From: Sandaracinus amylolyticus | GTDB taxonomy: Bacteria; Myxococcota_A; Polyangia; Polyangiales; Sandaracinaceae | NCBI RefSeq assembly: GCF_000737325.1 | Contig: NZ_CP011125.1 | Location: 5,766,001 to 5,830,000, forward strand | Length of the DNA: 64,000 nucleotides | Direction: 5' to 3' | Part shown: positions 1 through 64,000 of the stretch, piece after piece | Layout: every line of letters begins with the position of its first letter | Numbering within the stretch: the stretch's first letter is position 1 | The notes under the pieces: model-generated | Database searches by the model: none | What the model saw: only the letters and a program-made list of their open reading frames with translations | What the model was told of the DNA's origin: nothing | Made by a program: the position numbers and the translations under genes

Positions 1-2060
1 CACACGCCGTCGGTCGCCGCGCCGGCCGCGACGCTGCACGCCTGACAATCGCTCGGACCGCCGCCGCAGAGGTTGTTGCAGCACACGCCGTCGACGCAGA
101 ACGTGCTCGTGCACTGCGATCCCGCGGTGCACGCCTCGCCATCGGCGCGCGGCTCGACGAGCTCGTACACGTACACCGCGCCCTGATCGACGGCCGTCGC
201 GCTCGCGTCCTCCTCGGGCGCGCCGATCGCGAGCGTCGTTCCGTCGAGCGCGACGGACTGCCCGAAGCTCTCGGTGCGGACCACGCCGGTCAGGTCCGCG
301 ATCGCCGACCACGTCGTGCCCGCGCGCGTGTACGCATAGACGAAGCCCGGCGAGCGACCGAGCGACGGTCGCGTGAGCCCCGGCGCGCCGACGACCGCGA
401 TCGTTCCTTCGAGCGCGACCGACGTGCCGAGCTCCGCGTACGTCGTCCAGTCGGTCGCGGGCACCGGCAGCAGGCGCGCCTCGGCCCTCCACGCACCGCC
501 GCTCAGCGCGAACACGTAGGCGACACCGCGGCTCGCGATCGTGCCCTCGTCGTCGTCCGCGCCCGGCGCGCCGACGATGACACGATCGCCGTCGATCGCG
601 ACCGACTGCCCGACGTGCTCCCACGTGCGCTCGGGATCGCTGGCGAGGCGCGCTTCCTGGACCCACGTCGCCGGTCCGCTGCGCACGAAGACGAACGCCG
701 CGCCGACGTTCTCGCGGAGATAACCTTCGTCGTCGCGCGTGAACCCGTCGTCGTAGGGCGCGCCCACGACGATGCGCGTTCCATCGGTCGCGACCGACGT
801 GCCGAACGAGTCGTTGCTCGACGCCGTGTCCCACTGGAGCGTCGCCTCCGGGGCCCACGTCGTGCCGGTGCGCACGTACGTGTACGCGCCGCCGCCGCCG
901 GTGAAGAAGCTCTGGTCGTTGTACGCACCGACGACCAGCAGATCGCCGACGATCGCGACCGAGGAGCCGAAGCGCTCGCCGTAGGTCGTGGGCGCCGGGT
1001 TCACGATGCGCTGCTCGTGCGCCCACGTGCCCGCGCCGTTGCGGCGGAACACGTCGACCGCGCCGGCGTACTCGTACATCGGATGATCGTCGTTGGGCGA
1101 CGCGATCACGATCGTGTCGCCCGAGATCGCGACGGCGCGCCCCGCCTCGTCTTCCGCGCTGAGCAGGGGCGGCGTGAGGATCGTGCGCTGCAGCCACGCG
1201 CCCGCCGCGTCGCGCTCGAACACGTACGCCGCGCCACGGCCCATGCGGTACGGCGCGCCGACGACCATCACGTCGCCGTCGATCGCCACGCTGCGGCCGA
1301 GCTCGTCCTCGGGCATCGCATCGCTCGCGGTGAGCACGCCGCGCGGCGCGGCGATCACCGGATCGATCACGATCGGCAGCGTCGCGCCCGCATCGTCGAT
1401 CAGGAGGCGCACGCCGCGATCCTCGCGCTCCATCCGCGCGACGAGCTCGACGCCGCGCGCGTCCCAGGCGCGCAGCCCTTCGTACACGAGCGACTCGCGG
1501 CCCGCGCCGTCGCGCACGCGCGCGCCACGATCGTGCACGTCGAGCGCGCTCGCTCCGTCGAGCGCGACGATCACCTCCAGCGCGCCCTCGCCCTCCGGCA
1601 CCTCGTGCACCGCGATCGCGTGCTCGATGCCCGGCGCGCCGTGCACGAAGAGCTCGTCGGCAGCGCCCCGCCGCGCGTGGATGCGCGCCCCCTCGACCGC
1701 GACCAGCGCGACGGGATCGAGCGCGACGCGCGCAGCGCCGCGCGCGATCTCCACGACCCCGACCGACACCGCGACATCACCCCAGCGCACCGCGAGGCGA
1801 TCGCCCGACCAGGTCGCGTGCGCGCCCTCGCGGTCGAAGCGCCACGACGAGCCGATCGTGCGCGCGGCGAAGCGTGGCTCGGGCGACACGAACGCGGCCG
1901 CGAGGTGCGCCTCGATGACGTCGAGCGCGTCGAGGCTTCGCATCGCCGCGCCATCTCCGGTGCTGCACGCGCCGGCCGCCAGCACCACGAGCACTGCCAC
2001 CGCGGCGCTCGCACGCCCCCCGGCGACGACGCCCCTGACTCCCCCTCGGCTCGCGAACAT
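1..2060 (-). CDS. FG-GAP repeat lipoprotein, 3' end outside window
   Basis: Reading the minus strand from the ATG at 2060 gives an uninterrupted frame that runs off the left edge, so the C-terminus is missing. The N-terminus has a hydrophobic stretch ending in LAAGACS, a lipobox, so a lipoprotein is predicted. The body contains at least seven repeats of the type 'G-x-S-V-A-I-D-G-D-x-x-V-V-G-A-P' followed by 'A-Y-V-F/Y', the FG-GAP/integrin-alpha beta-propeller signature. After the propeller comes a cysteine-rich module (SxFCVDGVCCNNLC, CQAC) that recurs in myxobacterial surface proteins. A GAGGGAG ribosome binding site lies about 6 bases before the ATG, and a TATACT hexamer at 2112-2117 could be a -10 box. 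It is probably a surface or secreted adhesion/scaffold protein; no enzymatic function is visible. It is divergent from the gene at 2134. Confidence 0.85.
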   Translation of the reverse strand, partial: MFASRGGVRGVVAGGRASAAVAVLVVLAAGACSTGDGAAMRSLDALDVIEAHLAAAFVSPEPRFAARTIGSSWRFDREGAHATWSGDRLAVRWGDVAVSVGVVEIARGAARVALDPVALVAVEGARIHARRGAADELFVHGAPGIEHAIAVHEVPEGEGALEVIVALDGASALDVHDRGARVRDGAGRESLVYEGLRAWDARGVELVARMEREDRGVRLLIDDAGATLPIVIDPVIAAPRGVLTASDAMPEDELGRSVAIDGDVMVVGAPYRMGRGAAYVFERDAAGAWLQRTILTPPLLSAEDEAGRAVAISGDTIVIASPNDDHPMYEYAGAVDVFRRNGAGTWAHEQRIVNPAPTTYGERFGSSVAIVGDLLVVGAYNDQSFFTGGGGAYTYVRTGTTWAPEATLQWDTASSNDSFGTSVATDGTRIVVGAPYDDGFTRDDEGYLRENVGAAFVFVRSGPATWVQEARLASDPERTWEHVGQSVAIDGDRVIVGAPGADDDEGTIASRGVAYVFALSGGAWRAEARLLPVPATDWTTYAELGTSVALEGTIAVVGAPGLTRPSLGRSPGFVYAYTRAGTTWSAIADLTGVVRTESFGQSVALDGTTLAIGAPEEDASATAVDQGAVYVYELVEPRADGEACTAGSQCTSTFCVDGVCCNNLCGGGPSDCQACSVAAGAATDGV

Positions 2061-2133
2061 CGAACGTCTCCCTCGCGCGCTCGCGCGGCTTGGCCACCGA
2101 CCGCGCGCGCGAGTATAGAGGTCTCTCGCTCGC

Positions 2134-3627
2134 ATGCGATCCGCGCGCCGCTCTTCGTCCCGATCCGTGCTGGCCGCGTCGCTGATCGCGCTCGTCGCGA
2201 GCGCCTGCCACTCGCCGGTCACGCAGCTGATCGTGGTGGTCGAGTCCGATCTCGACGCGTCGCGGATCGCCCGCGTTCGCCTGGAGATCGACGACGAACG
2301 GCGCGACGTGGACGTCACCGCCGCGGGCCTGCCCTTCTCGTTCGGGGTGCGCGCGCGCGACGAGCATGCTGACCAATCGGTCACGATTGCCGCGGCGGCG
2401 CTCGACGACGCCGACGCGATCGTGGTCGGCGCGCGCGCGATCGTGCCCTTCGTCCGCGGCGAGACGCGCCGCGTCGTGGTGCGCCTCGAAGCGTCGTGCG
2501 TCGGGCGCGCGTGCGGCGATGCGATGACGTGCCGCGCCGGCACGTGCGTGGCGCTGGCGATCCCGGTCGCGGAGCTCGATCGCGTCGCGCCCGGCGACGA
2601 GCTCGACGACCTGCCGCCCTTCCCCGACGCCGGTGTCGACGCCGGTCCGACGTGCACACCGGCGTGCACGCACGACGAGACGTGCACGCACGAGGGCTGT
2701 CGATGCGGCGAGCGCGCGACGTGCGGCGAGGCCGCGCTCTGCGATCGCGGCGAGTGCGCGCCCTGGCCGCGGAGCTGTGACGCGATCGGGCGCGGTCGCG
2801 GGTGCGAGCTCGTGGCGATGCCCGGCGGCACGTTCGCGATGGGCGACGAAGAAGCGGCGTCGTCGGGCGGCACCGGTGCGTTCCCGGTGCAGCCCGGCGT
2901 CCGCGTGAGCCCGTTCGTGATCGATGCGTACGAGGTCACCGTCGCGCGCTTCCGCGCGTTCTGGGACGCGGGACATCCCGCTCCGAGCGCCCCGGTCGCG
3001 TACCCCGGCGGCCGCAGCCTCGCGCTCGACGGTCCCGTGGTCGATCCCCTGGATCGCGACTTCGAGCCGCAGTGCAACTGGTCGGCGACGCCGGGCGCGC
3101 TCGAGGCGCATCCGATGAACTGCGTGACGTGGTCGACCGCGCTCGCGTTCTGCGCGTGGGACGGCGGACGCTTGCCCACCGAGGCGGAGTGGGAATTCGC
3201 GGCGCGTGGGCACGCGCTCGGCGGGCTCGCACCCGGTCGCGACTTCGCGTGGGGCGACGAGCCGCCGGACGGCGCGGCCGGCGGCCGCTGCGATCGCGCG
3301 CAGGCGTTCGAGTGCGCCGGCGACGACGACGCGTGGACGCGCGAGGTCGGCGCGTTCGCGCCCGTCGCGGGTGTGTTCGATCAGATCGGCAACGTCACCG
3401 AGTTCACCGCGGATCACTACGACTTCTACGGCGTCGGCGAGGGCGGCTGCTGGCGCGGCACGATGCCGCTCGATCCGCTGTGCCGCCGCACCGGCGAGGA
3501 TCTCGAGGTCACGGTGCGCGGCGGTGGGTATCCGGCGCTGTTCGTCAGCTCGCTGATGGGCGCGGCGCGCGGCGCGCTCGAGAGCGACGGCGCGTACCCC
3601 GCGATCGGCTTCCGCTGCGTGCGCTGA
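2134..3627 (+). CDS. SUMF1/FGE-fold lipoprotein
   Basis: This 497-residue protein starts with a signal peptide whose lipobox is VASAC, followed by a short beta-rich domain (residues ~25-130). A cysteine-rich stretch (~165-215) leads into a formylglycine-generating-enzyme (SUMF1) fold. Its hallmarks are 'MPGGTFAMGDEE' near 230, 'YEVTVARFRAF', 'PTEAEWEFAARG', 'DQIGNVTEF' and a terminal 'VRGGGY...GFRC'. The family includes true FGEs, but the S-x-C-x-x-Y-C type copper/cysteine site expected after RGG is replaced by YPALFVSS here, so sulfatase-activating chemistry is unlikely. Myxobacteria use this fold widely as a non-catalytic or binding module. The gene stands alone on the plus strand, and its stop directly abuts the convergent NAD-kinase-like gene. 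Confidence 0.88.
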   Translation: MRSARRSSSRSVLAASLIALVASACHSPVTQLIVVVESDLDASRIARVRLEIDDERRDVDVTAAGLPFSFGVRARDEHADQSVTIAAAALDDADAIVVGARAIVPFVRGETRRVVVRLEASCVGRACGDAMTCRAGTCVALAIPVAELDRVAPGDELDDLPPFPDAGVDAGPTCTPACTHDETCTHEGCRCGERATCGEAALCDRGECAPWPRSCDAIGRGRGCELVAMPGGTFAMGDEEAASSGGTGAFPVQPGVRVSPFVIDAYEVTVARFRAFWDAGHPAPSAPVAYPGGRSLALDGPVVDPLDRDFEPQCNWSATPGALEAHPMNCVTWSTALAFCAWDGGRLPTEAEWEFAARGHALGGLAPGRDFAWGDEPPDGAAGGRCDRAQAFECAGDDDAWTREVGAFAPVAGVFDQIGNVTEFTADHYDFYGVGEGGCWRGTMPLDPLCRRTGEDLEVTVRGGGYPALFVSSLMGAARGALESDGAYPAIGFRCVR

Positions 3628-4530
3628 TCAGCGCGCGCCGACGACGAGCTGAAGTCGCTCGCGCGCGACGCCGAGCCGCGCGCGGAGGCCCCAGCCGAAC
3701 GCGACGCGATCATCCTCGATCCCGTCGCCGAAGAGCACGCCGCCTTCGTTCATCTCGCTCGTGATCTCGAGGCGCGCCGAGCCCTCGACGAGCCCTTCCG
3801 TGATCGACGTTCCCGTCGCGGGGCTGGGCCACGCCTCGCGCACGAAGAACGCGAGGCACGCCTCGGTCGGCGCCGGCAGCGCGAGCTTCGTCGCGCGCTC
3901 GCGCGCGATCGATCGTGCCCACCCGGTCGAGCCCGTGCCGGTCGCGACGATCAGCCCCGAGCTCGAGTGACGCTCCGTCGCGCGCTCGCGCACGATGCGG
4001 TAGCGCGCGGACTGGTGCGTGCGGTGTCCGACGTAGATCTCGTTGAGCGCGAGCAGGCGCTGACCATCGTCGAGGCGCGCCTCGACCATCGTGCGCGCCT
4101 CGATCACCGCGCGCTGCTCGACCGTGCGCCGCAGCACGAGCTCGAGCGCGTCCACCTCGTGCCGCACGAGCACGCCCGCGACGCGCGCCGGCTCGGGGTT
4201 CACGCCGATCACGCGCTGCCCGTCGAGGTACTTCGCGACGTTCGGCACGAGCCCGTCCTGCCCCACCGCGACGACGAGATCCTCGGGCTCCCACACGAAC
4301 CGCGAGAGCTCGGCCCGCGGAACGCGAGCGCGCCGCCAGCGCAGCGGGATCTGCTGCGACACGCGCGTCAGCACCTGCTCGAGCGCGCGGTGGCGCGCCT
4401 CGACCTCGTCGATCTTCTGATCGCGCTGCTCGAGGAAGAAGCGCGCCTGCTCGCGCGTGCCGTGACGCGCCATCAGCTCCTCGAAGTCGGTGGGCCGCGT
4501 GACCACGACCACCCGCGGGGTGCTGCCCAT
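3628..4530 (-). CDS. NAD kinase-like protein
   Basis: This 300-residue protein resembles the ATP-NAD kinase family. The usual GGDGT nucleotide motif appears as 'AVGQDGLVPNVAKYL' (~residue 90), and the second family motif appears as 'TGTGSTGWARSI' (~195), close to canonical TPTGSTAY. An N-terminal helical region (20-60) resembles a coiled coil. NAD kinases phosphorylate NAD to NADP. The altered GGDGT (GQDGL) leaves catalytic competence uncertain, and binding of NAD or a related ligand is equally possible. It is the last gene of a minus-strand operon, one base after the SPFH gene, and clearly shares its transcript. The association with an NrtR-type NUDIX gene two genes upstream supports a pyridine-nucleotide theme. 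Confidence 0.8.
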   Translation of the reverse strand: MGSTPRVVVVTRPTDFEELMARHGTREQARFFLEQRDQKIDEVEARHRALEQVLTRVSQQIPLRWRRARVPRAELSRFVWEPEDLVVAVGQDGLVPNVAKYLDGQRVIGVNPEPARVAGVLVRHEVDALELVLRRTVEQRAVIEARTMVEARLDDGQRLLALNEIYVGHRTHQSARYRIVRERATERHSSSGLIVATGTGSTGWARSIARERATKLALPAPTEACLAFFVREAWPSPATGTSITEGLVEGSARLEITSEMNEGGVLFGDGIEDDRVAFGWGLRARLGVARERLQLVVGAR

Positions 4531-4531
4531 G

Positions 4532-5563
4532 TCAGCGCGCCTGGTTCTTCGCCTCGAGCGCGCGCGTCCCCGCCGTCGCGAGCTCGGTGAGCATCGGGCC
4601 GAGCGCGTCGGCGCCGACGTGCAGGTGGTCGATGCGCTGCAGCTTCGTCGCGAGCTCGCGCGCGGCGAGCGCGGCGAGCACCGCCGGCGGGACCTCCTTC
4701 TGGATCGCCATGCGCTCGCGCTCCATCTCGACCTTCGCGCCGTCGACCGCGCGGATCGACGCGGCCTGCGCGTCCGAGCTCGTGCGCAGGCGCGCGGCCT
4801 CGGCGTCGCTCGCGATGCGCTTCGCCTCGGCCTCTTCGGTCGCCTGGCGCTTGCCGTTCGCGCCGCGCTGCGAGATCAGCTGCTCCTCGCGACGCGCGAG
4901 CTCGATCTGGTTCTGCAGCTCGTTCTCCTGGATGGCGCGCTCCTTCTCGACCGCGAGCGCGCGTCGCGCGAACGCCGCCTCGTCGGCCTCCTGCTGGATC
5001 CGCTCGCGCATCGGCGCCTCGAGCGCGCGCTCGAGATCGGGCGTCGGCGCGATCGACGAGATGCGCACGCTCGCGACGCCGAGCCCCATCTGCGCGATGC
5101 CTTCGTCGGACGCGAGCGCAGCGTGCACCCGCTCGCGCACCGTCGCCGGCCCCTCGCGCAACACCTCGCGCAGCGGCGTGCGCCCGATCCACTCCGACGC
5201 GTGCTGCTGCGCGAGCTGCGCGACGTGCAGCGCGATCTTCTCGAGCGGCTGCTCGAGGTGCACGCCGCGCTGCGTGTCGATCGAGAAGTCGACGTGCTCC
5301 GCGAGCGCCGCGGGATCGATCACGCGGTACGTGAGGACGCCCTGCACCGTGACGTCCTGGAAGTCCGACGAGCGCGCGCGCATCGCGAGGGGCAGCTCGC
5401 GATCGTCGACCGGCACCTCGGCGATGGACGCCGTCATCGGGAAGAACCAGAACGCGAGGCCACGACCGCTCTTCACGAGCGAGCCGCGCTTGTAGAGCAG
5501 CACGTGCGAGCTGCTCTCGGCGCGCAGGTGACGCACGAGCACGAAGCTGCGGATGTCGGCCAC
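4532..5563 (-). CDS. SPFH/band-7 domain protein
   Basis: The 343-residue protein has a prohibitin/stomatin-like SPFH domain (residues ~20-190, including 'FQDVTVQGVLTYRV' and 'GLGVASVRISSIAP'). A long Ala/Glu/Arg-rich coiled coil follows (~195-300, with repeated EKERA and EEAEAKR stretches), and the last ~40 residues form a C-terminal cap. There is no clear N-terminal transmembrane helix, unlike classical HflK or flotillin, so membrane association would be peripheral. SPFH proteins form large ring or cage oligomers, often at membranes. It is the middle gene of the NUDIX-SPFH-NAD kinase-like operon, 34 bases after the NUDIX gene and 1 base before the kinase-like gene. Confidence 0.85.
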   Translation of the reverse strand: MADIRSFVLVRHLRAESSSHVLLYKRGSLVKSGRGLAFWFFPMTASIAEVPVDDRELPLAMRARSSDFQDVTVQGVLTYRVIDPAALAEHVDFSIDTQRGVHLEQPLEKIALHVAQLAQQHASEWIGRTPLREVLREGPATVRERVHAALASDEGIAQMGLGVASVRISSIAPTPDLERALEAPMRERIQQEADEAAFARRALAVEKERAIQENELQNQIELARREEQLISQRGANGKRQATEEAEAKRIASDAEAARLRTSSDAQAASIRAVDGAKVEMERERMAIQKEVPPAVLAALAARELATKLQRIDHLHVGADALGPMLTELATAGTRALEAKNQAR

Positions 5564-5597
5564 GGGAACCTCCTTCGCGAGCGAGAGAGCGCGCCGA

Positions 5598-6377
5598 TCA
5601 CACGGCGGAGCGACGCGCGAACCGATAGAGCTCGGCAGGCCGGTGATCGACGCCGGTCTGCAGATCGCCGGTCGCCTCGAGCTGCCCCGAGGCGAGCATC
5701 CGGCGGCGGAACGAGTCCTTGTTGAGCGGGCGACCGAGCACGGTCTCGTGCACGCGCTGCAGCCCCGCGAGCGTGAAGCGCTCGGGCAGCAGCTGGAACC
5801 CGATCGGCGTGTAGTCGAGCTTCCCGCGCACGCGCTTCACGGCCATCCCGAGGATGTCGGCGTGATCGAACGCGAGCGGGAGCGCGCGACCGTCCGCGCC
5901 GATCGCGTCGACGGGCCCTCCGGTCTCGCCCTCCCAGGGCACTTCCAGCGTCGCGACGCGCGTCTCCTCGCGCGCTTCGGCGAGGCGCGCGGGATCGACG
6001 AGCGCGTAGTGCGCGACGGTGATCACGCGGGTGCGCGGATCGCGCTTCGGCGCGCCGAACGTGTAGAGCTGCTCGAGGAACACCCGGCGGATCCCGGTCT
6101 TCTGCTCGATCACGCGCGCCGCCGCGTCGTCGAGCGCCTCGTCCATGCCGACGAACCCACCGGGCAGCGCCCAGCGTCCGCGGTACGGCGCCGCGTCACG
6201 ACGAAGCAGGAGCGTGCGCAGCGCGCCCTCGTCGACCGTGAGCAGCGCGACGTCGACCGCGACCGAGGGCCGCTCGAAGCGCGAGACGTCGTAGCCCTCG
6301 GGGACCTCGCCGTCGTCTTCCTGATCGGAGCGTGCTCGCTTCGTCATCGCGGCCGCGACCTTCGCTGCATCATGCAT
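5598..6377 (-). CDS. NUDIX-fold, NrtR-like transcriptional regulator
   Basis: The 259-residue protein has an N-terminal NUDIX domain (residues ~35-170) and a C-terminal winged-helix region (~185-255), including 'GFQLLPERFTLAGLQRVHE' and 'FRRRMLASG', the layout of NrtR regulators. The NUDIX box around residue 74 is 'GGFVGMDEALDDAAARVIEQKTGI' shortened here to its key point: the catalytic R-E-x-x-E-E core reads R-V-I-E-Q-K, so the metal-binding glutamates are missing. In the NrtR family this fits sensing of ADP-ribose rather than hydrolysis. An AAGG site 5 bases before the ATG at 6377 supports this start; an alternative is the methionine at 6347. A GATGC inverted repeat lies just upstream. It is the first gene of the operon with the SPFH and NAD-kinase-like genes. 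Confidence 0.85.
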   Translation of the reverse strand: MHDAAKVAAAMTKRARSDQEDDGEVPEGYDVSRFERPSVAVDVALLTVDEGALRTLLLRRDAAPYRGRWALPGGFVGMDEALDDAAARVIEQKTGIRRVFLEQLYTFGAPKRDPRTRVITVAHYALVDPARLAEAREETRVATLEVPWEGETGGPVDAIGADGRALPLAFDHADILGMAVKRVRGKLDYTPIGFQLLPERFTLAGLQRVHETVLGRPLNKDSFRRRMLASGQLEATGDLQTGVDHRPAELYRFARRSAV

Positions 6378-6386
6378 CGAACCTTG

Positions 6387-6401
6387 GATGCAAGACGCAT
6401 C
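6387..6401. promoter_or_regulatory. GATGC-N5-GCATC candidate operator
   Basis: GATGCAAGACGCATC is a perfect 5-bp inverted repeat with a 5-base spacer, ten bases before the NUDIX start. Two further GCATC half-sites occur at 6367-6371 and 6374-6378. A TTGACT hexamer (minus strand, about 6405-6410) precedes it, so the repeat would lie inside the core promoter. Autoregulation by the NrtR-like protein is an inference. Confidence 0.45.
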
Positions 6402-6439
6402 TTAGTCAATGACCTGCGACGAGATGAGCTCCGAGCGGA

Positions 6440-6463
6440 GGCGGACACGAGCACGCGTCCGCC
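6440..6463 (-). terminator. Hairpin after riboswitch-controlled gene
   Basis: A 7-bp perfect stem (GGCGGAC / GTCCGCC) with a 10-base loop lies 34 bases past the stop of the lipoprotein gene and before the NUDIX operon. On the minus strand it is not followed by a U tract, so it is at best a weak or factor-assisted terminator. Confidence 0.35.
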
Positions 6464-6496
6464 TTTCGTCCCGCTCGGTGCTCCGGCGACCCGGCG

Positions 6497-7693
6497 TCAG
6501 TCCGCGACGAGGAGAAGACCGCGCTCGTGCCGCAGCAGGATCCGATCCTCGCCGACCGCGACGAGCCCGCTGAACACGGCGCCGGTCGCGAGACGGACCG
6601 GCTCGTCGAGGGTCCAGACACCATCGGTGTGCCGCAGCGTGCGGGCCTCGAGGCCCACGAGGTTCCACGACTCGTCGCGCGCCTCGCTCGCGAGCCGCAT
6701 GCCCCCGATCGCCGTGAACGTGCTCGGCGCGGCGAATTGCGCGAGGGAGCCGGTGGCCGCCGAGATCGGATCCGTCGCCGCGAGCAACGCCGCGAGGTCC
6801 AGCACGTACACGCGATTGCCGCTGCCCGCCGATCCCGCTCCGGCGACGACGACGTCGCCGATGCGCGCGACGCTTCCGCTCCAGTCGCCCATCTCGCCGA
6901 CCGCGCGGCGCGCCGTGGTCGCGCTCACGTCGCGGAGGTAGAGCCCCTGCGAGCTCCCGTCCGATCCCGCGATCGCCAGGCCGTTGATCACGAAGCGCGT
7001 CGCATCGAGCCACTCGCCGTCGTAGTTCCCGTTCGCAGCGACCTCGCTCGTGCCGCCCGCGGAGACGTCGATCTCGAACACTCCGCCGACGAAGCCCGCG
7101 TCGCCCGTCGTGTACCCGAAGATCGCGCGCGCCTCGTCCGGGCTCACCGCGACGTAGCCGCCCGGATAGAGCGCGTCCGCCGCGTGCCCTTCGTGCGTCG
7201 TCGTCGCGACGGTCTCGGGCGCCGGCGCGCTCCCGCTCGGATCGAGCGTCCAGCGCGACAGCGTGAACGTCGTCGTCGTGCCCACCGTCTCCGCCGTGAC
7301 CTCGTACACGCGCGGCATCGCGCCCCCCTCGGGCACGACCACTTCGATCGGCCCGCTCACCGCGCGGCACACGTTCGCGACCGGCACGAGGCCGTCCGCG
7401 AGCGCCGCGTCCATCGCCGCGACGTCCCCGCCGCACGTCGCGACGCACACGCCGCGCAGGCACGCCTCGCCCTCGGCGCACGCCGGATCACACGGCGCGA
7501 CCCACGCATCGGGCGCGACCCACGCGTCCGGCGCGACGTACGCGTCGACCGGCGCCTGCGCGTCGCCTTGCACGACCTGCGCGTCCGTGCCCGCGTCCGA
7601 CGCAGGCGTCACGCCGTCGTCGTCGCCGCACCCCGTCGCGATCACGAGGGCCGCGAAGAGCCCACTCCAACCACTCAGCCTCGCTCGATCCAT
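6497..7693 (-). CDS. Riboswitch-controlled surface lipoprotein, beta-propeller-like
   Basis: From the ATG at 7693 the protein is 398 residues. It opens with a signal peptide and lipobox (ALVIATGC), then an Asp-rich, Ala/Pro-rich linker with two copies of APDAWV, then a CDPACAEGEACLRGVC cysteine module. About 300 residues of beta-strand-rich sequence follow, with recurring turns such as 'GYTTGD', 'RVYVLDLAALL' and 'LEARTLRHTDG' that resemble propeller blades. No family name can be assigned from sequence alone. Its leader holds a complete cobalamin riboswitch, and its GGAG ribosome binding site sits in a hairpin. It is therefore almost certainly repressed by B12. By analogy with BtuG, the B12-binding propeller lipoprotein of Bacteroides, a role in cobalamin capture at the cell surface is plausible but unproven. 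The cysteine module and signal peptide are seen; the propeller is inferred. Confidence 0.8.
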   Translation of the reverse strand: MDRARLSGWSGLFAALVIATGCGDDDGVTPASDAGTDAQVVQGDAQAPVDAYVAPDAWVAPDAWVAPCDPACAEGEACLRGVCVATCGGDVAAMDAALADGLVPVANVCRAVSGPIEVVVPEGGAMPRVYEVTAETVGTTTTFTLSRWTLDPSGSAPAPETVATTTHEGHAADALYPGGYVAVSPDEARAIFGYTTGDAGFVGGVFEIDVSAGGTSEVAANGNYDGEWLDATRFVINGLAIAGSDGSSQGLYLRDVSATTARRAVGEMGDWSGSVARIGDVVVAGAGSAGSGNRVYVLDLAALLAATDPISAATGSLAQFAAPSTFTAIGGMRLASEARDESWNLVGLEARTLRHTDGVWTLDEPVRLATGAVFSGLVAVGEDRILLRHERGLLLVAD

Positions 7694-7698
7694 CACGC

Positions 7699-7712
7699 GC
7701 TCCGTCCGGAGC
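7699..7712 (-). promoter_or_regulatory. Hairpin sequestering the ribosome binding site
   Basis: On the minus strand GCTCC-GGAC-GGAGC forms a perfect 5-bp stem with a 4-base loop. The GGAG of its 3' arm is the only ribosome binding site, 6 bases before the ATG at 7693. It is a likely expression platform for translational control by the upstream riboswitch. Confidence 0.55.
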
Positions 7713-7800
7713 CCGTCCCCGCGGGCCCGTTCGCACACGCGTGCGCCGATCACGATCGCGATCGAGCGAACCGTCGCCCGATCCACCCCGATCGAGCGCA

Positions 7801-8025
7801 CGCGCCGCGCACACGGCAGGTCTCCTGGCTCCCGGATCGTCCGTCGCGGACCACCTTCCCGCCGCGCCCCGCCGCTCACACGACGAGCACGCGCAGTGGT
7901 GACTCGGTGCGCTCGCACCGCGTCCGCGCCGTCCCCGGTCACAGTGGCGGGGGCCGCGCCGGCTTCTCACCGGCTTCCCTCTTCCGCGACGAGCAGGTGC
8001 CCGTCGCTTCCACGCGGCGCGCCCT
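7801..8025 (-). promoter_or_regulatory. Cobalamin riboswitch
   Basis: The minus strand contains the conserved core blocks of the adenosylcobalamin/cobalamin riboswitch in the right order. These are AGAGGGAAGCCGGTGAGAAG, then GCCGGCGCGGCCCCCGCCAC with CTGTGAC, then GAGTCACCACTG, GGGAAGG, and GAGCCAGGAGACCTGCC at the 3' side. The outer arms CGCGCCGCG (near 8013-8022) and CGCGGCGCG (near 7801-7809) are complementary and would form P1. An exact TTGACA lies further upstream at 8061-8066 (minus strand) as a possible -35, without a good -10. The switch ends about 108 bases before the lipoprotein start at 7693. B12 binding is expected to shut off expression. Confidence 0.93.
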
Positions 8026-8175
8026 GACCGAGCGTGCCGCGACCGTGCGCGCGAAGGATTTGTCAATGACGAACGCGGTCGCCGTGCGGCGACCGAGGGC
8101 CGCGTCCTACCCGAGCACCACCCCCCACGCAAGACGTGCTGGCGTCGCGCGCCCGCGGAGGCGACACTCGGGCCC

Positions 8176-9669
8176 ATGCGTTGGACCCGCACGTGGGTCG
8201 CGGTCCTGGCGACCGCGCTCGCGCTGCTCGCGACCGGCTGCCCGAGGATCTGCGAGACGAGCGATCGTGCCCCCGTTCCCGATGGCGTCACGCCTCGTTT
8301 CGGTGTGCTCGCGTACGACGAGACGCGCACCGAGATCACGTTGCTCGACGAGGTCGGCACGCCGATCGAATTCCCCGAGGCCGACGACCCCGCCGAGCTC
8401 ACCGACATCTGGCTCGACGCGACGTACGAGTGGGAGGATCAGCTCGCGACGATCGGCATCGGGCTCGACGGGCGCATGCCCTGGACGCAGCTGCCCGGCG
8501 GCGGCCTGACGATCGCGACGGCGCGTTACGGCCGCGAGCTCGTGCGCTTCCCGTTCGACACCTCGCCGCCCCAAGAGCTGCGGACCACGCCGATGCTCCT
8601 CGCGCGCCCCGAGGCGAGCGGCGGTCAGGTGCTCGATCTGTTCGTGTCGTTCGCGAGCGAGACCCCGGACGACGAGGACGTCGACACGCTCTATGCGCTG
8701 CGCGCGCCGGGCGTCGATGGCGAGACCGCGTTCGGCCAGGACGTGCTCGTCTTCGAGCTCGATCCCGAGAACGACGAGGGCGGCGCGGTCGTCGACTCGA
8801 TCTCGCTGATCGGCACCGTCGAGGGCGCGCCGCCGCGCCCCGAGCGCATGGTGCCGCGCTTCGATCGCCTCTACGTCGGGCTCGACGGTTACCAGGCGCA
8901 GGGCTCGGCCGAGGGCAACGATCTCGTCGCGCCCGCCGCGCTCGCGATCGTCGATCCCGCAGGGCGTCGCGTGGTGGGCACGTTCCGCTACGACGCGACC
9001 GATCAGGAGCTCTTCCGCTGCGCCGAGGTCGCGCCGAGCCTCGATCCCACGAGCGATCCGACGAACGTCGTGCGCCTCGTCGTCGCGTGCCGCGGCGTCG
9101 GCGGCGACGTGACGACGCGCGCGGAGAGCGCAGGCATCGTGGAGCTCCTCGTCGAGCGCGATCCCGACGACGCCGAGCGCGAGCCAGTGGTGACGCTCGA
9201 GAACGTGTGGTCCTCGCAGTCGTTCTTCGCGACGTTGCCCTCGCGCGGGCTCGTGCCGCTGCCAGGTCGTGCGGCCGCGTTCGTGAGCGCGGGGAGCATC
9301 GAGGAGACGCTCGACGACGCGCTCTACGTGGTCGATCTCGACTCCGAGGAGGCGATCCGCATCCGCGTGGCGTCGGCGCCGCTCTTCCCCGACGAGCTCT
9401 CGGGCATGGGCACCGGCGCGTTCCTGCCCGAGGGCCCCGAGAGCGGCCTGCTCGTGTGGCCGCTCGCGCGCCGCGGCGTGCTGCGCCGCCGCATCCGCAC
9501 CGTGACCGCCGCGGATGGCGAAGGCCGCGACGTCGTGGTGTGCCCGAGCGACCACTCGGCGTGTCTGCCCGAGGACGAAGCGCTCGAAGATCCCGTCGAC
9601 CTCTGCAACAGCCTGCTCGTGGATCAGGTCCGGTTGCTCGACGCTCCTCCTCCCGCCCCGGTGCCCTGA
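8176..9669 (+). CDS. Lipoprotein of unknown function, beta-rich
   Basis: The 497-residue protein has a signal peptide with lipobox ALLATGC and cysteines soon after it (CPRIC). The remainder is acidic and beta-strand-rich, with repeated patterns such as 'LYALRAPG', 'LYVGLDGY' and 'ALYVVDLD' that suggest a propeller, though no named repeat family is evident. A cysteine pair near the C-terminus (VVCPSDHSACLP) may form a disulfide. It lies divergent to the riboswitch-controlled lipoprotein and five bases upstream of a Ser/Thr kinase gene, so the two are co-transcribed. A role as an envelope sensor or partner for that kinase is possible but only inferred from the spacing. Confidence 0.8.
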   Translation: MRWTRTWVAVLATALALLATGCPRICETSDRAPVPDGVTPRFGVLAYDETRTEITLLDEVGTPIEFPEADDPAELTDIWLDATYEWEDQLATIGIGLDGRMPWTQLPGGGLTIATARYGRELVRFPFDTSPPQELRTTPMLLARPEASGGQVLDLFVSFASETPDDEDVDTLYALRAPGVDGETAFGQDVLVFELDPENDEGGAVVDSISLIGTVEGAPPRPERMVPRFDRLYVGLDGYQAQGSAEGNDLVAPAALAIVDPAGRRVVGTFRYDATDQELFRCAEVAPSLDPTSDPTNVVRLVVACRGVGGDVTTRAESAGIVELLVERDPDDAEREPVVTLENVWSSQSFFATLPSRGLVPLPGRAAAFVSAGSIEETLDDALYVVDLDSEEAIRIRVASAPLFPDELSGMGTGAFLPEGPESGLLVWPLARRGVLRRRIRTVTAADGEGRDVVVCPSDHSACLPEDEALEDPVDLCNSLLVDQVRLLDAPPPAPVP

Positions 9670-9674
9670 TCGAG

Positions 9675-11255
9675 ATGCCGCAGGTCGAAGGCGCAATCAT
9701 CGGAGATCGCTACCGTCTCGTCCGCAAGATCGGCGAGGGCGGCATGGCGAGCGTGTGGGAGGCCGAGCACGTCGCGCTCGGCAGCATGCTCGCGGTGAAG
9801 TTCCTGCATCGCACGGCGCCGAAGGACAGCGAGGTCGCGCAGCGGTTCCTGCGCGAGGCGCGCGTCGCGGCGTCGGTGAAGCACCGCAACGTCGTCGACA
9901 TCAACGACTTCGGGTTCACCGACGACGACGTGCCCTACATGGTCATGGAGCGTCTCGTCGGCGAGTCGCTCGCGGACTATCTCGCGAACATCGGACCGCT
10001 CGACTTCGACGAGGCCGCACGCCTCGCGTCGCTCACGCTGCGCGGCCTGAGCGCGGTGCACGACGCCGGGATCGTCCATCGCGATCTCAAGCCCGACAAC
10101 ATCTTCCTCATCGACGACGAGGACGGGCGCTTCCCGAAGCTGCTCGACTTCGGTCTCTCGCGTCGCGCGGGCCGCACCGACATGACGATCGAGGGCACCC
10201 TGATGGGCACGCCCGATTACATGTCGCCCGAGCAGGCGCGCGGTCAGACCGATCTCGACGCGCGCACCGACATCTACTCGATGGGCGTGATCCTCTACGA
10301 GATGATCGCGGCGCGCATGCCGTACGAGTCGGAGCTCGTCGGCGATCTGATCGCGATGATCGCGCGCGATCCTCCGACGCCGGTCCGCGCGCACCGCCCC
10401 GATGCGCCCGACGAGCTCGTCGAGGTCATCGAGCGCGCGATGTCGAAGAACCGCGAGGAGCGCTTCCCGAACGCGCGCGAGATGCGCAGCGCGCTCGTCG
10501 ATCTCTGGGGCGGCGCGTTCCACGATCCCGGCTCGGGGCTCACCAGCCTCTCCGAGATGCCGCTGCCCAACACCGACGGGCCGGGCTCGTCGGGCAGCGC
10601 CCCCTACCCGCGCCTGTCGACGCCGACCGGCAACCTTCGTCGTCCGCGTCCGCGCTCGACCGCGAGCGGCGCGCGCGTGAACCCCGCGCTGCCGCCCCGC
10701 CCCAGCACGAACACGCGCCCGAGCCAGCGCGAGTCGCGCGACGACTCGACCGCGCGCCGCGCCGCGGTGGTCGCGAGCGATCCCGCGCTGAGCTCGCAGG
10801 AGCGCGTCGCGCTCGCCGACGCGCCGACGCTCGCGGCGATGCCCGCGCAGAGCCCGTACTCGAGCACGCGCCCGCCGCCGCCCGCGCCGACGGGCTCGCC
10901 GTCGCGCTTCACGTCGCTCCTCGCGCTCGCGCTCGCGGCCGCGACCGGCGCGACGTTCGCGTGGGTGTGGCTCGCGAACGCCGGCACCGACGAGGAGCCG
11001 AGCGCGATCGGCGCGACCGCGGCCTCGGCGATGATCGACGCGGGGATCGGCGCGCGGGCGAGCGCGCTCGACGCCGGCGTGGCGCTCGGCACGACGCAGG
11101 TGCCGAGCACGTCGGGGCTCGACGCCGGCTACGACGCCGGCCCCGCGAGCGAAGAGGACGAGGTCGACGAGCCGCGCCGCGGCACGAAGCAGCGCGCGAC
11201 GAAGCGCCGCGGCACCCGGCGTCCGGCCAAACGTCGCGGCGGCCGACGCCGCTGA
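9675..11255 (+). CDS. Transmembrane Ser/Thr protein kinase (Hanks type)
   Basis: From ATG 9675 the protein is 526 residues. The kinase domain spans ~14-275. It has a glycine loop GEGGMASVW, the ATP lysine in AVKFL, the catalytic loop HRDLKPDN, the metal-binding DFG, and TPDYMSPEQ in the activation segment, so all catalytic residues are present. A Pro/Ser/Arg-rich linker follows. One transmembrane helix (~413-437, SLLALALAAATGATFAWVW) and a tail with Asp-Ala-Gly repeats and a strongly basic end complete the protein. The start follows the upstream lipoprotein stop by five bases, implying an operon. A signalling role at the inner membrane is expected; the substrate is unknown. Confidence 0.92.
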   Translation: MPQVEGAIIGDRYRLVRKIGEGGMASVWEAEHVALGSMLAVKFLHRTAPKDSEVAQRFLREARVAASVKHRNVVDINDFGFTDDDVPYMVMERLVGESLADYLANIGPLDFDEAARLASLTLRGLSAVHDAGIVHRDLKPDNIFLIDDEDGRFPKLLDFGLSRRAGRTDMTIEGTLMGTPDYMSPEQARGQTDLDARTDIYSMGVILYEMIAARMPYESELVGDLIAMIARDPPTPVRAHRPDAPDELVEVIERAMSKNREERFPNAREMRSALVDLWGGAFHDPGSGLTSLSEMPLPNTDGPGSSGSAPYPRLSTPTGNLRRPRPRSTASGARVNPALPPRPSTNTRPSQRESRDDSTARRAAVVASDPALSSQERVALADAPTLAAMPAQSPYSSTRPPPPAPTGSPSRFTSLLALALAAATGATFAWVWLANAGTDEEPSAIGATAASAMIDAGIGARASALDAGVALGTTQVPSTSGLDAGYDAGPASEEDEVDEPRRGTKQRATKRRGTRRPAKRRGGRRR

Positions 11256-11297
11256 GGGTCGGCTCTCGGAGGCCGCGGGAGCGGCCTCCTCGCGCGC

Positions 11298-12275
11298 TCA
11301 CGTCCCGCCGATCACCAGCACCAGCACGAACGTGAGGACCAGCGCGATCGCGACCGACGCGCCGACGATCCACGCGTTCGACGTGCCCTTCAGCACGTCC
11401 TTGCGCGTCTCCGCGATCTGCTCGCCGAGCGGCTCGGTCGGCAGATCGATCTGCGCGAGCGCGGCCTGGAAGCGATCCGCGTCCTCCGGGCGCTCCGCGC
11501 GATCGCGCGACGTCGCGCGCTGCAGCAGCGTCACGAGCGACGACGGGGTCTTCGCGTGCATCGCGGGCGGGAGCGCCGGGAGCTGCTCGGGCGGATCGCT
11601 CGAGAGCTCGTTGGTGCTCACGCGCGTCCCGGTGAGCGCCTCGTAGATCATCGCCGCGATCGCGTACACGTCCGTGCGCGCGTCGAGCACGCGGCGCGCC
11701 TCGTCGGGCTTCACCGCGTCCGCTTCGGCGCTCGCGACGGGACGAACCAGCTCCGCGAGCCCGAGATCGATCACGTGCACGCGCCCCGCGTCGTCGAGCA
11801 GCACGCGCTCGTCGGAGAGCACGCCGTGCACGAGCCCCTCGCGGTGCACCGCGCCGAGCGCGCTCGTCAGCTCCTGCGCGATGCGCAGCGTCTCCGCGAG
11901 ATCGACCTGCTTCGCGTCCTCGACGAACGCGCGCAGCGTGCGCCCCTTCACCGGCGCCGAGACGAGATAGAGGCCGCGCGGATCGTCGCCGACGTCGTAG
12001 ATCGCGGCGAGCCCCGGATGATCGATCGCCATCGCGCGCTGCGCGTCGGCGATCAGCCGAGCACGACGATCGGGCTCGAGGTGCACGCTCTCGGGCAGCA
12101 CGCGGATGCGCAGCGGGCCGCGCTCGCGATCGTTCTCGTCGTCGCCGAGATAGATCGCGCCGAACGCGTCCTCGCCGAGCTTCTCGCGAACGCGGAAGTG
12201 CGCGATGCGGTCGGGGATGGGTTGCGTCGTGTGAGTGGGCTCCACGCTCGGATCACATAAGCGCGGGGTGCCCAC
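11298..12275 (-). CDS. Membrane-anchored pseudokinase
   Basis: The 325-residue protein (GTG start) has the fold pattern of a Hanks kinase (residues ~24-280) but key residues are lost. The ATP lysine strand reads LRIRVL. The HRDLKPxN loop reads HGVLSDERV, so the catalytic Asp is Val and the Lys and Asn are gone. DFG is DLG. The glycine loop (GEDAFG) and the late-domain motif 'ARTDVYAIAAMIYEALTG' are retained. A single C-terminal transmembrane helix (~300-322) follows, with only about three residues after it. A regulatory or scaffold role is inferred. It starts 18 bases after prfC, so it may be co-transcribed with it. An internal GTG ten codons later is an alternative start. Confidence 0.82.
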   Translation of the reverse strand: MGTPRLCDPSVEPTHTTQPIPDRIAHFRVREKLGEDAFGAIYLGDDENDRERGPLRIRVLPESVHLEPDRRARLIADAQRAMAIDHPGLAAIYDVGDDPRGLYLVSAPVKGRTLRAFVEDAKQVDLAETLRIAQELTSALGAVHREGLVHGVLSDERVLLDDAGRVHVIDLGLAELVRPVASAEADAVKPDEARRVLDARTDVYAIAAMIYEALTGTRVSTNELSSDPPEQLPALPPAMHAKTPSSLVTLLQRATSRDRAERPEDADRFQAALAQIDLPTEPLGEQIAETRKDVLKGTSNAWIVGASVAIALVLTFVLVLVIGGT

Positions 12276-12293
12276 CCACCACGATCGAAGGCC

Positions 12294-13892
12294 TCAGTCG
12301 GTGGCGGCCGAGCCCGCTCCGATCGGCGCGGTCTCGAGGAACTTCCACTGCTCGTTGTCGCGCTGCATGCGCAGCAGCTCCCACTCGTCGCGGAGCAGCG
12401 CGACGGGCTTGCCGTCGATGTCGGTCACCGCGAGCGGGATGCGGCGCGCTTCGAGCTCCTTCGTGTCCTTCGCGCCGTCGACCCAGCGCGCGAACGAGTA
12501 CGGCAGGCGATCGAGCGTCACCTTCGCGCCGTACTCGTGCTGGAGCCGGTACGCGAGCACCTCGAACTGCAGCACGCCGACCACGCCGAGGATCGGATCC
12601 TTCTCGCGCCCGGGCTGGAAGAAGAGCTGCAGCGTGCCTTCCTCCGCGAGCTCGTCGATGCCCTTCTGCATCTGCTTGCGCTTGAGCGGATCGAGCAGCG
12701 TCGCGCGCGCGAAGAACTCCGGCGAGAAGCGCGGCACCGCGTCGATCGCGACCGGAGGCGAGCCGGTCGAGAGCGTGTCGCCGATGCGGAAGATCCCGGG
12801 GTCGTGAAGGCCGACGACGTCGCCGGCCCACGCCTCGTGCACGGTCTGGCGCTCCTGCGCGAAGAGCTGCTCGGCGCGCGCGAGCCGGATCTGCTTTCCG
12901 AGCCGGTAGTGGTTGACCCACATGCCGCTCTCGAACTTGCCCGAGACGATGCGCACGAACGCGATCCGATCGCGATGGTTCGGGTCCATGTTCGCCTGGA
13001 CCTTGAAGACGAACGCCGCGAAGCGATCCTCGCCGGGCTCGACCTTCCCCACGTTCGTCACGCGCGCGCCGGGCTGCGGGCAGATGTCCTGGAACGCCTC
13101 GAGGAACGGCTCGACGCCGAAGTTCGTGAGCGCGCTGCCGAAGAACACCGGCGAGATCTCGCCCTTCAGGAAGCGCTCCTGATCGAACGAGTCGCCCGCG
13201 CCGGTGACGAGCTCGACCTCGTCGCGGAAGTTCTTCGCGAGCTGCTCGCCCACGAGCTGATCGATCTTCGGATCGTCGATGCCGCTCGTCTGCATCGGCA
13301 CGCGCGACGCGTTCTTCGCGGTGCGATCGAACGTGAGCACACCCTTGCTGTCGACGTCGTAGACGCCCTTGAAGTCCTCGCCCGAGCCGATCGGCCAGGT
13401 GCGCGGCACGGTGCGCATGCCGAGCACTTCCTCGATCTCGCTCATCAGCGCGAAGGGATCGCGCGCCGGGCGATCGAGCTTGTTCACGAACGTGACGATG
13501 GGCGTGCCGCGCTGGCGGCACACGTGGAAGAGCTTCTTCGTCTGCTCCTCGACGCCCTTCGCCGCGTCGATGAGCATGATCGCGCAGTCGGCCGCGGTCA
13601 GCGTGCGGTACGTGTCCTCGCTGAAGTCCTGGTGGCCCGGCGTGTCGAGCAGGTTGTAGCGGATGCCGCCGTACTCGAACTGCAGCACCGAGCTGGTGAT
13701 CGAGATGCCGCGCTTGCGCTCGAGCTCCATCCAGTCGGACGTCGCGGCGCGCTGCGCCTTGCGCGCGTGGACCGCGCCCGCGGTGTGGATCGCGCCTCCG
13801 TAGAGCAGCAGCTTCTCGGTGAGCGTGGTCTTGCCCGCGTCGGGGTGGGCGATGATGGCGAACGTGCGTCGCCGCTCGAACTCGTGGGGCAT
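12294..13892 (-). CDS. prfC: Peptide chain release factor 3
   Basis: The 532-residue GTPase matches RF3, which recycles RF1/RF2 from the ribosome after termination. It shows G1 AHPDAGKT, switch motif GISITSS, G3 DTPGHQDF and G4 NKLD. The later domains include 'MWVNHYRLGKQIRL' and 'QFEVLAYRLQHEYG', and the length is normal for the family. It is preceded on the same strand by a hypothetical gene (67-base gap) and followed by the pseudokinase. The divergent rbfA-like/rtcB-like pair lies about 1 kb away, which gathers several ribosome-related functions in one neighbourhood. Confidence 0.95.
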   Translation of the reverse strand: MPHEFERRRTFAIIAHPDAGKTTLTEKLLLYGGAIHTAGAVHARKAQRAATSDWMELERKRGISITSSVLQFEYGGIRYNLLDTPGHQDFSEDTYRTLTAADCAIMLIDAAKGVEEQTKKLFHVCRQRGTPIVTFVNKLDRPARDPFALMSEIEEVLGMRTVPRTWPIGSGEDFKGVYDVDSKGVLTFDRTAKNASRVPMQTSGIDDPKIDQLVGEQLAKNFRDEVELVTGAGDSFDQERFLKGEISPVFFGSALTNFGVEPFLEAFQDICPQPGARVTNVGKVEPGEDRFAAFVFKVQANMDPNHRDRIAFVRIVSGKFESGMWVNHYRLGKQIRLARAEQLFAQERQTVHEAWAGDVVGLHDPGIFRIGDTLSTGSPPVAIDAVPRFSPEFFARATLLDPLKRKQMQKGIDELAEEGTLQLFFQPGREKDPILGVVGVLQFEVLAYRLQHEYGAKVTLDRLPYSFARWVDGAKDTKELEARRIPLAVTDIDGKPVALLRDEWELLRMQRDNEQWKFLETAPIGAGSAATD

Positions 13893-13959
13893 CGGCTGCA
13901 GCTCGGTTGGAAGCGGGCGAATCTAGGGCAAGAACCCGCGAGACGCACGAGGGCGACGG

Positions 13960-14577
13960 TCACGCATCGAGCTGGACGTCGACCAGGAGGTGCGACGCAC
14001 GCGCACCGGCGAGGAACGTGAGGAGCTCGGCGTGGACGCGCGGGAGCGCGTCTGCGAACGGGCCGTCGGCGAGCGCCTCGGGCGGGATCGCGCTCAGCGC
14101 GCGCTCGAATGCCGCGACGTCGCGAGCCTCGAGCATCGAGACAAGGTCAGTCCGAGCGAGCTCTTCGAGGCGCGAGAGGAACCCGTGCCACACCCGGACC
14201 GCGTGCGTCGCCGTGCGCATCTGGACATCGCCCCCTTCGAACAACCAGCCGTACCACTCCTCGCCGAAATCGCGCTGCTGCGGGGTGCCGGCGCTGCGAG
14301 GTGGGTGGTGACCGCCGAGCGCGCGAAGCACGTCCTGCGCGAGAGGAAGCGGGCCGCTGCGATGCATGTCGGCGTGCAGCACCCACTCGCCGCCGCGCTG
14401 CTCCACGAGCACGAATCCCTCCGCGTCGCGAATGCGGAACGTCGGGCTCGCGCCGTGCCGCGCCCCCGGCTCCACGTGCGTGAGGCCCCGGCCGATCTCG
14501 GCCCGGAACGCTCGCTCCACGTCGTCGAACGACGGCGCCTCGAGCTCGAACGCGAATCGAAGGACGAACACGCCCAT
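13960..14577 (-). CDS. Hypothetical protein
   Basis: The 205-residue protein starting MGVFVLRFAFEL is not recognised. It is soluble, with no signal peptide or transmembrane segment. The N-terminal half looks like an alpha/beta domain with 'EAPSFDDVERAFRAEI' and 'WVLHADMHRSGPLPLAQDVL'. The middle contains 'DFGEEWYGWLFEGG' and the C-terminal half is helical. No strong ribosome binding site precedes the ATG. Its only context is that it reads toward prfC on the same strand, with a 67-base gap. Confidence 0.65.
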   Translation of the reverse strand: MGVFVLRFAFELEAPSFDDVERAFRAEIGRGLTHVEPGARHGASPTFRIRDAEGFVLVEQRGGEWVLHADMHRSGPLPLAQDVLRALGGHHPPRSAGTPQQRDFGEEWYGWLFEGGDVQMRTATHAVRVWHGFLSRLEELARTDLVSMLEARDVAAFERALSAIPPEALADGPFADALPRVHAELLTFLAGARASHLLVDVQLDA

Positions 14578-14647
14578 CGCTGACGAGCTTGCGTGCGAGC
14601 ACGTGCCCGCGCATCTTCCGGCGCTCTCACCGGAAAGGAGGCTCGCC

Positions 14648-14716
14648 GTGCTTCTTGCGTCACACCGCTCCGCGTCGCGCCTCGCCGGCACGTCGAACCG
14701 CCGCGCTCGCTCCTGA
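14648..14716 (+). CDS. Putative 22-residue leader peptide
   Basis: A perfect consensus ribosome binding site AAAGGAGG (14634-14641) stands 6 bases before a GTG that opens a 22-residue Arg/Ser-rich frame ending at TGA 14714. This is the best ribosome binding site in the neighbourhood and no longer gene uses it. The rbfA-like gene begins 131 bases downstream on the same strand, so a leader or regulatory ORF is possible. Coding is unproven. Confidence 0.35.
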   Translation: MLLASHRSASRLAGTSNRRARS

Positions 14717-14847
14717 GGAGCTCGAGCCGCGCTCGACAGGACCCGCGGGCCTCGCGCGGAGCTGCGCGCCTCTGCGCTCGTCGTGGATGGTCCACGCCGA
14801 TGCGTACGACGCGCGACGTGACCCATCCGTGCCCACGGTGATCCTCC

Positions 14848-15228
14848 ATGAGCAAGCGTTCTCCGCGCCGCGCCCGCGGCGCCGGTCCTGCGTTCCCGTC
14901 CGAGTCCGATCCTCGTTCCAAGAAGATGCATGCAGCGGCCTTCGAGGCCCTCTCGCTCGCCCTCGCGAGCGCCGACGACGCGCGCCTCGACGACGCGCGT
15001 CTGATGGAGGTCGTCCCCAACCCGGACGACGCCCACCTGCTCGCGGTGATCTCCGCGCCCGCCGACGCCTGCGAGTCGGTGCGCGAGGCGCTCTCCGAAG
15101 CACGCGCCTACCTGCGGCGCGAGATCGCGACCGAGGTGAACCGCAAGCGAGCGCCCGAGCTCGGCTTCGTGGTCCTCGCCACGGTCGACGCCGACGCGAT
15201 CACGAAGACCGAAGACGAGGTGCGATGA
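14848..15228 (+). CDS. Ribosome-binding factor A-like protein
   Basis: The 126-residue protein fits the RbfA family, KH-type proteins that bind 16S rRNA near its 3' minor domain during 30S maturation. The diagnostic C-terminal pattern is visible: 'ARAYLRREIATEVNRKRAPELGF', of which LRREI and the PELGF block are the key parts. The region 'ARLMEVVPNPDDAHLLAVI' matches the central strands. The first ~25 residues are basic and Arg/Ser-rich. It is not in the usual nusA-infB-rbfA-truB setting. Its stop codon overlaps the ATG of an rtcB-like gene (ATGA), so the two are translationally coupled. It could be the sole RbfA or a specialised paralogue. Confidence 0.75.
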   Translation: MSKRSPRRARGAGPAFPSESDPRSKKMHAAAFEALSLALASADDARLDDARLMEVVPNPDDAHLLAVISAPADACESVREALSEARAYLRREIATEVNRKRAPELGFVVLATVDADAITKTEDEVR

Positions 15229-16337
15229 CGCTCGCGCCCATCGCGATCTGGTCCGCGGGGCCGCTCGCGGCGGACGTCCGCCGCTTCCTCGAGCGCGCCG
15301 CGCGCGCGCCCGACGTCGTGCGCATCGCCGTGATGCCCGACGTGCACCTCGCCGGCGATGCATGCGTCGGCACTGCGATCGCGACGCGCCGCACGCTGAG
15401 GCCGGAGCTGCTCGGCTCCGACCTCGGCTGCGGCGTGGCCGCGATGTCCCTCGGTACGTCCGCCGAGCGCGTGCGTGATCCTCGGATCGCGGCGCGCGTG
15501 CTCGCGGATCTCTCGCGCGCGGTGCCGACCCACCGCGGGCCCACGCGAGCTCTCGAGGGCCCGCCGCTCTCGACGAGCGCGCTCGAGCGCATCCGCGCGC
15601 GCGACGGCGCGGTGCAGCTCGGCACGCTCGGGCGCGGCAACCACTTCGTCGAGCTCCAGGAAGACGAAGCCGACGGCGCGCTCTGGCTGATGGTGCACTC
15701 TGGCTCGCGCGCGCTCGGGCCCGCCATCCAGGAGGCGCACGTCGCGCGCGCGCCGCGCGATCTCGAGCGCTTCGCGTGCCTCGACGCGGACAGCGACGAA
15801 GGACGCGCGTACCTGCACGACCTCGACGTCGCGCTCGCCTATGCGCGAGCGAGCCGTCGCATCATCGCGGATCGCGTCGCCGAGATCGTCGCGACGCACA
15901 CCCACGCGACGCCGGACTCGGCGTCGTGGATCGAGTGCCACCACGACGCCGTCGCGCGCGAGACACACGACGGCGAGCCGCTCTGGGTCCATCGCAAGGG
16001 CGCGGTGCCGGCGCACGAAGGTGCGCCGGTGCTCGTCCCGGGCTCTATGGGCACGTCGAGCCACCACGCGGAAGGGCGCGGCCACGCGCCCGCGCTGGCG
16101 AGCAGCGCGCACGGCGCAGGTCGCGCGCTGACGCGCGGCGAAGCGCGACGTCGAGTGTCTGCGCGCGAGCTCGCGCGACAGATGGACGGCGTGGCGTACG
16201 ACACGCGCATGGCCGCGCAGCTCGTCGAAGAAGCGCCGTCCGCCTACCACGACGTGAAGCGCGTGATGCGGGCCCAGCGCGAGCTGGTGCGCGTGCTGCG
16301 CACGATGCGCCCCGTGCTCGTGCACAAGGGCGCCTGA
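15225..16337 (+). CDS. RtcB-like RNA ligase
   Basis: From the ATG overlapping the previous stop the protein has 370 residues, shorter than classical RtcB (~400-480). RtcB joins 2',3'-cyclic phosphate (or 3'-phosphate) and 5'-hydroxyl RNA ends using Mn and GTP. The family motifs are all present in order. They are GSDLGCG (64-70; metal-binding Asp/Cys), GTLGRGNHF, MVHSGSR, CHHDAVARE, PGSMGTSS, and HGAGRALTR, which carries the guanylated His. The enzyme should therefore be active. It is translationally coupled to the rbfA-like gene, which suggests the broken RNA is ribosomal. A nested hairpin follows the stop. Confidence 0.9.
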   Translation: MTLAPIAIWSAGPLAADVRRFLERAARAPDVVRIAVMPDVHLAGDACVGTAIATRRTLRPELLGSDLGCGVAAMSLGTSAERVRDPRIAARVLADLSRAVPTHRGPTRALEGPPLSTSALERIRARDGAVQLGTLGRGNHFVELQEDEADGALWLMVHSGSRALGPAIQEAHVARAPRDLERFACLDADSDEGRAYLHDLDVALAYARASRRIIADRVAEIVATHTHATPDSASWIECHHDAVARETHDGEPLWVHRKGAVPAHEGAPVLVPGSMGTSSHHAEGRGHAPALASSAHGAGRALTRGEARRRVSARELARQMDGVAYDTRMAAQLVEEAPSAYHDVKRVMRAQRELVRVLRTMRPVLVHKGA

Positions 16338-16405
16338 GTCCCTGCCGGAGTGCTCGTCCGCCGGTTCCCGGACGGGAGCACGCGAAGCGGGCTGACGGCA
16401 GGGAC
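16338..16405. terminator. Nested inverted repeat between convergent genes
   Basis: An outer perfect 10-bp repeat (GTCCCTGCCG 16338-16347 / CGGCAGGGAC 16396-16405) encloses an inner hairpin. The inner arms are GTGCTCGTCCG 16350-16360 and CGGAC-GG-GAGCAC 16369-16381, with an 8-base loop. It begins directly after the rtcB-like stop and lies before the convergent TonB-domain gene, so it may act as a bidirectional terminator. There is no U tract apart from a short TTTT near 16422. Confidence 0.5.
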
Positions 16406-16441
16406 CGGCGGGCGAGCCGAATTTTCTCGGATGGAGCGCGG

Positions 16442-17488
16442 TCAGCGCCGCGGACGCTCGTCGCGTTCGCGGCGCTCGCGCCGCCGCTCCGCGCGTCGCT
16501 CTTCGACGCTCGGGTGCATCGCGTCGGTCACGCGCAGCAGCGACACGCTCGTGCGCATCACGCCCCGCCCGAGCGCCGCGCCCTGCATCCCCTCGCCGGT
16601 CGGGCCCTCGACGCCGCCGACCACGTTCCAGTGCGGCGCGACGTCGCCCACCTCGAACGCCCACTCGCTCACGAAATTCGGGCGCTCCCCGTGCACGCGC
16701 GGCGGCGGGCGCGGCGCGCTCGTCGCGCCGGCGCGCACCGCCTCCACCGCGGCGCGATCCATCGACGGCATCCCCGACGTGCGCACCACGTGCAGCGCGA
16801 GGATCGTCCCGTCGGGCGCGTGCGTCACCCGCAGCTCGACGCGGTGCCACGTGATCGGCGCGTGCAGCGGGCTGCGCTGATCGAAGCTGTCCTGCACCGC
16901 TTCGTCCTCGCGCGACCGCGCGAAGAGCGTGCTCGGCGAGACCCCGCCCGGGTCGATCGGACGCTGCGGGCGCTGCGCGTAGCGTCCCAGCTCGTCGGCC
17001 ACGCGCTGCAGCGTGTCCATGCCCGCCCGGCGCTCGCGCGTCATCGCGTCGAGGTCCGGGCGGAACTCGCGTCGCATCGACTGCCCGAGCGCGTGGTACC
17101 AGCCGTCGGTCGCGCCCGCGCTCACCGCGTCGTCGCGCAGCTCGCGGTCCATCCAGCGGTCGAGGTCCTCCTCCGACTGCTCCTCGAGCGTGCTCGGCGC
17201 CGGCTCGGGCCGCAGCTCCCAGCCCGCCGACGCGCCCAGCGTGTCCTCGGGGAACAGCGCGACCTCGGGCGGCTCCCCCTCGTCGCGCGGTCCCGGCTCG
17301 ATGCGCGCGTCGCTGCGCGGCGGCGTCGTCTCGCCCTGCGCGTCGGGCGTGCGGTCCGTGCCCGTCGCGTCGGGCTCGGTCGCGTGCGCCGTGAACGGTC
17401 CCGACGCCGCGCCGACGACGGCGAGCGCCGCGCCGACGAGCGCTGCTCGTACCTCCGACCCACCCGTACCGACTGAGCGAGGCCGCAC
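16442..17488 (-). CDS. TonB-family C-terminal domain protein
   Basis: The 348-residue protein has an N-terminal signal or anchor (AALVGAALAVVGAASG), then a long Pro/Glu/Asp-rich acidic linker (~35-110) and a helical region with 'DLDAMTRERRAGMDTLQRVADELGRY'. A TonB-like domain (~215-260) carries 'ELRVTHAPDGTI...RTSGMPSMDRAAVEAVRAG'. The tail is extremely Arg/Glu-rich. TonB domains couple the proton-motive force to outer-membrane transporters, but no ExbB/ExbD genes are nearby. The layout resembles myxobacterial TonB-family periplasmic proteins of unknown partner. It lies 56 bases downstream of recN on the same strand. Confidence 0.75.
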   Translation of the reverse strand: MRPRSVGTGGSEVRAALVGAALAVVGAASGPFTAHATEPDATGTDRTPDAQGETTPPRSDARIEPGPRDEGEPPEVALFPEDTLGASAGWELRPEPAPSTLEEQSEEDLDRWMDRELRDDAVSAGATDGWYHALGQSMRREFRPDLDAMTRERRAGMDTLQRVADELGRYAQRPQRPIDPGGVSPSTLFARSREDEAVQDSFDQRSPLHAPITWHRVELRVTHAPDGTILALHVVRTSGMPSMDRAAVEAVRAGATSAPRPPPRVHGERPNFVSEWAFEVGDVAPHWNVVGGVEGPTGEGMQGAALGRGVMRTSVSLLRVTDAMHPSVEERRAERRRERRERDERPRR

Positions 17489-17544
17489 GATCGTCGAGCA
17501 TACGCGCGATCGCGCGCAGGTTCTGCTCGCGGTCCGCGGAATCC

Positions 17545-19275
<1,731 letters not shown>

Positions 19276-19374
19276 GGCGCTCCACTACCTCGCAGGTGGC
19301 GGCCGACGTGTACCACGGCGAACGACTGACGCCCGTCGCCGGCGGCGAACGGGCGTTCACGACGGCGGGCGGCG

Positions 19375-19800
19375 TCTACGACGACGACCACGTCGGACGA
19401 CCACGACCACGACCACGACCACGTCGGACGACCACGACCACGACCACGTCCACGTCCACGTCCACGATCGTGTCGAGGACACGACATGGGTGACAGGTCG
19501 CGCGCTGCGTGGGCGTCGAGGACACGACATGGGTGACAGGTCGTCTGCTGCGTGGGCGTCGAGGACACGACATGGGTGATGGGTCACGCGCTGCGTCGTC
19601 GTGGTCGTGGTCGGCCGCGGCTTCGGGGCCGAGGAAAACGGCCGCTCACGACCACGTTCACGTCCACGACCACGCGCCTGCCGAGGACAGGACAGGGGTG
19701 ACAGGTGGCCCGCCGCGTGGCCGTCCCGACAGGACATGGGTGACAGGCGACCGCCCCACGTGGTCGTGGTCTTGGTCGTCGTCGTGGTCGGTCGTTTTCT
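19375..19800. repeat. GACCAC-type microsatellites with 43-bp tandem repeat
   Basis: The 589-base gap 19276-19864 is mostly repetitive. Stretches of CGACCA/CGTCCA (19380-19470) and their complement (19597-19612, 19759-19795) flank five copies of a unit with the core GACATGGGTGACAGG. Copies 1-3 start at 19472, 19515 and 19558 with an exact 43-bp period. Copy 4 (19681, GACAGGGGTGACAGG) and copy 5 (19728) diverge. A smaller GTGGTC stretch recurs at 21458-21496 on the other side of the next gene. No ORF here looks coding, although several frames stay open because of the periodicity. Confidence 0.85.
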
Positions 19801-19864
19801 CGCGCTCTCCGAGTCCCACCACCCCCGCTCGGAAGCGCCCGCTCTGGTACGCTCCGCCGAGACG

Positions 19865-21421
19865 ATGGTGCGGCTCTTCCTGCGGCGCGCGCTCGCGTGC
19901 CTCGTCTCCTCGGCGATCGCGTTCGCTGCGTGCTCGGTGGCGTCCGCCCAGGCGGCCGACGGGTCGCGGCGCATCGTCGTCGAGCGCTTCCGCGGTCCAC
20001 GCGCGAGCCGCTTGCGCAGCGCGCTCGTCGCGAACCTCGAGGCCGCGGGGTGGATCGTCGTCGACGAGACGATCGTCTGGCGCACCACGCGCGAGCTCGG
20101 CATGTCGCAGCCCGAGACGCGCGAGGACTACGTGCGCCTCGCCGCCGCGCTCGACGCGCGCGCGTTCGTCGCCGGCACCGTGTCGCGATCGCGGCGCACC
20201 TGGCGCCTCGTGGTGCGCGTGCGCAACGCGACGAACGGCGAGCACCTCGCGAGCGAGGGCTGGAGCGGCCGCACCACCAGCGCGATGGACGGCGTCGGCC
20301 GCGGCGGCGCGACCCGGCTGCGGCCCCACCTCGAGCGCACGAGCGTCCCGGGCACCGCACCGCCGCCGTCGAGCGTCGTGCCGCGTCAGGGCGACGACGA
20401 CGAGGAGCCGCCCCCGCTCGACGACGAGACGCCCATCGACGACGAGGACGCAGACCCGGAGGAGCCCGCCCCGCCGAGCACCGTCGGCCGCTACGACTCG
20501 TTCCGCCTCTCGCTCTCCGCGGGCTCGCTGTGGCGCTCGATGTCGGCGAACGCCACGGTCTACGCGGTGCGGCGCGGACAGCCCGCCGCCGATCCCGCGA
20601 CCGCGCTCTACGACGAGTCGCGCGGCTACACGTCGAGCGGCATCGGGCACGCGGAGCTCGGCGTCGAGGCGGAGCTCTACCCGGGCGCGCTCGGCGATCA
20701 GGTGTTCCCGTGGCTCGGCGTGCTCGTCTCGTTCCGCCACTCGGTGCTCGTCTCGTCGTTCGGCTGTCGCCGCAGCGCGGCGGAGTGCGCGGGCGACGGG
20801 CGCATCGAGATCGGGACCGAGCAGCTCGACGCGCAGGCGGGCCTGCGCGGTCGCTATCGCGTGGGCGATCGACGCGGCGACTTCCAGCTGATGCTCGAGG
20901 TGCTCTGGGGCGTGTCGACGTTCGCGCTCGACCCCACGACGCTGCAGCTCATCGATCTCGACGCGATCATCCCGCCGGTCGAGCACCAGTACCTCTCGCT
21001 CGGCGGCGGCTTCGAGGTCGCGCTGGTGCCCGACGCGCTCGTGGTCGCGCTGCGCGCCGACTACCGCGTGGGCCTGCAGATCGGCGCGAGGACGCGCGAG
21101 GTCTGGGGCATCGACACCGGCCCCGCGACCGGCCTGCTCACCGGCGCGGAGCTGCGGCACGAAGCGACGTGGCTCGCGGAGGGCGCGTTCGTCGCGCTGC
21201 GCTTCGAGTACTTCATGTTCCAGACCACGTACCGCGGTCAGGTCGGCTGCGCGACGCCGGGCGGCTGCCCCGAGCTCCCGCCGGATCAGCAGTACATGGA
21301 CGACAACCTGTGGGAGCCGTGGCCCGTCGACGCATCGGGCAACGTCGTCGGCGGCATCCGCGACACCGTGACCGACCACTACGTCCGCTGGGGCGTGTAC
21401 CTCGGCTACGCGTTCCGCTGA
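19865..21421 (+). CDS. Outer-membrane beta-barrel-like protein
   Basis: From ATG 19865 the protein is 518 residues, with a signal peptide ending near SVASAQA. Residues ~35-165 form an alpha/beta domain ('RIVVERFRGPRASRLRSALVANLEAAGW', 'DARAFVAGTVSRS') similar in outline to TolB/FlgO-like domains that bind or sense envelope components. An acidic/proline linker (~165-205) leads into a C-terminal half built of alternating strands with aromatic ends ('FRLSLSAGSLWRSM', 'YLSLGGGFEVAL') and a final 'YVRWGVYLGYAFR', whose terminal aromatic-Arg is typical of barrel-type outer-membrane proteins. It is an orphan gene between repeat tracts. Function is unknown; the barrel assignment is inferred. Confidence 0.75.
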   Translation: MVRLFLRRALACLVSSAIAFAACSVASAQAADGSRRIVVERFRGPRASRLRSALVANLEAAGWIVVDETIVWRTTRELGMSQPETREDYVRLAAALDARAFVAGTVSRSRRTWRLVVRVRNATNGEHLASEGWSGRTTSAMDGVGRGGATRLRPHLERTSVPGTAPPPSSVVPRQGDDDEEPPPLDDETPIDDEDADPEEPAPPSTVGRYDSFRLSLSAGSLWRSMSANATVYAVRRGQPAADPATALYDESRGYTSSGIGHAELGVEAELYPGALGDQVFPWLGVLVSFRHSVLVSSFGCRRSAAECAGDGRIEIGTEQLDAQAGLRGRYRVGDRRGDFQLMLEVLWGVSTFALDPTTLQLIDLDAIIPPVEHQYLSLGGGFEVALVPDALVVALRADYRVGLQIGARTREVWGIDTGPATGLLTGAELRHEATWLAEGAFVALRFEYFMFQTTYRGQVGCATPGGCPELPPDQQYMDDNLWEPWPVDASGNVVGGIRDTVTDHYVRWGVYLGYAFR

Positions 21422-21673
21422 CGCGCGCCCCGCCATCGCCGCGAGCCGAGCCGTCGTGGTTCGTGGTCGTGAGCGTGGTCGTGGTCGGCCGGGCGACGAC
21501 GACGTGAGCCGCTTCGACACCGAGCCCCGAACGCGCCCGCGGTGGTCTCGTGCAGGCGTGCAGTGGGCTCGTGCACGCGCGCCAGACCGTCGACGCCGTC
21601 CCCGCAAGCTCCGGAGACACTCCGTTTTCCGCGCACCCGCGCCACCGCCACCGGCGCGCGACCGAGACGCGCC

Positions 21674-23071
21674 TCAGCGCGCGATCCGGCTCACCACCAG
21701 CGCGATCACCCCCGAGAGCGCCAGCAGCGCCAGCACGATCGCCACCACCCAGCGCGCGTCGAGCTCGAGCGTCGGCCGCGCGGGCGGCGGGATCGGCGCG
21801 CTCGCCGGCACCGGTGTCTTCGCGGCGGCCTGCGGGCTCGAGCACGCCTGCTCGACCTCGGCGCGCGCGTGCTCCGCGAGCTCCTTCGCGACCGCGCCGC
21901 GCGTGAGGAACGCGGTCGGATCGTCCTCGCCCGCCTCGCGACGCAGCGCCGCGAGCGCCTCCGCGATCGGCTCGAAGTGCGTCGGATCTTCGTCGTCGAA
22001 CGGGGTCGAGCTCGAGAGCGCGAGATCCGCGCGCTCGAACTCCTCGGTGTCGGGCGGCGCCGCGGCCTTCGGCGCGCCGCCGATGGTCTCGGCGAGCCGG
22101 CCGAGCGAGATCGCGGTGTCGGTCACCGAGATGTCGCGCCGGCAGCGATCCACCGCGTCGCGCATCCGCACCGCGTCGGCGAAGCGCGCGTCGCGCTCGT
22201 ACGCGGTCGCCGTCGCGACGAGCTTCGCGAGCGCCTCGGGCGCGTCGGGCACCACGTCGCGCAGATCGGGCAGCGGCTCCTGCGACGCGGCGATCAGCGC
22301 GCGCACGTCGTCGCCGCGACGCGGCGCGCGCCCCGCGATCATCGCGAACAGCGTCGCGCCGACCGCCCAGAGATCGGTGCGCGCGTCGACGCGATGCCAC
22401 TGACCGAGCGCCTGCTCGGGCGACATGTACGCGGGCGTCCCGAGCAGCGCGCCCTGGCGGGTCTCCCCGCCCTCGCCCGCGATCTCGCGCAGGCGCGCGA
22501 TCCCGAAGTCGAGCAGGCGCAGCCGCCCGCGCGGCTGGGCGCGCTCGAGGAACACGTTGTCGGGCTTCACGTCGCGGTGCACGACGCTCGCGGCGTGCGC
22601 TGCCGCGAGCACGTCGAGCAGATCGCGCGCGACGAGCAGCGCCTCCGAGAACGCCATCGGCCCGAGCCGCGCGACGCGATCCTCGAGGCTCTCGCCGTGC
22701 AGCAGCTCCATCACGAGGAAGGGCGCGCCGTCCTCCGCCTCGTCGTCGTCGGCGACCGGCACGACGCCGGGGTGCGCGATCGAGTTCGCGACGTAGCTCT
22801 CGCGCAGGAAGCGCTCGCGCGCGTCGGGCCACGCGAGCAGCCACGGGTGCAGCATCTTCAGCGCGACGCGGTGCCCGTTGCGGTGCGTCGCCGCGTACAC
22901 CGCCGCCATCCCGCCGATCCCGAGCAACGCGTCGAGCCGCCACTTGCGCCGCACGATGCGCCCCACCCGCCCGAGCGCGTGCGCGATGCGCGGATCTTCG
23001 GCACCGGAACGTCGAACCCCCGAGCGGAGCCCTCCTGGCTCGCTCTCCGAATCATCGATCGACGGTCGCAT
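21674..23071 (-). CDS. Ser/Thr protein kinase with C-terminal membrane anchor
   Basis: From the ATG at 23071, after a G-rich ribosome binding site, the protein is 465 residues; a GTG 40 codons earlier is less likely. The kinase domain (~40-300) has GIGGMAAVY, the ATP lysine in VALKML, HRDVKPDN, DFGIARL and TPAYMSPEQ, so it is catalytically complete. A 120-residue acidic/Ala-rich linker and one transmembrane helix (~440-462) end the protein with only a few residues beyond it. It is divergent from alaS. Substrates are unknown. Confidence 0.9.
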   Translation of the reverse strand: MRPSIDDSESEPGGLRSGVRRSGAEDPRIAHALGRVGRIVRRKWRLDALLGIGGMAAVYAATHRNGHRVALKMLHPWLLAWPDARERFLRESYVANSIAHPGVVPVADDDEAEDGAPFLVMELLHGESLEDRVARLGPMAFSEALLVARDLLDVLAAAHAASVVHRDVKPDNVFLERAQPRGRLRLLDFGIARLREIAGEGGETRQGALLGTPAYMSPEQALGQWHRVDARTDLWAVGATLFAMIAGRAPRRGDDVRALIAASQEPLPDLRDVVPDAPEALAKLVATATAYERDARFADAVRMRDAVDRCRRDISVTDTAISLGRLAETIGGAPKAAAPPDTEEFERADLALSSSTPFDDEDPTHFEPIAEALAALRREAGEDDPTAFLTRGAVAKELAEHARAEVEQACSSPQAAAKTPVPASAPIPPPARPTLELDARWVVAIVLALLALSGVIALVVSRIAR

Positions 23072-23198
23072 CGAGCCCCCCGGCCCCCGACCACGGAGCC
23101 ACGACGGCCCCCCGCCGCCGACGCGATCACTTAGAGTGCGGCGCGCCCGCATCCAGCTCCACGAGCGCGGAAGGCCGAAGCTCGAGACCACCCACGTT

Positions 23199-23228
23199 GC
23201 CGGCCAGTTTCACCGGCTTCACAACTGG
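23199..23228 (+). promoter_or_regulatory. Interleaved inverted repeats upstream of alaS
   Basis: Two overlapping dyads precede alaS: GCCGG (23199-23203) with CCGGC (23213-23217), and CCAGTT (23204-23209) with AACTGG (23223-23228). The arms interleave, so in RNA they would compete or form a tight pseudoknot; in DNA the second is an operator-like palindrome. The alaS ATG is 23 bases downstream. Confidence 0.4.
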
Positions 23229-23251
23229 CGACCGACCCGAAGAGCCGACGA

Positions 23252-25906
23252 ATGAAGACCTCTCGAGAGATCCGCGAAGCGTTCCTGCGTCACTTCGAGC
23301 AGCGCGGCCACACCCGCCTCGCGAGCGGACCGCTGGTCCCGCCGAACGACCCGACGCTGTACTTCGCGAACGCCGGGATGGTGCAGTTCAAGGACGTCTT
23401 CACCGGCAAGGATCAGCGCCCGTACAAGCGCGCGACCACGTCGCAGAAGTGCATGCGCGTGAAGGGCAAGCACAACGACCTCGACAACGTGGGCGTGACC
23501 GCGCGTCACCACACGTTCTTCGAGATGCTCGGGAACTTCTCGTTCGGCGACTACTTCAAGCGCGACGCGATCGCGTGGGCGTGGGAGTTCGTCGTCGGCA
23601 CGTGCGCGCTGCCGAAGGAGAAGCTCGTCGTCACGGTCTTCGAGGGCGAGCCGGGGCTGCCCGCGGACGACGAGGCCGCACAGATCTGGGCGGAGGTCAC
23701 GGGCTTCGGGCCCGAGCGGATCATCCGGCTCGGCAAGGCCGACAACTTCTGGTCGATGGGCGACACCGGCCCCTGCGGGCCGTGCACCGAGATCCACTTC
23801 TGGATGGGCGCGGGCGAGCCCGACCTCGCGAAGTTCGGCCAGGAGCCGGGCGAGGACGGCGCGGGCTGGGTCGAGATCTGGAACAACGTGTTCATGCAGT
23901 TCGAGCGCTTCGCGGACGGCACGCTGACGCCGCTCCCCGCGCAGAGCGTCGACACCGGCATGGGCCTCGAGCGCATCACCGCCGCGGTGCAGGGCGTCGT
24001 GTCGAACTACGACACCGATCTGCTGCGCCCGCTGGTCGAGCTCGCGTCGCAGATCAGCGGCAAGCCGTACGGCGGCACGATGTCGCGCGACGACGTCGCG
24101 ATGCGCGTCATCGCGGACCACGCACGCGCGACCGCGTTCTGCATCGCGGAGGGCGTGCAGCCCGACAAGGACGGGCGCGAGAGCGTGCTGCGCTCGATCA
24201 TGCGCCGCGCGATCCGCTTCGGGCACATGCTCGGCATCGAGCGGCTCTTCCTGCACGAGGTGGCGCTGCGCGTCGTCGACCTGATGGGCGAGCAGTACCC
24301 GGAGCTGCGCGAGACGCGCGAGCTCATCTCCGCGGTCACGCAGAACGAGGAGCGCGGCTTCCGCCAGACGCTCAAGCGCGGCCTCGAGATCCTGCAGGAA
24401 GAGACGAACGGCCAGGCGACGCTCGGCGGCGCGGCGGCGTTCAAGCTGCACGACACGTTCGGCTTCCCGCTCGACCTGCAGCAGCAGATCGGTCGCGAGC
24501 AGGGCTTCACCGTCGACGAGGACGGCTACAAGGCGGAGCGCGAGGAAGCGCGCAAGCGCAGCCGCGGCGGCGGCGGACCGATCCGTCAGGGCGAGGGCGT
24601 CGCGGCGGTGCACTACGCCATCGCGCAGCGCGTCGGCGCGACGACGTTCACCGGCTACGAGCGCGAGCGCGACGGCTCGACGATCACGGCGCTGCTCTCG
24701 GGCGGCGCCGAGGTGAAGGTGCTGCGCGAGGGCGACGAGGGCGAGATCGTCACCAAGAGCACGCCGTTCTACGGCGAGGGCGGCGGTCAGGTCGGCGATC
24801 GCGGCGTGATCCGCGCGGGCGACGCGACGTTCGAGGTGAGCGACACGCAGAAGCCCGTCGAGGGCCTCTTCGTGCACAAGGGCAAGCTCACGAAGGGCAC
24901 GCTCGAGGTCGGCGCGAAGGTCGAGCTCGAGGTCGATCACACCCGCCGCAGCGCGACGCGCCGCAACCACAGCGCGACGCACCTGCTGCACTACGCGCTG
25001 CGCACCGTGCTCGGCCCGGCGGCGCTCCAGAAGGGCTCGCTCGTCTCGCCCGATCGCCTGCGCTTCGACTACTCGGGCTCGCGCCCGCTGACGCTCGACG
25101 AGGTGCAGCGCATCGAGGACCTCGTGAACGAGAAGGTGCTGCTGAACGCGCCGATCGAGACCGAGGTGCTCCCGATGGCCGAGGCGAAGGCGAAGGGCGC
25201 GATCGGCATCTTCGAGGAGAAGTACGGCGAGGTCGTGCGCATGCTGCGCATGACGAGCGACTCGATCGAGCTCTGCGGCGGCACCCACGCGTCGCGCACC
25301 GGCGACATCGGCCTCTTCAAGATCGTGAGCGAGGGCGGTGTCGCCGCGGGCGTGCGGCGCATCGAGGCGGTCACGGGCAAGGGCGCGCTCACCTGGGCGC
25401 GCGGCCTCGAGCGCGATCTCGGCGAGACCGCGGCGCTGCTCAAGGGCACTCCGTCGCAGACGAAGGAGAAGGTCGAGAAGCTCCTCGCGACGCAGAAGGA
25501 GCTGCAGCGCGAGATCGAGCGGCTGCAGCACAAGCTGGTGAGCGGCGGCGCGGGCGGCGGCGATCTCACGACGCAGGCGCGCGAGCAGGCGGGCGTGAAG
25601 GTGCTCGGCGCGACCGTCGATCTCGGCGACGCGAAGGCGCTGCGCGAGCTCGCGGATCAGCTGCGCGACAAGCTCGCGCCGGCGGTGGTGCTGCTCGGCT
25701 CGGCGACCAAGGACGGCAAGGCGATCCTCGCGTGCAGCGTGAGCAAGGACGTCACGAGCCGCTTCAAGGCGGGCGACATCGTGAAGGACGCGGCCGCGGT
25801 GGTCGGCGGGGGCGGCGGTGGCCGCCCCGACTTCGCGCAGGCGGGCGGCACCGATCCGAGCAAGCTCGGCGACGCGGTGCAGCGCGTCTACGCGCTCGTG
25901 GTCTGA
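23252..25906 (+). CDS. alaS: Alanine--tRNA ligase
   Basis: The 884-residue enzyme charges tRNA-Ala with alanine and edits mischarged Ser/Gly. The class II catalytic domain shows 'RHHTFFEMLGNFSFGDYFK' (motif 2 region) and 'GMGLERI' (motif 3). The editing domain has the zinc-binding 'NHSATHLLHYALR' and later 'CGGTHASRTGDIG'. The C-terminal C-Ala domain ends with a glycine-rich 'GGGGGGRPDFAQAGG', as in most AlaRS. Length is normal. The last 19 bases overlap the 3' end of the convergent P450 gene. An interleaved dyad lies just upstream of the start. Confidence 0.97.
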   Translation: MKTSREIREAFLRHFEQRGHTRLASGPLVPPNDPTLYFANAGMVQFKDVFTGKDQRPYKRATTSQKCMRVKGKHNDLDNVGVTARHHTFFEMLGNFSFGDYFKRDAIAWAWEFVVGTCALPKEKLVVTVFEGEPGLPADDEAAQIWAEVTGFGPERIIRLGKADNFWSMGDTGPCGPCTEIHFWMGAGEPDLAKFGQEPGEDGAGWVEIWNNVFMQFERFADGTLTPLPAQSVDTGMGLERITAAVQGVVSNYDTDLLRPLVELASQISGKPYGGTMSRDDVAMRVIADHARATAFCIAEGVQPDKDGRESVLRSIMRRAIRFGHMLGIERLFLHEVALRVVDLMGEQYPELRETRELISAVTQNEERGFRQTLKRGLEILQEETNGQATLGGAAAFKLHDTFGFPLDLQQQIGREQGFTVDEDGYKAEREEARKRSRGGGGPIRQGEGVAAVHYAIAQRVGATTFTGYERERDGSTITALLSGGAEVKVLREGDEGEIVTKSTPFYGEGGGQVGDRGVIRAGDATFEVSDTQKPVEGLFVHKGKLTKGTLEVGAKVELEVDHTRRSATRRNHSATHLLHYALRTVLGPAALQKGSLVSPDRLRFDYSGSRPLTLDEVQRIEDLVNEKVLLNAPIETEVLPMAEAKAKGAIGIFEEKYGEVVRMLRMTSDSIELCGGTHASRTGDIGLFKIVSEGGVAAGVRRIEAVTGKGALTWARGLERDLGETAALLKGTPSQTKEKVEKLLATQKELQREIERLQHKLVSGGAGGGDLTTQAREQAGVKVLGATVDLGDAKALRELADQLRDKLAPAVVLLGSATKDGKAILACSVSKDVTSRFKAGDIVKDAAAVVGGGGGGRPDFAQAGGTDPSKLGDAVQRVYALVV

Positions 25907-27282
25907 TCGACGAAGGGCGCGGGGGCGGTGCGCCGGAAGCGCATCGGCACGCCGCCCCGGGCGCGCAGCGTGACGCTCGGCTCGGGGCGCACGTGCGCGC
26001 CGGGCTCGAGCTCGAAGCGCACCTCGCGCGCCATCATCGCGAGCAGGAGCTTCGACTCCATCATCGCGAACGCCTTGCCGATGCAGACGCGCGGTCCGTC
26101 GCCGAAGGGCAGGTACGCGTAGCGCGGTCGACCGGCCGAGCGCTCGGGCAGGAAGCGATCGGGATCGAAGCGCGCGGGCTCGTCCCAGAAGCGCGGCGAG
26201 CGATGCAGCGTCCACGGCGCGATCATCACGACCGTGCCCTTCGGGATGCGCCATCCCGCGGCGACGTCGTCGACCAGCGCCTCGCGCTCGAACTCCCACG
26301 CTGGCGGATAGAGGCGCATCGACTCGCTCACCACGCGATCGCAGAGCTCGAGCTTCGAGAGGTCGTCGACGCTCGGGGTGCGATCACCGAGCACCGCGCT
26401 CGCCTCGCGCTCGACGCGCGCGCCGATCTCGGGATGGCGCGCGAGCAACATGCCGGTCCACGCGAGCGCGTTCGCGGTGGTCTCGTGCCCCGCGAGCACG
26501 GCGGTGAGGATCTCGTCGCGCAGCTGGCGATCGCTCATGCCCCCGCCGCCCTCGTCGTCGGTCGCGGCCATGAGCATCGAGAGCAGGTCGTCGCGCTGGT
26601 GCTCGGGATCGCTGCGGCGGCGCTCCTCGACGATGCGATAGACGAGGCGATCGAGCGTCGCGAGCGCCTCGCGGAGCGCGCGGTTCTCGCGCGTCGGGAT
26701 CCACAGCGGCGGGCGGAACGGCTCCTGGATGATCCCGTTGACCCACGGGAGGATCACGCCGAGCGCCGCGCCGATCTCGCGCGACTCGCCGTCGAGATCC
26801 GCGCCGAAGAGCGAGAGCCCCGCGATGCGCAGCGTGACGCGCATCATCTCCTCGTGGAGATCGAAGGGCCGCCCGTCCTCCCACGTGCGCCAGCGCGCGA
26901 GCATGTCCTCGGTGGCAGAGGCCATCGTGCGCGTGATGCCGCGCAGCTTCGCGTGGTGGAACGCGGGCTGCGCGAGCTTGCGCTGGCGCTTCCAGAAGTC
27001 GCCCTCGCTCGTGAGCAGCCCCTCGCCGACGACCTTCTTCATGCCCGCGTAGTTGCGGCTCTTGGCGTAGAGGCGCGGGCTCTGCTGGAGCACGTGCTGG
27101 ATCATCGCGGGGTCGTGGGTGATGACGGCGCGCTCGTGGACGAAGCGCACGCGCACCACGTCGGCGCGCTCGGCGGCGCGCTCGAGGAACCCGAAGACGT
27201 CGTGGATGATCTCGGGCCAGTGCCCGAGCAGCGGCAGCCCGCCCGGGAGTGTCGGCATCGACTCGTAGGGCCTCGCGTCCAT
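25888..27282 (-). CDS. Cytochrome P450
   Basis: From ATG 27282, preceded by a GGGAGG ribosome binding site, the protein has 464 residues, a typical soluble bacterial P450. The I-helix reads AGHETTANAL (oxygen-activation Thr), the K-helix ESMRLYPPAW gives ExxR, and the haem loop is FGDGPRVCIGKAF with the ligand Cys. The sequence resembles fatty-acid or terpene hydroxylases (CYP102/CYP4-like) more than macrolide P450s, but the substrate cannot be read from the sequence. A TetR gene is divergent, and two GTGAGG-N4-CCTCAC palindromes separate them, so the P450 is probably repressed until a ligand appears. No redox partner genes are adjacent. Confidence 0.93.
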   Translation of the reverse strand: MDARPYESMPTLPGGLPLLGHWPEIIHDVFGFLERAAERADVVRVRFVHERAVITHDPAMIQHVLQQSPRLYAKSRNYAGMKKVVGEGLLTSEGDFWKRQRKLAQPAFHHAKLRGITRTMASATEDMLARWRTWEDGRPFDLHEEMMRVTLRIAGLSLFGADLDGESREIGAALGVILPWVNGIIQEPFRPPLWIPTRENRALREALATLDRLVYRIVEERRRSDPEHQRDDLLSMLMAATDDEGGGGMSDRQLRDEILTAVLAGHETTANALAWTGMLLARHPEIGARVEREASAVLGDRTPSVDDLSKLELCDRVVSESMRLYPPAWEFEREALVDDVAAGWRIPKGTVVMIAPWTLHRSPRFWDEPARFDPDRFLPERSAGRPRYAYLPFGDGPRVCIGKAFAMMESKLLLAMMAREVRFELEPGAHVRPEPSVTLRARGGVPMRFRRTAPAPFVDQTTSA

Positions 27283-27300
27283 CTCGCACCTCCCGGAGCA

Positions 27301-27348
27301 GAACGTGAGGCGGTCCTCACGTTCGACGAAACGTGAGGGGTGCCTCAC
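27301..27348. promoter_or_regulatory. Twin TetR operators
   Basis: Two inverted repeats lie 28 bp centre to centre. GAACGTGAGG-CGGT-CCTCACGTTC (27301-27324) is perfect over 10 bp per arm. GTGAGG-GGTG-CCTCAC (27333-27348) is perfect over 6 bp. They lie between the P450 ribosome binding site and the TetR start, so binding would block both genes. Confidence 0.8.
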
Positions 27349-27365
27349 ATTCGCGCAACCCCCGC

Positions 27366-28031
27366 GTGGCGAGACCGAGCGACAGCGAGAAGGAACGGCG
27401 CGTCCCGGTGCAGGCGCGCAGCCGCCGGCGCTACGACGCGATCCTCGACGCGGCCGCGACGCTCTTCGCGGAGGCGGGCTTCGAGGCGACGACGGTCGAG
27501 GGCATCGCGGAGCACGCGCAGACGTCGATCGGGTCGGTCTACCAGTTCTTCCCGAACAAGACCGCGCTCTTCGAGGCGGTCGCGGAGCGCACGCTCGAGC
27601 GCTCGCGCGAGGCGTTCGACGCGCTCTTCGCGGCGGTGCCCGACGAGACCCCGTGGCCCGCGCTGATCGACGGCGCGGTGGACGCGTTCGCGGCGCTCCA
27701 CGCGAGCGATCCGGCGTTCCGCGCGGTGGTCGTGAACTTCGCGCTGTACCCGCTCTACGAGGAGCGCGACGACGCGCTCACCCGCGAGATCATCGAGCGC
27801 CTCGCGCAGCTGCTCGCGAAGCGCGCGCCGCACCTCCCGGAGCGCCGCCCGCGCCTGCTCGCGACGGTGATCGTGCAGACGTTCGCGTCGGCGATGTTCG
27901 TGTCCGAGCGCAGCGCGCCCTCGCTGCGCGGCGCGATGCGGGAAGAGCTGAAGACGCTGGTGCGGCGGTACCTCGAGCCCGAGCTCGGGCCCCCGGCGGC
28001 GACGCGACGTCGGCCTTTACGGCGCGCCTAG
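27366..28031 (+). CDS. TetR-family repressor of the P450 gene
   Basis: The GTG at 27366 gives 221 residues; an earlier in-frame GTG at 27333 lies inside the second operator and is rejected. The N-terminal helix-turn-helix is clear: 'ILDAAATLFAEAGFEATTVEGIAEHAQTSIGSVYQFFPNK' contains the TTVEGIA and GSVYQFF hallmarks at residues ~30-60. The C-terminal ligand domain is helical and unassigned. Divergence from the P450 with two shared palindromes indicates autoregulation and P450 control, with a small hydrophobic inducer likely. No good ribosome binding site is visible, so translation may be leaderless. Confidence 0.88.
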   Translation: MARPSDSEKERRVPVQARSRRRYDAILDAAATLFAEAGFEATTVEGIAEHAQTSIGSVYQFFPNKTALFEAVAERTLERSREAFDALFAAVPDETPWPALIDGAVDAFAALHASDPAFRAVVVNFALYPLYEERDDALTREIIERLAQLLAKRAPHLPERRPRLLATVIVQTFASAMFVSERSAPSLRGAMREELKTLVRRYLEPELGPPAATRRRPLRRA

Positions 28032-28055
28032 TTCCGGGGCACCATCGACGCCCGC

Positions 28056-29462
28056 ATGGGTACCCCGGAGCGGCTCGCCGACGTCGACCGCGAGCTCGCG
28101 TCGTTCGGCAAGGGCGACGACGTGCTCGGAGCCGTGATCCGGCGCGCGCGCGACGCCGCGCCGAGCTCGCTGGACGCGATCGACGCGGTGCTCGACGGCC
28201 TCTCCGAGAGGCGCTCCGAGCCTCCGCAGCCCGAGCGCACCGAGGCCGCCGCGCCCGAGCCCGCGCGAGCTCGTCCGCCCACGCCGCCTCCGCCGCCGCG
28301 GCCCCTCACCGCGAGGCCGCCGCCGCCGCCCGCGCGCCCGGCGTCGAGCTTCCCGCGCCCGGCGAGCATCCCCGCAGCGCCGCGCGTCGAGACGGTCCCG
28401 CCGCCGGGCATGATCGCGAAGCCGGCGACGTGGGAGCGCCCCGCCCCGATCGAGCCGCCTCCCGAAGACGGCTCCGGCCTGGTCCAGCTGCCCGACGAGC
28501 TCCTCCGCGGCGCGGCGCTGCCGCCGGTGCTCGAGCTCGACGCCGACGATCCGCCGACGGCGACCCGCAACGCGCCGCCGGTCGAGGAAGAGCCGACCGA
28601 CGCGTCGCCCGCGATCGCCGCGCGCGTGGCCGCGATCCGAGCCGCGGCGGCGCAGGCCCGCGACATCCCGCCGCCCCCGCGCCGCGCGGCTTCGGTACGC
28701 CCTGCGCGCGCTCCGTCCGAGGCGCCCGCGCCCGACACCACGCCGCCCGGCGCGGCCGCCGAGGCGTTCGAGGACACGACCGACATCCGCGATCCGAACA
28801 GCCTCGAGAACGCGCTGCTCTCGAGCGACGAGGTCATCGGCGAGGAGCCGACCGGCGAGGTGGCGCTGCCTCCGCTGACGCGCGACGATCGACCGCTCGC
28901 GAACCTCTTCGACGACGCGTCGATCGCGCCGCCGCCCGGCAGCGTCGCGCCGGGCGCGCTCGCGGACCTGTTCGACGATGCGCGCCCCGAGGCCGAGCCG
29001 GCCGCGCACCAGGACCTCGCGGATCTCCTCGGCGCGGATCTGCAGGAGGCGCTCGCGGCGGGCGGTCACGGCCTCGATGGCAGCCGTCCGCTCGACGACG
29101 ACGACGCGACCGCGCTCTTCGGCGATCCGCTCGCGCCGCGCAGCTCGCTCCCGCCGCGCCCGCCGGGCGACGTGCTCGACGCGCAGCTCGACTCCATCGT
29201 GGGCGAGCCGATGTCGAATGCGGTCGAGCCCTCGGACATGCCGCCGTCCGGCGAGTTCGAGCTGATGATCGACGAGGACGTGCTGGTGCTCGACGACGTC
29301 GAGCTCGGCGAGGGCGAGTCCAGCGTCGGCTCGAGCGACGACGGCGAGGGCCGCATCCCGCGCTCCCAGATCCCGCCGGCGATGCCCTCGTCGGCGCCGC
29401 CCCCGCCGCCTCCGGGCACGCAGCCCAAGGGCCTGATCAGCCGGCTGCTGAACCGGAAGTGA
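28056..29462 (+). CDS. Disordered Pro- and Asp-rich protein
   Basis: The 468-residue protein is not recognised. A short helical N-terminus ('ERLADVDRELASFGKG...LDAIDAVLDGLSER') is followed by a proline-rich tract (PTPPPPPRP, RPPPPPARP) and acidic segments with repeated short motifs LANLFDDA, LADLFDDA and LADLLGAD (residues ~285-330). The end is basic, GLISRLLNRK. It is probably intrinsically disordered and cytoplasmic, perhaps a scaffold with repeated L-A-x-L-F-D-D binding motifs. It starts 24 bases after the TetR stop and may be co-transcribed. A strong hairpin follows the stop. Confidence 0.75.
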   Translation: MGTPERLADVDRELASFGKGDDVLGAVIRRARDAAPSSLDAIDAVLDGLSERRSEPPQPERTEAAAPEPARARPPTPPPPPRPLTARPPPPPARPASSFPRPASIPAAPRVETVPPPGMIAKPATWERPAPIEPPPEDGSGLVQLPDELLRGAALPPVLELDADDPPTATRNAPPVEEEPTDASPAIAARVAAIRAAAAQARDIPPPPRRAASVRPARAPSEAPAPDTTPPGAAAEAFEDTTDIRDPNSLENALLSSDEVIGEEPTGEVALPPLTRDDRPLANLFDDASIAPPPGSVAPGALADLFDDARPEAEPAAHQDLADLLGADLQEALAAGGHGLDGSRPLDDDDATALFGDPLAPRSSLPPRPPGDVLDAQLDSIVGEPMSNAVEPSDMPPSGEFELMIDEDVLVLDDVELGEGESSVGSSDDGEGRIPRSQIPPAMPSSAPPPPPPGTQPKGLISRLLNRK

Positions 29463-29469
29463 AACGCAC

Positions 29470-29503
29470 GACGCCCCGACCTCCGCGAGGAGATCGGGGC
29501 GTC
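29470..29503. terminator. Bidirectional hairpin terminator
   Basis: A perfect 10-bp stem GACGCCCCGA / TCGGGGCGTC encloses a 14-base loop that itself contains CCTC-CGC-GAGG. It begins 7 bases after the stop at 29462 and lies before the stop of the convergent gene at 29531. The 3' side lacks a U tract. Confidence 0.6.
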
Positions 29504-29530
29504 CGGCGTTCGGGCTCGGCGACGAGAGGC

Positions 29531-30415
29531 TCAGCCGCCGAAGTAGAACGTCATGCCGACGGTGCCGTAGAAGCCGCCCGAGAGGTTCGTGCCCTCGAGC
29601 TCGCCGTCCTCGCCGCGGCGCACGAACTCGTACCCGTCGCCGACGTGCTGGCGCAGGAACCCACGCGCATCGAGGTTCAGCGCGAAGTGGCGGCCGATGC
29701 GCCACTCGAAGCCGAGGCCGGCCTCGCCGCCCACGTACTCGAGCTCACGCTCGCCGAGGCGCGTCTCCTGCCCGGCGATCGACACGCCCGCACCGACGAG
29801 CGCGTAGACCTGGAACCGGTGCTGCGGGTTGAAGAAGAAGAGCAGGTTCGCGGTGAACGGGACCTCCCAGCGGCCGCCGCTGTCGGCGCCGTAGTTGAGG
29901 CTCTCACCGCCGAAGATGCCCGCGCCGATGTCGATCGCGAGGTGGCGGATGGGGCGTAGGCGGAACGCGCCCTGGAAGCCGCCCATCCCCACGTTCTCGG
30001 TCATCAGACCGGCGAGCGCGATGTGCACGCCGATGTCGAACTCGGGCACGAGCTCGTAGCGCACCACGCGGCGGCGCTCGACCTGCACCTGCACGACCGG
30101 CGGCGGCGGAGGCTGCGCGGGGCGCACGACGACCACGCGCGGCGGCGGGGGCGGCGGCTGCGCCGGCTGCACGATCACCACCGGCGGCTGCGGCGGAGGC
30201 GGCTGCACGACCACCGGCGGGGGCGGCGGCTGCACGACCACCGGCGGCGGCTGTACGACGACCGGCGGCGGAGGAGGCGGCTGCGCGGGGCCGATGCGGA
30301 GCTCCGCGCAGAAGATGTCGTCGGGCCGGCACTGAGCCTCGGCGCGCATCGAAGGCGCGAGGAGCGCGGCGGCGACGCCGAGGACGGACAGAGCACAAAG
30401 GATGCGGTTGGTCAT
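29531..30415 (-). CDS. Outer-membrane barrel protein with P-x-VVVQP repeats
   Basis: From ATG 30415 the protein has 294 residues with a signal peptide ending AEAQC. Residues ~50-115 are a low-complexity tract of PPPPVVVQ/PPVVIVQP repeats, probably an extended periplasmic or cell-wall-spanning linker. The C-terminal ~175 residues look like an 8-strand barrel ('AFRLRPIRHLAIDIGAG', 'FQVYALVGAGVSI', 'GGFYGTVGMTFYFGG'), similar in outline to OmpA/OmpW-type proteins of myxobacteria. No OmpA peptidoglycan-binding domain is present. The gene is alone between a convergent neighbour and sctV. Confidence 0.78.
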   Translation of the reverse strand: MTNRILCALSVLGVAAALLAPSMRAEAQCRPDDIFCAELRIGPAQPPPPPPVVVQPPPVVVQPPPPPVVVQPPPPQPPVVIVQPAQPPPPPPRVVVVRPAQPPPPPVVQVQVERRRVVRYELVPEFDIGVHIALAGLMTENVGMGGFQGAFRLRPIRHLAIDIGAGIFGGESLNYGADSGGRWEVPFTANLLFFFNPQHRFQVYALVGAGVSIAGQETRLGERELEYVGGEAGLGFEWRIGRHFALNLDARGFLRQHVGDGYEFVRRGEDGELEGTNLSGGFYGTVGMTFYFGG

Positions 30416-30578
30416 CGCGAGTCGAACCCCCGGTGGAGGCGGGCCAGCGGCACTGGCGTCGCGGTCGAGCAACTCTGGTGCCACGCGATGCTAGCTGCCG
30501 TGCCTCGCGTTTTCGATGGGGATCCCGCTCGATTCGCCCGCGATCGACAACCGCGGTGCGCTCGACGTGACCCGGCGT

Positions 30579-32423
30579 TCACAACGCGACCCGCCCGACG
30601 GTCTTCACGGTGACGGCGGGATCGAGCTCCGTGTACGCGAGGACGGCGACGTCCGGCAGCTCCACCTCGAGCAGGCGCCGCAGCGCGCGGCGCACGTCGG
30701 GCTGCGTGAGCAGCGGCGGGACGCGGCCCTCGCGCGACGAGACCGCACGTCGCACGACGGCGACGACGTCGCGCGCGGTCGAGGGCGGCAGCGCGAGCGC
30801 GCCGCTGCGCTGCAGGCCATCGCGCAGGGTCTCCTCGATCTCGGGGTCGAGCACGAGCACCTCGAGCACGCCGCCGTCGGCGTGCGCGTGCGTGAGGTGT
30901 CGGCGCAGCGCGACGCGAAGCGAGTCCGCGAGCGCGGCCGGATCCGTCGCGGTCGCGGTCGCGAGCGCCTCGAGGATCTCGCGGAGCGGGCGGATCGAGA
31001 CGCCCTCGTCGACCAGCCGCCGCAGCACGTCGGCGAGCAGCGGCAGCGCGATCGGCTTGGGCACGACGTGGCGGACCAGCGCGGGGTGCGTGCGCTCGAG
31101 CTGGTCGAGCATCGACTGCACCTCTTGCAGGCCTACGAGGTCCGCCGCGCGGCGCCGCACCGCGCGCTCGAGGATCGCGACGAGCTCGTCGTCCGCGAGC
31201 TCTCCGCGCGCGACCGGGATCTCGTGCAGGTGGATGGCGTAGTCGCGCGGCGCGAGCGTGCTGCTCGCGTGGGCGCGCACCTCGGGCAGCACCACCCCGA
31301 GCGACGCAAAGAGGCGATCACGCAGCGCGGGGACGTCGCGCTCGAGGAGCCCGTCGAGCCCCGCAGCGAGCGCGGCGCCGAGCTCGATCGTGATCGGCAC
31401 GAGGCGCGGTGAGCGCTCGACGTCGCGCACGTCGACGCGCGGCGCGCGCCGCGAGAGCCGCCACGCGACACCCCCGAACACCGCCGCGAGCACCACGAAC
31501 GGCGCGGGAGGCAGCCCGGGCACGATCGCGAGCAGCACGAGGAACCCCGACGCGATCGCGAGGGCGCGAGGGTTGCCGAAGATCTGCCGCCCCACGTCGC
31601 CGCCGAGCGAGCTCTGCTCGTCCTCGGACGCGACGCGCGTGACCACGAGGCCCGCCGCGGTCGAGATCAGCAGCGACGGGATCTGCGAGACGAGCCCGTC
31701 GCCGATCGTCAGCAGCCCGTAGCGCTGCAGGCTCTCGAGCGCGCCCATGTCGTGCATCGCGACGCCGATCACGACGCCGAACACGATGTTCACGCCGGTG
31801 ATGACGATCCCGGCGATCGCATCGCCCTTCACGAACTTCATGGCGCCGTCCATCGCGCCGTAGAACTGGCTCTCGCGCTGCAGCAAGCGACGCCGCCGCC
31901 GCGCTTCGTCGTGACCGAGCGCGCCGCTGCGCAGATCGGCGTCGATCGCCATCTGCTTGCCGGGCATCGCGTCGAGCGCGAAGCGCGCGCCCACCTCGGC
32001 CACGCGCTCGCTGCCGCGCGCGATCACCATGAACTGGATCAGCGTGAGGATCAGGAACACGACCGCGCCGACGACGTAGTTGCCCTGCACCACGAAGTCG
32101 CCGAACGCGCGGATCACCTCGCCCGCGTCGGCCTGCAGCAGGATGAGGCGCGTCGAGCTCACGTTGAGCGCGAGCCGGAAGAGCGTCGTGATCAGCAGGA
32201 TCGTCGGGAACGACGTGAACGCGAGCGCGTCGGGCACGTACATCGCGACGAGCAGGATCACGATCGCGAGCGACACGTTCCCCGCGAGCAGCACGTCGAG
32301 GAGCGGTGTCGGCAGCGGGACGATCATCATCCCGACGATCAGCACGACGAGGAGCGCGAGCCCGGCGTCGGCGTAGCGCCGCACGGTCGCGGGATCGCTC
32401 GAGCTCGTCGTGGGCGCCGGCAT
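30579..32423 (-). CDS. FlhA/SctV family type III export gate protein
   Basis: The 614-residue protein matches the FHIPEP family. The N-terminal half has about eight transmembrane helices (e.g. 'GLALLVVLIVGMMIVPLP', 'LLDVLLAGNVSLAIVILLVAMYVPDAL'). It also has the family blocks 'FPTILLITTLFRLALNVSSTR' and 'GDAIAGIVITGVNIVFG', where the charged loop couples export to the proton-motive force. The C-terminal cytoplasmic domain (~340-614) would form the nonameric export ring and carries 'LREILEALA'. Flagellar FlhA and injectisome SctV cannot be separated with certainty, though absence of flagellar genes and the general pattern favour SctV. No other type III genes occur in the window. It follows recR by 46 bases. 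Confidence 0.88.
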   Translation of the reverse strand: MPAPTTSSSDPATVRRYADAGLALLVVLIVGMMIVPLPTPLLDVLLAGNVSLAIVILLVAMYVPDALAFTSFPTILLITTLFRLALNVSSTRLILLQADAGEVIRAFGDFVVQGNYVVGAVVFLILTLIQFMVIARGSERVAEVGARFALDAMPGKQMAIDADLRSGALGHDEARRRRRLLQRESQFYGAMDGAMKFVKGDAIAGIVITGVNIVFGVVIGVAMHDMGALESLQRYGLLTIGDGLVSQIPSLLISTAAGLVVTRVASEDEQSSLGGDVGRQIFGNPRALAIASGFLVLLAIVPGLPPAPFVVLAAVFGGVAWRLSRRAPRVDVRDVERSPRLVPITIELGAALAAGLDGLLERDVPALRDRLFASLGVVLPEVRAHASSTLAPRDYAIHLHEIPVARGELADDELVAILERAVRRRAADLVGLQEVQSMLDQLERTHPALVRHVVPKPIALPLLADVLRRLVDEGVSIRPLREILEALATATATDPAALADSLRVALRRHLTHAHADGGVLEVLVLDPEIEETLRDGLQRSGALALPPSTARDVVAVVRRAVSSREGRVPPLLTQPDVRRALRRLLEVELPDVAVLAYTELDPAVTVKTVGRVAL

Positions 32424-32469
32424 GTCTCGGGTCAGAGAGACTGCCGAGAAATCGCGGCGAGCGCGAGCG

Positions 32470-33060
32470 TCAAAGCTCGCGTCGGCCGTCGAGCGCGCGG
32501 CCGAGCGTGATCTGATCGGCGAACTCGAGCTCGCCCCCGTGCGGCAGGCCGCTCGCGATGCGCGACACGCGCGCGCCGAACGGCTTGAGCGACTGCGCGA
32601 GGTAGAGCGCGGTCGCCTCGCCCTCGACGCTGAGCGGCGTCGCGACGACGACCTCGCGCACGCCCTCTTCGCGCACGCGCGTGATCAGGCGATCGACGTC
32701 GATCGCGTCGGGGCCGATGCCGTCGAGCGGCGCGAGCAGCGCGTGGAGCACGTGGTAGCGGCCGCGGAACGTGCCGCTCTTCTCGATCGCGGCGAGGTCG
32801 GGCACGCGCGCGACGACGCACAGCACGCCGGGGTCGCGCCGCGGGTCCGCGCACACGCGACAGAGCGGATCGAGCGCCCAGTTGCCGCAGCGCTCGCAGT
32901 GCCGGACGCGCTCGTGGATCTGCGCGATCGAGGCGCCGAGCGCGGCGGCGTACTGGGGATCCGCGCCGAGCACGTAGTGCGCGAGGCGCGTCGCGGTGCG
33001 CTCCCCGATGCCGGGAAGGCGCGCGAGCAGCATCACGAGCTCGGCGAGCGGATCGTCCAT
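32470..33060 (-). CDS. recR: Recombination protein RecR
   Basis: The 196-residue protein from ATG 33060 is RecR, partner of RecF/RecO in loading RecA at single-strand gaps. The helix-hairpin-helix 'LLARLPGIGERTATRLAHYVL' is at 10-30, and the C4 zinc finger 'CERCGNW..CRVCADPRRD' at ~55-75. The Toprim domain has 'LCVVARVPDLAAIE' and 'SVEGEATALYLAQSLKP', where E-G-E/A-T matches the family. Length is normal (~200). It is downstream of dnaX and ybaB in the standard order, with a three-hairpin repeat in between. Confidence 0.95.
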   Translation of the reverse strand: MDDPLAELVMLLARLPGIGERTATRLAHYVLGADPQYAAALGASIAQIHERVRHCERCGNWALDPLCRVCADPRRDPGVLCVVARVPDLAAIEKSGTFRGRYHVLHALLAPLDGIGPDAIDVDRLITRVREEGVREVVVATPLSVEGEATALYLAQSLKPFGARVSRIASGLPHGGELEFADQITLGRALDGRREL

Positions 33061-33158
33061 GTTCGATCGAGCACCTGCGGGCGACGTGCGCGGCCGCAAG
33101 CCGCGCGCGCCCGCCGACCGTCGCAAGGGGGTGTAGGGGACCCCGCGCAGCGCGGAGC

Positions 33159-33294
33159 GGCCGGGAGTCGACGGGGGGCGGAGCCCCCCGGGGAAGTCAG
33201 AAGAGGCCGGGGGTCGACAGGGGGGCGGAGCCCCCCGGGATCAGGAGCGGCCGGGGGTCGACAGGGGGGCGGAGCCCCCCGGGGAATCAGAACA
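33159..33294. repeat. Three tandem hairpin units derived from the ybaB 3' end
   Basis: Three imperfect 44-47 bp units contain the identical hairpin GGGGGGC-GGA-GCCCCCC at 33173-33189, 33220-33236 and 33264-33280. Each is followed or preceded by TCAG[AG]A...GGCCGGGG, which on the minus strand decodes as the ybaB tail 'PGLF-stop' (or PGRS-stop), so the units look like duplications of the ybaB terminus plus a hairpin. The third unit overlaps the real ybaB stop at 33287. They lie inside the ybaB-recR gap of the operon (226 bases). Confidence 0.75.
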
Positions 33295-33613
33295 GGCCGG
33301 GGATCTTCAGGCCGCCGGTGACCTTCTCGAGCTCGGCGTCGACGACCTCGTTCGCCTTCTTCATGCCGGCGTTCACCGCCGCGACGACGAGGTCCTGGAC
33401 CATCGAGAGGTCCTCGCCCTTGAGGAGCTCGGGCGCGATCTCGATCGAGACGAGCTCCTTCGCGCCGTTGACCTTCACCTTGACCTGGTCGTTGCCGGCG
33501 CCGGCCTCGACGACCTCGCTCTGGAGCTCCTGCTTGCGCTTCTCGATCTTGCGCTGCAGGCGGCTGGCCTGGCGCATCAGCTCGCTCATGCCGCCGCGGA
33601 AATGCGTGCTCAT
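33287..33613 (-). CDS. ybaB: YbaB/EbfC nucleoid-associated protein
   Basis: The 108-residue protein matches the YbaB/EbfC family of small DNA-binding dimers. It shows the helical 'MRQASRLQRKIEKRKQEL', the beta core 'VKVKVNGAKELVSIEIAPELL', and the family pattern 'MVQDLVVAAVNAGMKKANEV', ending with the conserved 'GLKIPGLF'. It sits 69 bases after the dnaX stop and upstream of recR, the usual dnaX-ybaB-recR arrangement. Its function is nucleoid organisation and possibly recombination support. Confidence 0.95.
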   Translation of the reverse strand: MSTHFRGGMSELMRQASRLQRKIEKRKQELQSEVVEAGAGNDQVKVKVNGAKELVSIEIAPELLKGEDLSMVQDLVVAAVNAGMKKANEVVDAELEKVTGGLKIPGLF

Positions 33614-33682
33614 CGGATCTGCTTCGCTCCGGGGTTGGAAGGGGGGCGATTGTTACTCAGAGGGCCGAGCGGCACAACGCGC

Positions 33683-36244
33683 TCAATCGCCCTCGAGGCG
33701 CACCTCGGCGGCCTCGGGGCGCGCTTCGAACACAGAGAGCGCCTCGACGACCATCGGGTGGTTCAGCGCCTTCTTCTTCGTCGCTTCCCAGCGCGCGCGC
33801 TGACGCTCGGCCTCGAGCTCGGCGATGGTCTGGCCGCCGGGGTCGTTGCCCGCGCGCTCGATGACGGTCACGGAGGGGCGCGCGCCGAGGACGCGCTCGG
33901 CGATCTCGGCGATCGCGGCTCGGGCGTCGGGGGCGTCGGCCTGGCGCCGATAGAACGAGCCGGCGGGGAACGCGATCACGATCTCGTCGCGGCCGACCCG
34001 CGACGGCGACGCGTGGAGGAGCACCGAGCCGAGCGCAGGGCGCGTCTCCATGAGGACGGCGACGACGGTCTCCCAGCGGGTGGTCGCGTCGGGGTCGGCG
34101 GGGCGGGCGGGGGCACGGGCGGGGGCGACGGCGGGAGCGACGGCGGGTGCGACGGCGACGGCGGGTGCGACGGCGACGGCGGGTGCGACGGCGACGGCGG
34201 GTGCGGGCGCGAACGCCGCCGCAGGGGCGAACGCGGGCGCCGCCGGAGCGGGCGCGGGGCGGGACGCGGGCGCAGGGCGCGTCGCGGAGAGGGCCTGGAA
34301 CAGCGCGTCGACCGAGGCGAGCGCCGGATCGACCGGCGCCGCCGAACGCGGAGACGGCGCAGGGTGTGCCGAAGTGGGGCCAGGACGAGCCACTTCGGGT
34401 CGGAGATCGGTCGCTACCGGTCCGACGGGGCTCCTCACCGGTCCGACGGGGCTGCCTACCGGTCCGACGACACTGCCTACCGGTCCAACTGCGCTGCCTA
34501 CCGGTCCGACTTCGCTCGCGACCGGTCCAACCGGGCCGCCTACCGGTCCGACGACGCTGCCTACCGGTCCGACAGCGCTCGCTACCGGTCCGACAGCGCT
34601 CGCTACCGGTCCGACAGCGCTCGCTACCGGTCCGACAGCGCTCGCTACCGGTCCGACAGCGCTCGCTACCGGTCCGACAGCGCTCGCTACCGGTCCTACA
34701 GCGCTCGCTACCGGTCCTACAGCGCTCGCTACCGGTCCGACAGCGCTCGCTACCGGTCCGACCGCGTTCACTCCGACGCTGGCGCGGGTCGGCTCGGGCG
34801 CCGCCGCTGCGCGCGCGTCGCCCTCGTCCTCCGCGCGCAGCCCACCCGACGACGATGCGCTCGCCGCAGGGGCAGGTTCTTCTTCCGCGTCGTCGGCCGC
34901 GGGCATCACCGCGCGGCGCTCCGCCGTCTCGATGCGCGCGCCCGGGCCACGCAGCCGCTCGATCAGCGCGCTCGCGTCGTCGGGCGCGGCCGTCGCGCGC
35001 GGCGTGCGCGTCCCACCGCCGCCGCCACCACGACCGCCGCCGCCTCCGCCGCGCGGACCGGTCGGCGCCGGGCCCGCCGGGCGCCCCGACTGCAGCGCGT
35101 CGAGCCGCGCAACGATCTCCGCGATCGCGCGCAGCGGCGGGCGCGTCGCGAGGCGCACCAGGCCCATCTCGAGCGTCAGGCGCGGCATCGACGCCTTCGC
35201 GATCTCGTCGACGAGCAGCGAGAGCGACGCGAACGCGCGCTGCATCTCGAGCTCCTCGACGCGCTCCACGAGGTCGAGCGCCTTGCGCCGCTCTTCCTCG
35301 ACGAGCGCGACCAGCTCGGTGCCCGGCCCCGCGACCTTCAGCACCACGAGGTCGCGCATCAGCTCGGTGAGCGCCTTCGAGAAGTGCAGCATGTCGAGGC
35401 CGCGCGTCGCGAGCGCGTCGACCACGCCGAGCGCGCCCGCGCCGTCGCCCTCGAGCACCGCCGCCGACGCGCGATGCAGCAGATCGCGATCCGCGATGCC
35501 GAGCACGCGCGCGACCTCTTCGCCCACCAGCGTCGTGCCCGCGAACGCGACGATCTGATCGAGCAAGGTCAGCGCGTCGCGCATCGAGCCCGCGGCCTCG
35601 CGCGCCACGATCGCGACCGCCGCGTCGTCCGCCTGGATGCCCTCGCGCCCGAGGATGTCGCGCACCCGCGACGCGACGACGCTCTGCGGGATCAGGCGGA
35701 AGTCGTAGCGCTGGCAGCGCGAGCGGATCGTGATCGGGACCTTGTGCGACTCCGTCGTCGCGAAGATGAACTTCACGTGCGGCGGCGGCTCCTCCAGCGT
35801 CTTGAGGAACGCGTTGAACGCGCCCGTCGAGAGCATGTGGACCTCGTCGACGATCACGATCTTGAAGCGGTCGCGCGCAGGACGGAACGGGATCGTCTCC
35901 TGCAGCCGGCGCACGTCCTCGACGCTGTTGTTCGAGGCGCCGTCGATCTCGAGCACGTCGAGGTCGACGCCGGTCGTGATCTCGCGGCACGGATCGCAGA
36001 CGCCGCAGGGCTCGCTCGTGGGCCCGCGCGTGCCGCTGCCGTCGGGGCCCGCGCAGTTGAGCGCCTTCGCGAGGATGCGCGCGGTGGTCGTCTTGCCCAC
36101 GCCGCGCACGCCGGTGAACAGGAACGCGTGCGCGACGCGGCCCGAGGCGATCGCGTTCCCGAGCGTGCGCGTGACGTGCTCCTGGCCGACGAGGTCGGAG
36201 AACGTCTGCGGTCGATACTTCCGCGCGAGGACCGTGTACGCCAT
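33683..36244 (-). CDS. dnaX: DNA polymerase III subunits gamma/tau with heptad-repeat linker
   Basis: The 853-residue clamp-loader ATPase has Walker [10 protein letters not shown] near residue 45, zinc cysteines ([11 protein letters not shown]) and Walker [10 protein letters not shown]. Sensor 1 FIFATTE and the AAA+ lid follow. Beyond ~residue 380 the protein becomes low-complexity. A Gly/Arg-rich stretch is followed by seventeen heptads of the form S-A-V-G-P-V-A (about residues 490-610), then a second Ala/Pro/Val tract ('[11 protein letters not shown]'). The C-terminal tau-like domain (~710-853) holds '[20 protein letters not shown]'. No A-AAA-AAG slippery site is apparent, so the short gamma form may not be made by frameshifting. 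It heads the operon with ybaB, recR and sctV. Confidence 0.94.
34416..34772. repeat. 17 x 21-bp minisatellite inside dnaX
   Basis: Seventeen tandem units of ACCGGTCCGACAGCGCTCGCT type run with exact 21-bp period. Units 8-13 (34563-34688) are identical to each other; units 14-15 differ by one base, and the outermost units diverge more. All units keep the dnaX frame and encode S-A-V-G-P-V-A heptads, so unit number can change without frameshift. A second shorter repeat (GCGACGGCGGGT type) is at ~34130-34205. Confidence 0.95.
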
Positions 36245-36305
36245 GAGCGCGCGAAGATAGCAAATCCCCGCGCGAGGGGATCTCGACCGCGTGCTATCGC
36301 ACGGC

Positions 36306-37124
36306 GTGGCTCTCGCTCACGACATCGTGCGCGCGCCGGATGGCACGCCGACGCGCAGCCTCTTGCTCCTGCACGGCATCCTCGGCAGCGGCGCGAACCT
36401 GCGCACCATCGCGCGGCGCTTCGTGCAGGCACGTCCCGACTGGGCCGCGGTGCTCGTCGATCTGCGGCGTCACGGCGCGTCGCTCGAGGCGTCCGGGCCC
36501 GACACGCTCGCGCAGGCCGCGGAGGACGTCGCGTCGCTCGCGCGCTCGCTCGAGGCGCCGGCGCGCGCGGTGCTCGCGCACAGCTTCGGCGGGAAGGTCG
36601 CGCTGCAGTGGCTCGCGACGGAGCGCGCCGGGCTCGAGCACGCGTTCGTCGTCGACAGCACGCCGGGCGCGCGCGTGGATGCGCGTGGCTCGGAGAGCAC
36701 GGTGCGCGTGGTCGAGATGCTCGACGCGCTGCCCTACCCGTTCGCGTCGCGCGAGGCGTTCGTGAAGGCCGTGCAGGAGCAGGACCCGAGGCCCGCTATC
36801 GCGCCCTGGCTCGCGATGAGCCTGCGCCGCGGCGACGACGGCTTCCGGTTCGGGCCGCCGATCCCGTCGATCCGCGCGCTGCTCGCGTCGTACTTCGCGT
36901 CGGACCTGTGGGGCGTCGTCGAGGCGCCGCCCGAGGGCACGTCGCTGCACTTCGTGATCGGCGAGCGCTCGGGTGTGCTCGACGAGGCGGATCGCGCGCG
37001 TCTCGACGCGCTCGCGTCGCGCCAGCCGGGGCGCGTCACCGTCGATCGCCTGCCCACCGATCATTGGGTGCACGCCGAGGATCCCGAGGGCCTCGTGCGC
37101 GTGATGCTCGCGCGGATGGGCTGA
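36306..37124 (+). CDS. Alpha/beta-fold hydrolase
   Basis: From GTG 36306 the protein has 272 residues (GTG 36291 is an alternative). The fold markers are 'LLLLHGILGSGANLRTIARRF' (oxyanion loop HG), the nucleophile elbow AHSFGGKV with Ser, and a C-terminal 'DHWVHAEDPEGLV' with the catalytic His. The acid is likely the Asp in 'VVDSTPGARVDARG' or a later one. It resembles the YbfF/epoxide-hydrolase-like esterase subgroup; substrate unknown. It starts about 60 bases from the divergent dnaX and its stop is one base from the stop of the convergent GGDEF gene. Confidence 0.88.
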   Translation: MALAHDIVRAPDGTPTRSLLLLHGILGSGANLRTIARRFVQARPDWAAVLVDLRRHGASLEASGPDTLAQAAEDVASLARSLEAPARAVLAHSFGGKVALQWLATERAGLEHAFVVDSTPGARVDARGSESTVRVVEMLDALPYPFASREAFVKAVQEQDPRPAIAPWLAMSLRRGDDGFRFGPPIPSIRALLASYFASDLWGVVEAPPEGTSLHFVIGERSGVLDEADRARLDALASRQPGRVTVDRLPTDHWVHAEDPEGLVRVMLARMG

Positions 37125-37125
37125 C

Positions 37126-38235
37126 TCAGGGCGCGTGCTGCTCGAGCACCGCGTCGCTCGTCGCGGGCGCCTGCGAGTCGCGCGCGACGCGATCACCGCC
37201 GCGCCCCTTCGCGTCGTACGACGCGCGATCCGCGCGCTGCAGCAGCGTGCGCGCGTCGTCGGCGGTGCGCGCCTGCGCGAGGCCGACGCTCGCGGTCACC
37301 GGGCGATCGGCATCGAAGGTGGACCCGACCTCGCGGATGCCCTCCACGACGCGGTTCGCGACGTTCGTCCCCTGCGTCTCGTCGGTGTCGGGGAGGATCA
37401 CGACGAACTCGTCGCCGCCGTAGCGGCCGACGACGTCGGTCTCGCGCACCGAGCGCGCGAGGCCGCGCGCGAGCTCCTGGAGGAGCAGATCGCCGCGCTG
37501 GTGACCGGTGTCGTCGTTCACGCGCTTGAAGCGATCGAGGTCGACCATGATCACCGCAAGCGACTTGCCGCGCCGCACGCGCGCGAGCTCGGCGTCGATG
37601 CGCTCCATCAGGTAGCGGCGGTTGTAGAGCTGCGTGAGCGGGTCGCGCAGGCTGAGCTCCTGCAGCTTCTTGTTCGCCGCGATCAGCTCCTGCTCGCGCC
37701 GCGCGTTCTGGTGCACGAGCGCGCCGACGAGCGCGGTGAGCGCGAGCGACATGACGGTCATCATCAGTCCCGAGCCGACCGCCTCGATCGGGTCGGGCGC
37801 CGACGCGATCCACGCCGGACCGTCGGGCGCGTAGGGCAGATGGCCGGTGCTCTCCGCGACGAGCAGGACGTCGTACGCGAGCGCGCCGATCGCCGCGAGC
37901 ACGAGCCCTTCGCGCCGGCCGACGACGAGCGTGTTCATCATGCCCGCGAAGAAGTAGAGGGCGACCATCATGGTCGAGCCGCTGCCGACGCGATGCACGA
38001 TGAACGTGATCATCGCGACGTCGACGAGGCCCGAGATCATCGCGCGCGCGAGGCCGCCGATCTTCTTCCAGATCATCCACTGGAAGACGCACGCCGCGAG
38101 CATGTACGCGACGAACACCGAGAGGTGCGCCGACATCGCGGGCAGCGCGCTCGGGAGGCCGACGAGCGAGAACACCGCGAGGACGAACCGCATCGCCGCC
38201 GCGGACAAGGTGATGCGCTCGCGATCGACGAACAC
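37126..38235 (-). CDS. Membrane-bound GGDEF diguanylate cyclase
   Basis: From GTG 38235 the protein has 369 residues (ATG 38193 is also possible). The N-terminal ~195 residues hold about six transmembrane helices ('MRFVLAVFSLVGLPSALPAM', 'VALYFFAGMMNTLVVG', 'LMMTVMSLALTALVGALVH'). A short coiled coil 'NARREQELIAANKKLQELSLRD' leads to the GGDEF domain (~210-350). The active-site GGDEF is intact, and the inhibitory I-site RxxD (RETD) stands five residues upstream. It should therefore make cyclic-di-GMP under product control. It converges with the hydrolase gene and diverges from the oxidoreductase. Confidence 0.9.
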   Translation of the reverse strand: MFVDRERITLSAAAMRFVLAVFSLVGLPSALPAMSAHLSVFVAYMLAACVFQWMIWKKIGGLARAMISGLVDVAMITFIVHRVGSGSTMMVALYFFAGMMNTLVVGRREGLVLAAIGALAYDVLLVAESTGHLPYAPDGPAWIASAPDPIEAVGSGLMMTVMSLALTALVGALVHQNARREQELIAANKKLQELSLRDPLTQLYNRRYLMERIDAELARVRRGKSLAVIMVDLDRFKRVNDDTGHQRGDLLLQELARGLARSVRETDVVGRYGGDEFVVILPDTDETQGTNVANRVVEGIREVGSTFDADRPVTASVGLAQARTADDARTLLQRADRASYDAKGRGGDRVARDSQAPATSDAVLEQHAP

Positions 38236-38375
38236 GACGGCTTCGTGGCCCCCAGCGCCCGAGATCGTGACACAGAAGCGCGCGCGACGGGTGCCTCGAT
38301 CGACACCTGGCGGGTTGCGGCGATTCCCGCGCGGCACCAGTGCTGCGGCTCGCTGCAGACGGAGATGGAGCGACG

Positions 38376-39773
38376 ATGAGCGACACGCGGGCGGTGGTGG
38401 TGATCGGTGGGGGACCGGCGGCGGTGTCGGCCGCGGTGGAAGCGGCGCGACACGGCGCGGGCGTGACGCTGGTCGCGGAGGAAGCCATCGGTGGGCGCTC
38501 GACGCACGCCTCGCTCGTGCCCTCGAAGGTGCTGCTCCACCTCGTCGGCGAGCGGCGGGTGCGCAAGGTCTCGGGGCGCATCGACGCGGAGGACCTCGCG
38601 CACGTGATCGCGGAGATGGGGCGCGTCGCCGAGCACGAGGGCGCGCGGCTCTCGAAGCGGCTCGAGGACGCGGGCGTGGCGATCGTGCGCGGGCTCGCGC
38701 GCTTCGTCGCGCCCGATGCCATCGAGATCGCGCGCGAGGGCAAGGCGACGCGGCGCGAGCGCTTCGACGCGGCGGTGATCGCGACGGGGTCGGTGCCGTG
38801 GTTCCCGGCCGGGTTCTTCGGCGACGCTGCGGCGGCCGGCGGAGGGCGGCCCGACGGCGAGCGCGTCCTCGCGCCCCGGCACTTGCGCGCGCTGCGTGAT
38901 CTGCCGCGCACGATGATGGTGATCGGCGGCGGCGCGACGGGCGCCGAGGCGACCCACGCGTTCCGCGAGCTCGGCGTCGAGGTGACGTGGATCGTCGACG
39001 ACCTCGGCTTGTTGCCGGGGTTCGATCGCGAGCTCGCGGACTCGCTGGGCGACGTGCTGATGGAGCGCGGCGTGAAGATCGTGCACGGCAAGCGCGTGAC
39101 GAAGGTCGCGCGCAGCGGCGAGAGCGTGACGGCGACGCTCGACGGTGGTCGCACCTACTCGGCGGAGCGTGCGTTCGTCGCGGTGGGACGTCGCGCCGAC
39201 ACGGCGCGGCTCGGGCTCGATGCGATCGGCGTGGCGGTCGACGCGCGGAGCGGCGCGGTGGTGGTCGACGACGCGCTGCGGTCGACGAGCGTTCCGAGCG
39301 TGCTCGCGTGCGGCGACGCGGCGGGCGGCGCGTTCGTCGCGAGCAAGGCGCACGTCGAGGGATGGATCGCGGGACGTCGCGCGGCCGGGCTCGATGCGCC
39401 GCGCGTGGTCGCGAACGGCTGGGTCGAGACGGTGTACAGCGAGCCGGAGCTCGCGCTCGTGGGGCTCTCGCCGCAGCGCGCGCGGTTCGCGAAGCGCGAC
39501 GTCGACGTGCGCACGGTGTCGTTCGACGAGAGCGTGAAGGGCACGCTGCACGGCGTGGGCGTGGATCGGCACGCGCGCGGAATGCTGCGCGTGGTGTGCG
39601 ATCCCGAGACGCGCGTGGTGCTCGGGGCGAGCGCGATCGGACCGCACGCGGCGGAGGTGCTCGGTCCGATCGCGGTCGCGGTGCGGGCGAAGATGACGAT
39701 CGAAGAGCTCGGCGCGGCCGGAATGGCCGCGCCGACGTTCGGTGAGCTGGCAGGCGTGGGCGGGCGGAGCTGA
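38376..39773 (+). CDS. FAD/NAD(P)-dependent oxidoreductase lacking redox cysteines
   Basis: The 465-residue protein from ATG 38376 (GGAG ribosome binding site) has the layout of the pyridine-nucleotide-disulfide oxidoreductases. FAD motif VVIGGGPAAVSAAVEAAR is at 7-24, the NAD motif VIGGGATGAEATHAF at ~180, the second FAD motif 'VLACGDAAGG', and a C-terminal dimerisation domain. At the place of the usual CxxxxC the sequence is GGRSTHASLVPSK, so both cysteines are missing. The C-terminal H-x-H-P-T-x-x-E is reduced to MAAPTFGE. It is thus not a disulfide reductase; a transhydrogenase or quinone-type reaction is possible. A broken duplicate of its 3' end lies ~700 bases downstream. Confidence 0.88.
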   Translation: MSDTRAVVVIGGGPAAVSAAVEAARHGAGVTLVAEEAIGGRSTHASLVPSKVLLHLVGERRVRKVSGRIDAEDLAHVIAEMGRVAEHEGARLSKRLEDAGVAIVRGLARFVAPDAIEIAREGKATRRERFDAAVIATGSVPWFPAGFFGDAAAAGGGRPDGERVLAPRHLRALRDLPRTMMVIGGGATGAEATHAFRELGVEVTWIVDDLGLLPGFDRELADSLGDVLMERGVKIVHGKRVTKVARSGESVTATLDGGRTYSAERAFVAVGRRADTARLGLDAIGVAVDARSGAVVVDDALRSTSVPSVLACGDAAGGAFVASKAHVEGWIAGRRAAGLDAPRVVANGWVETVYSEPELALVGLSPQRARFAKRDVDVRTVSFDESVKGTLHGVGVDRHARGMLRVVCDPETRVVLGASAIGPHAAEVLGPIAVAVRAKMTIEELGAAGMAAPTFGELAGVGGRS

Positions 39774-39851
39774 CGCGGCCGAGCTCAGGGGCCGCCGGTG
39801 GCGGGAGCGCCTCGAGCTCATCATCGAACACGGGGCGCGATCTCGGCACGG

Positions 39852-40410
39852 GATGGGTCGGACCCATCGAGATCGAGTTTGGCGGCGGTCGCGATGGGTC
39901 GGACCTATCGAGATCGAGGTTGGCGGCGGTCGCGATGGGTCGGACCCATCGAGATCGAGTTTCGAGTCGATGAGGGATGGGTCCGACCCATCGAAATCGA
40001 GTTTCGCGTCGATGAGGGATGGGTCCGACCCATCGGGTGCCGAGTTTCGCGTCGATGAGGGATGGGTCCGACCCATCGAAATCGAGTTTCGAGTCGATGA
40101 GGGATGGGTCGGACCCATCGGGTGCGGAGCTGAAAGTCGACATGGGATGGGTCGGACCCATCGGTCGCCGACTTTCGAGTCGATGAGGGATGGGTCGGAC
40201 CCATCGAGATCGAGTTTGGCGGCGGTCGCGATGGGTCGGACCCATCGAGATCGAGGTTGGCGGCGGTCGGGATGGGTCGGACCCATCGAGATCGAGCTTC
40301 GAGTCGGTCGCGATGGGTCGGACCCATCGAGATCGAGCTTCGAGTCGGTCGGGATGGGTCGGACCCATCGAGATCGAGCTTCGAGTCGGTCGGGATGCGT
40401 CGGACCCGCT
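39852..40410. repeat. Array of 14 palindromes GATGGGTC-S-GACCCATC
   Basis: The 881-base stretch 39774-40654 has no gene. It contains fourteen 17-bp palindromes GATGGGTC-G/C-GACCCATC with starts at 39852, 39893, 39934, 39976, 40018, 40061, 40103, 40146, 40189, 40230, 40271, 40312, 40353 and 40394 (the last degenerate). The period is 41-43 bp, i.e. about four helical turns. Spacers fall into a few related types (GAGATCGAGTTTGGCGG.., GAAATCGAGTTTCG..GATGAG, GGGTGCCGAG..), so they are not unique as in CRISPR. The near 42-bp (14-codon) period keeps long frames open on both strands, which are not credible genes. Confidence 0.95.
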
Positions 40411-40458
40411 GCGGGTGATCGCGGCCGTTACAGCGCATCGCGTCGCCGTGGCCGTCAC

Positions 40459-40653
40459 CGGCACGCGCGGCATGTTGGTGTGGTGTGCGATCCCGAGACG
40501 CTCGCGTGAGCGCGATCGGGCCGCACGCGGCGGAGGGGCTGGGGCCGATCGCGGTCGCGGTGCGCGCGGGGATCACGATCGAGGAGCTCGGCGCGACCGG
40601 GGTGGCCGCGCCGACGTTCGGGAGCTGGCAGGCGTGGGCGGGCCGAGCCGAAG
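40459..40653 (+). pseudogene. Duplicated, broken 3' end of the oxidoreductase gene
   Basis: This stretch matches about 200 bases of the oxidoreductase 3' end (39567-39770), e.g. GTGTGCGATCCCGAGACG, CCGCACGCGGCGGAG and GCCGCGCCGACGTTCGG. A ~10-base deletion after GAGACG and a single-base loss in GGTGAG to GGGAG break the frame. It cannot encode the domain and marks an old tandem duplication whose upstream part is replaced by the palindrome array. Confidence 0.85.
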
Positions 40654-40654
40654 C

Positions 40655-41065
40655 TCACTCGAGAGCGTCGAGCTCGGTCACCAGGTCCGCGGCGAAACGA
40701 TCCGGCTGCGCGACGATCACTCGCTGCTCGCCGGGAACCGGGAACACCGCGACGAATCGCTGGTCCCGAGTGAGGCCGGGTGTCCATCGCTCCAGCCACG
40801 CGTCGAGATCGATGCGGACGGCCTCACAGCCCGCCCACGCGTCGACCGCGCACGCGGCTGCGTAACGGGGGTGCGGCCAGACGGCGACGTACACGGCTCC
40901 ATCGGGCGCGTCACCGCTCACGTAGCCATCGTCCGAGCGCAGGCTCCACAGAGCAGCCTCGTCCGCGATGTGCTTGACCGCGTACGCGTAGCGGTCGTCG
41001 CGGTTCAGACGGAGCACCGACGCGATCTCGCGATCGCTCGGGTGCCACCCGGTCGAGCTCGCCAC
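40655..41065 (-). CDS. DUF2750-like protein
   Basis: The 136-residue soluble protein resembles DUF2750. The family pattern is visible as 'RYAYAVKHIADEAALWSLRSDDGYV', then 'VAVWPHPRYAAACAVDAWAG', then 'IDLDAWLERWTPGL' and a final 'FVAVFPVPGEQRVIVAQPDRFAADL'. No catalytic role is known for the family; several members occur near toxin-immunity or plasmid loci, but nothing here shows that. Its stop codon lies immediately beside the broken oxidoreductase fragment, so the duplication may have ended at this gene. Confidence 0.75.
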   Translation of the reverse strand: MASSTGWHPSDREIASVLRLNRDDRYAYAVKHIADEAALWSLRSDDGYVSGDAPDGAVYVAVWPHPRYAAACAVDAWAGCEAVRIDLDAWLERWTPGLTRDQRFVAVFPVPGEQRVIVAQPDRFAADLVTELDALE

Positions 41066-41075
41066 GTCGTCTCGC

Positions 41076-43184
41076 TCAGCCCGGGCCTGCGACGCAGACG
41101 CGGTTGATGCAGGTCAGGCCCATGTCGGGGCAGCAGTCGGCGGTGGTGCTGCAGGTCTCGCCCGACTCGCGGCAGTTCTCGGGCGGAGGCGGCGAGCACA
41201 CCGGCGCGCCACCGCCCGCCGGCGGACGGCAGTCGCCGCCACAGCACTCGCTGCCGACGCTGCAGCCCTCGCCGTCCTCGCGGCACGGGCGCGGCGCCCA
41301 GTACGCGCTGATGTTCGCGCTGAGCGGGTTCTGGCCCGGGAGCCAGTAGGGCACGGCGCTCGGGTCCTCGCCGGGGGCGGCGCCGACGCGGATCGCGGCG
41401 ACCCAGATCTGCTGGCGACGCGTCAGCGGGCGCGTGACGTTTCCGCGCGGCGCGTTCCCGTAGTCGCGACGCGAGAGGAAGCTCATCCAGTAGTACTCCG
41501 GCGGATCGCCGGAGGTGAACGGCGAGAACCGCGGCTGGTAGTCGAGCCGCGCGGCGCTCGATGCGCGCGCGAGGTGGGTCACGCCCGTCCCGTCGCCGCT
41601 CATGACGTAGAGCGAGGAGAGATCACGCTCGCTGCGCGAGCCGCCGCCGTTCGCGAACGCGATGCGCTGAGAGTCGGGCGACCACGTCGGATAGCTGTCG
41701 GCGGTCGAGCCCGGGATCGTCGAGGCGACGTGGATCGTGACCGGCGAGCCGACGGTGTCCGCCGCGGGCACCGGCAGGATCGCGATGTTGCCCGTCGTGA
41801 ACTCGCCGCCCCAGCTGTTCGCGCCCTCGACGTACGCGATGCGCGTGCCGTCGGGCGACCACGCCGGGTGCGTTCCGCTCGGCGCCGTACCGCTGATCGG
41901 CACCTGCGTTCCGGCGAACGGGTCGTAGAACCGGAGCTGGCGCGTGGCGGCGTCGTGGTCGTTGTAGGCGACCACGAGACGCGTGTCGTCAGGGCTCCAC
42001 GACGAGAACCACCAGGTCAGCGAGCTTGCCGTCAGCGGGTAGACGGTGGGAGCAGGGTTGGCCGACAGGTCCGTCGTGAGATCGAAGAGGCCCCCGATGT
42101 TGTTGCCTCCGCCGAGCCGGCCGGCCATGAAGCGACCGCTGTTCGAGACGCTGTGGCAGCCGACGCAGTTCTCGCCGGTCCACGGCGACGCCGGCGGGGT
42201 CGGCATGAACGACGTGGCGCTGCCCGCGCCATCGTCGATGCGCACGATCCGCCCGGCCTCGATGTCCCAGTAGTAGACGCTGCCGGTGAGCGCGGCGCGC
42301 GCGAAGGTCATGTGGATCGTCGCGCTGCGAACGAGCTGGCCGCTCGCCGCCTCGAGACGATCGACGACGAGCTGCGCGGGCGCGTCGGGATCGGTCTGCG
42401 CGAGCGAGCGCCACGCGGTCTCGTCGACGAGCCAGTGCATCGCGGGGTCGTACGCGAGGTACGCGCGCACGGTCGCGCTCGGCTTGGTGATCGTGACGCG
42501 GAAGAGGTCACCGGGCGCCGAGGTCGTCCACTGCACGTCGGCCGGGTAGACGTTCTGCGGCATCACCACGCCGTCGAGCGGGTACACGACCGCGCTGCGC
42601 GCCGCGTCGTCGACCGGCGTGAGCGCGTCGATGCGCGTGACGTCCTCGTCGGTGACTCCGTCGCCGCGCAACGTGCGGCGGATGCTGACCGTGAGGGGCG
42701 CGGTCGCGGTGAGCACGGTGCCGCCCGGGCCGGGCACGCTCAGCGTCACGGTCGCGGCGCCGCCGATCACGCCGTTCGCGGCGAACTCGCCGCTCGGCTC
42801 GTCGAGGTCGCCGAGCGAGACGTTGTCGATCGTGAACGACGGCCCGTTCGACGGGCGCTCCACGCCGTCGTCGAAGACCGAGATCGCCATGAAGTCGACG
42901 GTCGGGCGCGAGCCGTCGATCGACTCGAGGGTCGCGGTCGCGGGCTCGATGCGCACCGAGACGATGCGGCTCGTCGGCGCGTCGATCGGCATCGCGTCGA
43001 GCCCCGGCACCGCGCCGTCCTGGCCGCGGGTGCACGCGTTGTCGATGCACATCTCGCCGGTGCGGCAGTCTCGACTGGTGTCGCAGCTGCGGCCGCCCGG
43101 CGGGTCACCACCACAGTCGCAGCCGAGCGCGAAGACGAAAGCGAAGGCGAAGAGGACGGCGGAAACGACCGGAGCGCGCGTCAT
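41076..43184 (-). CDS. PD40/TolB-like propeller lipoprotein with haem motif
   Basis: From ATG 43184 the protein has 702 residues. The lipobox is VFALGCDC, followed by a cysteine module (CDTSRDCRTGEMCIDNAC). Residues ~60-250 hold Ig-like beta domains. A single c-type haem motif CVGCHS (around 350) is next, and the following ~250 residues contain PD40/TolB beta-propeller repeats ('FSSWSPDDTRLVVAY', 'HPAWSPDGTRIAYVEG', 'YPTWSPDSQRIAFANG'). The C-terminus repeats the cysteine module (CxxxGEGCSVGSECC and CxxSGETCSTTADCC). A surface haem-carrying or metal-linked binding protein is inferred; no known family covers the whole. It is not obviously in an operon. Confidence 0.8.
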   Translation of the reverse strand: MTRAPVVSAVLFAFAFVFALGCDCGGDPPGGRSCDTSRDCRTGEMCIDNACTRGQDGAVPGLDAMPIDAPTSRIVSVRIEPATATLESIDGSRPTVDFMAISVFDDGVERPSNGPSFTIDNVSLGDLDEPSGEFAANGVIGGAATVTLSVPGPGGTVLTATAPLTVSIRRTLRGDGVTDEDVTRIDALTPVDDAARSAVVYPLDGVVMPQNVYPADVQWTTSAPGDLFRVTITKPSATVRAYLAYDPAMHWLVDETAWRSLAQTDPDAPAQLVVDRLEAASGQLVRSATIHMTFARAALTGSVYYWDIEAGRIVRIDDGAGSATSFMPTPPASPWTGENCVGCHSVSNSGRFMAGRLGGGNNIGGLFDLTTDLSANPAPTVYPLTASSLTWWFSSWSPDDTRLVVAYNDHDAATRQLRFYDPFAGTQVPISGTAPSGTHPAWSPDGTRIAYVEGANSWGGEFTTGNIAILPVPAADTVGSPVTIHVASTIPGSTADSYPTWSPDSQRIAFANGGGSRSERDLSSLYVMSGDGTGVTHLARASSAARLDYQPRFSPFTSGDPPEYYWMSFLSRRDYGNAPRGNVTRPLTRRQQIWVAAIRVGAAPGEDPSAVPYWLPGQNPLSANISAYWAPRPCREDGEGCSVGSECCGGDCRPPAGGGAPVCSPPPPENCRESGETCSTTADCCPDMGLTCINRVCVAGPG

Positions 43185-43249
43185 TGCGACACGGTACGCG
43201 TCCTCTCGGGGCGGATCACTAGCCAAATCGGCCACGATCGAGCGACATC

Positions 43250-44350
43250 TCACTCGCACGGCGCGAGATAGCCCATCGCGCGCTGGCCCACGATCAGCTC
43301 GCGGGCGTCTTCGCCGAGCTCGACCACGACCTCGAGCACCTTGGTGTCGATGCGCTCGGTCGGCTCGTCCGAGCGCACGTTCTTCCGGCCCATGCGCCTT
43401 CCGATCGCGACGACGCGACCGTCGAAGAAGCGATCGGGGAACGCGTCGACCGAGATGCGCGCCGCCGCCCCTTCGCGCACGCGCGCCACGTCGCGCTCGT
43501 CGACGTCGATGCGCGCGCGCAGACGAGAGGTGTCGCCCATCACGATCAGCGGCTCCGCGCCGCCGGGCTGCGCGTACTCGCCGACGCGGAAGTGCACCTC
43601 GAGGACCTCTCCGTCGACCGGCGCGACGATGCGCAGTCGATCGAGCGCGGCGCGCGCCTGATCGCGGCGCGCGATCGCGGCCTGCAGCTGTGCGTGCGCG
43701 ACGAGCACGTCCTCGCGACGGCCGCTCTGGCCCGCGCGCTGCCGCGCCGACGCAGTGAGCGCGCTCAGGCGATCCGCATCGGCTTGTCGTCGGGCGCGCT
43801 CGAGCTCGTCGACGGTCACGCCGCCGCCGCGCGACGCCGCCTCGAGGCGCGCGAGCACGCCGGCGGAGAGCTCTGCGCGCGCGCTCGCGGCCTGCGCGTC
43901 ACTGGTCAGCGCTTCGAGATCCTCGGCGCGCACCCCACGACGGCTGCGCACGAGCGTCGCCTCGGCCACCGCGACCTCCGCCTCGGCGGCGGCGAGCGCG
44001 GCTTGCTCGGGGCCGCTCTCGAGCTCGACGAGCAGCGTGCCCGCGGCGACGCGCTGCCCTTCTTCGACGTGCACCGCCGCGATGCGGCCCGCGACCGCCG
44101 GCGCGAGGCGCGACTCGGGGCGCGCGGGCTCGATCAGGCCGAGCCCGCCGACCCACTCGCCGTCGGGCGTGCGCAGCGTGAGGTCGTGCTGTTGGCCCGG
44201 TGTCGGCTCGGTGCGCGCGGCGATGTCGCGATCGACGTCGCGCGGCGCGGTGTCGGTGCCCGCGAGGGCGGTGCGCACGACGACGACGGTGAGCAGCGCG
44301 ACCAGGGCGATCAGCAGGACGGGGCGGAGGTATCGACGAACGACGTGCAT
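43250..44350 (-). CDS. HlyD/DevB-type membrane fusion protein
   Basis: The 366-residue adaptor has one N-terminal transmembrane helix (7-30) and split biotinyl-lipoyl halves ('GRIAAVHVEEGQRVAAGTLL' and 'RIVAPVDGEVLEVHFRVGEYA'). Between them lies a long helical hairpin (~110-215, Ala/Glu/Arg-rich), and a beta-barrel domain ends the protein. Such adaptors bridge inner-membrane exporters and TolC. Its start is one base after the ATPase gene stop, the last of the five-gene TetR-TolC-permease-ATPase-adaptor cluster, which corresponds to cyanobacterial DevBCA plus HgdD. Confidence 0.9.
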   Translation of the reverse strand: MHVVRRYLRPVLLIALVALLTVVVVRTALAGTDTAPRDVDRDIAARTEPTPGQQHDLTLRTPDGEWVGGLGLIEPARPESRLAPAVAGRIAAVHVEEGQRVAAGTLLVELESGPEQAALAAAEAEVAVAEATLVRSRRGVRAEDLEALTSDAQAASARAELSAGVLARLEAASRGGGVTVDELERARRQADADRLSALTASARQRAGQSGRREDVLVAHAQLQAAIARRDQARAALDRLRIVAPVDGEVLEVHFRVGEYAQPGGAEPLIVMGDTSRLRARIDVDERDVARVREGAAARISVDAFPDRFFDGRVVAIGRRMGRKNVRSDEPTERIDTKVLEVVVELGEDARELIVGQRAMGYLAPCE

Positions 44351-44351
44351 G

Positions 44352-45032
44352 TCAGTGTCCCTCGCTCACGATGCGGCCGTCCTCGATGTTCACGATGCGG
44401 TCCGCGAGGTGGAAGATCCGGTTGTCGTGGGTGACGACGACGACGGTGTGCCCGCCCTCGCTCGCCATCTGCTTGAGGAGCTGCGTGATGCTCATGCCGG
44501 TCTCGGCATCGAGGCTCGCGGTGGGCTCGTCGGCGAGGATGATCGGCGGCGCGCCCGCGACCGCGCGCGCGATCGCGACGCGCTGGCGCTGACCGCCGGA
44601 GAGCTCGCTCGGCAGGCGATCGGCCTTGTCGCCGAGGCCCACGCGACGCAGCAGGTGCTCGGCCTCGCGGTTCGCCTCGCGCACCGACCAGCCGCGCATG
44701 CGCATCGGGAGCGCGACGTTGTCGCGGCAGTCGAGCGACGCGACGAGGTTGTGCCCCTGGAAGATGAACCCGATGTACGAGAGGCGGAGGCGCGGCAGGT
44801 CCTTCTCGCGCTTGCCCGCGAGCGACTCCTCGAAGAGCCGCACGTCGCCGCCGCTCGGCGTGAGCACGCAGCCGAGGATCGAGAGCAGCGTGGTCTTACC
44901 GCTGCCCGAGGGGCCGTTGAGCATCACGAACTCGCCCTCGCGCGCGTGGAAGTCGACGCCGCGCAGCGCGTGCACCGCGACGCTGCCGGTGCCGTACGTC
45001 TTCGTGACGTTCGTCGCTTCGATCGTGATCAT
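44352..45032 (-). CDS. ABC transporter ATP-binding protein, DevA/MacB-like
   Basis: From ATG 45032 the protein has 226 residues. Walker A GPSGSGKTT, Q-loop 'IGFIFQGHNL', signature LSGGQRQR, Walker B 'ILADEPTASLD' and H-loop VTHD are all intact. The compact size fits the LolD/DevA subgroup. The ATG overlaps the permease stop (ATGA), so translation is coupled. It powers export by the adjacent permease. Confidence 0.94.
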   Translation of the reverse strand: MITIEATNVTKTYGTGSVAVHALRGVDFHAREGEFVMLNGPSGSGKTTLLSILGCVLTPSGGDVRLFEESLAGKREKDLPRLRLSYIGFIFQGHNLVASLDCRDNVALPMRMRGWSVREANREAEHLLRRVGLGDKADRLPSELSGGQRQRVAIARAVAGAPPIILADEPTASLDAETGMSITQLLKQMASEGGHTVVVVTHDNRIFHLADRIVNIEDGRIVSEGH

Positions 45033-46210
45033 CGGAAGACCATCCCCGGCTCGACGTTGCGCACGCGCACCAGCGCGAGCGTCGACGCGAGCACGCAGAG
45101 CACCGCCATCCCGACGTACGAGCCGAGCCACATCCACGTCGGCAGCACGAGCGAGAGCTGCGGCGAGCGCATCCCCTCGGCCATGCGCGTGACGAGGAAG
45201 AGCCCGAACGTCGTGCCGAGGAACGCGTAGAGCAGCGACTGCGCCCAGAGCAACGACGCGAGGTCCCACGTCGTGCAGCCCATCGCCTTGAGCGTCCCGA
45301 ACTCGCGCACGTTGTCGACGACCGCGGAGAACATCGAGAGCGCGACGATGACGAAGCCGACGATCACCGCGAACGTCGTCGACGTGCCGAAGCTGATCCC
45401 GAGCTGCTCGGCGAGCAGGTACGCGACGATGCCCGTCGAGAACTCGCGCGCCGTGACGACGCGGAGATCGGGAAGGCGCGCGGCGAGCGCGTCGCGCAAT
45501 CGCTCCGGAGACACCCCGTCGCGCGCGCCGACGAGCACGAAGCTCGTCTGATCGGTGGCGATGCCGAGGACGTCGCGCGCGGTGTCGTGCTCGGCGAACG
45601 CGTAGGGCGGCGCGAACGGCGAGAGGCCCCAGGTGAAGCCGCCCGCGACGACGCGGCGCCCCGACATCTCGCGCACGCTGCGGAGGTTCATCCCGCCGAG
45701 CTTCGTGCGCTGCGAGTCCTCGAAGAACACGACGTCGGGATCCGCGAGGTCGCGCGGATCGCCGGCGACGACGTTCCACGGTCCGCCGGCGAGGCGCGGC
45801 AGGCGCGTGCCGACGAGCGAGACGGGCTCGTTTCCGCCGTCGGGACGGCGCACCGTCGCGGTGCCGAACGCGAGCGGCTCGGCCCACTCCGCGCCCGCGG
45901 TGGTGCGCGCGAGGGAGAGCGTGGAGAGCGCGATCGGCGCGCCGCCCTGCAGCGTCTCGGTCTGCGGCGGGAGGATCCAGACGTCGGCGCCCGCGTGATC
46001 GACGAACATCGTGTTCTTGTCGAGGAGCGCGAAGAGCACGCCCAGCTGCTGGTTCACGAGCACGACCGCGAACACGACGCCGAGCAGCGTGCCGACGAGC
46101 TTGAAGCGGTCGTGGAACATCATGCGGACGGCGAGCAGCGCCATCAGGCGGAGGCGCCCTCCCCGGCCGCGCACCGCGCTGCGCCGCGGTCGCGCGATCA
46201 CGTCGTTCAC
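45029..46210 (-). CDS. ABC transporter permease, DevC/FtsX-like
   Basis: Starting at GTG 46210, which overlaps the TolC stop (GTGA), the protein has 393 residues. A leading helix 'FKLVGTLLGVVFAVVLVNQQLG' is followed by a large periplasmic domain (~60-255) beginning 'MFVDHAGADVWILPP', close to DevC proteins. Three C-terminal transmembrane helices ('STTFAVIVGFVIVALSMFSAVV', 'LWAQSLLYAFLGTTFGLFL', 'YVGMAVLCVLASTLAL') complete an FtsX-type permease. ATG 46144 is an alternative start. It is a mechanotransmission-type exporter; the substrate is unknown (glycolipid in cyanobacterial relatives). Confidence 0.88.
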   Translation of the reverse strand: MNDVIARPRRSAVRGRGGRLRLMALLAVRMMFHDRFKLVGTLLGVVFAVVLVNQQLGVLFALLDKNTMFVDHAGADVWILPPQTETLQGGAPIALSTLSLARTTAGAEWAEPLAFGTATVRRPDGGNEPVSLVGTRLPRLAGGPWNVVAGDPRDLADPDVVFFEDSQRTKLGGMNLRSVREMSGRRVVAGGFTWGLSPFAPPYAFAEHDTARDVLGIATDQTSFVLVGARDGVSPERLRDALAARLPDLRVVTAREFSTGIVAYLLAEQLGISFGTSTTFAVIVGFVIVALSMFSAVVDNVREFGTLKAMGCTTWDLASLLWAQSLLYAFLGTTFGLFLVTRMAEGMRSPQLSLVLPTWMWLGSYVGMAVLCVLASTLALVRVRNVEPGMVFR

Positions 46211-47517
46211 GGCGTGCCTCCCGCGTCGATCGAGAGGCCGCTGCGGAGACGGAGCGCGAGCCGCGAGACCTCGAGATCCGCGTCGGCTTGGATGCGCTGC
46301 ACCGACGCGCTGAAGAGATCGCGCTCGGCCTGGCTGAGCTCGAGCTGGGTGCCCGTGCCCGCCTCGGCACGGGCGCGCGCGACCACGGCGGCGCGCTCGC
46401 TCGCGGCCTCGGCGGCGCGTGCGGAGCGGGCCCGCGCGACGAGCGAGCGGACGCGATGCCACGCCTCGTAGATCGACGTCTCGGCGCTGCGCTGCGCACG
46501 ATCGAGGCGGACCTCGGCGAGCGCGATCTGTCGCTCGCGCGTGCCCAGCGACGCGGGACGCCCGAAGTCGAGCACCCAGCTCGCGCTCACGCCGACGGCC
46601 CAGAGCGCCTCGGGGCCGAACCCCGCGGCGTTCGTGATGCGCTCGCTCGCGGACGCGGAGATCGTCGGGAGCATCGACTGCCACGCGGCATCGCGCGCGA
46701 GCTCGGCGGCGCGCACGTCGTGCACCGCGGCGCGCACCGCGGGGAGATCGCTCGCGGCGCGCATCCACGTGGCGAGGGGCGCTTCGTCCTCGAGCGACGC
46801 GTCGAGCGAGGCGCGCGTGCCGTCGGGCTCGAGGCTCGTCGCGACGTACAGCTGTCGCGACGCGAGCGCCTCCTGGAGGTCCGCTTCGGCGACGCTCTGG
46901 TGCGCGCGCTCGACGTCGGCGATCGCGCGTTGTCGATCGAGCTCCGACGCGAGGCCCGCGTCGGCGCGCGACGAGACGACCGCGAGGTTCTCCTCCGCAG
47001 CAGACAGCGTGCGCGCCGCGGCGTCCTGGACCGCACGCGCGGCGACGAGCGCGTGGTACGCGGTGACGACCGAGACGCGCACGTCGATCGCGCGCGCGTC
47101 GGCGCGCATGGTCTCGGCGTCCGCGCTCGCCTCGGCGCCGAAGAAGCTCGACCACGCGCCGACGTCGATCAGCGGCACGGTGAGCGCGACGCGCGCCTCG
47201 AGCTGATCGTAGGGCGTGATCACCGCGCGCTGCGTCTGCAGCATGCCGGTGTCGTCGGGCGCGGGGAACTCCGCGACGACCTCGGCCTGGTTGCGCGTGT
47301 AGCCCGCGCTCGCGCTCAGCGACGGCAAGAGGCGCGCGCGCGCCTCGTCCACCTGCGAGCGCGCTTGATCGCGCGTGAGCTCGGCCTCGCGCACGTCGAG
47401 CGCGCCGCCCTCCTCCGCGGCGCGGAGGAACACGTAGAGCGGCTGCTGCGCGCTCGCCGCCGATGGGAGCGCGAGCAGCGCGACGAGCAGTGGGACGCGA
47501 ATAATGAGTGATTGCAT
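46207..47517 (-). CDS. TolC-family outer-membrane efflux protein
   Basis: From ATG 47517 (GGAG ribosome binding site 9 bases before) the protein has 436 residues with a signal peptide ending SAASAQ. Two repeat halves of long helices are visible ('REAELTRDQARSQVDEARARLLPSLSASAGYTRNQ' and 'RERQIALAEVRLDRAQRSAETSIYEAWHRVRSLV'), with beta segments between them, as in OEP/TolC trimers. It follows the TetR gene by 55 bases and overlaps the permease start by 4. It is the outer-membrane channel for this exporter. Confidence 0.9.
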   Translation of the reverse strand: MQSLIIRVPLLVALLALPSAASAQQPLYVFLRAAEEGGALDVREAELTRDQARSQVDEARARLLPSLSASAGYTRNQAEVVAEFPAPDDTGMLQTQRAVITPYDQLEARVALTVPLIDVGAWSSFFGAEASADAETMRADARAIDVRVSVVTAYHALVAARAVQDAAARTLSAAEENLAVVSSRADAGLASELDRQRAIADVERAHQSVAEADLQEALASRQLYVATSLEPDGTRASLDASLEDEAPLATWMRAASDLPAVRAAVHDVRAAELARDAAWQSMLPTISASASERITNAAGFGPEALWAVGVSASWVLDFGRPASLGTRERQIALAEVRLDRAQRSAETSIYEAWHRVRSLVARARSARAAEAASERAAVVARARAEAGTGTQLELSQAERDLFSASVQRIQADADLEVSRLALRLRSGLSIDAGGTP

Positions 47518-47527
47518 ACTCAATAAC
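47500..47527. promoter_or_regulatory. Imperfect palindrome at the tolC start
   Basis: AATAATGAGT and ACTCAATAAC form an imperfect inverted repeat around the tolC ATG. The half-site GTTATTGA/TCAATAAC recurs at the TetR promoter (48267-48274), together with TGAGTGA. It is a possible second binding site for the operon's TetR. Its overlap with the ribosome binding site and start would block translation or transcription locally. Confidence 0.4.
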
Positions 47528-47572
47528 TCCGCAGACGAGGACGACCCGGATGACGGGGGATCCGGACGACGA

Positions 47573-48196
47573 CTACCTGCGCTTCGGCTTGGTCGGAGCG
47601 CCTTCGGGCACCGCGCCCGAGACGAGGATCTCGACGAGGCCGCGCACGAACGTCTCGGCCGCGATGGGCGCGGGATCCTGCCCCGCGAGCGAGACCTCGA
47701 GGTGCACGAAGCTGAAGAGGGACCCGAGGATCGTGCGCGACATGACGTCGACGTCGATCGCGCGGAGGCGGCCGAGCTTGCGCTCCGCGTCGAGGTACGC
47801 CGCGAGCTTCTTGCGCGAAACGATCGGGGGCGACGTGTCGAAGTCGCCGAGCCGGCGATGATGCTCGCCCACCGACTGCGCCATCAGGATCGAGGGCATG
47901 ATCAGGCGGAACAGCGCGACGATCTCGAGCGCGATCTCCTCGAGGTTCTCGCGGATGGTGCGCGTGCCGACGCGCGACGGGAGCTTCGCGATCCAGCCCA
48001 TGTCGGCGATCGGGATGGGCGCCATGCACGCGAAGAAGAGCGCCTCCTTCGTCTTCCAGCGCTTGAAGATGCTGCCCTCCGACACGCCCGCGCGCGCCGC
48101 GACCTCGGCGGTGGTCGCGCTCGGGCCGCGCTCGAGGAACACCTCGCGCGCGGCGTCGAGGATTGCGTCGTCGGAGATCGTGGTCGGGCGGGCCAT
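47573..48196 (-). CDS. TetR-family repressor of the export operon
   Basis: The 207-residue regulator has a helix-turn-helix at ~8-50, with 'ILDAAREVFLERGPSATTAEVAARAGVSEGSIFKRWKTKEAL' containing the ATTAEVA and GSIFKRW hallmarks. The C-terminal domain (~60-200) is helical. It is the first gene of the operon before tolC. A palindromic TGAG-N6-CTCA followed by GTTATTGA is about 57-78 bases upstream, so autoregulation is likely, with a hydrophobic ligand as inducer. Confidence 0.9.
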   Translation of the reverse strand: MARPTTISDDAILDAAREVFLERGPSATTAEVAARAGVSEGSIFKRWKTKEALFFACMAPIPIADMGWIAKLPSRVGTRTIRENLEEIALEIVALFRLIMPSILMAQSVGEHHRRLGDFDTSPPIVSRKKLAAYLDAERKLGRLRAIDVDVMSRTILGSLFSFVHLEVSLAGQDPAPIAAETFVRGLVEILVSGAVPEGAPTKPKRR

Positions 48197-48252
48197 GGGA
48201 AGGACGAGGAGGCTCGCAGGAGCGCGGGGCCGGGGGCTAGCGCCGCGGTTCG

Positions 48253-48274
48253 TGAGTGAGTGCTCAGTTATTGA
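48253..48274. promoter_or_regulatory. Candidate TetR operator
   Basis: TGAGTGAGTGCTCA (48253-48266) is a dyad (TGAG..CTCA), followed directly by GTTATTGA, a half-site shared with the tolC start region. It lies 57 bases upstream of the TetR gene and near no other gene. Confidence 0.5.
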
Positions 48275-48322
48275 TGGCAGTGGGCGCGGGCGTCAAGGGG
48301 GAGCTGCGTCGGGGTTGACGTC

Positions 48323-48612
<290 letters not shown>

Positions 48613-48839
48613 TTTGCGCGCGAGGACCGCTGTCTCGATCGCAGGGCGGGGGGGCCGCTCGGGCTTCTCGAGCGTGCCGACGTGCTCGACCGCCTCAACG
48701 ATGACCGCTTCGCGGTCACCCGTGCTCGCCTCCTCCGCTTCGCTCCGTGCGGCTCCGCGCGGGCGCTTCGCGTCGTTGACCCGGTCTGCGCGCGACGGCG
48801 GGAGGCGGGTGCCCGGAGGCGGGCGAAACGGAGGACGAG

Positions 48840-49157
48840 ATGCTGAAGATCACGGAGAACGCAATCGAGTGCTGTCGCGACGTGAGCCGGATCGCGAAGC
48901 AGGTCGCGAAGCACGACCGATCACTCGCGGATCAGCTTCGACGCGCGATGGCATCGGTCGCGCTGAACGCAGCCGAGGGCAGCGGCGCACACGACGGCAA
49001 TGGACGAATGCGGCTCCGAACCGCGCTCGGAAGCGCACGCGAGGTCGACGTCGCGCTGCGCGTCGCAGAGGCGTTCGGATACGTCGACACGCTCGACGCG
49101 AAGCTGATGAACCGACTCGATGCGCTCTGCGCAGTGCTCTGGAAGCTGACGCGGTGA
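48840..49157 (+). CDS. Four-helix bundle protein (23S IVS-protein family)
   Basis: The 105-residue protein fits the four-helix-bundle family of 23S rRNA intervening-sequence proteins, which also includes Avd of diversity-generating retroelements. Helices are '[30 protein letters not shown]', '[11 protein letters not shown]' (the conserved N-A/I-x-E-G family turn), '[26 protein letters not shown]' and '[17 protein letters not shown]'. A GGAGG ribosome binding site is 5 bases before the ATG. Members form pentameric barrels and may bind nucleic acids. It is bracketed by two complementary hexamer arrays. No reverse transcriptase or rRNA is nearby. Confidence 0.85.
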
Positions 49158-49305
49158 ACCGTACGTGCGGCGGCTGTGCAGCACGCAGCCGCCGCACCGC
49201 GTCCGACGAGCGCGAGCGTGAACGCGCCGAGCGGCCGCGCTGCGCGCGACACTCCTCCGCACACGTCATGCGACGCTGCGGCGACGTCCACACGCACCGC
49301 GAGGC

Positions 49306-49558
<253 letters not shown>

Positions 49559-49645
49559 AGCTCCGACGCGAGCGCGCCTCCTCCCCGGCGCGCGCGCGGC
49601 GCAGCGCGCCGACAGCACTCGAAAAAGCGCTATCGTCCGCGTCCC

Positions 49646-52186
49646 ATGACGCTCGACGCCGCGCACGCTCCGCTCGCTCAGCACGTGAAGGGCGCGCGCG
49701 ATCCCGACGCGCTGCTCGAAGGGTTCCTCGCGTACGCCGAGGAGAAGAAGCTCTCGCTCTACCCCGCGCAGGAGGAGGCGATCCTCGAGCTCTTCGCGGG
49801 CAAGCACGTCATCCTCGCGACGCCGACCGGCTCGGGAAAGTCGCTCGTCGCCAGCGCGCTCCACGCGAAGTCGATCGCCGACGGGACGCGCTCCTTCTAC
49901 ACCGCGCCCATCAAGGCGCTCGTCGGCGAGAAGTTCTTCGCGCTGTGCCGCGAGCTCGGGCCCGAGAACGTCGGGCTCATGACCGGCGATGCGAGCGTGA
50001 ACCGCGACGCGCCGATCGTGTGCTGCACCGCGGAGATCCTCTCGAACCTCGCGCTCCGCCGCGGCGACGACACCGGCATCGCGTCGGTGGTGATGGACGA
50101 GTTCCACTACTACGGCGATCGCGATCGCGGCGTCGCGTGGCAGATCCCGCTGCTGCGCATGCCGCGCGCGCAGTTCCTGCTGATGAGCGCGACGCTCGGC
50201 GACACGAAGGTCTTCGAGCAGGACCTGAAGGAGCGCACCGGGCGCGACGTCGTGACCATCCGCTCGATGCAGCGTCCCGTCCCGCTCGAGTGGGAGTACC
50301 GCGAGACGCCGCTGCACGAGACGCTCGCCGAGCTCATCGCGAAGAACCGCGCGCCCGTCTACGTCGTGCACTTCACGCAGCGCGGCGCGGCCGAGCACGC
50401 GCAGGATCTGATGAGCGTCGAGATCGCGAACAAGGAGCGCAAGCACGAGATCAAAGAAGCGCTCCACGGCTTCCGCTGGGACACGCCGTTCGGCAAGGAC
50501 CTCGCGCGCTGGGTGAAGCACGGCGTCGGCGTGCACCACGCAGGGCTCCTTCCGAAATACAGGCTGCTCGTCGAGAAGCTCGCGCAGAAGGGATTGCTCC
50601 CCGTGATCTGCGGGACCGACACGCTCGGCGTCGGCGTGAACGTGCCGATCCGCAGCGTGCTCTTCACGCAGCTCTGCAAGTTCGACGGACAGAAGACGTC
50701 GGTGCTCAGCGTGCGCGACTTCCAGCAGATCGCAGGCCGCGCCGGGCGCAAGGGCTACGACGATCGCGGCTGGGTCGTCGCGCAGGCGCCCGAGCACGTC
50801 ATCGAGAACAAGATCGCGCGCGAGAAGGCGCAGGGCGATCCCAAGAAGACGAAGAAGCTCGTCACCAAGAAGCCGCCCGAGAAGGGCTACGCGCACTTCG
50901 ACGAGCAGACGTTCGACCGACTGCGCAACGGCGAGCCCGAGCGCCTCGAGTCGCGCTTCAAGGTCTCGCACGGGATGATGCTCGCCGTCCTCCAGGGCGC
51001 GTGGGATCGCCACGGCGACGGGTGCCGCGAGATGCGCGCGCTGATCCGCGGCTCGCACGAGTCGCGCACCCGCAAGTTCCACCACGCGCGCCACGCGATC
51101 GCGCTCTATCGATCGCTGAAGGAAGCGGACGTGATCGAGATCGATCGCGGCGAGATCGCGGTGCACGGCGAGCTCCAGGAGGACGTGTCGCTGCACCAGA
51201 CGCTCTCGCTGTTCGTGCTCGATACCGTCCCGAAGCTCGATCGCGACGATCCGCTCTACGCGCTGAACGTGCTGAGCGTCGTCGAGTCGATCCTCGAGGA
51301 CCCCGAGATCGTCCTGATGCGTCAGCTCGACAAGCTGAAGGAGCAGAAGGTCAACGAGCTCAAGGCGCAGGGCGTCGAGTACGAGGAGCGGATGGCGGAG
51401 CTCGAGAAGATCGACGTGCCGCGCCCCAACCGCGAGATGCTCGAGGCGGCGCTCGAGGCGTTCTCGAAGGTGCACCCGTGGGTGCCCAAGGACGGCCTCC
51501 GCCCGAAGTCGGTCGCGCGCGACATGTACGAGCGCGGCGCGAGCTTCAACGAGTACGTGAAGGAGTACGGCCTCGCGCGCTCCGAGGGCGTGCTGCTGCG
51601 GTACCTGTCCGACGCGTACAAGGCGCTCGTGCAGAACGTGCCCGAGGCCGCGAAGACCGACGAGGTCTACGACCTCACCGACTGGCTCCGCGCGGTCGTG
51701 CGCCAGGTCGACTCCAGCCTGCTCGACGAGTGGGAGTCGCTGAAGGATCCCGACCGCGTCGTCGATCGCGCCGAGCACCCCGAGCGCTCGATCGAGACCG
51801 CGGACATCACCGCCGATCCGAAGGCGCTCACCGTGCTCGTGCGCAACGCGATGTTCCGCTTCGTGCGCGCGCTCTCGCGCCGCGCGTTCGGCGAGGCCGC
51901 GGCGATGGTGGTCGCGCCCGATGGCGATCCCGCGTGGACGGCGGAGGCGATCGCGCAGGAGCTCGTCGACTTCGAGGTCGAGCACGGCGCGGTGCGCATC
52001 GATCCCGCGGCGCGCGCGCCGCGCCACACGCGCATCGAGAAGGATCGCGACGTGTGGCGCGTCGAGCAGACGCTGCTCGACCCCGAGGACGCGGGCGACT
52101 TCTTCGTCGATGCGCGCATCGATCTGCCGCGTAGCCGCGACGAGGGTGATCTCGTCATCGAGCTGCGCGGGATCCGGCGCGCGTGA
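49646..52186 (+). CDS. Ski2-like DExH superfamily 2 helicase
   Basis: From ATG 49646 the protein has 846 residues. Helicase motifs are Walker [10 protein letters not shown] (~60), motif Ia '[14 protein letters not shown]', motif II DEFH, motif III SATLGD, and motif VI '[15 protein letters not shown]'. After the two RecA domains comes an ~400-residue C-terminal region of the DUF3516 type, including the conserved '[15 protein letters not shown]' and '[20 protein letters not shown]'. Family relatives are Ski2/Mtr4 RNA helicases and actinobacterial homologues, so an RNA role is probable. Open frame continues upstream through the hexamer array, but ATG 49646 is where homology begins. Confidence 0.9.
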
Positions 52187-52303
52187 TCCGGGACGCGACG
52201 GCGTGTCCCTTGCGACGCGCTAACCATTAGGAATTGCCCACGAATCAGCGAACGAATCGGGGCTGGGATCGGCGCTCTCCGTGCATATGGGACGCGCATC
52301 ACC

Positions 52304-53326
52304 ATGCGCTCCCTCGCCCTCGCCTCCGCCGCCCTCGCGCTCGTCGCGTGCGGGGCGCGATCTCCCGCGGCCGACCCGGTCGCGACCTCGGCGCCCGAGC
52401 GCGGCTGGCTGGTGTGGAGCGAGCCGGCCGAGGGCGAGGTGCGCACGACCTGGATCGATGCGAGCGGCGAGGCGCGCGCCGAGCGCCCGGGGCTCGTCAT
52501 GGCATCGGGGAGCTCGCTGGTCGTGATCCAGCGCGAGCGCGAGACGATGGTGCTCCCGACGTGCGACCAGCTCGAGCAGGACGACGCCGGCGCGCCCGGC
52601 GGTGACGAGGGCACGCGCACGAGGCTCGTCGCGGCCTCGCTCGCGACCGGAGAGCAGCGCGTGCTGCTCGAGGCGCTCGACGCGGAAGGGCTCGCGTCGC
52701 TCGACCACGATCTCGTGCCGATCGCGAGCCTCGGTCCGTGGCTCTTCGTGCGCGAGCGCGCGGAGCGCTTCGCGTGCGGCGCGCACGGCGACGCGGAGGT
52801 CGCGGTGCGCGTGATCGACGTGCGCACGGGCTCGCGCGCCGAGCTCGAGCTGGGCCCCGCGAACGACCTCCGGGCGCGCGCGCGCGACGCGCTGCTCGCC
52901 GAGGGCGAGGGCGCGATCGAGGCGCCGCTCGAGCTGGAGGCCGTCGAGGCCGTCGCGAGCGTGCCCGCGCTCGAGGCGGGCCGCGTGGTCATGGATCACG
53001 TGTTCGCGACCGAGGCCTGCTACGCGTGCGGCGACGGCGAGTGGTCGTCGTACACACGCGCGACGACGATCCGCGACGCCCGCGTGCCCGGGGCGATCGC
53101 ACAGGACGCCGCGCTGCCGGAGCCGGTCGCGCGATGGATCGCGGCGCACCAAGGCGTGCGCGGCGTGTCGGACGCGCCGGCGTCGCAGCTCGCGCTCTTC
53201 GCGGGTCAGGGCGCGCGCGCCGAGGGCGGTTCCGCCGAAGCCAGCGCGGAGGCGCGCGTGGAGGACGCGGCCTCGAGCGCCGAGGCGACCGGCGATCCCG
53301 GCGTCGCGAGCGCGAGCAGCTGGTAG
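52304..53326 (+). CDS. Lipoprotein of unknown function
   Basis: The 340-residue protein has a signal peptide with lipobox LALVACG. The mature part is acidic and beta-rich at first ('GWLVWSEPAEGEVRTTW', 'SSLVVIQRERETMVL') with cysteines C-Y-A-C near ~245. The tail is Ala/Glu/Ser-rich. Its final 121 bases overlap, antiparallel, the 3' end of the convergent glycosyltransferase gene, and the low-complexity tail is the overlapped part. No family is recognised. The 117-base gap upstream is relatively AT-rich (ACCATTAGGAATTG), perhaps a promoter. Confidence 0.7.
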   Translation: MRSLALASAALALVACGARSPAADPVATSAPERGWLVWSEPAEGEVRTTWIDASGEARAERPGLVMASGSSLVVIQRERETMVLPTCDQLEQDDAGAPGGDEGTRTRLVAASLATGEQRVLLEALDAEGLASLDHDLVPIASLGPWLFVRERAERFACGAHGDAEVAVRVIDVRTGSRAELELGPANDLRARARDALLAEGEGAIEAPLELEAVEAVASVPALEAGRVVMDHVFATEACYACGDGEWSSYTRATTIRDARVPGAIAQDAALPEPVARWIAAHQGVRGVSDAPASQLALFAGQGARAEGGSAEASAEARVEDAASSAEATGDPGVASASSW

Positions 53327-54819
53327 TCGGGCAGGAACTCGAAGCGCGCGACCTGGGCCATGCCGCGCGCATGCGCGCCGTCCCAGAGCGCTTGCTCGTG
53401 CTCGAAGTGAGGAGCGAACCGATCGGCGCGCGAGGAGACGACGATCACGACCGAGGGTGACTCCGCGAGCACGGGCTCGGCGTCGCGACGACCGGTGCGC
53501 GCGACGCGCGGCTCGTTGAGCCCCCAGGTGTCGATCACCGTCCACTGCGAGAAGTACGCGATGGCGCCGACGTCGAGCGCGGCGATCACGGGGCGATCGA
53601 TCGCGCCCCCGAGCTCGTGGAGCGCGCGACCGATGCGCGCGTGCGCGCGCTCGATGCCCGCGCCGTAGTCGCGCTTCTCCGCGAGGCTCCCTGCGAGGTG
53701 CGGTGCGCTCGACGCGAACGCGGAGACCGCGACGATCGAGGCCATCGCGGCGGGGCTCCACGCACGCCCGGAGGGCGCTCGGAGCCAGCCGGCGATGCGC
53801 GCGACACCGACGCCCGCGCACGCCGCGAGGACCGGGACGATCGGGAACGGATAGCGATGATCGAAGCCCATCTCGTGCGCGGGCACGAAGAAGAAGAGCC
53901 ACACCGCGAGCGCCGCGAGGGCGAGCGGCGCGAGCGAGCGGCGGGCACCGACCACGCCGACCGCGACGGCGATGCCGACGTCGATGCGCTCGACGAGCAG
54001 CGCGCGCGCGAAGCCGAGCGCTTCGTCGACGCCGGCGAACGTCGTGCCCGGGAGCGCGGCCTTCACGTAGAAGGGCAGCGGCAGCCAGAGCCCGTAGTAG
54101 CGCACGCGCCACGCGAAGTAGATCGCGCCAGGGATCACGTGGAGCGCGAGCACCGAGAGCGCGAAGCGCGCGCGACCGGGACCATCGAGCCGCGTGAGCG
54201 CGAGCAGCGACGCGAGCGCGACGAACAGGTTGAGCTCGGGCCGCGCGAGCGAGGCGGCGAGCCCGAGCGCCGCGGCGGTCGCCGCGCGCGCGGCGGTGCG
54301 CGTCTCGAGCGTCTCGACCAGCGCGAGCGCGTACGCGGCGACGAGGCACGTCGCGAGCGCGGTCTCCATGCCCGACACCGAGTGGATCGCGGTCGCCGGC
54401 CATGCGGCCATCACGAACGCCGCGCAGCCGCTCGCGAGCGCGGGCTGCACTTCGATGGCGACGGCGCCTCGCTCGGTGCGCTCCGCGACGCGCCACGCGA
54501 GGCGCGCGACGAGCGCGATCGCCGCGCCCATCGCGAGCACGCCGAGCACCTTGGGCGCGAGCACGCTCGTCGCGCCGAAGCCGCGCGCGATCGCGAGCAC
54601 CGCGACCCAGAGCGGGCTCGTGTAGCCCTCGGCGGGCGGACCATCGACGTTCCACGTCGGGCCGATGCCGCGCGCCACGTGATCGGCGTAGCGCAGCAGG
54701 ATGAACGTGTCGTCGACGGTGAAGGTCCAGTACGCGGCGACGAGCGCGAGCCACGTGATGGTCGCGGCGCTCGCGAGCACCGCGCCGATCACGACCGTCG
54801 GCGTGGACGTGTCGCGCAT
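53206..54819 (-). CDS. GT-C fold membrane glycosyltransferase
   Basis: The 537-residue protein has about ten transmembrane helices. The first periplasmic loop carries the GT-C signature, with the acidic pair in 'YWTFTVDDTFILLRYADHVARGIGPTWN' (the catalytic DD), followed by 'GPPAEGYTSPLW'. This pattern is like the AftB/arabinofuranosyl- and decaprenyl-sugar-dependent transferases. The C-terminal ~110 residues are a soluble periplasmic domain with 'YFSQWTVIDTWGLNEPRVART'. A lipid-linked sugar donor is inferred; the acceptor is unknown. The 3' end overlaps the lipoprotein gene for 121 bases. Confidence 0.8.
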   Translation of the reverse strand: MRDTSTPTVVIGAVLASAATITWLALVAAYWTFTVDDTFILLRYADHVARGIGPTWNVDGPPAEGYTSPLWVAVLAIARGFGATSVLAPKVLGVLAMGAAIALVARLAWRVAERTERGAVAIEVQPALASGCAAFVMAAWPATAIHSVSGMETALATCLVAAYALALVETLETRTAARAATAAALGLAASLARPELNLFVALASLLALTRLDGPGRARFALSVLALHVIPGAIYFAWRVRYYGLWLPLPFYVKAALPGTTFAGVDEALGFARALLVERIDVGIAVAVGVVGARRSLAPLALAALAVWLFFFVPAHEMGFDHRYPFPIVPVLAACAGVGVARIAGWLRAPSGRAWSPAAMASIVAVSAFASSAPHLAGSLAEKRDYGAGIERAHARIGRALHELGGAIDRPVIAALDVGAIAYFSQWTVIDTWGLNEPRVARTGRRDAEPVLAESPSVVIVVSSRADRFAPHFEHEQALWDGAHARGMAQVARFEFLPDYQLLALATPGSPVASALEAASSTRASALASAEPPSARAP

Positions 54820-54882
54820 CGCGTGTGCGCGTCACCTACGTCCGGTCGGGTCCGTTCCCAACGGGGCACCGCGCGACGGGGA

Positions 54883-56481
54883 TCACAGCCGCGCCGCGAT
54901 CGCGAGCGCGACGCCGCCGAGCATCACCGCCGCGAGGAGCGCGACGAGCGACGCGCCGCGAGCCGCGCGCTCGAGGAGCTGCTCGGCGGCCTCGTCGCGA
55001 TCGGCGAGGACGAGCTTCGCGCCGTCGGGCCACGCGGCCGCGCCCTGACGGAAGCTGGTCGGCGAGAGCGCGCCCGCCCGCGCGACGACCGTGACCTCCG
55101 CGCCGTCGTCGGGCTTCGCGTCGCTCGGGACGAGCAGCGGCACGTGCGCGGGGAGCACGATCACCACCGCGCCGTCGAGCGACACCACGCGCGCGGCGCC
55201 GGTGACCGACGCCGAGGTGCCCTTCCCTTCGACGTACGAGCCCTCGTCGTAGCGCAGGCGCCCGACGAGCTGCACCAGGGTCGCGGGATCGGGCGCGGCA
55301 TCGCCGAACGAGCGCGGCGCATCGAGCGCGCGAGCGCGGGCCATCGCGCGCGCGAGTCGCAGGCTCCACCACGCGAGCGCGACGAGCGCGATCAGAACGA
55401 GGGCGAGCGACTGCACGTCGAGCCGCGCGGCGAGACGGTCGGTGAAGGAGTCGTCGAGCCGTACGCCCTCGTCGTCGATGAACGTGGCGTCGTCGCCGAA
55501 CACCAGCGCCCACGCGTCGACGTCGCGGAACCGCGTGCGCACGACGAGGAGCGACAGCCGGACGTCGTAGTCGTTCGCGCCCTTCCACGCCACGTGCCCC
55601 GCGCCTCCGCCGTCCGCGGTGCGCACGAGCACGCCGTCCTCGCCAGGCGCGACCACCAGCCCGTGATCGCCGGGGAGCACGAGCTCGTCGCCGGGCTCGA
55701 CGGTCGCCACCGCGGCGCTCGCGAGCGCACGCGCGTGATCGACCCGGCGCATCGGGGAGGGCGTGAGCATCGCGGCGACGAGCGCGATCGCGAGCATCCA
55801 CGCCGCGGGGGTCACGAGCACGGCGACGCGCCGCAGCCCGCGCGACACCTGCGCATCGGTCGCTCCGTCGAACGCCGCGCGCGCGGAGCCGTCGACGTAC
55901 GCGCGGGCCAACACGCTCGCGCCGATGGGCGCGCCGATCGCGATCGAGGCCCACACCGCGACCAGGATCGCCGCGCCGTCGAGCTGGAGGAACGCCACGC
56001 CGAGCGACGCCGCGATGCCGACCAGCGCACCGAGCGACGCGCCGTCGCGCAACGTCGGGAGCGCGCCGCGGCGCACCGCGAGCTCGAACGCACGCACCAG
56101 CGCTGCGACGACGCCCTCTTCGCGATCGAGCCACGCCACCGGCGCGAGCACGAACGGTGCGAGCACCACGCCGAGCGCGCTCGGGAGCACGATCGCCAGC
56201 GCGATCGCGAGCGGCGCCGAGTGCGACACGGCCCTCGCGGCGCCGAGCCCCACGAGGGACGCGATCACGAGCGCGATCGTGAGCCCGATCGCGAGCGCGC
56301 CCGGACCGAGCCCTCCACGCCGCGCATCGCGCGACCCGCCCGCGAGCGCGAGCGCCGAGCCGAGCAACAGCGAGGTGCGCTGCGGCGTCAGCACGATCGC
56401 GAACGGGCACGTCACGAGCGAGAGCGCCAGCGCGAGCGCGTCCTTCGCGAACGCGCGGCGCAGGTGGGATCGCTCGGTCAT
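54883..56481 (-). CDS. Polytopic membrane protein of unknown function
   Basis: From ATG 56481 (an upstream ATG at 56532 is also in frame) the protein has 532 residues. About six transmembrane helices occupy the N-terminal ~250 residues ('DALALALSLVTCPFAIVL', 'IALVIASLVGLGAARAV', 'AIALAIVLPSALGVVLAPFVL'). A soluble domain (~250-370) with 'GDELVLPGDHGLVVAPGEDG' follows, then another helix, a second beta-rich domain ('VSLDGAVVIVLPAHVPLLVPSDA'), and a final helix. No family is recognised. Its 3' end lies 63 bases upstream of the glycosyltransferase start, on the same strand. Confidence 0.7.
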   Translation of the reverse strand: MTERSHLRRAFAKDALALALSLVTCPFAIVLTPQRTSLLLGSALALAGGSRDARRGGLGPGALAIGLTIALVIASLVGLGAARAVSHSAPLAIALAIVLPSALGVVLAPFVLAPVAWLDREEGVVAALVRAFELAVRRGALPTLRDGASLGALVGIAASLGVAFLQLDGAAILVAVWASIAIGAPIGASVLARAYVDGSARAAFDGATDAQVSRGLRRVAVLVTPAAWMLAIALVAAMLTPSPMRRVDHARALASAAVATVEPGDELVLPGDHGLVVAPGEDGVLVRTADGGGAGHVAWKGANDYDVRLSLLVVRTRFRDVDAWALVFGDDATFIDDEGVRLDDSFTDRLAARLDVQSLALVLIALVALAWWSLRLARAMARARALDAPRSFGDAAPDPATLVQLVGRLRYDEGSYVEGKGTSASVTGAARVVSLDGAVVIVLPAHVPLLVPSDAKPDDGAEVTVVARAGALSPTSFRQGAAAWPDGAKLVLADRDEAAEQLLERAARGASLVALLAAVMLGGVALAIAARL

Positions 56482-56585
56482 TCGCCTGGGATCATGCGCG
56501 ATCTGGGGCATCCGGGCCCGATTCGTCCTCACGCGACGATTGCGCCCACGACGGGACCGCGACTACGTTCTTCCGAGGGGGGCGG

Positions 56586-56993
56586 ATGCACAGGGAGTCG
56601 CTCGCGCGCGGGTTCCGCGTCACGACCAAGGTCGGGACGCTCACGCTCGAGGACGAGGGCTCGGGTGTCGCGCTGCTGCGCGTCGAGCGCGCGGCGATCG
56701 GCGAGATGATGATCCCCGTGTTCGACGCGCTCGAGCCCATGCTCGCGAAGCACGGCTCGCTCGTCGTGTTCATCGATGGCGAGACGCTCGAGTCGTACGA
56801 CACCGACTGTCGTCGCCGCTGGACGGCGTGGCTCGATCAGCACCGCGGCAAGGTCGCGGTGCACATCCTCGTGCGCTCGCGCTTGCTGCAGATGGGCGTG
56901 AACCTCGTGAACCCGCTCATCGGCGGGTTCATCACGTCGCACGCCGATCGCGGCTCGTTCGAGGCTGCGCTGCGCAGAGCGCGCGCGGCTTGA
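56586..56993 (+). CDS. Small STAS/SpoIIAA-like protein
   Basis: The 135-residue soluble protein has an alpha/beta pattern, 'GVALLRVERAAIGEMMIPVFDALEPMLAKHGSLVVFIDGETLESYD', then 'WLDQHRGKVAVHILVRSRLLQMGVNLVNPLIGG'. This resembles the STAS/SpoIIAA-like fold, but the phosphorylatable Ser of anti-sigma antagonists is not evident. It may be a regulatory or binding module. Its stop codon directly abuts the convergent RND gene stop. Function is unassigned. Confidence 0.6.
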   Translation: MHRESLARGFRVTTKVGTLTLEDEGSGVALLRVERAAIGEMMIPVFDALEPMLAKHGSLVVFIDGETLESYDTDCRRRWTAWLDQHRGKVAVHILVRSRLLQMGVNLVNPLIGGFITSHADRGSFEAALRRARAA

Positions 56994-59900
56994 TCACTCC
57001 GCGGCTTCGCGCGTCGGGGCGGGCTCGATCACCGCGACCTGCGCGGGCTCGCTCGGCTTCGCGCGGCGCGCCTTGCGGCGATCGATCCAGCCCGCGAGCA
57101 GCACGTAGAGCACGGGCACGACGAAGAGCGTCAGCAGCGTCGAGACGGTGAGACCGCCGACGACCGCGCGCCCGAGCGGCGCCCAGATCTCCGCGCCGTC
57201 GCCGGTGCCGAGCGCGGGCGGGACCATGCCGACGATCGTCGTCAGCGCGGTCATCAGGATCGGCCGCAGGCGCGTGCGCCCGGCCTCGAGCGTGGCCTCG
57301 ACGAGATCCACGCCCTCGGCGCGACGCCGCTTGAGCACGTCGATCAGCACGATGCCGTTCGCGACCACGATGCCCCCGAGGAGGATGACGCCGACGAGCG
57401 CGGTCACCTGCAGCGAGGTCCCGGTGATGGCGAGCGCGAGCACCACGCCGATGATCGCGAGCGGCACCGTCGCCATGATCACGAGCGGCTCGAGCAGCGA
57501 CTCGAACTCCGCCGCCATGACCATGTAGACGAGCGCGAGCGCCGCCGCGAGCGCGAGCGCGAGCTTGAAGAACGCGTCGCGCAGATCCGCCGCCGCACCG
57601 CCGATCTCGGTGCGGATGCCGCTGGGCACGCCGACCGCCGCGATGCGCTCCTCGATGCGCGTGGTGAGCGTCCCCAGGTCGGCCTCGCCCATCGCGACGA
57701 ACACCGTCGCGTAGCGGCGCTGGTTCTCGCGCTCGATGTCGGTGGTGCCGAGCCGATCGCCGACGCGCGCGACCGAGCCGAGCGGGATCGTCGCGTCGGT
57801 CGCCAGCGGGATCGGCAGGTAGCGCAGCGCGTCGAGATCCTCGCGGTGCTCGCGCGCGGCGCGCACGCGGATCGTGTGCTCGTCGCCGCCCTCGCGGAAC
57901 ACCGTCGCGGGCACGCCCTGGTAGTACGCGGCGATCGCGCCCGCGACCTGCGCCGGCGCGAGGCCGAGCACGCGCATGCGCTCGCGATCGAACTCGACCT
58001 GCAGCTCGGGGCTGCCCTGCCCCATCGAGAAGCGCGCGTCGCGCACGCCCTCGACCGCCGAGAGCTCGTCGCGCAGCACCTCGCCGAAGCGGCGCACGTC
58101 GCCGAGGTCGTCGCCGAAGATCTTCACCTCGACGTCACCGCCCGCGCCGCCGCCGATCGCGAGCGTCTGGATCTCGATGTCGAGCCCGGGGATCTCGGCG
58201 AAGCGCTCGGTCAGCGCGCGCTCGATCTCCTGCTGGCTGCGCGCGCGCTGATCGCGCGGCGGAAGGCGCACGCGCATCGTTCCGGTGTTCGCGGTCGCGC
58301 CGAAGATCGCGGAGACGCCCTGCGCAGTGCCGAAGTCCGCGGTCACGACCTGCAGCTCCGGGACCTCGTCGCGGATCACCTGCTCGACGTGCTCGACGCG
58401 GCGCCGCATCTCGGTGAGCGAGATCCCCGGCGCGGCCGTGACCTCGACGCGGATGTCGGCAACGTCGGAGTGCGGGAGGAAGTCGCGGCCGAGGAAGGGC
58501 ACCACGCAGCACGACGCGACGAACGCGACGCTCGCCATCACGACGACCTTCCACGGGTTGCGCGTGCACCACACGAGCCCGCGCTCGTAGGCCGGGCCCA
58601 TCGCGTCGATCCACGAGGTCGCGCGCGTCAGCGCCTTCGCGAAGCGCGTCGTGTGATCGGTGCCGAGCATCTTCGCGCTCATCAGCGGCACGAGCGTCAC
58701 CGCGACGACGAGCGACGCGAGCATCGACGCGCAGATGGTCAGCACCATGTCGCGGAAGAGCTCGCCCGCGATGCCCTCCACCAAGAGGATCGGGAGGAAC
58801 ACGACGACCGTCGTCAGCGTCGCGGCGACGATCGGCATCGTCATCTCCTCGACCGCCATCGTCGCGGCAGTCGCGGGATCGATGCCCTTCTCGATGTTCT
58901 GGAACGTCGACTCGAGGACGACCGTCGCGTTGTCGACGATCATGCCGATCGCGAGCACGAGCCCCGCCATGCTGACGAGGTTCAGCGTCACGCCGAGCGC
59001 CGACATCGCGACGAACGCGACGAAGATCGACGCCGGCACCGCGATCACGTTGATCAGCGACGCGCGCCAGCTGCGAAGGAAGAGCAGCAGCACGATCGCG
59101 GTCAGCCAAAACGCTTCGTTCGCGGAGTCGCCGAGGTTGCCGATCGCGCGGAGGATCGACTCCGCCTCGTCGAAGAGCGGCGTGACCTCGACGCCCTCCG
59201 GGAGCTGCGCGCGCAGCGCGGGCAACGCGTCGCGCACCGCGCGCGAGACCTGCACCGTGTTCGCGTCGCTCTGCTTGCGCACCGCGAGCAGCACCGCGGG
59301 ATGACCGTCGGCGGTCACGACGCGCGTCTGCTCCTCGAACGTGTCGACGACCTCCGCGACCTCGCGCAGCAGCACCGGCCGCCCGCCGCGCGCGCCCACG
59401 ATCACGTCCTCGATCTCCGCGACGCTGCGGAACGTCGAGGTCGGCTGGATGAAGAGCAGCTGCGTCCCGTCGTCGACGCCGCCCGCGGGCACGATCGCGT
59501 TCGCGGCGCGCAGCGCGTCGACGACCTGCGAGGGCGAGATTCCGTTCGCCTGCAGCCAGATCGGATGGAGGCGCACCTGGATCTCGCGATCGAGCCCGCC
59601 GATCACCTCGGCGGCGGCGACACCTGGCTGGCGCGCGAGGAACGGCTGGATCTCGTCGCTCGAGATCTCGCGCAGCCGGTGCGCGTCCATCGGCCCCTCG
59701 ACCGCCATGAACACGACCGGCGCGAGCGAGGGATCGAACGCGAACGTGAGCGGCCGCGTGGCCTCTTCGGGGAGGAAATCACCGGCGAAGAGCTCGATGT
59801 TCTTGCGGACTTCGACCTCCGCGAAGTCCATGTCGGTGCCCCACGTGAAGCTCACGATCACGATCGAGGTGCCGGGGCGCGAGATCGATCGGACGCGCTC

Positions 59901-60131
59901 GACGTTCTCGACCGAGGCCACCGCGCGCTCGATCGGCGCGGTGACGAGCGTCTCCATGTCCTCGGGGCTCGCGCCGACGTAGTTCGTGACGATCGCGACG
60001 ACCGGGAACTCGACGTCGGGGAGGCGATTGACCGGAAGGTTGTAGAGCGTGAAGAGCCCGAAGCCCGTGAGGCACAGGTAGACCATCGCGGTCGTCACAC
60101 CGCGACGGATCGACAGCGCCCCCCAGTTCAT
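56994..60131 (-). CDS. RND-family efflux transporter (HAE1/SwrC-like)
   Basis: The 1045-residue transporter has 12 transmembrane helices and two large periplasmic loops. The proton-relay segment reads 'VLAIGMIVDNATVVLES', with one Asp (D-N, as in SwrC) rather than the AcrB D-D pair. Other markers are 'SRPGTSIVIVSFTWGTDMD', 'GEADLGTLTTR' and the C-terminal 'LTTIVGMVPPALGTG'. It is translationally coupled to its adaptor upstream (ATGA overlap). No TolC gene is adjacent, so it may use the distant one. Likely substrates are amphipathic or toxic molecules. Confidence 0.93.
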   Translation of the reverse strand: MNWGALSIRRGVTTAMVYLCLTGFGLFTLYNLPVNRLPDVEFPVVAIVTNYVGASPEDMETLVTAPIERAVASVENVERVRSISRPGTSIVIVSFTWGTDMDFAEVEVRKNIELFAGDFLPEEATRPLTFAFDPSLAPVVFMAVEGPMDAHRLREISSDEIQPFLARQPGVAAAEVIGGLDREIQVRLHPIWLQANGISPSQVVDALRAANAIVPAGGVDDGTQLLFIQPTSTFRSVAEIEDVIVGARGGRPVLLREVAEVVDTFEEQTRVVTADGHPAVLLAVRKQSDANTVQVSRAVRDALPALRAQLPEGVEVTPLFDEAESILRAIGNLGDSANEAFWLTAIVLLLFLRSWRASLINVIAVPASIFVAFVAMSALGVTLNLVSMAGLVLAIGMIVDNATVVLESTFQNIEKGIDPATAATMAVEEMTMPIVAATLTTVVVFLPILLVEGIAGELFRDMVLTICASMLASLVVAVTLVPLMSAKMLGTDHTTRFAKALTRATSWIDAMGPAYERGLVWCTRNPWKVVVMASVAFVASCCVVPFLGRDFLPHSDVADIRVEVTAAPGISLTEMRRRVEHVEQVIRDEVPELQVVTADFGTAQGVSAIFGATANTGTMRVRLPPRDQRARSQQEIERALTERFAEIPGLDIEIQTLAIGGGAGGDVEVKIFGDDLGDVRRFGEVLRDELSAVEGVRDARFSMGQGSPELQVEFDRERMRVLGLAPAQVAGAIAAYYQGVPATVFREGGDEHTIRVRAAREHREDLDALRYLPIPLATDATIPLGSVARVGDRLGTTDIERENQRRYATVFVAMGEADLGTLTTRIEERIAAVGVPSGIRTEIGGAAADLRDAFFKLALALAAALALVYMVMAAEFESLLEPLVIMATVPLAIIGVVLALAITGTSLQVTALVGVILLGGIVVANGIVLIDVLKRRRAEGVDLVEATLEAGRTRLRPILMTALTTIVGMVPPALGTGDGAEIWAPLGRAVVGGLTVSTLLTLFVVPVLYVLLAGWIDRRKARRAKPSEPAQVAVIEPAPTREAAE

Positions 60132-61231
60132 CCGGGCCCCGCCGCCGCGCGCTCGCCGGCGACGCGGATCGGCGCGCCGTCGCGGAGCAGGTGCTGGCCC
60201 TCGATCACGACGCGCTCGCCCGCCGCGAGCCCTTCCGCGATCTCGATGCGCTCGCCGTAGCGCACGCCGATGCGCACGTCGCGGCGGCGCGCGGTCTCAC
60301 CGTCGGCGACGAACACGACCGCGCGGTGATCGCTGTCGGTGTCGGGCGTCATCACGACCGCGCGACCGGCGACCATCGTCACGTCCTCGCGCCGCGCGAG
60401 CACCACGCCGGCGCGCGCGACCATGCCGGGACGCAGCACGCCGTCGGCGTTCTCGACCACGACCTCGACCATCGCGGTGCGCGTCATCCGATCGATCACC
60501 GGCGACACCCGCGAGACCGTGCCGCGTCGCACCACGTTCTCCAGCGCGGGAGGCGCGATCTCGACCTCCATGCCCTCGCGGATGCGCACCCAGTCCTGCT
60601 CGGTCACCCGCAGCGCGACCTTCACGCGCTCGGTGCGCACCACGCTGCAGATCGGCAACGTCGGCGCGACCATGTCGCCGTCCTGCACCGCGAGCAGCGC
60701 GACCGTGCCCGTGACCGGCGCGCGGATCACGGTGCGCGCGCGCTGCGCGCCGGCGCTGCGATGCGCTGCCGAGACCTGCGCGACCTGGGCCTCCGATGCG
60801 CGGAGCTGCGCCGCGAGCGCATCGACCTGCGCGCGTGGGATCGCACCGGTCGCGGCGAGACGCGTCGCGCGCTCGAGATCGGCGCGCAGCTGATCGCGCG
60901 CCGACGCAGCAGCCTCGACCGCAGCGCCCGCCTGCGCGACGCCGGTGGCCTGGAGGTCGGCCTCGAGCGTCGCGATCGGATCGCCGGCCTCGACGTGATC
61001 GCCTTCGTGCACGTGCAGCACGCGGATGCGCTCGGGCACCTGCGCGAACACGCGGACCTCGACCTCGCCCTGCACGTCGCCGAGCATCGTGACGCGCTCC
61101 TCGGCGACGCCCGACACCGAGGGCTCGACCACGACGAGGCGACCACGCTCCGCGACCGCCGGCGCGGCGGCCTCGCTCGCGCCGCACGCCGACGCGAGCA
61201 TGCCCAAGAGAACGACGACCCCCGCGCGCAT
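60128..61231 (-). CDS. RND periplasmic adaptor (membrane fusion) lipoprotein
   Basis: From ATG 61231 the protein has 367 residues, with lipobox MLASACGA (an upstream in-frame ATG at 61291 would bury the signal). The lipoyl half-motifs are 'IRVLHVHEGDHVEAGDPIATLEADL' and 'TVIRAPVTGTVALLAVQDGDMV', joined by a helical hairpin, followed by beta-barrel and membrane-proximal domains. It bridges the RND pump to an outer-membrane channel. Its stop overlaps the transporter ATG, a two-gene operon. Confidence 0.92.
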   Translation of the reverse strand: MRAGVVVLLGMLASACGASEAAAPAVAERGRLVVVEPSVSGVAEERVTMLGDVQGEVEVRVFAQVPERIRVLHVHEGDHVEAGDPIATLEADLQATGVAQAGAAVEAAASARDQLRADLERATRLAATGAIPRAQVDALAAQLRASEAQVAQVSAAHRSAGAQRARTVIRAPVTGTVALLAVQDGDMVAPTLPICSVVRTERVKVALRVTEQDWVRIREGMEVEIAPPALENVVRRGTVSRVSPVIDRMTRTAMVEVVVENADGVLRPGMVARAGVVLARREDVTMVAGRAVVMTPDTDSDHRAVVFVADGETARRRDVRIGVRYGERIEIAEGLAAGERVVIEGQHLLRDGAPIRVAGERAAAGPG

Positions 61232-61310
61232 GACCGGCGAGCGTAAGCGCTGGAGTCGAGAGCGGTCCACCCGACCTTCGGGCGGGATCATGAAGAATTG
61301 CGAAGAACGT

Positions 61311-62285
61311 TCACTCGCTCAGCGCGTCGATCCACGCGGCGACGCGCTCGGCGCCCGCGGCGTCGACGCGCTGCGTGCCGAGCGGAGGCATGCGCCACGT
61401 CGGGTCGTCGCTCGTGATGCGCTGGTACAGCACCGAGCGCTCGGGCGCGCCGGGCGCGACGAGGATGCCCGCTTCGCCCTCGGGATCGCCGCGCTCCGGG
61501 CGCTGATCGATCACGTTCATCCATCGCTCCTCGATCTCGAAGCGCAGATCGAGCGCGACGGTCGCGCTCCCGCCCGGGCGATGACAGTGCGCGCACTGCA
61601 CGTGGAGGTACGCGCGTGCGTCGTCGGGCTCGTACGGCGCGTGGTCGTGCTCGAGCGCGTCGCGCGCGAGCGCGCCGATCGCGACGAGCGTGTCGAGCTG
61701 CGGCGCGCTGCGACCGGTCGCGACGTACACGACGTCGGTGTCGAGCTGCGCGAGCTCGAGGCCCAGGCTCGTGCCTGCCGCGTCGACGTGGCAGTCGAAG
61801 CACTCGTCCTCGCGCGGAACGTCCCACGTGAGCCCGCCGCGCTCGACGGTGCCGCCCTCGAAGCGACGCGCTTCGGCGCCGGCCTCGTCCCAGAGGTACG
61901 TCGCCGCGTGCCACGTGCCCTGCTCGTCGCGCACGAGCAGGCGCGTCTCGATCGGCTGCGCACCGGCGCGGAACGTCTTCACGAGCACGCCGCCGGGCGG
62001 GAGGATCACGTGCCCGTCGTCGACCTCGAGCGACCCGCCGTCGGGCAGCGCGACGAAGCGCTCCTTCGCGGCACCGTCGGACCACAGCGGCACGCGCACC
62101 TCGTACGGCAACATCGCTGCGATCGGCGTCGAGGATCCCGGCTCGAAGCAGCCGGTGTCGGCGAGCGCGTCCGGGAACGTCGCGCGACCGAGGCACGTCG
62201 GGTTGGGCTCGCGTCGATCGAGCCCGGCGCGCGGAGAGGCGCACGCGCCGAGGCCGAGCAGCGCGAGGACGAGCGCGCGCCTCAC
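61311..62285 (-). CDS. Dihaem c-type cytochrome lipoprotein
   Basis: From GTG 62285 (overlapping the upstream TGA as GTGA) the protein has 324 residues, with a lipobox LLGLGACA. Two haem motifs are present, CFDCH and CAHCH, the second followed by a possible Met axial ligand in 'TWRMPPLGTQ'. The N-terminal segment 'PTCLGRATFPDALADTGCF...LWSDGAAKERFVALPDG' resembles the SO2930/HNE_0200 dihaem family. It would pass electrons to the respiratory chain, consistent with its coupling to the small subunit and GMC flavoprotein upstream. Confidence 0.85.
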   Translation of the reverse strand: MRRALVLALLGLGACASPRAGLDRREPNPTCLGRATFPDALADTGCFEPGSSTPIAAMLPYEVRVPLWSDGAAKERFVALPDGGSLEVDDGHVILPPGGVLVKTFRAGAQPIETRLLVRDEQGTWHAATYLWDEAGAEARRFEGGTVERGGLTWDVPREDECFDCHVDAAGTSLGLELAQLDTDVVYVATGRSAPQLDTLVAIGALARDALEHDHAPYEPDDARAYLHVQCAHCHRPGGSATVALDLRFEIEERWMNVIDQRPERGDPEGEAGILVAPGAPERSVLYQRITSDDPTWRMPPLGTQRVDAAGAERVAAWIDALSE

Positions 62286-62689
62286 GGCTCCACCAGGTGC
62301 ACGAGCAGACAGATCGAGAGCTCGGTCGCGCTCATCGTCCAGCCTTCGAGATCGTCGATGTGGTCCTCGAGCAGGTCGCCGGTGACGAGCTGCGCGATGC
62401 GCGCGCGCAGCGCGTCGATCGGCTCGTCGGTGTCGAGCAGCGCGACCGTGGGCTCGACGAGCGCGGCCGCGCTCGCTTCGTCTCCGTCGGGCAGGAGGGC
62501 CGCGCGACGGACGCCGCCGATCACGTCGGCCGCGCCACGATCGACGAGCTTCTCCGCGCGTCGCGCCGCGCGCGTCGTGCGCTCGTCGCGCAGCACGATC
62601 GGCCGCGCGATGCCCTCGCATCCGGCGCCGAGCGCCATCACGATCGCGGCGAGCACGCTGGTCCGCGCGAACCCGCGCCGCGTGATCAC
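62282..62689 (-). CDS. Twin-arginine small subunit of dehydrogenase (putative)
   Basis: From GTG 62689, overlapping the GMC stop (GTGA), the protein has 135 residues. The N-terminus 'MITRRGFARTSVLAAIVMAL' has a twin-arginine-like signal (T-R-R-G-F) and then a Cys (GAGCEG), so Tat-lipoprotein export is possible. The rest is a helical domain without a named motif ('AARRAEKLVDRGAADVIGG', 'LDTDEPIDALRARIAQLV'). By position it matches the small gamma-like subunit in three-subunit membrane GMC dehydrogenases (gluconate 2-dehydrogenase type). Function is inferred from the operon. Confidence 0.65.
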   Translation of the reverse strand: MITRRGFARTSVLAAIVMALGAGCEGIARPIVLRDERTTRAARRAEKLVDRGAADVIGGVRRAALLPDGDEASAAALVEPTVALLDTDEPIDALRARIAQLVTGDLLEDHIDDLEGWTMSATELSICLLVHLVEP

Positions 62690-64000
62690 GACGCACCTCC
62701 CGCGAGGTGATCCGCGAGCCGCGCAGCGAGCGCGACGATCGTCAGCGTCGGGTTCGCGCTGCCGCCGGTCGTGAACACCGACGAGCCCGCGACGTAGAGA
62801 TCCTCCACCTCGTGGCAGCGGCAGTCCGCGTCCACCACGCCCTTCGCGGAATCCGCGGACATCCGCGTGGTGCCCATGTGATGCCCGCCGGGCGCGATCT
62901 CGTCGGCGAAGCGTCCCTCGGCATCGCGCGGCGTCCACACGCGCCCGAGCCCCGCCGCGCCGAGCTCGCGGCCGAGGACCTCCATCGCGCGCCGATACGC
63001 GCGGAGATCGTCGTCGCGCACCTGCCACCGGAGATCGAGCCGAGGAACGCCGAGCGCGTCGACGTCGTCGCGCAGCGTCACGCGGCTCTCCTCGTAGGGT
63101 GATTGCTCCGCGCGCAGCGTCATGCGGAAGAGCCGCGCGTCACCCGAGCCGCGCCAGAGCCGCGCGACGTCGGGGGCGATCACCTCCCCCGTCTCGGCGC
63201 CGACGTCCTGCTCGCGCAGCGTGATCGTGAAGTCGAGCAAACCTTCGGCTTCGCGCACCTCGCGCGAGAGCGCGAGCGCGCCGCGCACCTCGTCGCCGGC
63301 CTCGGTGCCGTGGGTGTCCGCGTAGAAGCCGACGTCCGCGTGGCCGAGCTCCAGCCACGCCGCGGAGTCGTAGAGGTGCGGGTGCTCCATGAAGCAGCGA
63401 CCCACCCAGTCGCTCCCGTTCGCGACGTCCGACGCGAGCAGCATGCGCGCGTTCTCGAGCCCGCCCATCGCGAGCACGTACGCGCCCGCCTCGACCGAGA
63501 AGCGCGGGCCCCCGAGCGCAGCGCACGCGAGGCGCGACACGCGCGCGCCGTCGACCTCGATGCCGACGAGGTTCGCGTGCATGAGCACGTCGGTCTGCGC
63601 CGAGTCTTCGAGCAGAGGCCGGTACGTCCGACCGAAGCGCGTCGGTGGGCTGTAGCGGAACACGCGCGTCGCGAGGTGCCCGCCGGGTGCGGGCAGGAGC
63701 GCGCGTCCTGCGGCGCCGGCGAGGCGCTCGGCGTCCCATCGATCGCCGATCTGCGCGAGCTCTTGCGCGCGCTCGTAGTACGGAGCGAGATCTTCGAGCG
63801 CGATCGGCCAGCCGCTCAGCGGCACGTGATCGCGCGGCGTGAAGTCCTCGGCGAGCAGCGGCATGCACCAGCCCGCCCAACGGTTCGTCGACCCGCCGAA
63901 GTGACGCCATCGGTGATCGTCGAGGCGGAACGTGCGGATGCCGCTCATCGTCCCGTCGTAGAGCGCTTGGATCGACGGCTCGAGATCCATCGCGCCGCTC
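62686..64000 (-). CDS. GMC-family oxidoreductase, N-terminus outside window
   Basis: The frame is open to the right edge, so the start and the GxGxxG FAD motif are missing. The visible part (~438 residues) shows 'RWRHFGGSTNRWAGWC', 'GAYVLAMGGLENARMLL' (FAD-binding region), the conserved 'GGHHMGTTRMS' near the active-site His, and a terminal 'DLYVAGSSVFTTGGSANPTLTIVALAARLADHL'. These are typical of GMC oxidoreductases such as gluconate/fructose/sorbitol dehydrogenases and choline/cholesterol oxidases. Coupling to a dihaem cytochrome and a Tat small protein suggests a periplasmic, membrane-linked dehydrogenase of an alcohol or sugar. Confidence 0.88.
   Translation of the reverse strand, partial: SGAMDLEPSIQALYDGTMSGIRTFRLDDHRWRHFGGSTNRWAGWCMPLLAEDFTPRDHVPLSGWPIALEDLAPYYERAQELAQIGDRWDAERLAGAAGRALLPAPGGHLATRVFRYSPPTRFGRTYRPLLEDSAQTDVLMHANLVGIEVDGARVSRLACAALGGPRFSVEAGAYVLAMGGLENARMLLASDVANGSDWVGRCFMEHPHLYDSAAWLELGHADVGFYADTHGTEAGDEVRGALALSREVREAEGLLDFTITLREQDVGAETGEVIAPDVARLWRGSGDARLFRMTLRAEQSPYEESRVTLRDDVDALGVPRLDLRWQVRDDDLRAYRRAMEVLGRELGAAGLGRVWTPRDAEGRFADEIAPGGHHMGTTRMSADSAKGVVDADCRCHEVEDLYVAGSSVFTTGGSANPTLTIVALAARLADHLAGGAS

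Follow-up and report, generated by a model that had tools for sequence, protein, structure and literature searches.

A Cobalamin Riboswitch Conserved before Predicted Beta-Propeller Lipoproteins of the Myxococcota Suggests a Role in Corrinoid Acquisition

The window analyzed here, a 64 kb stretch at positions 5766001-5830000 of the single 10,327,335-base contig of Sandaracinus amylolyticus, contains a cobalamin riboswitch followed by the gene of a lipoprotein that we assign to family A. This protein is best explained as a B12-repressed lipoprotein of the cell envelope that aids corrinoid acquisition, most likely as a predicted corrinoid binder near BtuB, and we consider such a capture role fairly probable. 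There is good support for control by B12 and for a part in corrinoid uptake, namely the conservation of the switch, the TonB receptors beside some relatives of the gene, the propeller fold and the lack in the host of the corrin-ring genes tested. The observation made in an earlier note on this DNA is right, and stronger than was first claimed. Four features of the window are concerned:

7810..8016, minus strand: cobalamin riboswitch aptamer, RF00174 (cmscan, 59.2 bits, E 3.8e-12)
7695..7716, minus strand: hairpin ACGGGCUCCGGACGGAGCGCGU, candidate translational expression platform (MFE and centroid folds)
6497..7693, minus strand: family A lipoprotein, 398 aa (translation, structure model, homologues)
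8176..9669, plus strand: divergent 497-aa lipoprotein, putative remote relative of family B (recurrent weak BLAST matches)

The earlier note had placed a complete cobalamin riboswitch on the minus strand at 7801-8025, and Infernal recovers it there with a score above the curated gathering threshold of 31.5 bits, as the sole Rfam match of the entire window. The aptamer has a long class-I-like architecture in which the conserved cobalamin core letters are all found (AGGGAA, GCCGGUGAGA, GCCCCCGCCACUGUGACC and GAGCCAGGAGACCUGCC). A chance match as the origin of this call is ruled out by its E-value and its conservation. The aptamer is separated by 116 nt from the start of the lipoprotein gene and, between it and the start codon, the likely Shine-Dalgarno sequence GGAG (7700-7703) is predicted by both folds to be paired within the hairpin. 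Since this hairpin is identical in a congener (G002) and a search found no intrinsic terminator, translational repression by B12 is the likely mode of the predicted control. The aptamer and leader are nearly unchanged between the window and this congener, while their family A proteins are only 66% identical.

The reading frame, which runs from an ATG at 7693 to 6497, bears out the lipobox, disordered linker and cysteine module that had been read from the sequence. A signal with lipobox occupies residues 1-22 (ALVIATG, then Cys22, as read by eye and conserved across the family); it is followed by an Asp-rich linker (23-67), a stretch with six cysteines (68-109) and a beta-propeller that extends to residue 398. 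The view that this is not a known B12 transporter is upheld by the Pfam search, which gave no match of any kind up to E 1, and by NCBIfam, none of whose models matches. Downstream lies a gene for an NrtR-like NUDIX regulator (window 5598-6377, minus strand), which is kept in the congener and has no clear B12 link. The mature N-terminus, CGDDDGV, has neither Lys at +2 nor Ala at +7; in Myxococcus xanthus, the former marks inner-membrane lipoproteins and the latter is seen in those of the matrix (PMC3222651). The outer membrane is thus a plausible default guess for the predicted location of the protein. Asp is found at +2 in four of its relatives, a residue that acts in this position as an inner-membrane signal in E. 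coli.

Residues 68-398, modelled together with three relatives, gave a confident beta-propeller (pLDDT 84.4, pTM 0.85). Its approximately 25 strands can be grouped into six blades with four strands each, an N-terminal strand closing the propeller, so the propeller is apparently six-bladed in this model, the single confident one of five (84 vs 52-70 for the other four). Searches of the PDB by structure (Foldseek, VIA-align) yield many propellers of a generic kind; the best matches have six blades, with Pizza6 in first place (Z 19.0, rmsd 3.2, 234 aligned), and TolB, sugar dehydrogenase, lactonase, paraoxonase and XusB are among the others. BtuG is absent among the 50 matches listed, which proves nothing either way. 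Propellers often bind ligands between their blades, and the most conserved residues of the family include two such interblade motifs, GN[FY]D (222-225) and G..SG (269-273). Propellers also bind many things, and the fold alone is no proof of corrinoid binding. Of the propeller with a binding pocket that was to be looked for, the model supports the propeller, and the clustering of conserved residues on the top face is not significant (p 0.09 and 0.19, with blades assigned by strand order only). The single confident model, the generic fold and this conservation result all count against reading family A as the binder itself.

The linkage of gene and switch was followed in 145 relatives and then by wider searches in the class and the phylum. 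Among the 145, full-length family A is confined to the same family, the Sandaracinaceae, with eight genes in seven genomes, and RF00174 lies immediately before every one of the eight, the window gene included. The aptamer takes a short form before the paralogue described below and before the gene of another genome (G003). More distant relatives were found in other families of the class (G169, G170, G171) and elsewhere in the phylum (G417, G541), and the switch is also upstream in G170, G171 and G417. When each gene is counted once and G169 is left out, its upstream DNA being lost at a contig end, RF00174 thus lies about 30-165 nt upstream in 11 of the 12 family A members across Myxococcota with readable upstream DNA. 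The only one without it is G541, where a contig end leaves half of the gene, and this too counts against the binder reading. The host has six switches for some 9,000 genes (8,962 proteins; PMC5010890), which puts the chance linkage of any one named gene to a switch at <0.1%. In three genomes (G007, G009 and G005), a second cysteine-rich lipoprotein of 259-267 aa directly follows family A and is possibly co-transcribed with it:

L028 5683-6462, minus strand: second Cys-rich lipoprotein
L029 3592-4371, minus strand: second Cys-rich lipoprotein
L031 9750-10553, plus strand: second Cys-rich lipoprotein

The gene order in both G170 and G171 is the switch, family A, a TonB-dependent receptor with Plug and barrel domains, a lipoprotein of family C and a small outer-membrane-like protein; the same order of A, receptor and C is present in G169, whose upstream end is cut by the contig end. 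The C proteins are lipoproteins of 622-634 aa that combine a propeller, YncE-like by reading, with a C-terminal domain matching LIC_13355. Family A was not seen beside btuB in the window genome or in the other Sandaracinaceae read, which again weighs against the binder reading. None of the 24 TonB plug domains of the host genome falls within the window interval, in agreement with the earlier statement that the window has no btuB.

The assignment of the divergent 497-aa lipoprotein to the distant relatives of family B depends on pairwise BLAST, in which weak matches to three family B proteins recurred (small-database E 1e-6 to 8e-5); a profile built from three such proteins was removed by the bias filter of HMMER. 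Its counterpart in G002 is 87% identical and also divergently placed, and in G007 the divergent neighbor of family A is a clearer member of family B. A single-sequence structure model of the 497-aa window lipoprotein was unusable (pLDDT 31.6). Family B lipoproteins are widespread in the order, occurring in 37 of 57 relatives, and they often lie near a cobalamin switch. None of the Pfam or NCBIfam families matches them above its cut-off, and no convincing sequence similarity was found between A and B or between A and C. In one genome (G039), two neighboring cobalamin switches point away from each other, and one of the pair leads towards a gene of family B:

L035 6335-7657: family B lipoprotein
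S. amylolyticus genome 1707328-1708536: family B lipoprotein
L082 2946-3128, minus strand: cobalamin switch, first of the G039 pair
L082 3237-3438, plus strand: cobalamin switch, second of the G039 pair

The host genome has six cobalamin switches, two of which stand directly before its two family A genes, that of the window and a paralogue with 36% identity at 681640-682812. A third leads an operon that encodes a btuB-like TonB receptor, a family B lipoprotein, a BtuF-type periplasmic binding protein and a BtuC-like permease; its btuB-like gene, at 1.705 Mb, is what the proposed check of the genome for a btuB with a similar switch brings to light. Another precedes a further family B lipoprotein. 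At about 6.8796-6.8804 Mb (L034 6590-7357, minus strand), a switch is followed by a LIC_13355-family lipoprotein, a cobT-like gene and cobS; this 255-aa lipoprotein is homologous to the C-terminal domain of the C proteins (36-38% identity, E down to 2e-17). The presence of the domain both in this locus and at the end of the C proteins suggests a B12-related role for the LIC_13355 family.

The remaining switch precedes a ribonucleotide reductase-like gene, identified by sequence, and an enzyme of this kind behind a cobalamin switch follows the usual logic of B12-independent replacement. By extension, family A could be an enzyme or stress protein of the envelope that is produced once B12 is exhausted, as the lactonase and paraoxonase propellers among its structural matches might suggest. 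A secreted, lipidated and TonB-linked protein, however, has no obvious B12-dependent counterpart to replace, and we consider this substitute role the least probable explanation, indeed a very improbable one.

The B12 economy of the host bears on a second alternative, in which family A would bind a different ligand, for example a cobalt complex, a precursor or some other chelate, whose uptake is of use under B12 shortage. The propeller lipoprotein XusB binds ferric siderophores, and in other bacteria the transport of cobalt, too, is under the control of cobalamin switches. The corrin-ring genes CbiC and CbiJ, however, were not found in the host genome under conditions in which control genomes gave matches, so that extra cobalt would not enable B12 synthesis, and the genes seen in linkage encode TonB receptors, BtuF/BtuC-type components and salvage functions. 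A different ligand seems to us very improbable too, if slightly less so than a substitute enzyme. Because MetH, salvage genes and the btuB-like operon are present, the host, probably unable to build the corrin ring, should depend on imported corrinoid.

A third alternative keeps family A within B12 uptake as an accessory that does not bind: repressed by B12, it would work with BtuB as a lid, an assembly factor or a vesicle factor, and binding of the corrinoid would fall to other lipoproteins, namely those of family B, those with the LIC_13355-type domain or C. A lipoprotein of this sort is known in BtuL of Bacteroides thetaiotaomicron, which belongs to a riboswitch operon and showed no cobalamin binding, so lipoproteins in such operons need not bind B12, and this precedent counts against the binder reading (PMC12751083). 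The several other switch-led lipoproteins of the host and the lack of a demonstrable pocket face agree with an accessory role. Yet family A frequently stands by itself with a switch of its own, an arrangement more in keeping with an independent binder than with an accessory; one such case is G417, where a tandem double propeller forms one 810-aa lipoprotein behind a cobalamin switch (L099 2712-5144, minus strand). We regard the accessory role as unlikely, and the capture role, as stated above, as the best explanation.

Under the capture reading, low intracellular cobalamin would leave the ribosome site of the RNA switch free and the lipoprotein would be made; at high cobalamin, the hairpin that sequesters the Shine-Dalgarno sequence would close translation. 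The mature protein, lipid-anchored through Cys22 on its flexible linker, would present its roughly six-bladed propeller, and the corrinoid, most likely bound at one face, would be handed to a BtuB-type TonB receptor, encoded elsewhere in the host genome and next door in the distant relatives.

The closest functional parallel is BtuG of Bacteroides, a seven-bladed propeller lipoprotein whose gene is led by a riboswitch; it binds B12, enters a complex with BtuB (PMC6143338, PMC10404256) and has been reported to be exclusive to the Bacteroidetes (PMC6143338). Family A resembles it in being a lipoprotein with a beta-propeller and a cobalamin riboswitch and, in three distant relatives, with an adjoining TonB-dependent receptor. 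It differs in that its gene stands alone in the host genome, its blades are probably six, its phylum is another, its corrinoid binding is predicted, and sequence similarity is undetectable: two family A profiles (A1, A5) were searched against every chain sequence in the PDB, where the BtuG structures should be included, and BtuG was not matched at any E value up to 10. Of the independent surface B12-capture protein that had been proposed, the independence from BtuG is supported by sequences that show no similarity and by a blade number that is probably six, and surface capture is the predicted part. The best reading of the present evidence is that family A works like BtuG; membership in BtuG is not claimed.

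Other known proteins are comparable in part. BtuH, BtuJ (DUF4465) and BtuK are likewise riboswitch-controlled envelope lipoproteins of Bacteroides B12 uptake loci, and they bind B12; DUF4465 proteins have also been reported from Myxococcota (PMC13398666), but BtuJ is a jelly roll, whereas family A is a predicted propeller that does not match the DUF4465 profile (Pfam, up to E 1). XusB, a siderophore-capturing propeller lipoprotein of Bacteroides, is matched by Foldseek at E about 1e-5, but its ligand is an iron chelate, the identity is 9-11%, and the match is no better than those to many unrelated propellers. LIC_13355 (NF033170), which occurs behind another cobalamin switch of the host and at the C-terminal end of the third gene product of the A-TonB operons, is a separate domain and a neighbor in the system, not family A.

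A literature search of limited scope found no earlier description of family A. If our reading is correct, predatory bacteria of soil and sea have a second, sequence-unrelated propeller family linked to B12 switches, lipoprotein-assisted B12 capture has arisen more than once, and the unnamed families A and B and the LIC_13355 domain gain a testable function; it would also offer a route to study the B12 supply of myxobacteria unable to make the corrin ring. The more ambitious proposition, that the Myxococcota independently evolved B12-switched, putatively corrinoid-binding lipoproteins of the outer surface (the six-bladed A, family B and the propeller-LIC_13355 fusions of C) as a convergent counterpart of BtuG and BtuH, appears to us evenly poised. 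Given the conserved switch before nearly all relatives and the B12-type importer gene beside some of them, it is probable that helpers for B12 gathering have evolved within this lineage, as they did in the gut Bacteroides.

Follow-up and report, generated by a model that had tools for sequence, protein, structure and literature searches.

Arrays of a 17-bp palindrome at unlinked loci of the Sandaracinus amylolyticus chromosome, with a layout close to that of plasmid sopC

Described palindrome arrays and the locus in the window

The familiar examples of arrays of sites for sequence-specific dimers are plasmid centromeres and the engineered lacO and tetO arrays. Chromosomal systems with dispersed palindromic sites and a dimeric reader include parS, Noc and matS, the last of which also has a 1-bp centre; these are single sites with known proteins, whereas the Sandaracinus arrays described here hold 8–18 copies. 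The nearest described layout is that of F plasmid sopC (parS_F), with twelve 43-bp repeats carrying 16-bp inverted repeats that are bound by SopB/ParB_F (PMC6238139). The short inverted repeat is bound by a dimer, and the sites lie within longer iterons (PMC6238139, PMC5016525; see also PMC7205306).

The window analysed is a stretch of 64,000 nucleotides (bases 5,766,001–5,830,000) from the single 10,327,335-bp chromosome contig of the soil myxobacterium S. amylolyticus. It holds a real array, array C, of the palindrome GATGGGTCSGACCCATC (P1; 17 bp in the format 8-1-8 with an S centre), which is present in twelve exact copies, one single-mismatch copy and a decayed 14th copy (Table 1). The fourteen palindromes with a 41–43-bp period reported in the earlier note are thus correct once the decayed last unit is counted. 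At a threshold of three mismatches, 13 sites were found at 39852–40369 against 0.47 expected in the whole window (shuffle maximum 3, n=100). The successive spacings of 41, 41, 42, 42, 43, 42, 43, 43, 41, 41, 41, 41 and 41 bp bear out the proposed geometry of about four helical turns per period, and the symmetric site does have the 1-base centre ascribed to it. That base is always S, mostly G but C in three successive units, and it flips inside the array while the spacers keep their orientation. The spacers recur and are mutually related; the earlier description of a few related spacer types was right and understated, since most of them contain a second, imperfect inverted repeat (P2, CGA..TCG; for example CGATTYYRAAATCG and GGATTCGAAATCC). 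P2 lies about half a period from each P1 and is the more variable of the two.

Table 1. P1 arrays of the S. amylolyticus chromosome (positions in Mb) and features of array C and its surroundings (positions in the window)
Feature	Position	Strand	Remarks
Array A	2.053 Mb (2.0526)		18 units including the decayed last
Array B	3.330 Mb (3.3301)		9 good units
Array C	5.806 Mb		in the window
Array D	8.148 Mb (8.1479)		11 units, opposite orientation
Reductase gene	38340..39773	+	upstream neighbour; pyridine nucleotide-disulphide oxidoreductase (flavoprotein disulphide reductase)
Reductase gene 3' end, left copy	39591..39776	+	left copy of direct duplication bracketing array C
Array C, whole	39849..40410	+	13 good units and 1 decayed, 41–43 bp each
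P1 palindrome 1	39852..39868	.	exact, centre G
P1 palindrome 2	39893..39909	.	one mismatch, GATGGGTCGGACCTATC
P1 palindrome 3	39934..39950	.	exact, centre G
P1 palindrome 4	39976..39992	.	exact, centre C
P1 palindrome 5	40018..40034	.	exact, centre C
P1 palindrome 6	40061..40077	.	exact, centre C
P1 palindrome 7	40103..40119	.	exact, centre G
P1 palindrome 8	40146..40162	.	exact, centre G
P1 palindrome 9	40189..40205	.	exact, centre G
P1 palindrome 10	40230..40246	.	exact, centre G
P1 palindrome 11	40271..40287	.	exact, centre G
P1 palindrome 12	40312..40328	.	exact, centre G
P1 palindrome 13	40353..40369	.	exact, centre G
P1 palindrome 14	40394..40410	.	decayed, 4 mismatches
Spacers	39869..40393	+	thirteen of 24–26 nt, most with imperfect second inverted repeat P2
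Reductase gene 3' end, right copy	40480..40654	+	degenerate
DUF2750 gene	40655..41065	-	downstream convergent neighbour

With about a dozen tandem repeats of approximately 43 bp, each carrying one short inverted repeat, array C comes close to the sopC layout, which was overlooked when the earlier note stated that it resembles no known parS. The Sandaracinus arrays differ from sopC in lying at four unlinked chromosomal loci, in their 1-bp centre and in the second inverted repeat of the spacer; moreover, no sopAB-like genes were found, canonical parS is located elsewhere and sibling families carry other palindromes. Array C sits between the disulphide-reductase gene and the convergent DUF2750 gene, and neither Cas nor par genes are among the neighbours identified (36291–37124, 38340–39773 and 40655–41065). 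The right copy of the reductase 3' end also lies beside the orthologous array of a second Sandaracinus genome, the duplication being present in both genomes of the genus.

On the S. amylolyticus chromosome, a clear ParB_N protein is encoded at 4.297 Mb, adjacent to a ParA gene, and a marginal ParB_N match occurs at 8.317 Mb. Neither adjoins an array, and no SopB-like gene was detected. Four canonical-type 16-bp parS sites (GTTTCACGTGAAAC) lie at 9.936 Mb (9.9358–9.9375), near dnaA at 9.822 Mb; the parA/parB genes at 4.297 Mb are more than 4.5 Mb from both. Chromosomal parS/ParB was rejected as an identity for P1, which is unrelated in sequence to GTTTCACGTGAAAC and far from its sites. A true partition centromere of plasmid or chromosome type, left over from sopC or parS and served by a ParA/ParB pair, is very improbable. 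Its layout, 43-bp repeats with 16-bp palindromes, is nearly matched (PMC6238139), but the genome offers only one clear ParB and one marginal match, has its parS elsewhere, and carries P1 arrays spread over the chromosome far from dnaA and parS. The earlier suggestion of a centromere-like or partition site thus stands as to layout and falls as to membership of a partition system, no ParA/ParB genes being linked; array C is sopC-like in geometry and fails on linked genes. An origin iteron, also suggested, is unlikely with dnaA and the canonical parS about 4 Mb from array C. Since GC skew in 26 sampled stretches was too noisy to place a switch, the origin position rests on dnaA and parS.

CRISPR arrays likewise have palindromic repeats at regular spacing, but the 17-bp P1 is below their usual repeat range, and in place of unique spacers between identical repeats array C has recurring, interrelated ones with a second inverted repeat.

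Confinement and conservation of P1

Random dispersal of the 17-mer, which the earlier note had named as fatal to its reading, is not what a genome-wide search found. P1 occurs with up to two mismatches at 54 places in the chromosome; the 50 of these that have no more than one mismatch are all located within four arrays lying megabases apart (Table 1). One of the four two-mismatch places is the last unit of array A. The 11-bp core GGGTCSGACCC is present in 49 copies; arrays account for 48, and the remaining one is inside a coding sequence. Order-4/5 Markov models of the genome's own composition predict about two copies outside arrays, and avoidance of the motif elsewhere was therefore dropped as an explanation: the lone outside copy is within the expected range, which denotes enrichment in arrays. 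Its position inside a coding sequence means that no classical autoregulatory operator is visible.

The exact 17-mer was found in just two of 96 related genomes, both Sandaracinus. A pattern scan of a wider contig collection, which may omit this genome or near ones, gave no match to P1, and none was obtained between the P1 array and phage records. IMG/VR yielded three 17-mer matches, each a single site, which we judged informally to be at chance level. Comparison of array C with Rfam produced only sub-threshold matches, none above the gathering threshold, and a search for literature on these arrays returned nothing.

REP, BIME and REPIN sequences, like these arrays, are intergenic palindromes with a mosaic of paired inverted repeats; one genome can hold several families of them, and the palindrome is conserved while the spacer varies. 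They typically occur as many dispersed single or paired copies, whereas P1 is never solitary, there are only nine arrays in two families, and the head-to-tail period is a strict 41–43 bp. REP elements with a RAYT were rejected since no Y1 transposase was found: PF01797 had no match in S. amylolyticus, as against matches in 5 of 14 control genomes.

The arrays were compared, as the earlier note had proposed for related strains, with the second Sandaracinus genome (10.75 Mb). Three of the four P1 arrays lie at syntenic places there, A corresponding to F, C to E and D to G, and most flanking blocks are 83–95% identical. A plasmid or phage relic, another of the earlier suggestions, is unlikely given this synteny and the lack of a match among phage records. 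Between the unlinked arrays A, B, C and D the P1 arms are 98–99% identical and the spacers 36–49%; within arrays, spacers are 47–61% identical. This contrast is the strongest single argument of the analysis. It requires that P1 be recognised in trans, because homogenisation within one array cannot hold it constant across four loci megabases apart.

The ordinary minisatellite, formed by neutral slippage and homogenisation inside each array, is quite improbable on the same ground. It would predict equal divergence of repeat and spacer between loci, and slippage, being confined to one array, offers no way of maintaining the same P1 in four unlinked arrays and across two species when the spacers of different arrays have diverged to 36–49% identity. 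On its side are the many unrelated non-coding minisatellites of 41–45 bp in S. amylolyticus, and array G, which has been homogenised to the broken palindrome CATGGGTCGGACCTATC. MIRU/VNTR loci resemble the arrays in being intergenic tandem repeats whose copy number varies between related genomes; they differ in that P1 is invariant across unlinked arrays and species and the period is helically quantised.

The reading that we tentatively prefer, while rating it somewhat below an even chance, is that the P1 arrays are dispersed docking arrays for dimers of a sequence-specific DNA-binding protein, which may insulate or silence loci or bridge them. Each 17-bp P1 would be a symmetric site for one dimer, and dimers 41–43 bp (about four turns) apart would sit on nearly the same helix face and could thereby form one cooperative nucleoprotein body per locus. 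Its probable use would be to insulate or silence locally where genes converge, or to join distant loci in a cluster like that of sopC or a lacO array. We infer both the role of such a body and that the reader is a dimeric protein on double-stranded DNA. In favour are the confinement of P1 to four arrays, its constancy beside drifting spacers, the three syntenic arrays, the sibling family and paired arm changes described below, the sopC precedent, and the centre, where G:C and C:G both occur, which suits a symmetric duplex site. Against are the state of array G, the single clear ParB, the lack of a visible autoregulatory operator, the absence of some arrays at syntenic places, the sharing of the period by unrelated repeats, the equally good fit of paired arm changes to a hairpin, and a search for a reader protein of P1 that found none. 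What appears new is the presence on a chromosome of dispersed, multi-family, sopC-like palindrome arrays, with a putative function. A bacterial chromosome with several unlinked arrays of at least two families and no recognised partner would point to an undescribed DNA-binding system, for which the 17-mer itself is a directly testable bait; as natural orthogonal arrays, they could in addition serve to tag loci.

Sibling families, paired arm changes and turnover of arrays

Sampling of the chromosome revealed an array with CGAATCTCGGAGATTCG, of the format 8-1-8 and with the TCSGA centre of P1. The sibling family, P1b, has the palindrome CGAATCTCSGAGATTCG, and its only common part with P1 is that centre. 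Five P1b arrays are found in S. amylolyticus (2.514, 3.262, 3.609, 4.172 and 8.906 Mb) and two in the second Sandaracinus, with periods of 40–43 bp; the 3.609-Mb array is syntenic with one at 3.870 Mb. In S. amylolyticus there are no P1b copies with up to one mismatch outside arrays. In the sampled stretch L076 a P1b array occupies 12374–12647. A further array of the second Sandaracinus (1.785 Mb) carries CATGGGTGGACCCATC and, like array G, is an exception to the constancy of P1; two other genomes of the family Sandaracinaceae hold looser relatives, GAAGGGTCGGACCCTTG.

The TCSGA core occurs in P1, P1b and the arrays of these two Sandaracinaceae. A universal TCSGA core was rejected, as it is missing from other hairpin arrays. 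A 43-bp array with the palindrome GCGCTCGGAGCGC and a TCGGA centre was seen in another deltaproteobacterial MAG (L245, 1–204). Stretches L066 (3860–4109) and L101 (11205–11473) share another family of 43-bp arrays, in which each unit has a pair of long hairpins (GGGGTAGAGCSGGCTCTACCCC and CGATCCGCA..TGCGGATCG).

In an alignment of 21 units TCGGA was invariant, two-sided changes were present in six of the eight arm pairs and 93.5% of cells were paired. Over the structure as a whole the two-sided cells numbered 49, compared with 22.8 after shuffling and no more than 11 in slid controls; the units were hand-picked, one or two per array, and the count accordingly illustrates pairing rather than proving it. 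The paired changes demonstrate that the symmetry is maintained, and they fit a duplex dimer site and a hairpin alike.

The hairpin raises the possibility of an RNA-level element. Transcription would run on from the upstream gene through the array, and the resulting row of hairpins would be a target for an RNA-binding protein or would shield or end the transcript. In favour, the fold of array C is much more stable than those of shuffled sequences (z = -12.8), arrays A and C both come after the stop codon of a gene upstream, and the paired changes preserve the hairpin. We nevertheless consider this improbable. Termination or protection requires stability, not one 17-nt sequence held constant at unlinked loci. 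In addition, a single array can switch its centre between G and C with no turn of the spacers, the loop of a P1 hairpin would be just 3 nt, and array G, which corresponds to D, is located immediately upstream of the start of a gene. No consistent rule links array orientation to genes or replichores.

Array size differs at syntenic loci, array A having 18 units and its counterpart F 8. At the syntenic places of array B and of the P1b arrays at 3.26 and 2.51 Mb the second Sandaracinus has no array, the 3.26-Mb locus being the cleanest empty site. Entire arrays are thus gained or lost, while others are retained, and essentiality of any one of them is not supported. No consistent target-site duplication was seen at the empty sites. 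Beside array E, stretch L030 (9730–9801) of the second Sandaracinus contains an inverted 72-bp piece, 85% like part of the neighbour gene of array F, which hints at exchange between array loci.

This turnover bears on the main rival of the docking array, a miniature mobile or self-amplifying hairpin satellite without host function, in which units would multiply and from time to time seed new loci by way of an enzyme recognising the P1 hairpin, and only units with intact P1 would propagate. REPINs are reportedly a precedent for miniature mobile palindrome elements. The varying copy number, the empty sites, the coexistence of several families of the same layout and the hint of inter-locus exchange all suit such an element. 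Set against them are the lack of a Y1/RAYT transposase in S. amylolyticus, of solitary copies, the usual trace of spreading elements, and of a consistent target-site duplication, together with the retention of several arrays at syntenic sites in both species. We regard the satellite as rather unlikely; an RNA role and neutral slippage are less likely than it.

The 41–45-bp period across the genome

The survey of repeat periods covered 1.28 Mb of the S. amylolyticus chromosome: 60 stretches picked by their position, the region around ParAB and the window, the last being counted although it was chosen for having an array. Among the 22 non-coding repeats that had 2.8 or more copies and a period of 25–65 bp, 19 fell at 41–45 bp; under stricter settings the proportion was 15 of 17, for which the binomial P relative to a uniform distribution is about 2e-12. 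Coding status was taken from a simple GC-frame caller, whose single assignments may be wrong. Smaller groups were present at 20–22 and 84–89 bp, and coding-region repeats had no 41–45-bp peak. Most arrays of this class have no sequence relation to one another, four similar pairs being found among 21 arrays, and about 15 non-coding families with this period are unrelated to those described above. Multi-copy repeats outside the family in the second Sandaracinus also have a 43-bp period (n=2), while other Polyangia have at most a weak version of the peak, mainly from one locus.

Self-reverse-complement symmetry was rejected as a property of the whole class: it reached p<0.05 in 6 of 19 arrays, about one third being significantly self-complementary and some two thirds without significant dyad symmetry. 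Array C is a conserved member of this wider group of 42-bp-period repeats. Because unrelated repeats share the period, it is by itself no evidence for a particular reader of array C, and it may stem from how repeats arise rather than from binding. The clustering at 41–45 bp constitutes a second, independent puzzle, concerning either bacterial minisatellite formation or what keeps helical register.

A broader form of the docking model, distinctly unlikely in our estimation, would place a multi-family set of arrays on a common 42-bp (four-turn) ruler. Each family, at least GATGGGTCSGACCCATC and CGAATCTCSGAGATTCG, would have its own factor and provide a separate address for clustering or insulating distant loci, giving a plasmid-centromere-like chromosome organisation of multiple specificities.

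The window contains two more non-coding arrays, at 19472–19596 and 33159–33302, with periods of 43 and 44 bp, the latter with a GGGGGGCGGAGCCCCCC hairpin. At 34411–34762, 21-bp repeats within dnaX encode a repeat of the Ser-Ala-Val-Gly-Pro-Val-Ala type, and the dnaX locus of the second Sandaracinus has its own 21-bp array of different extent.
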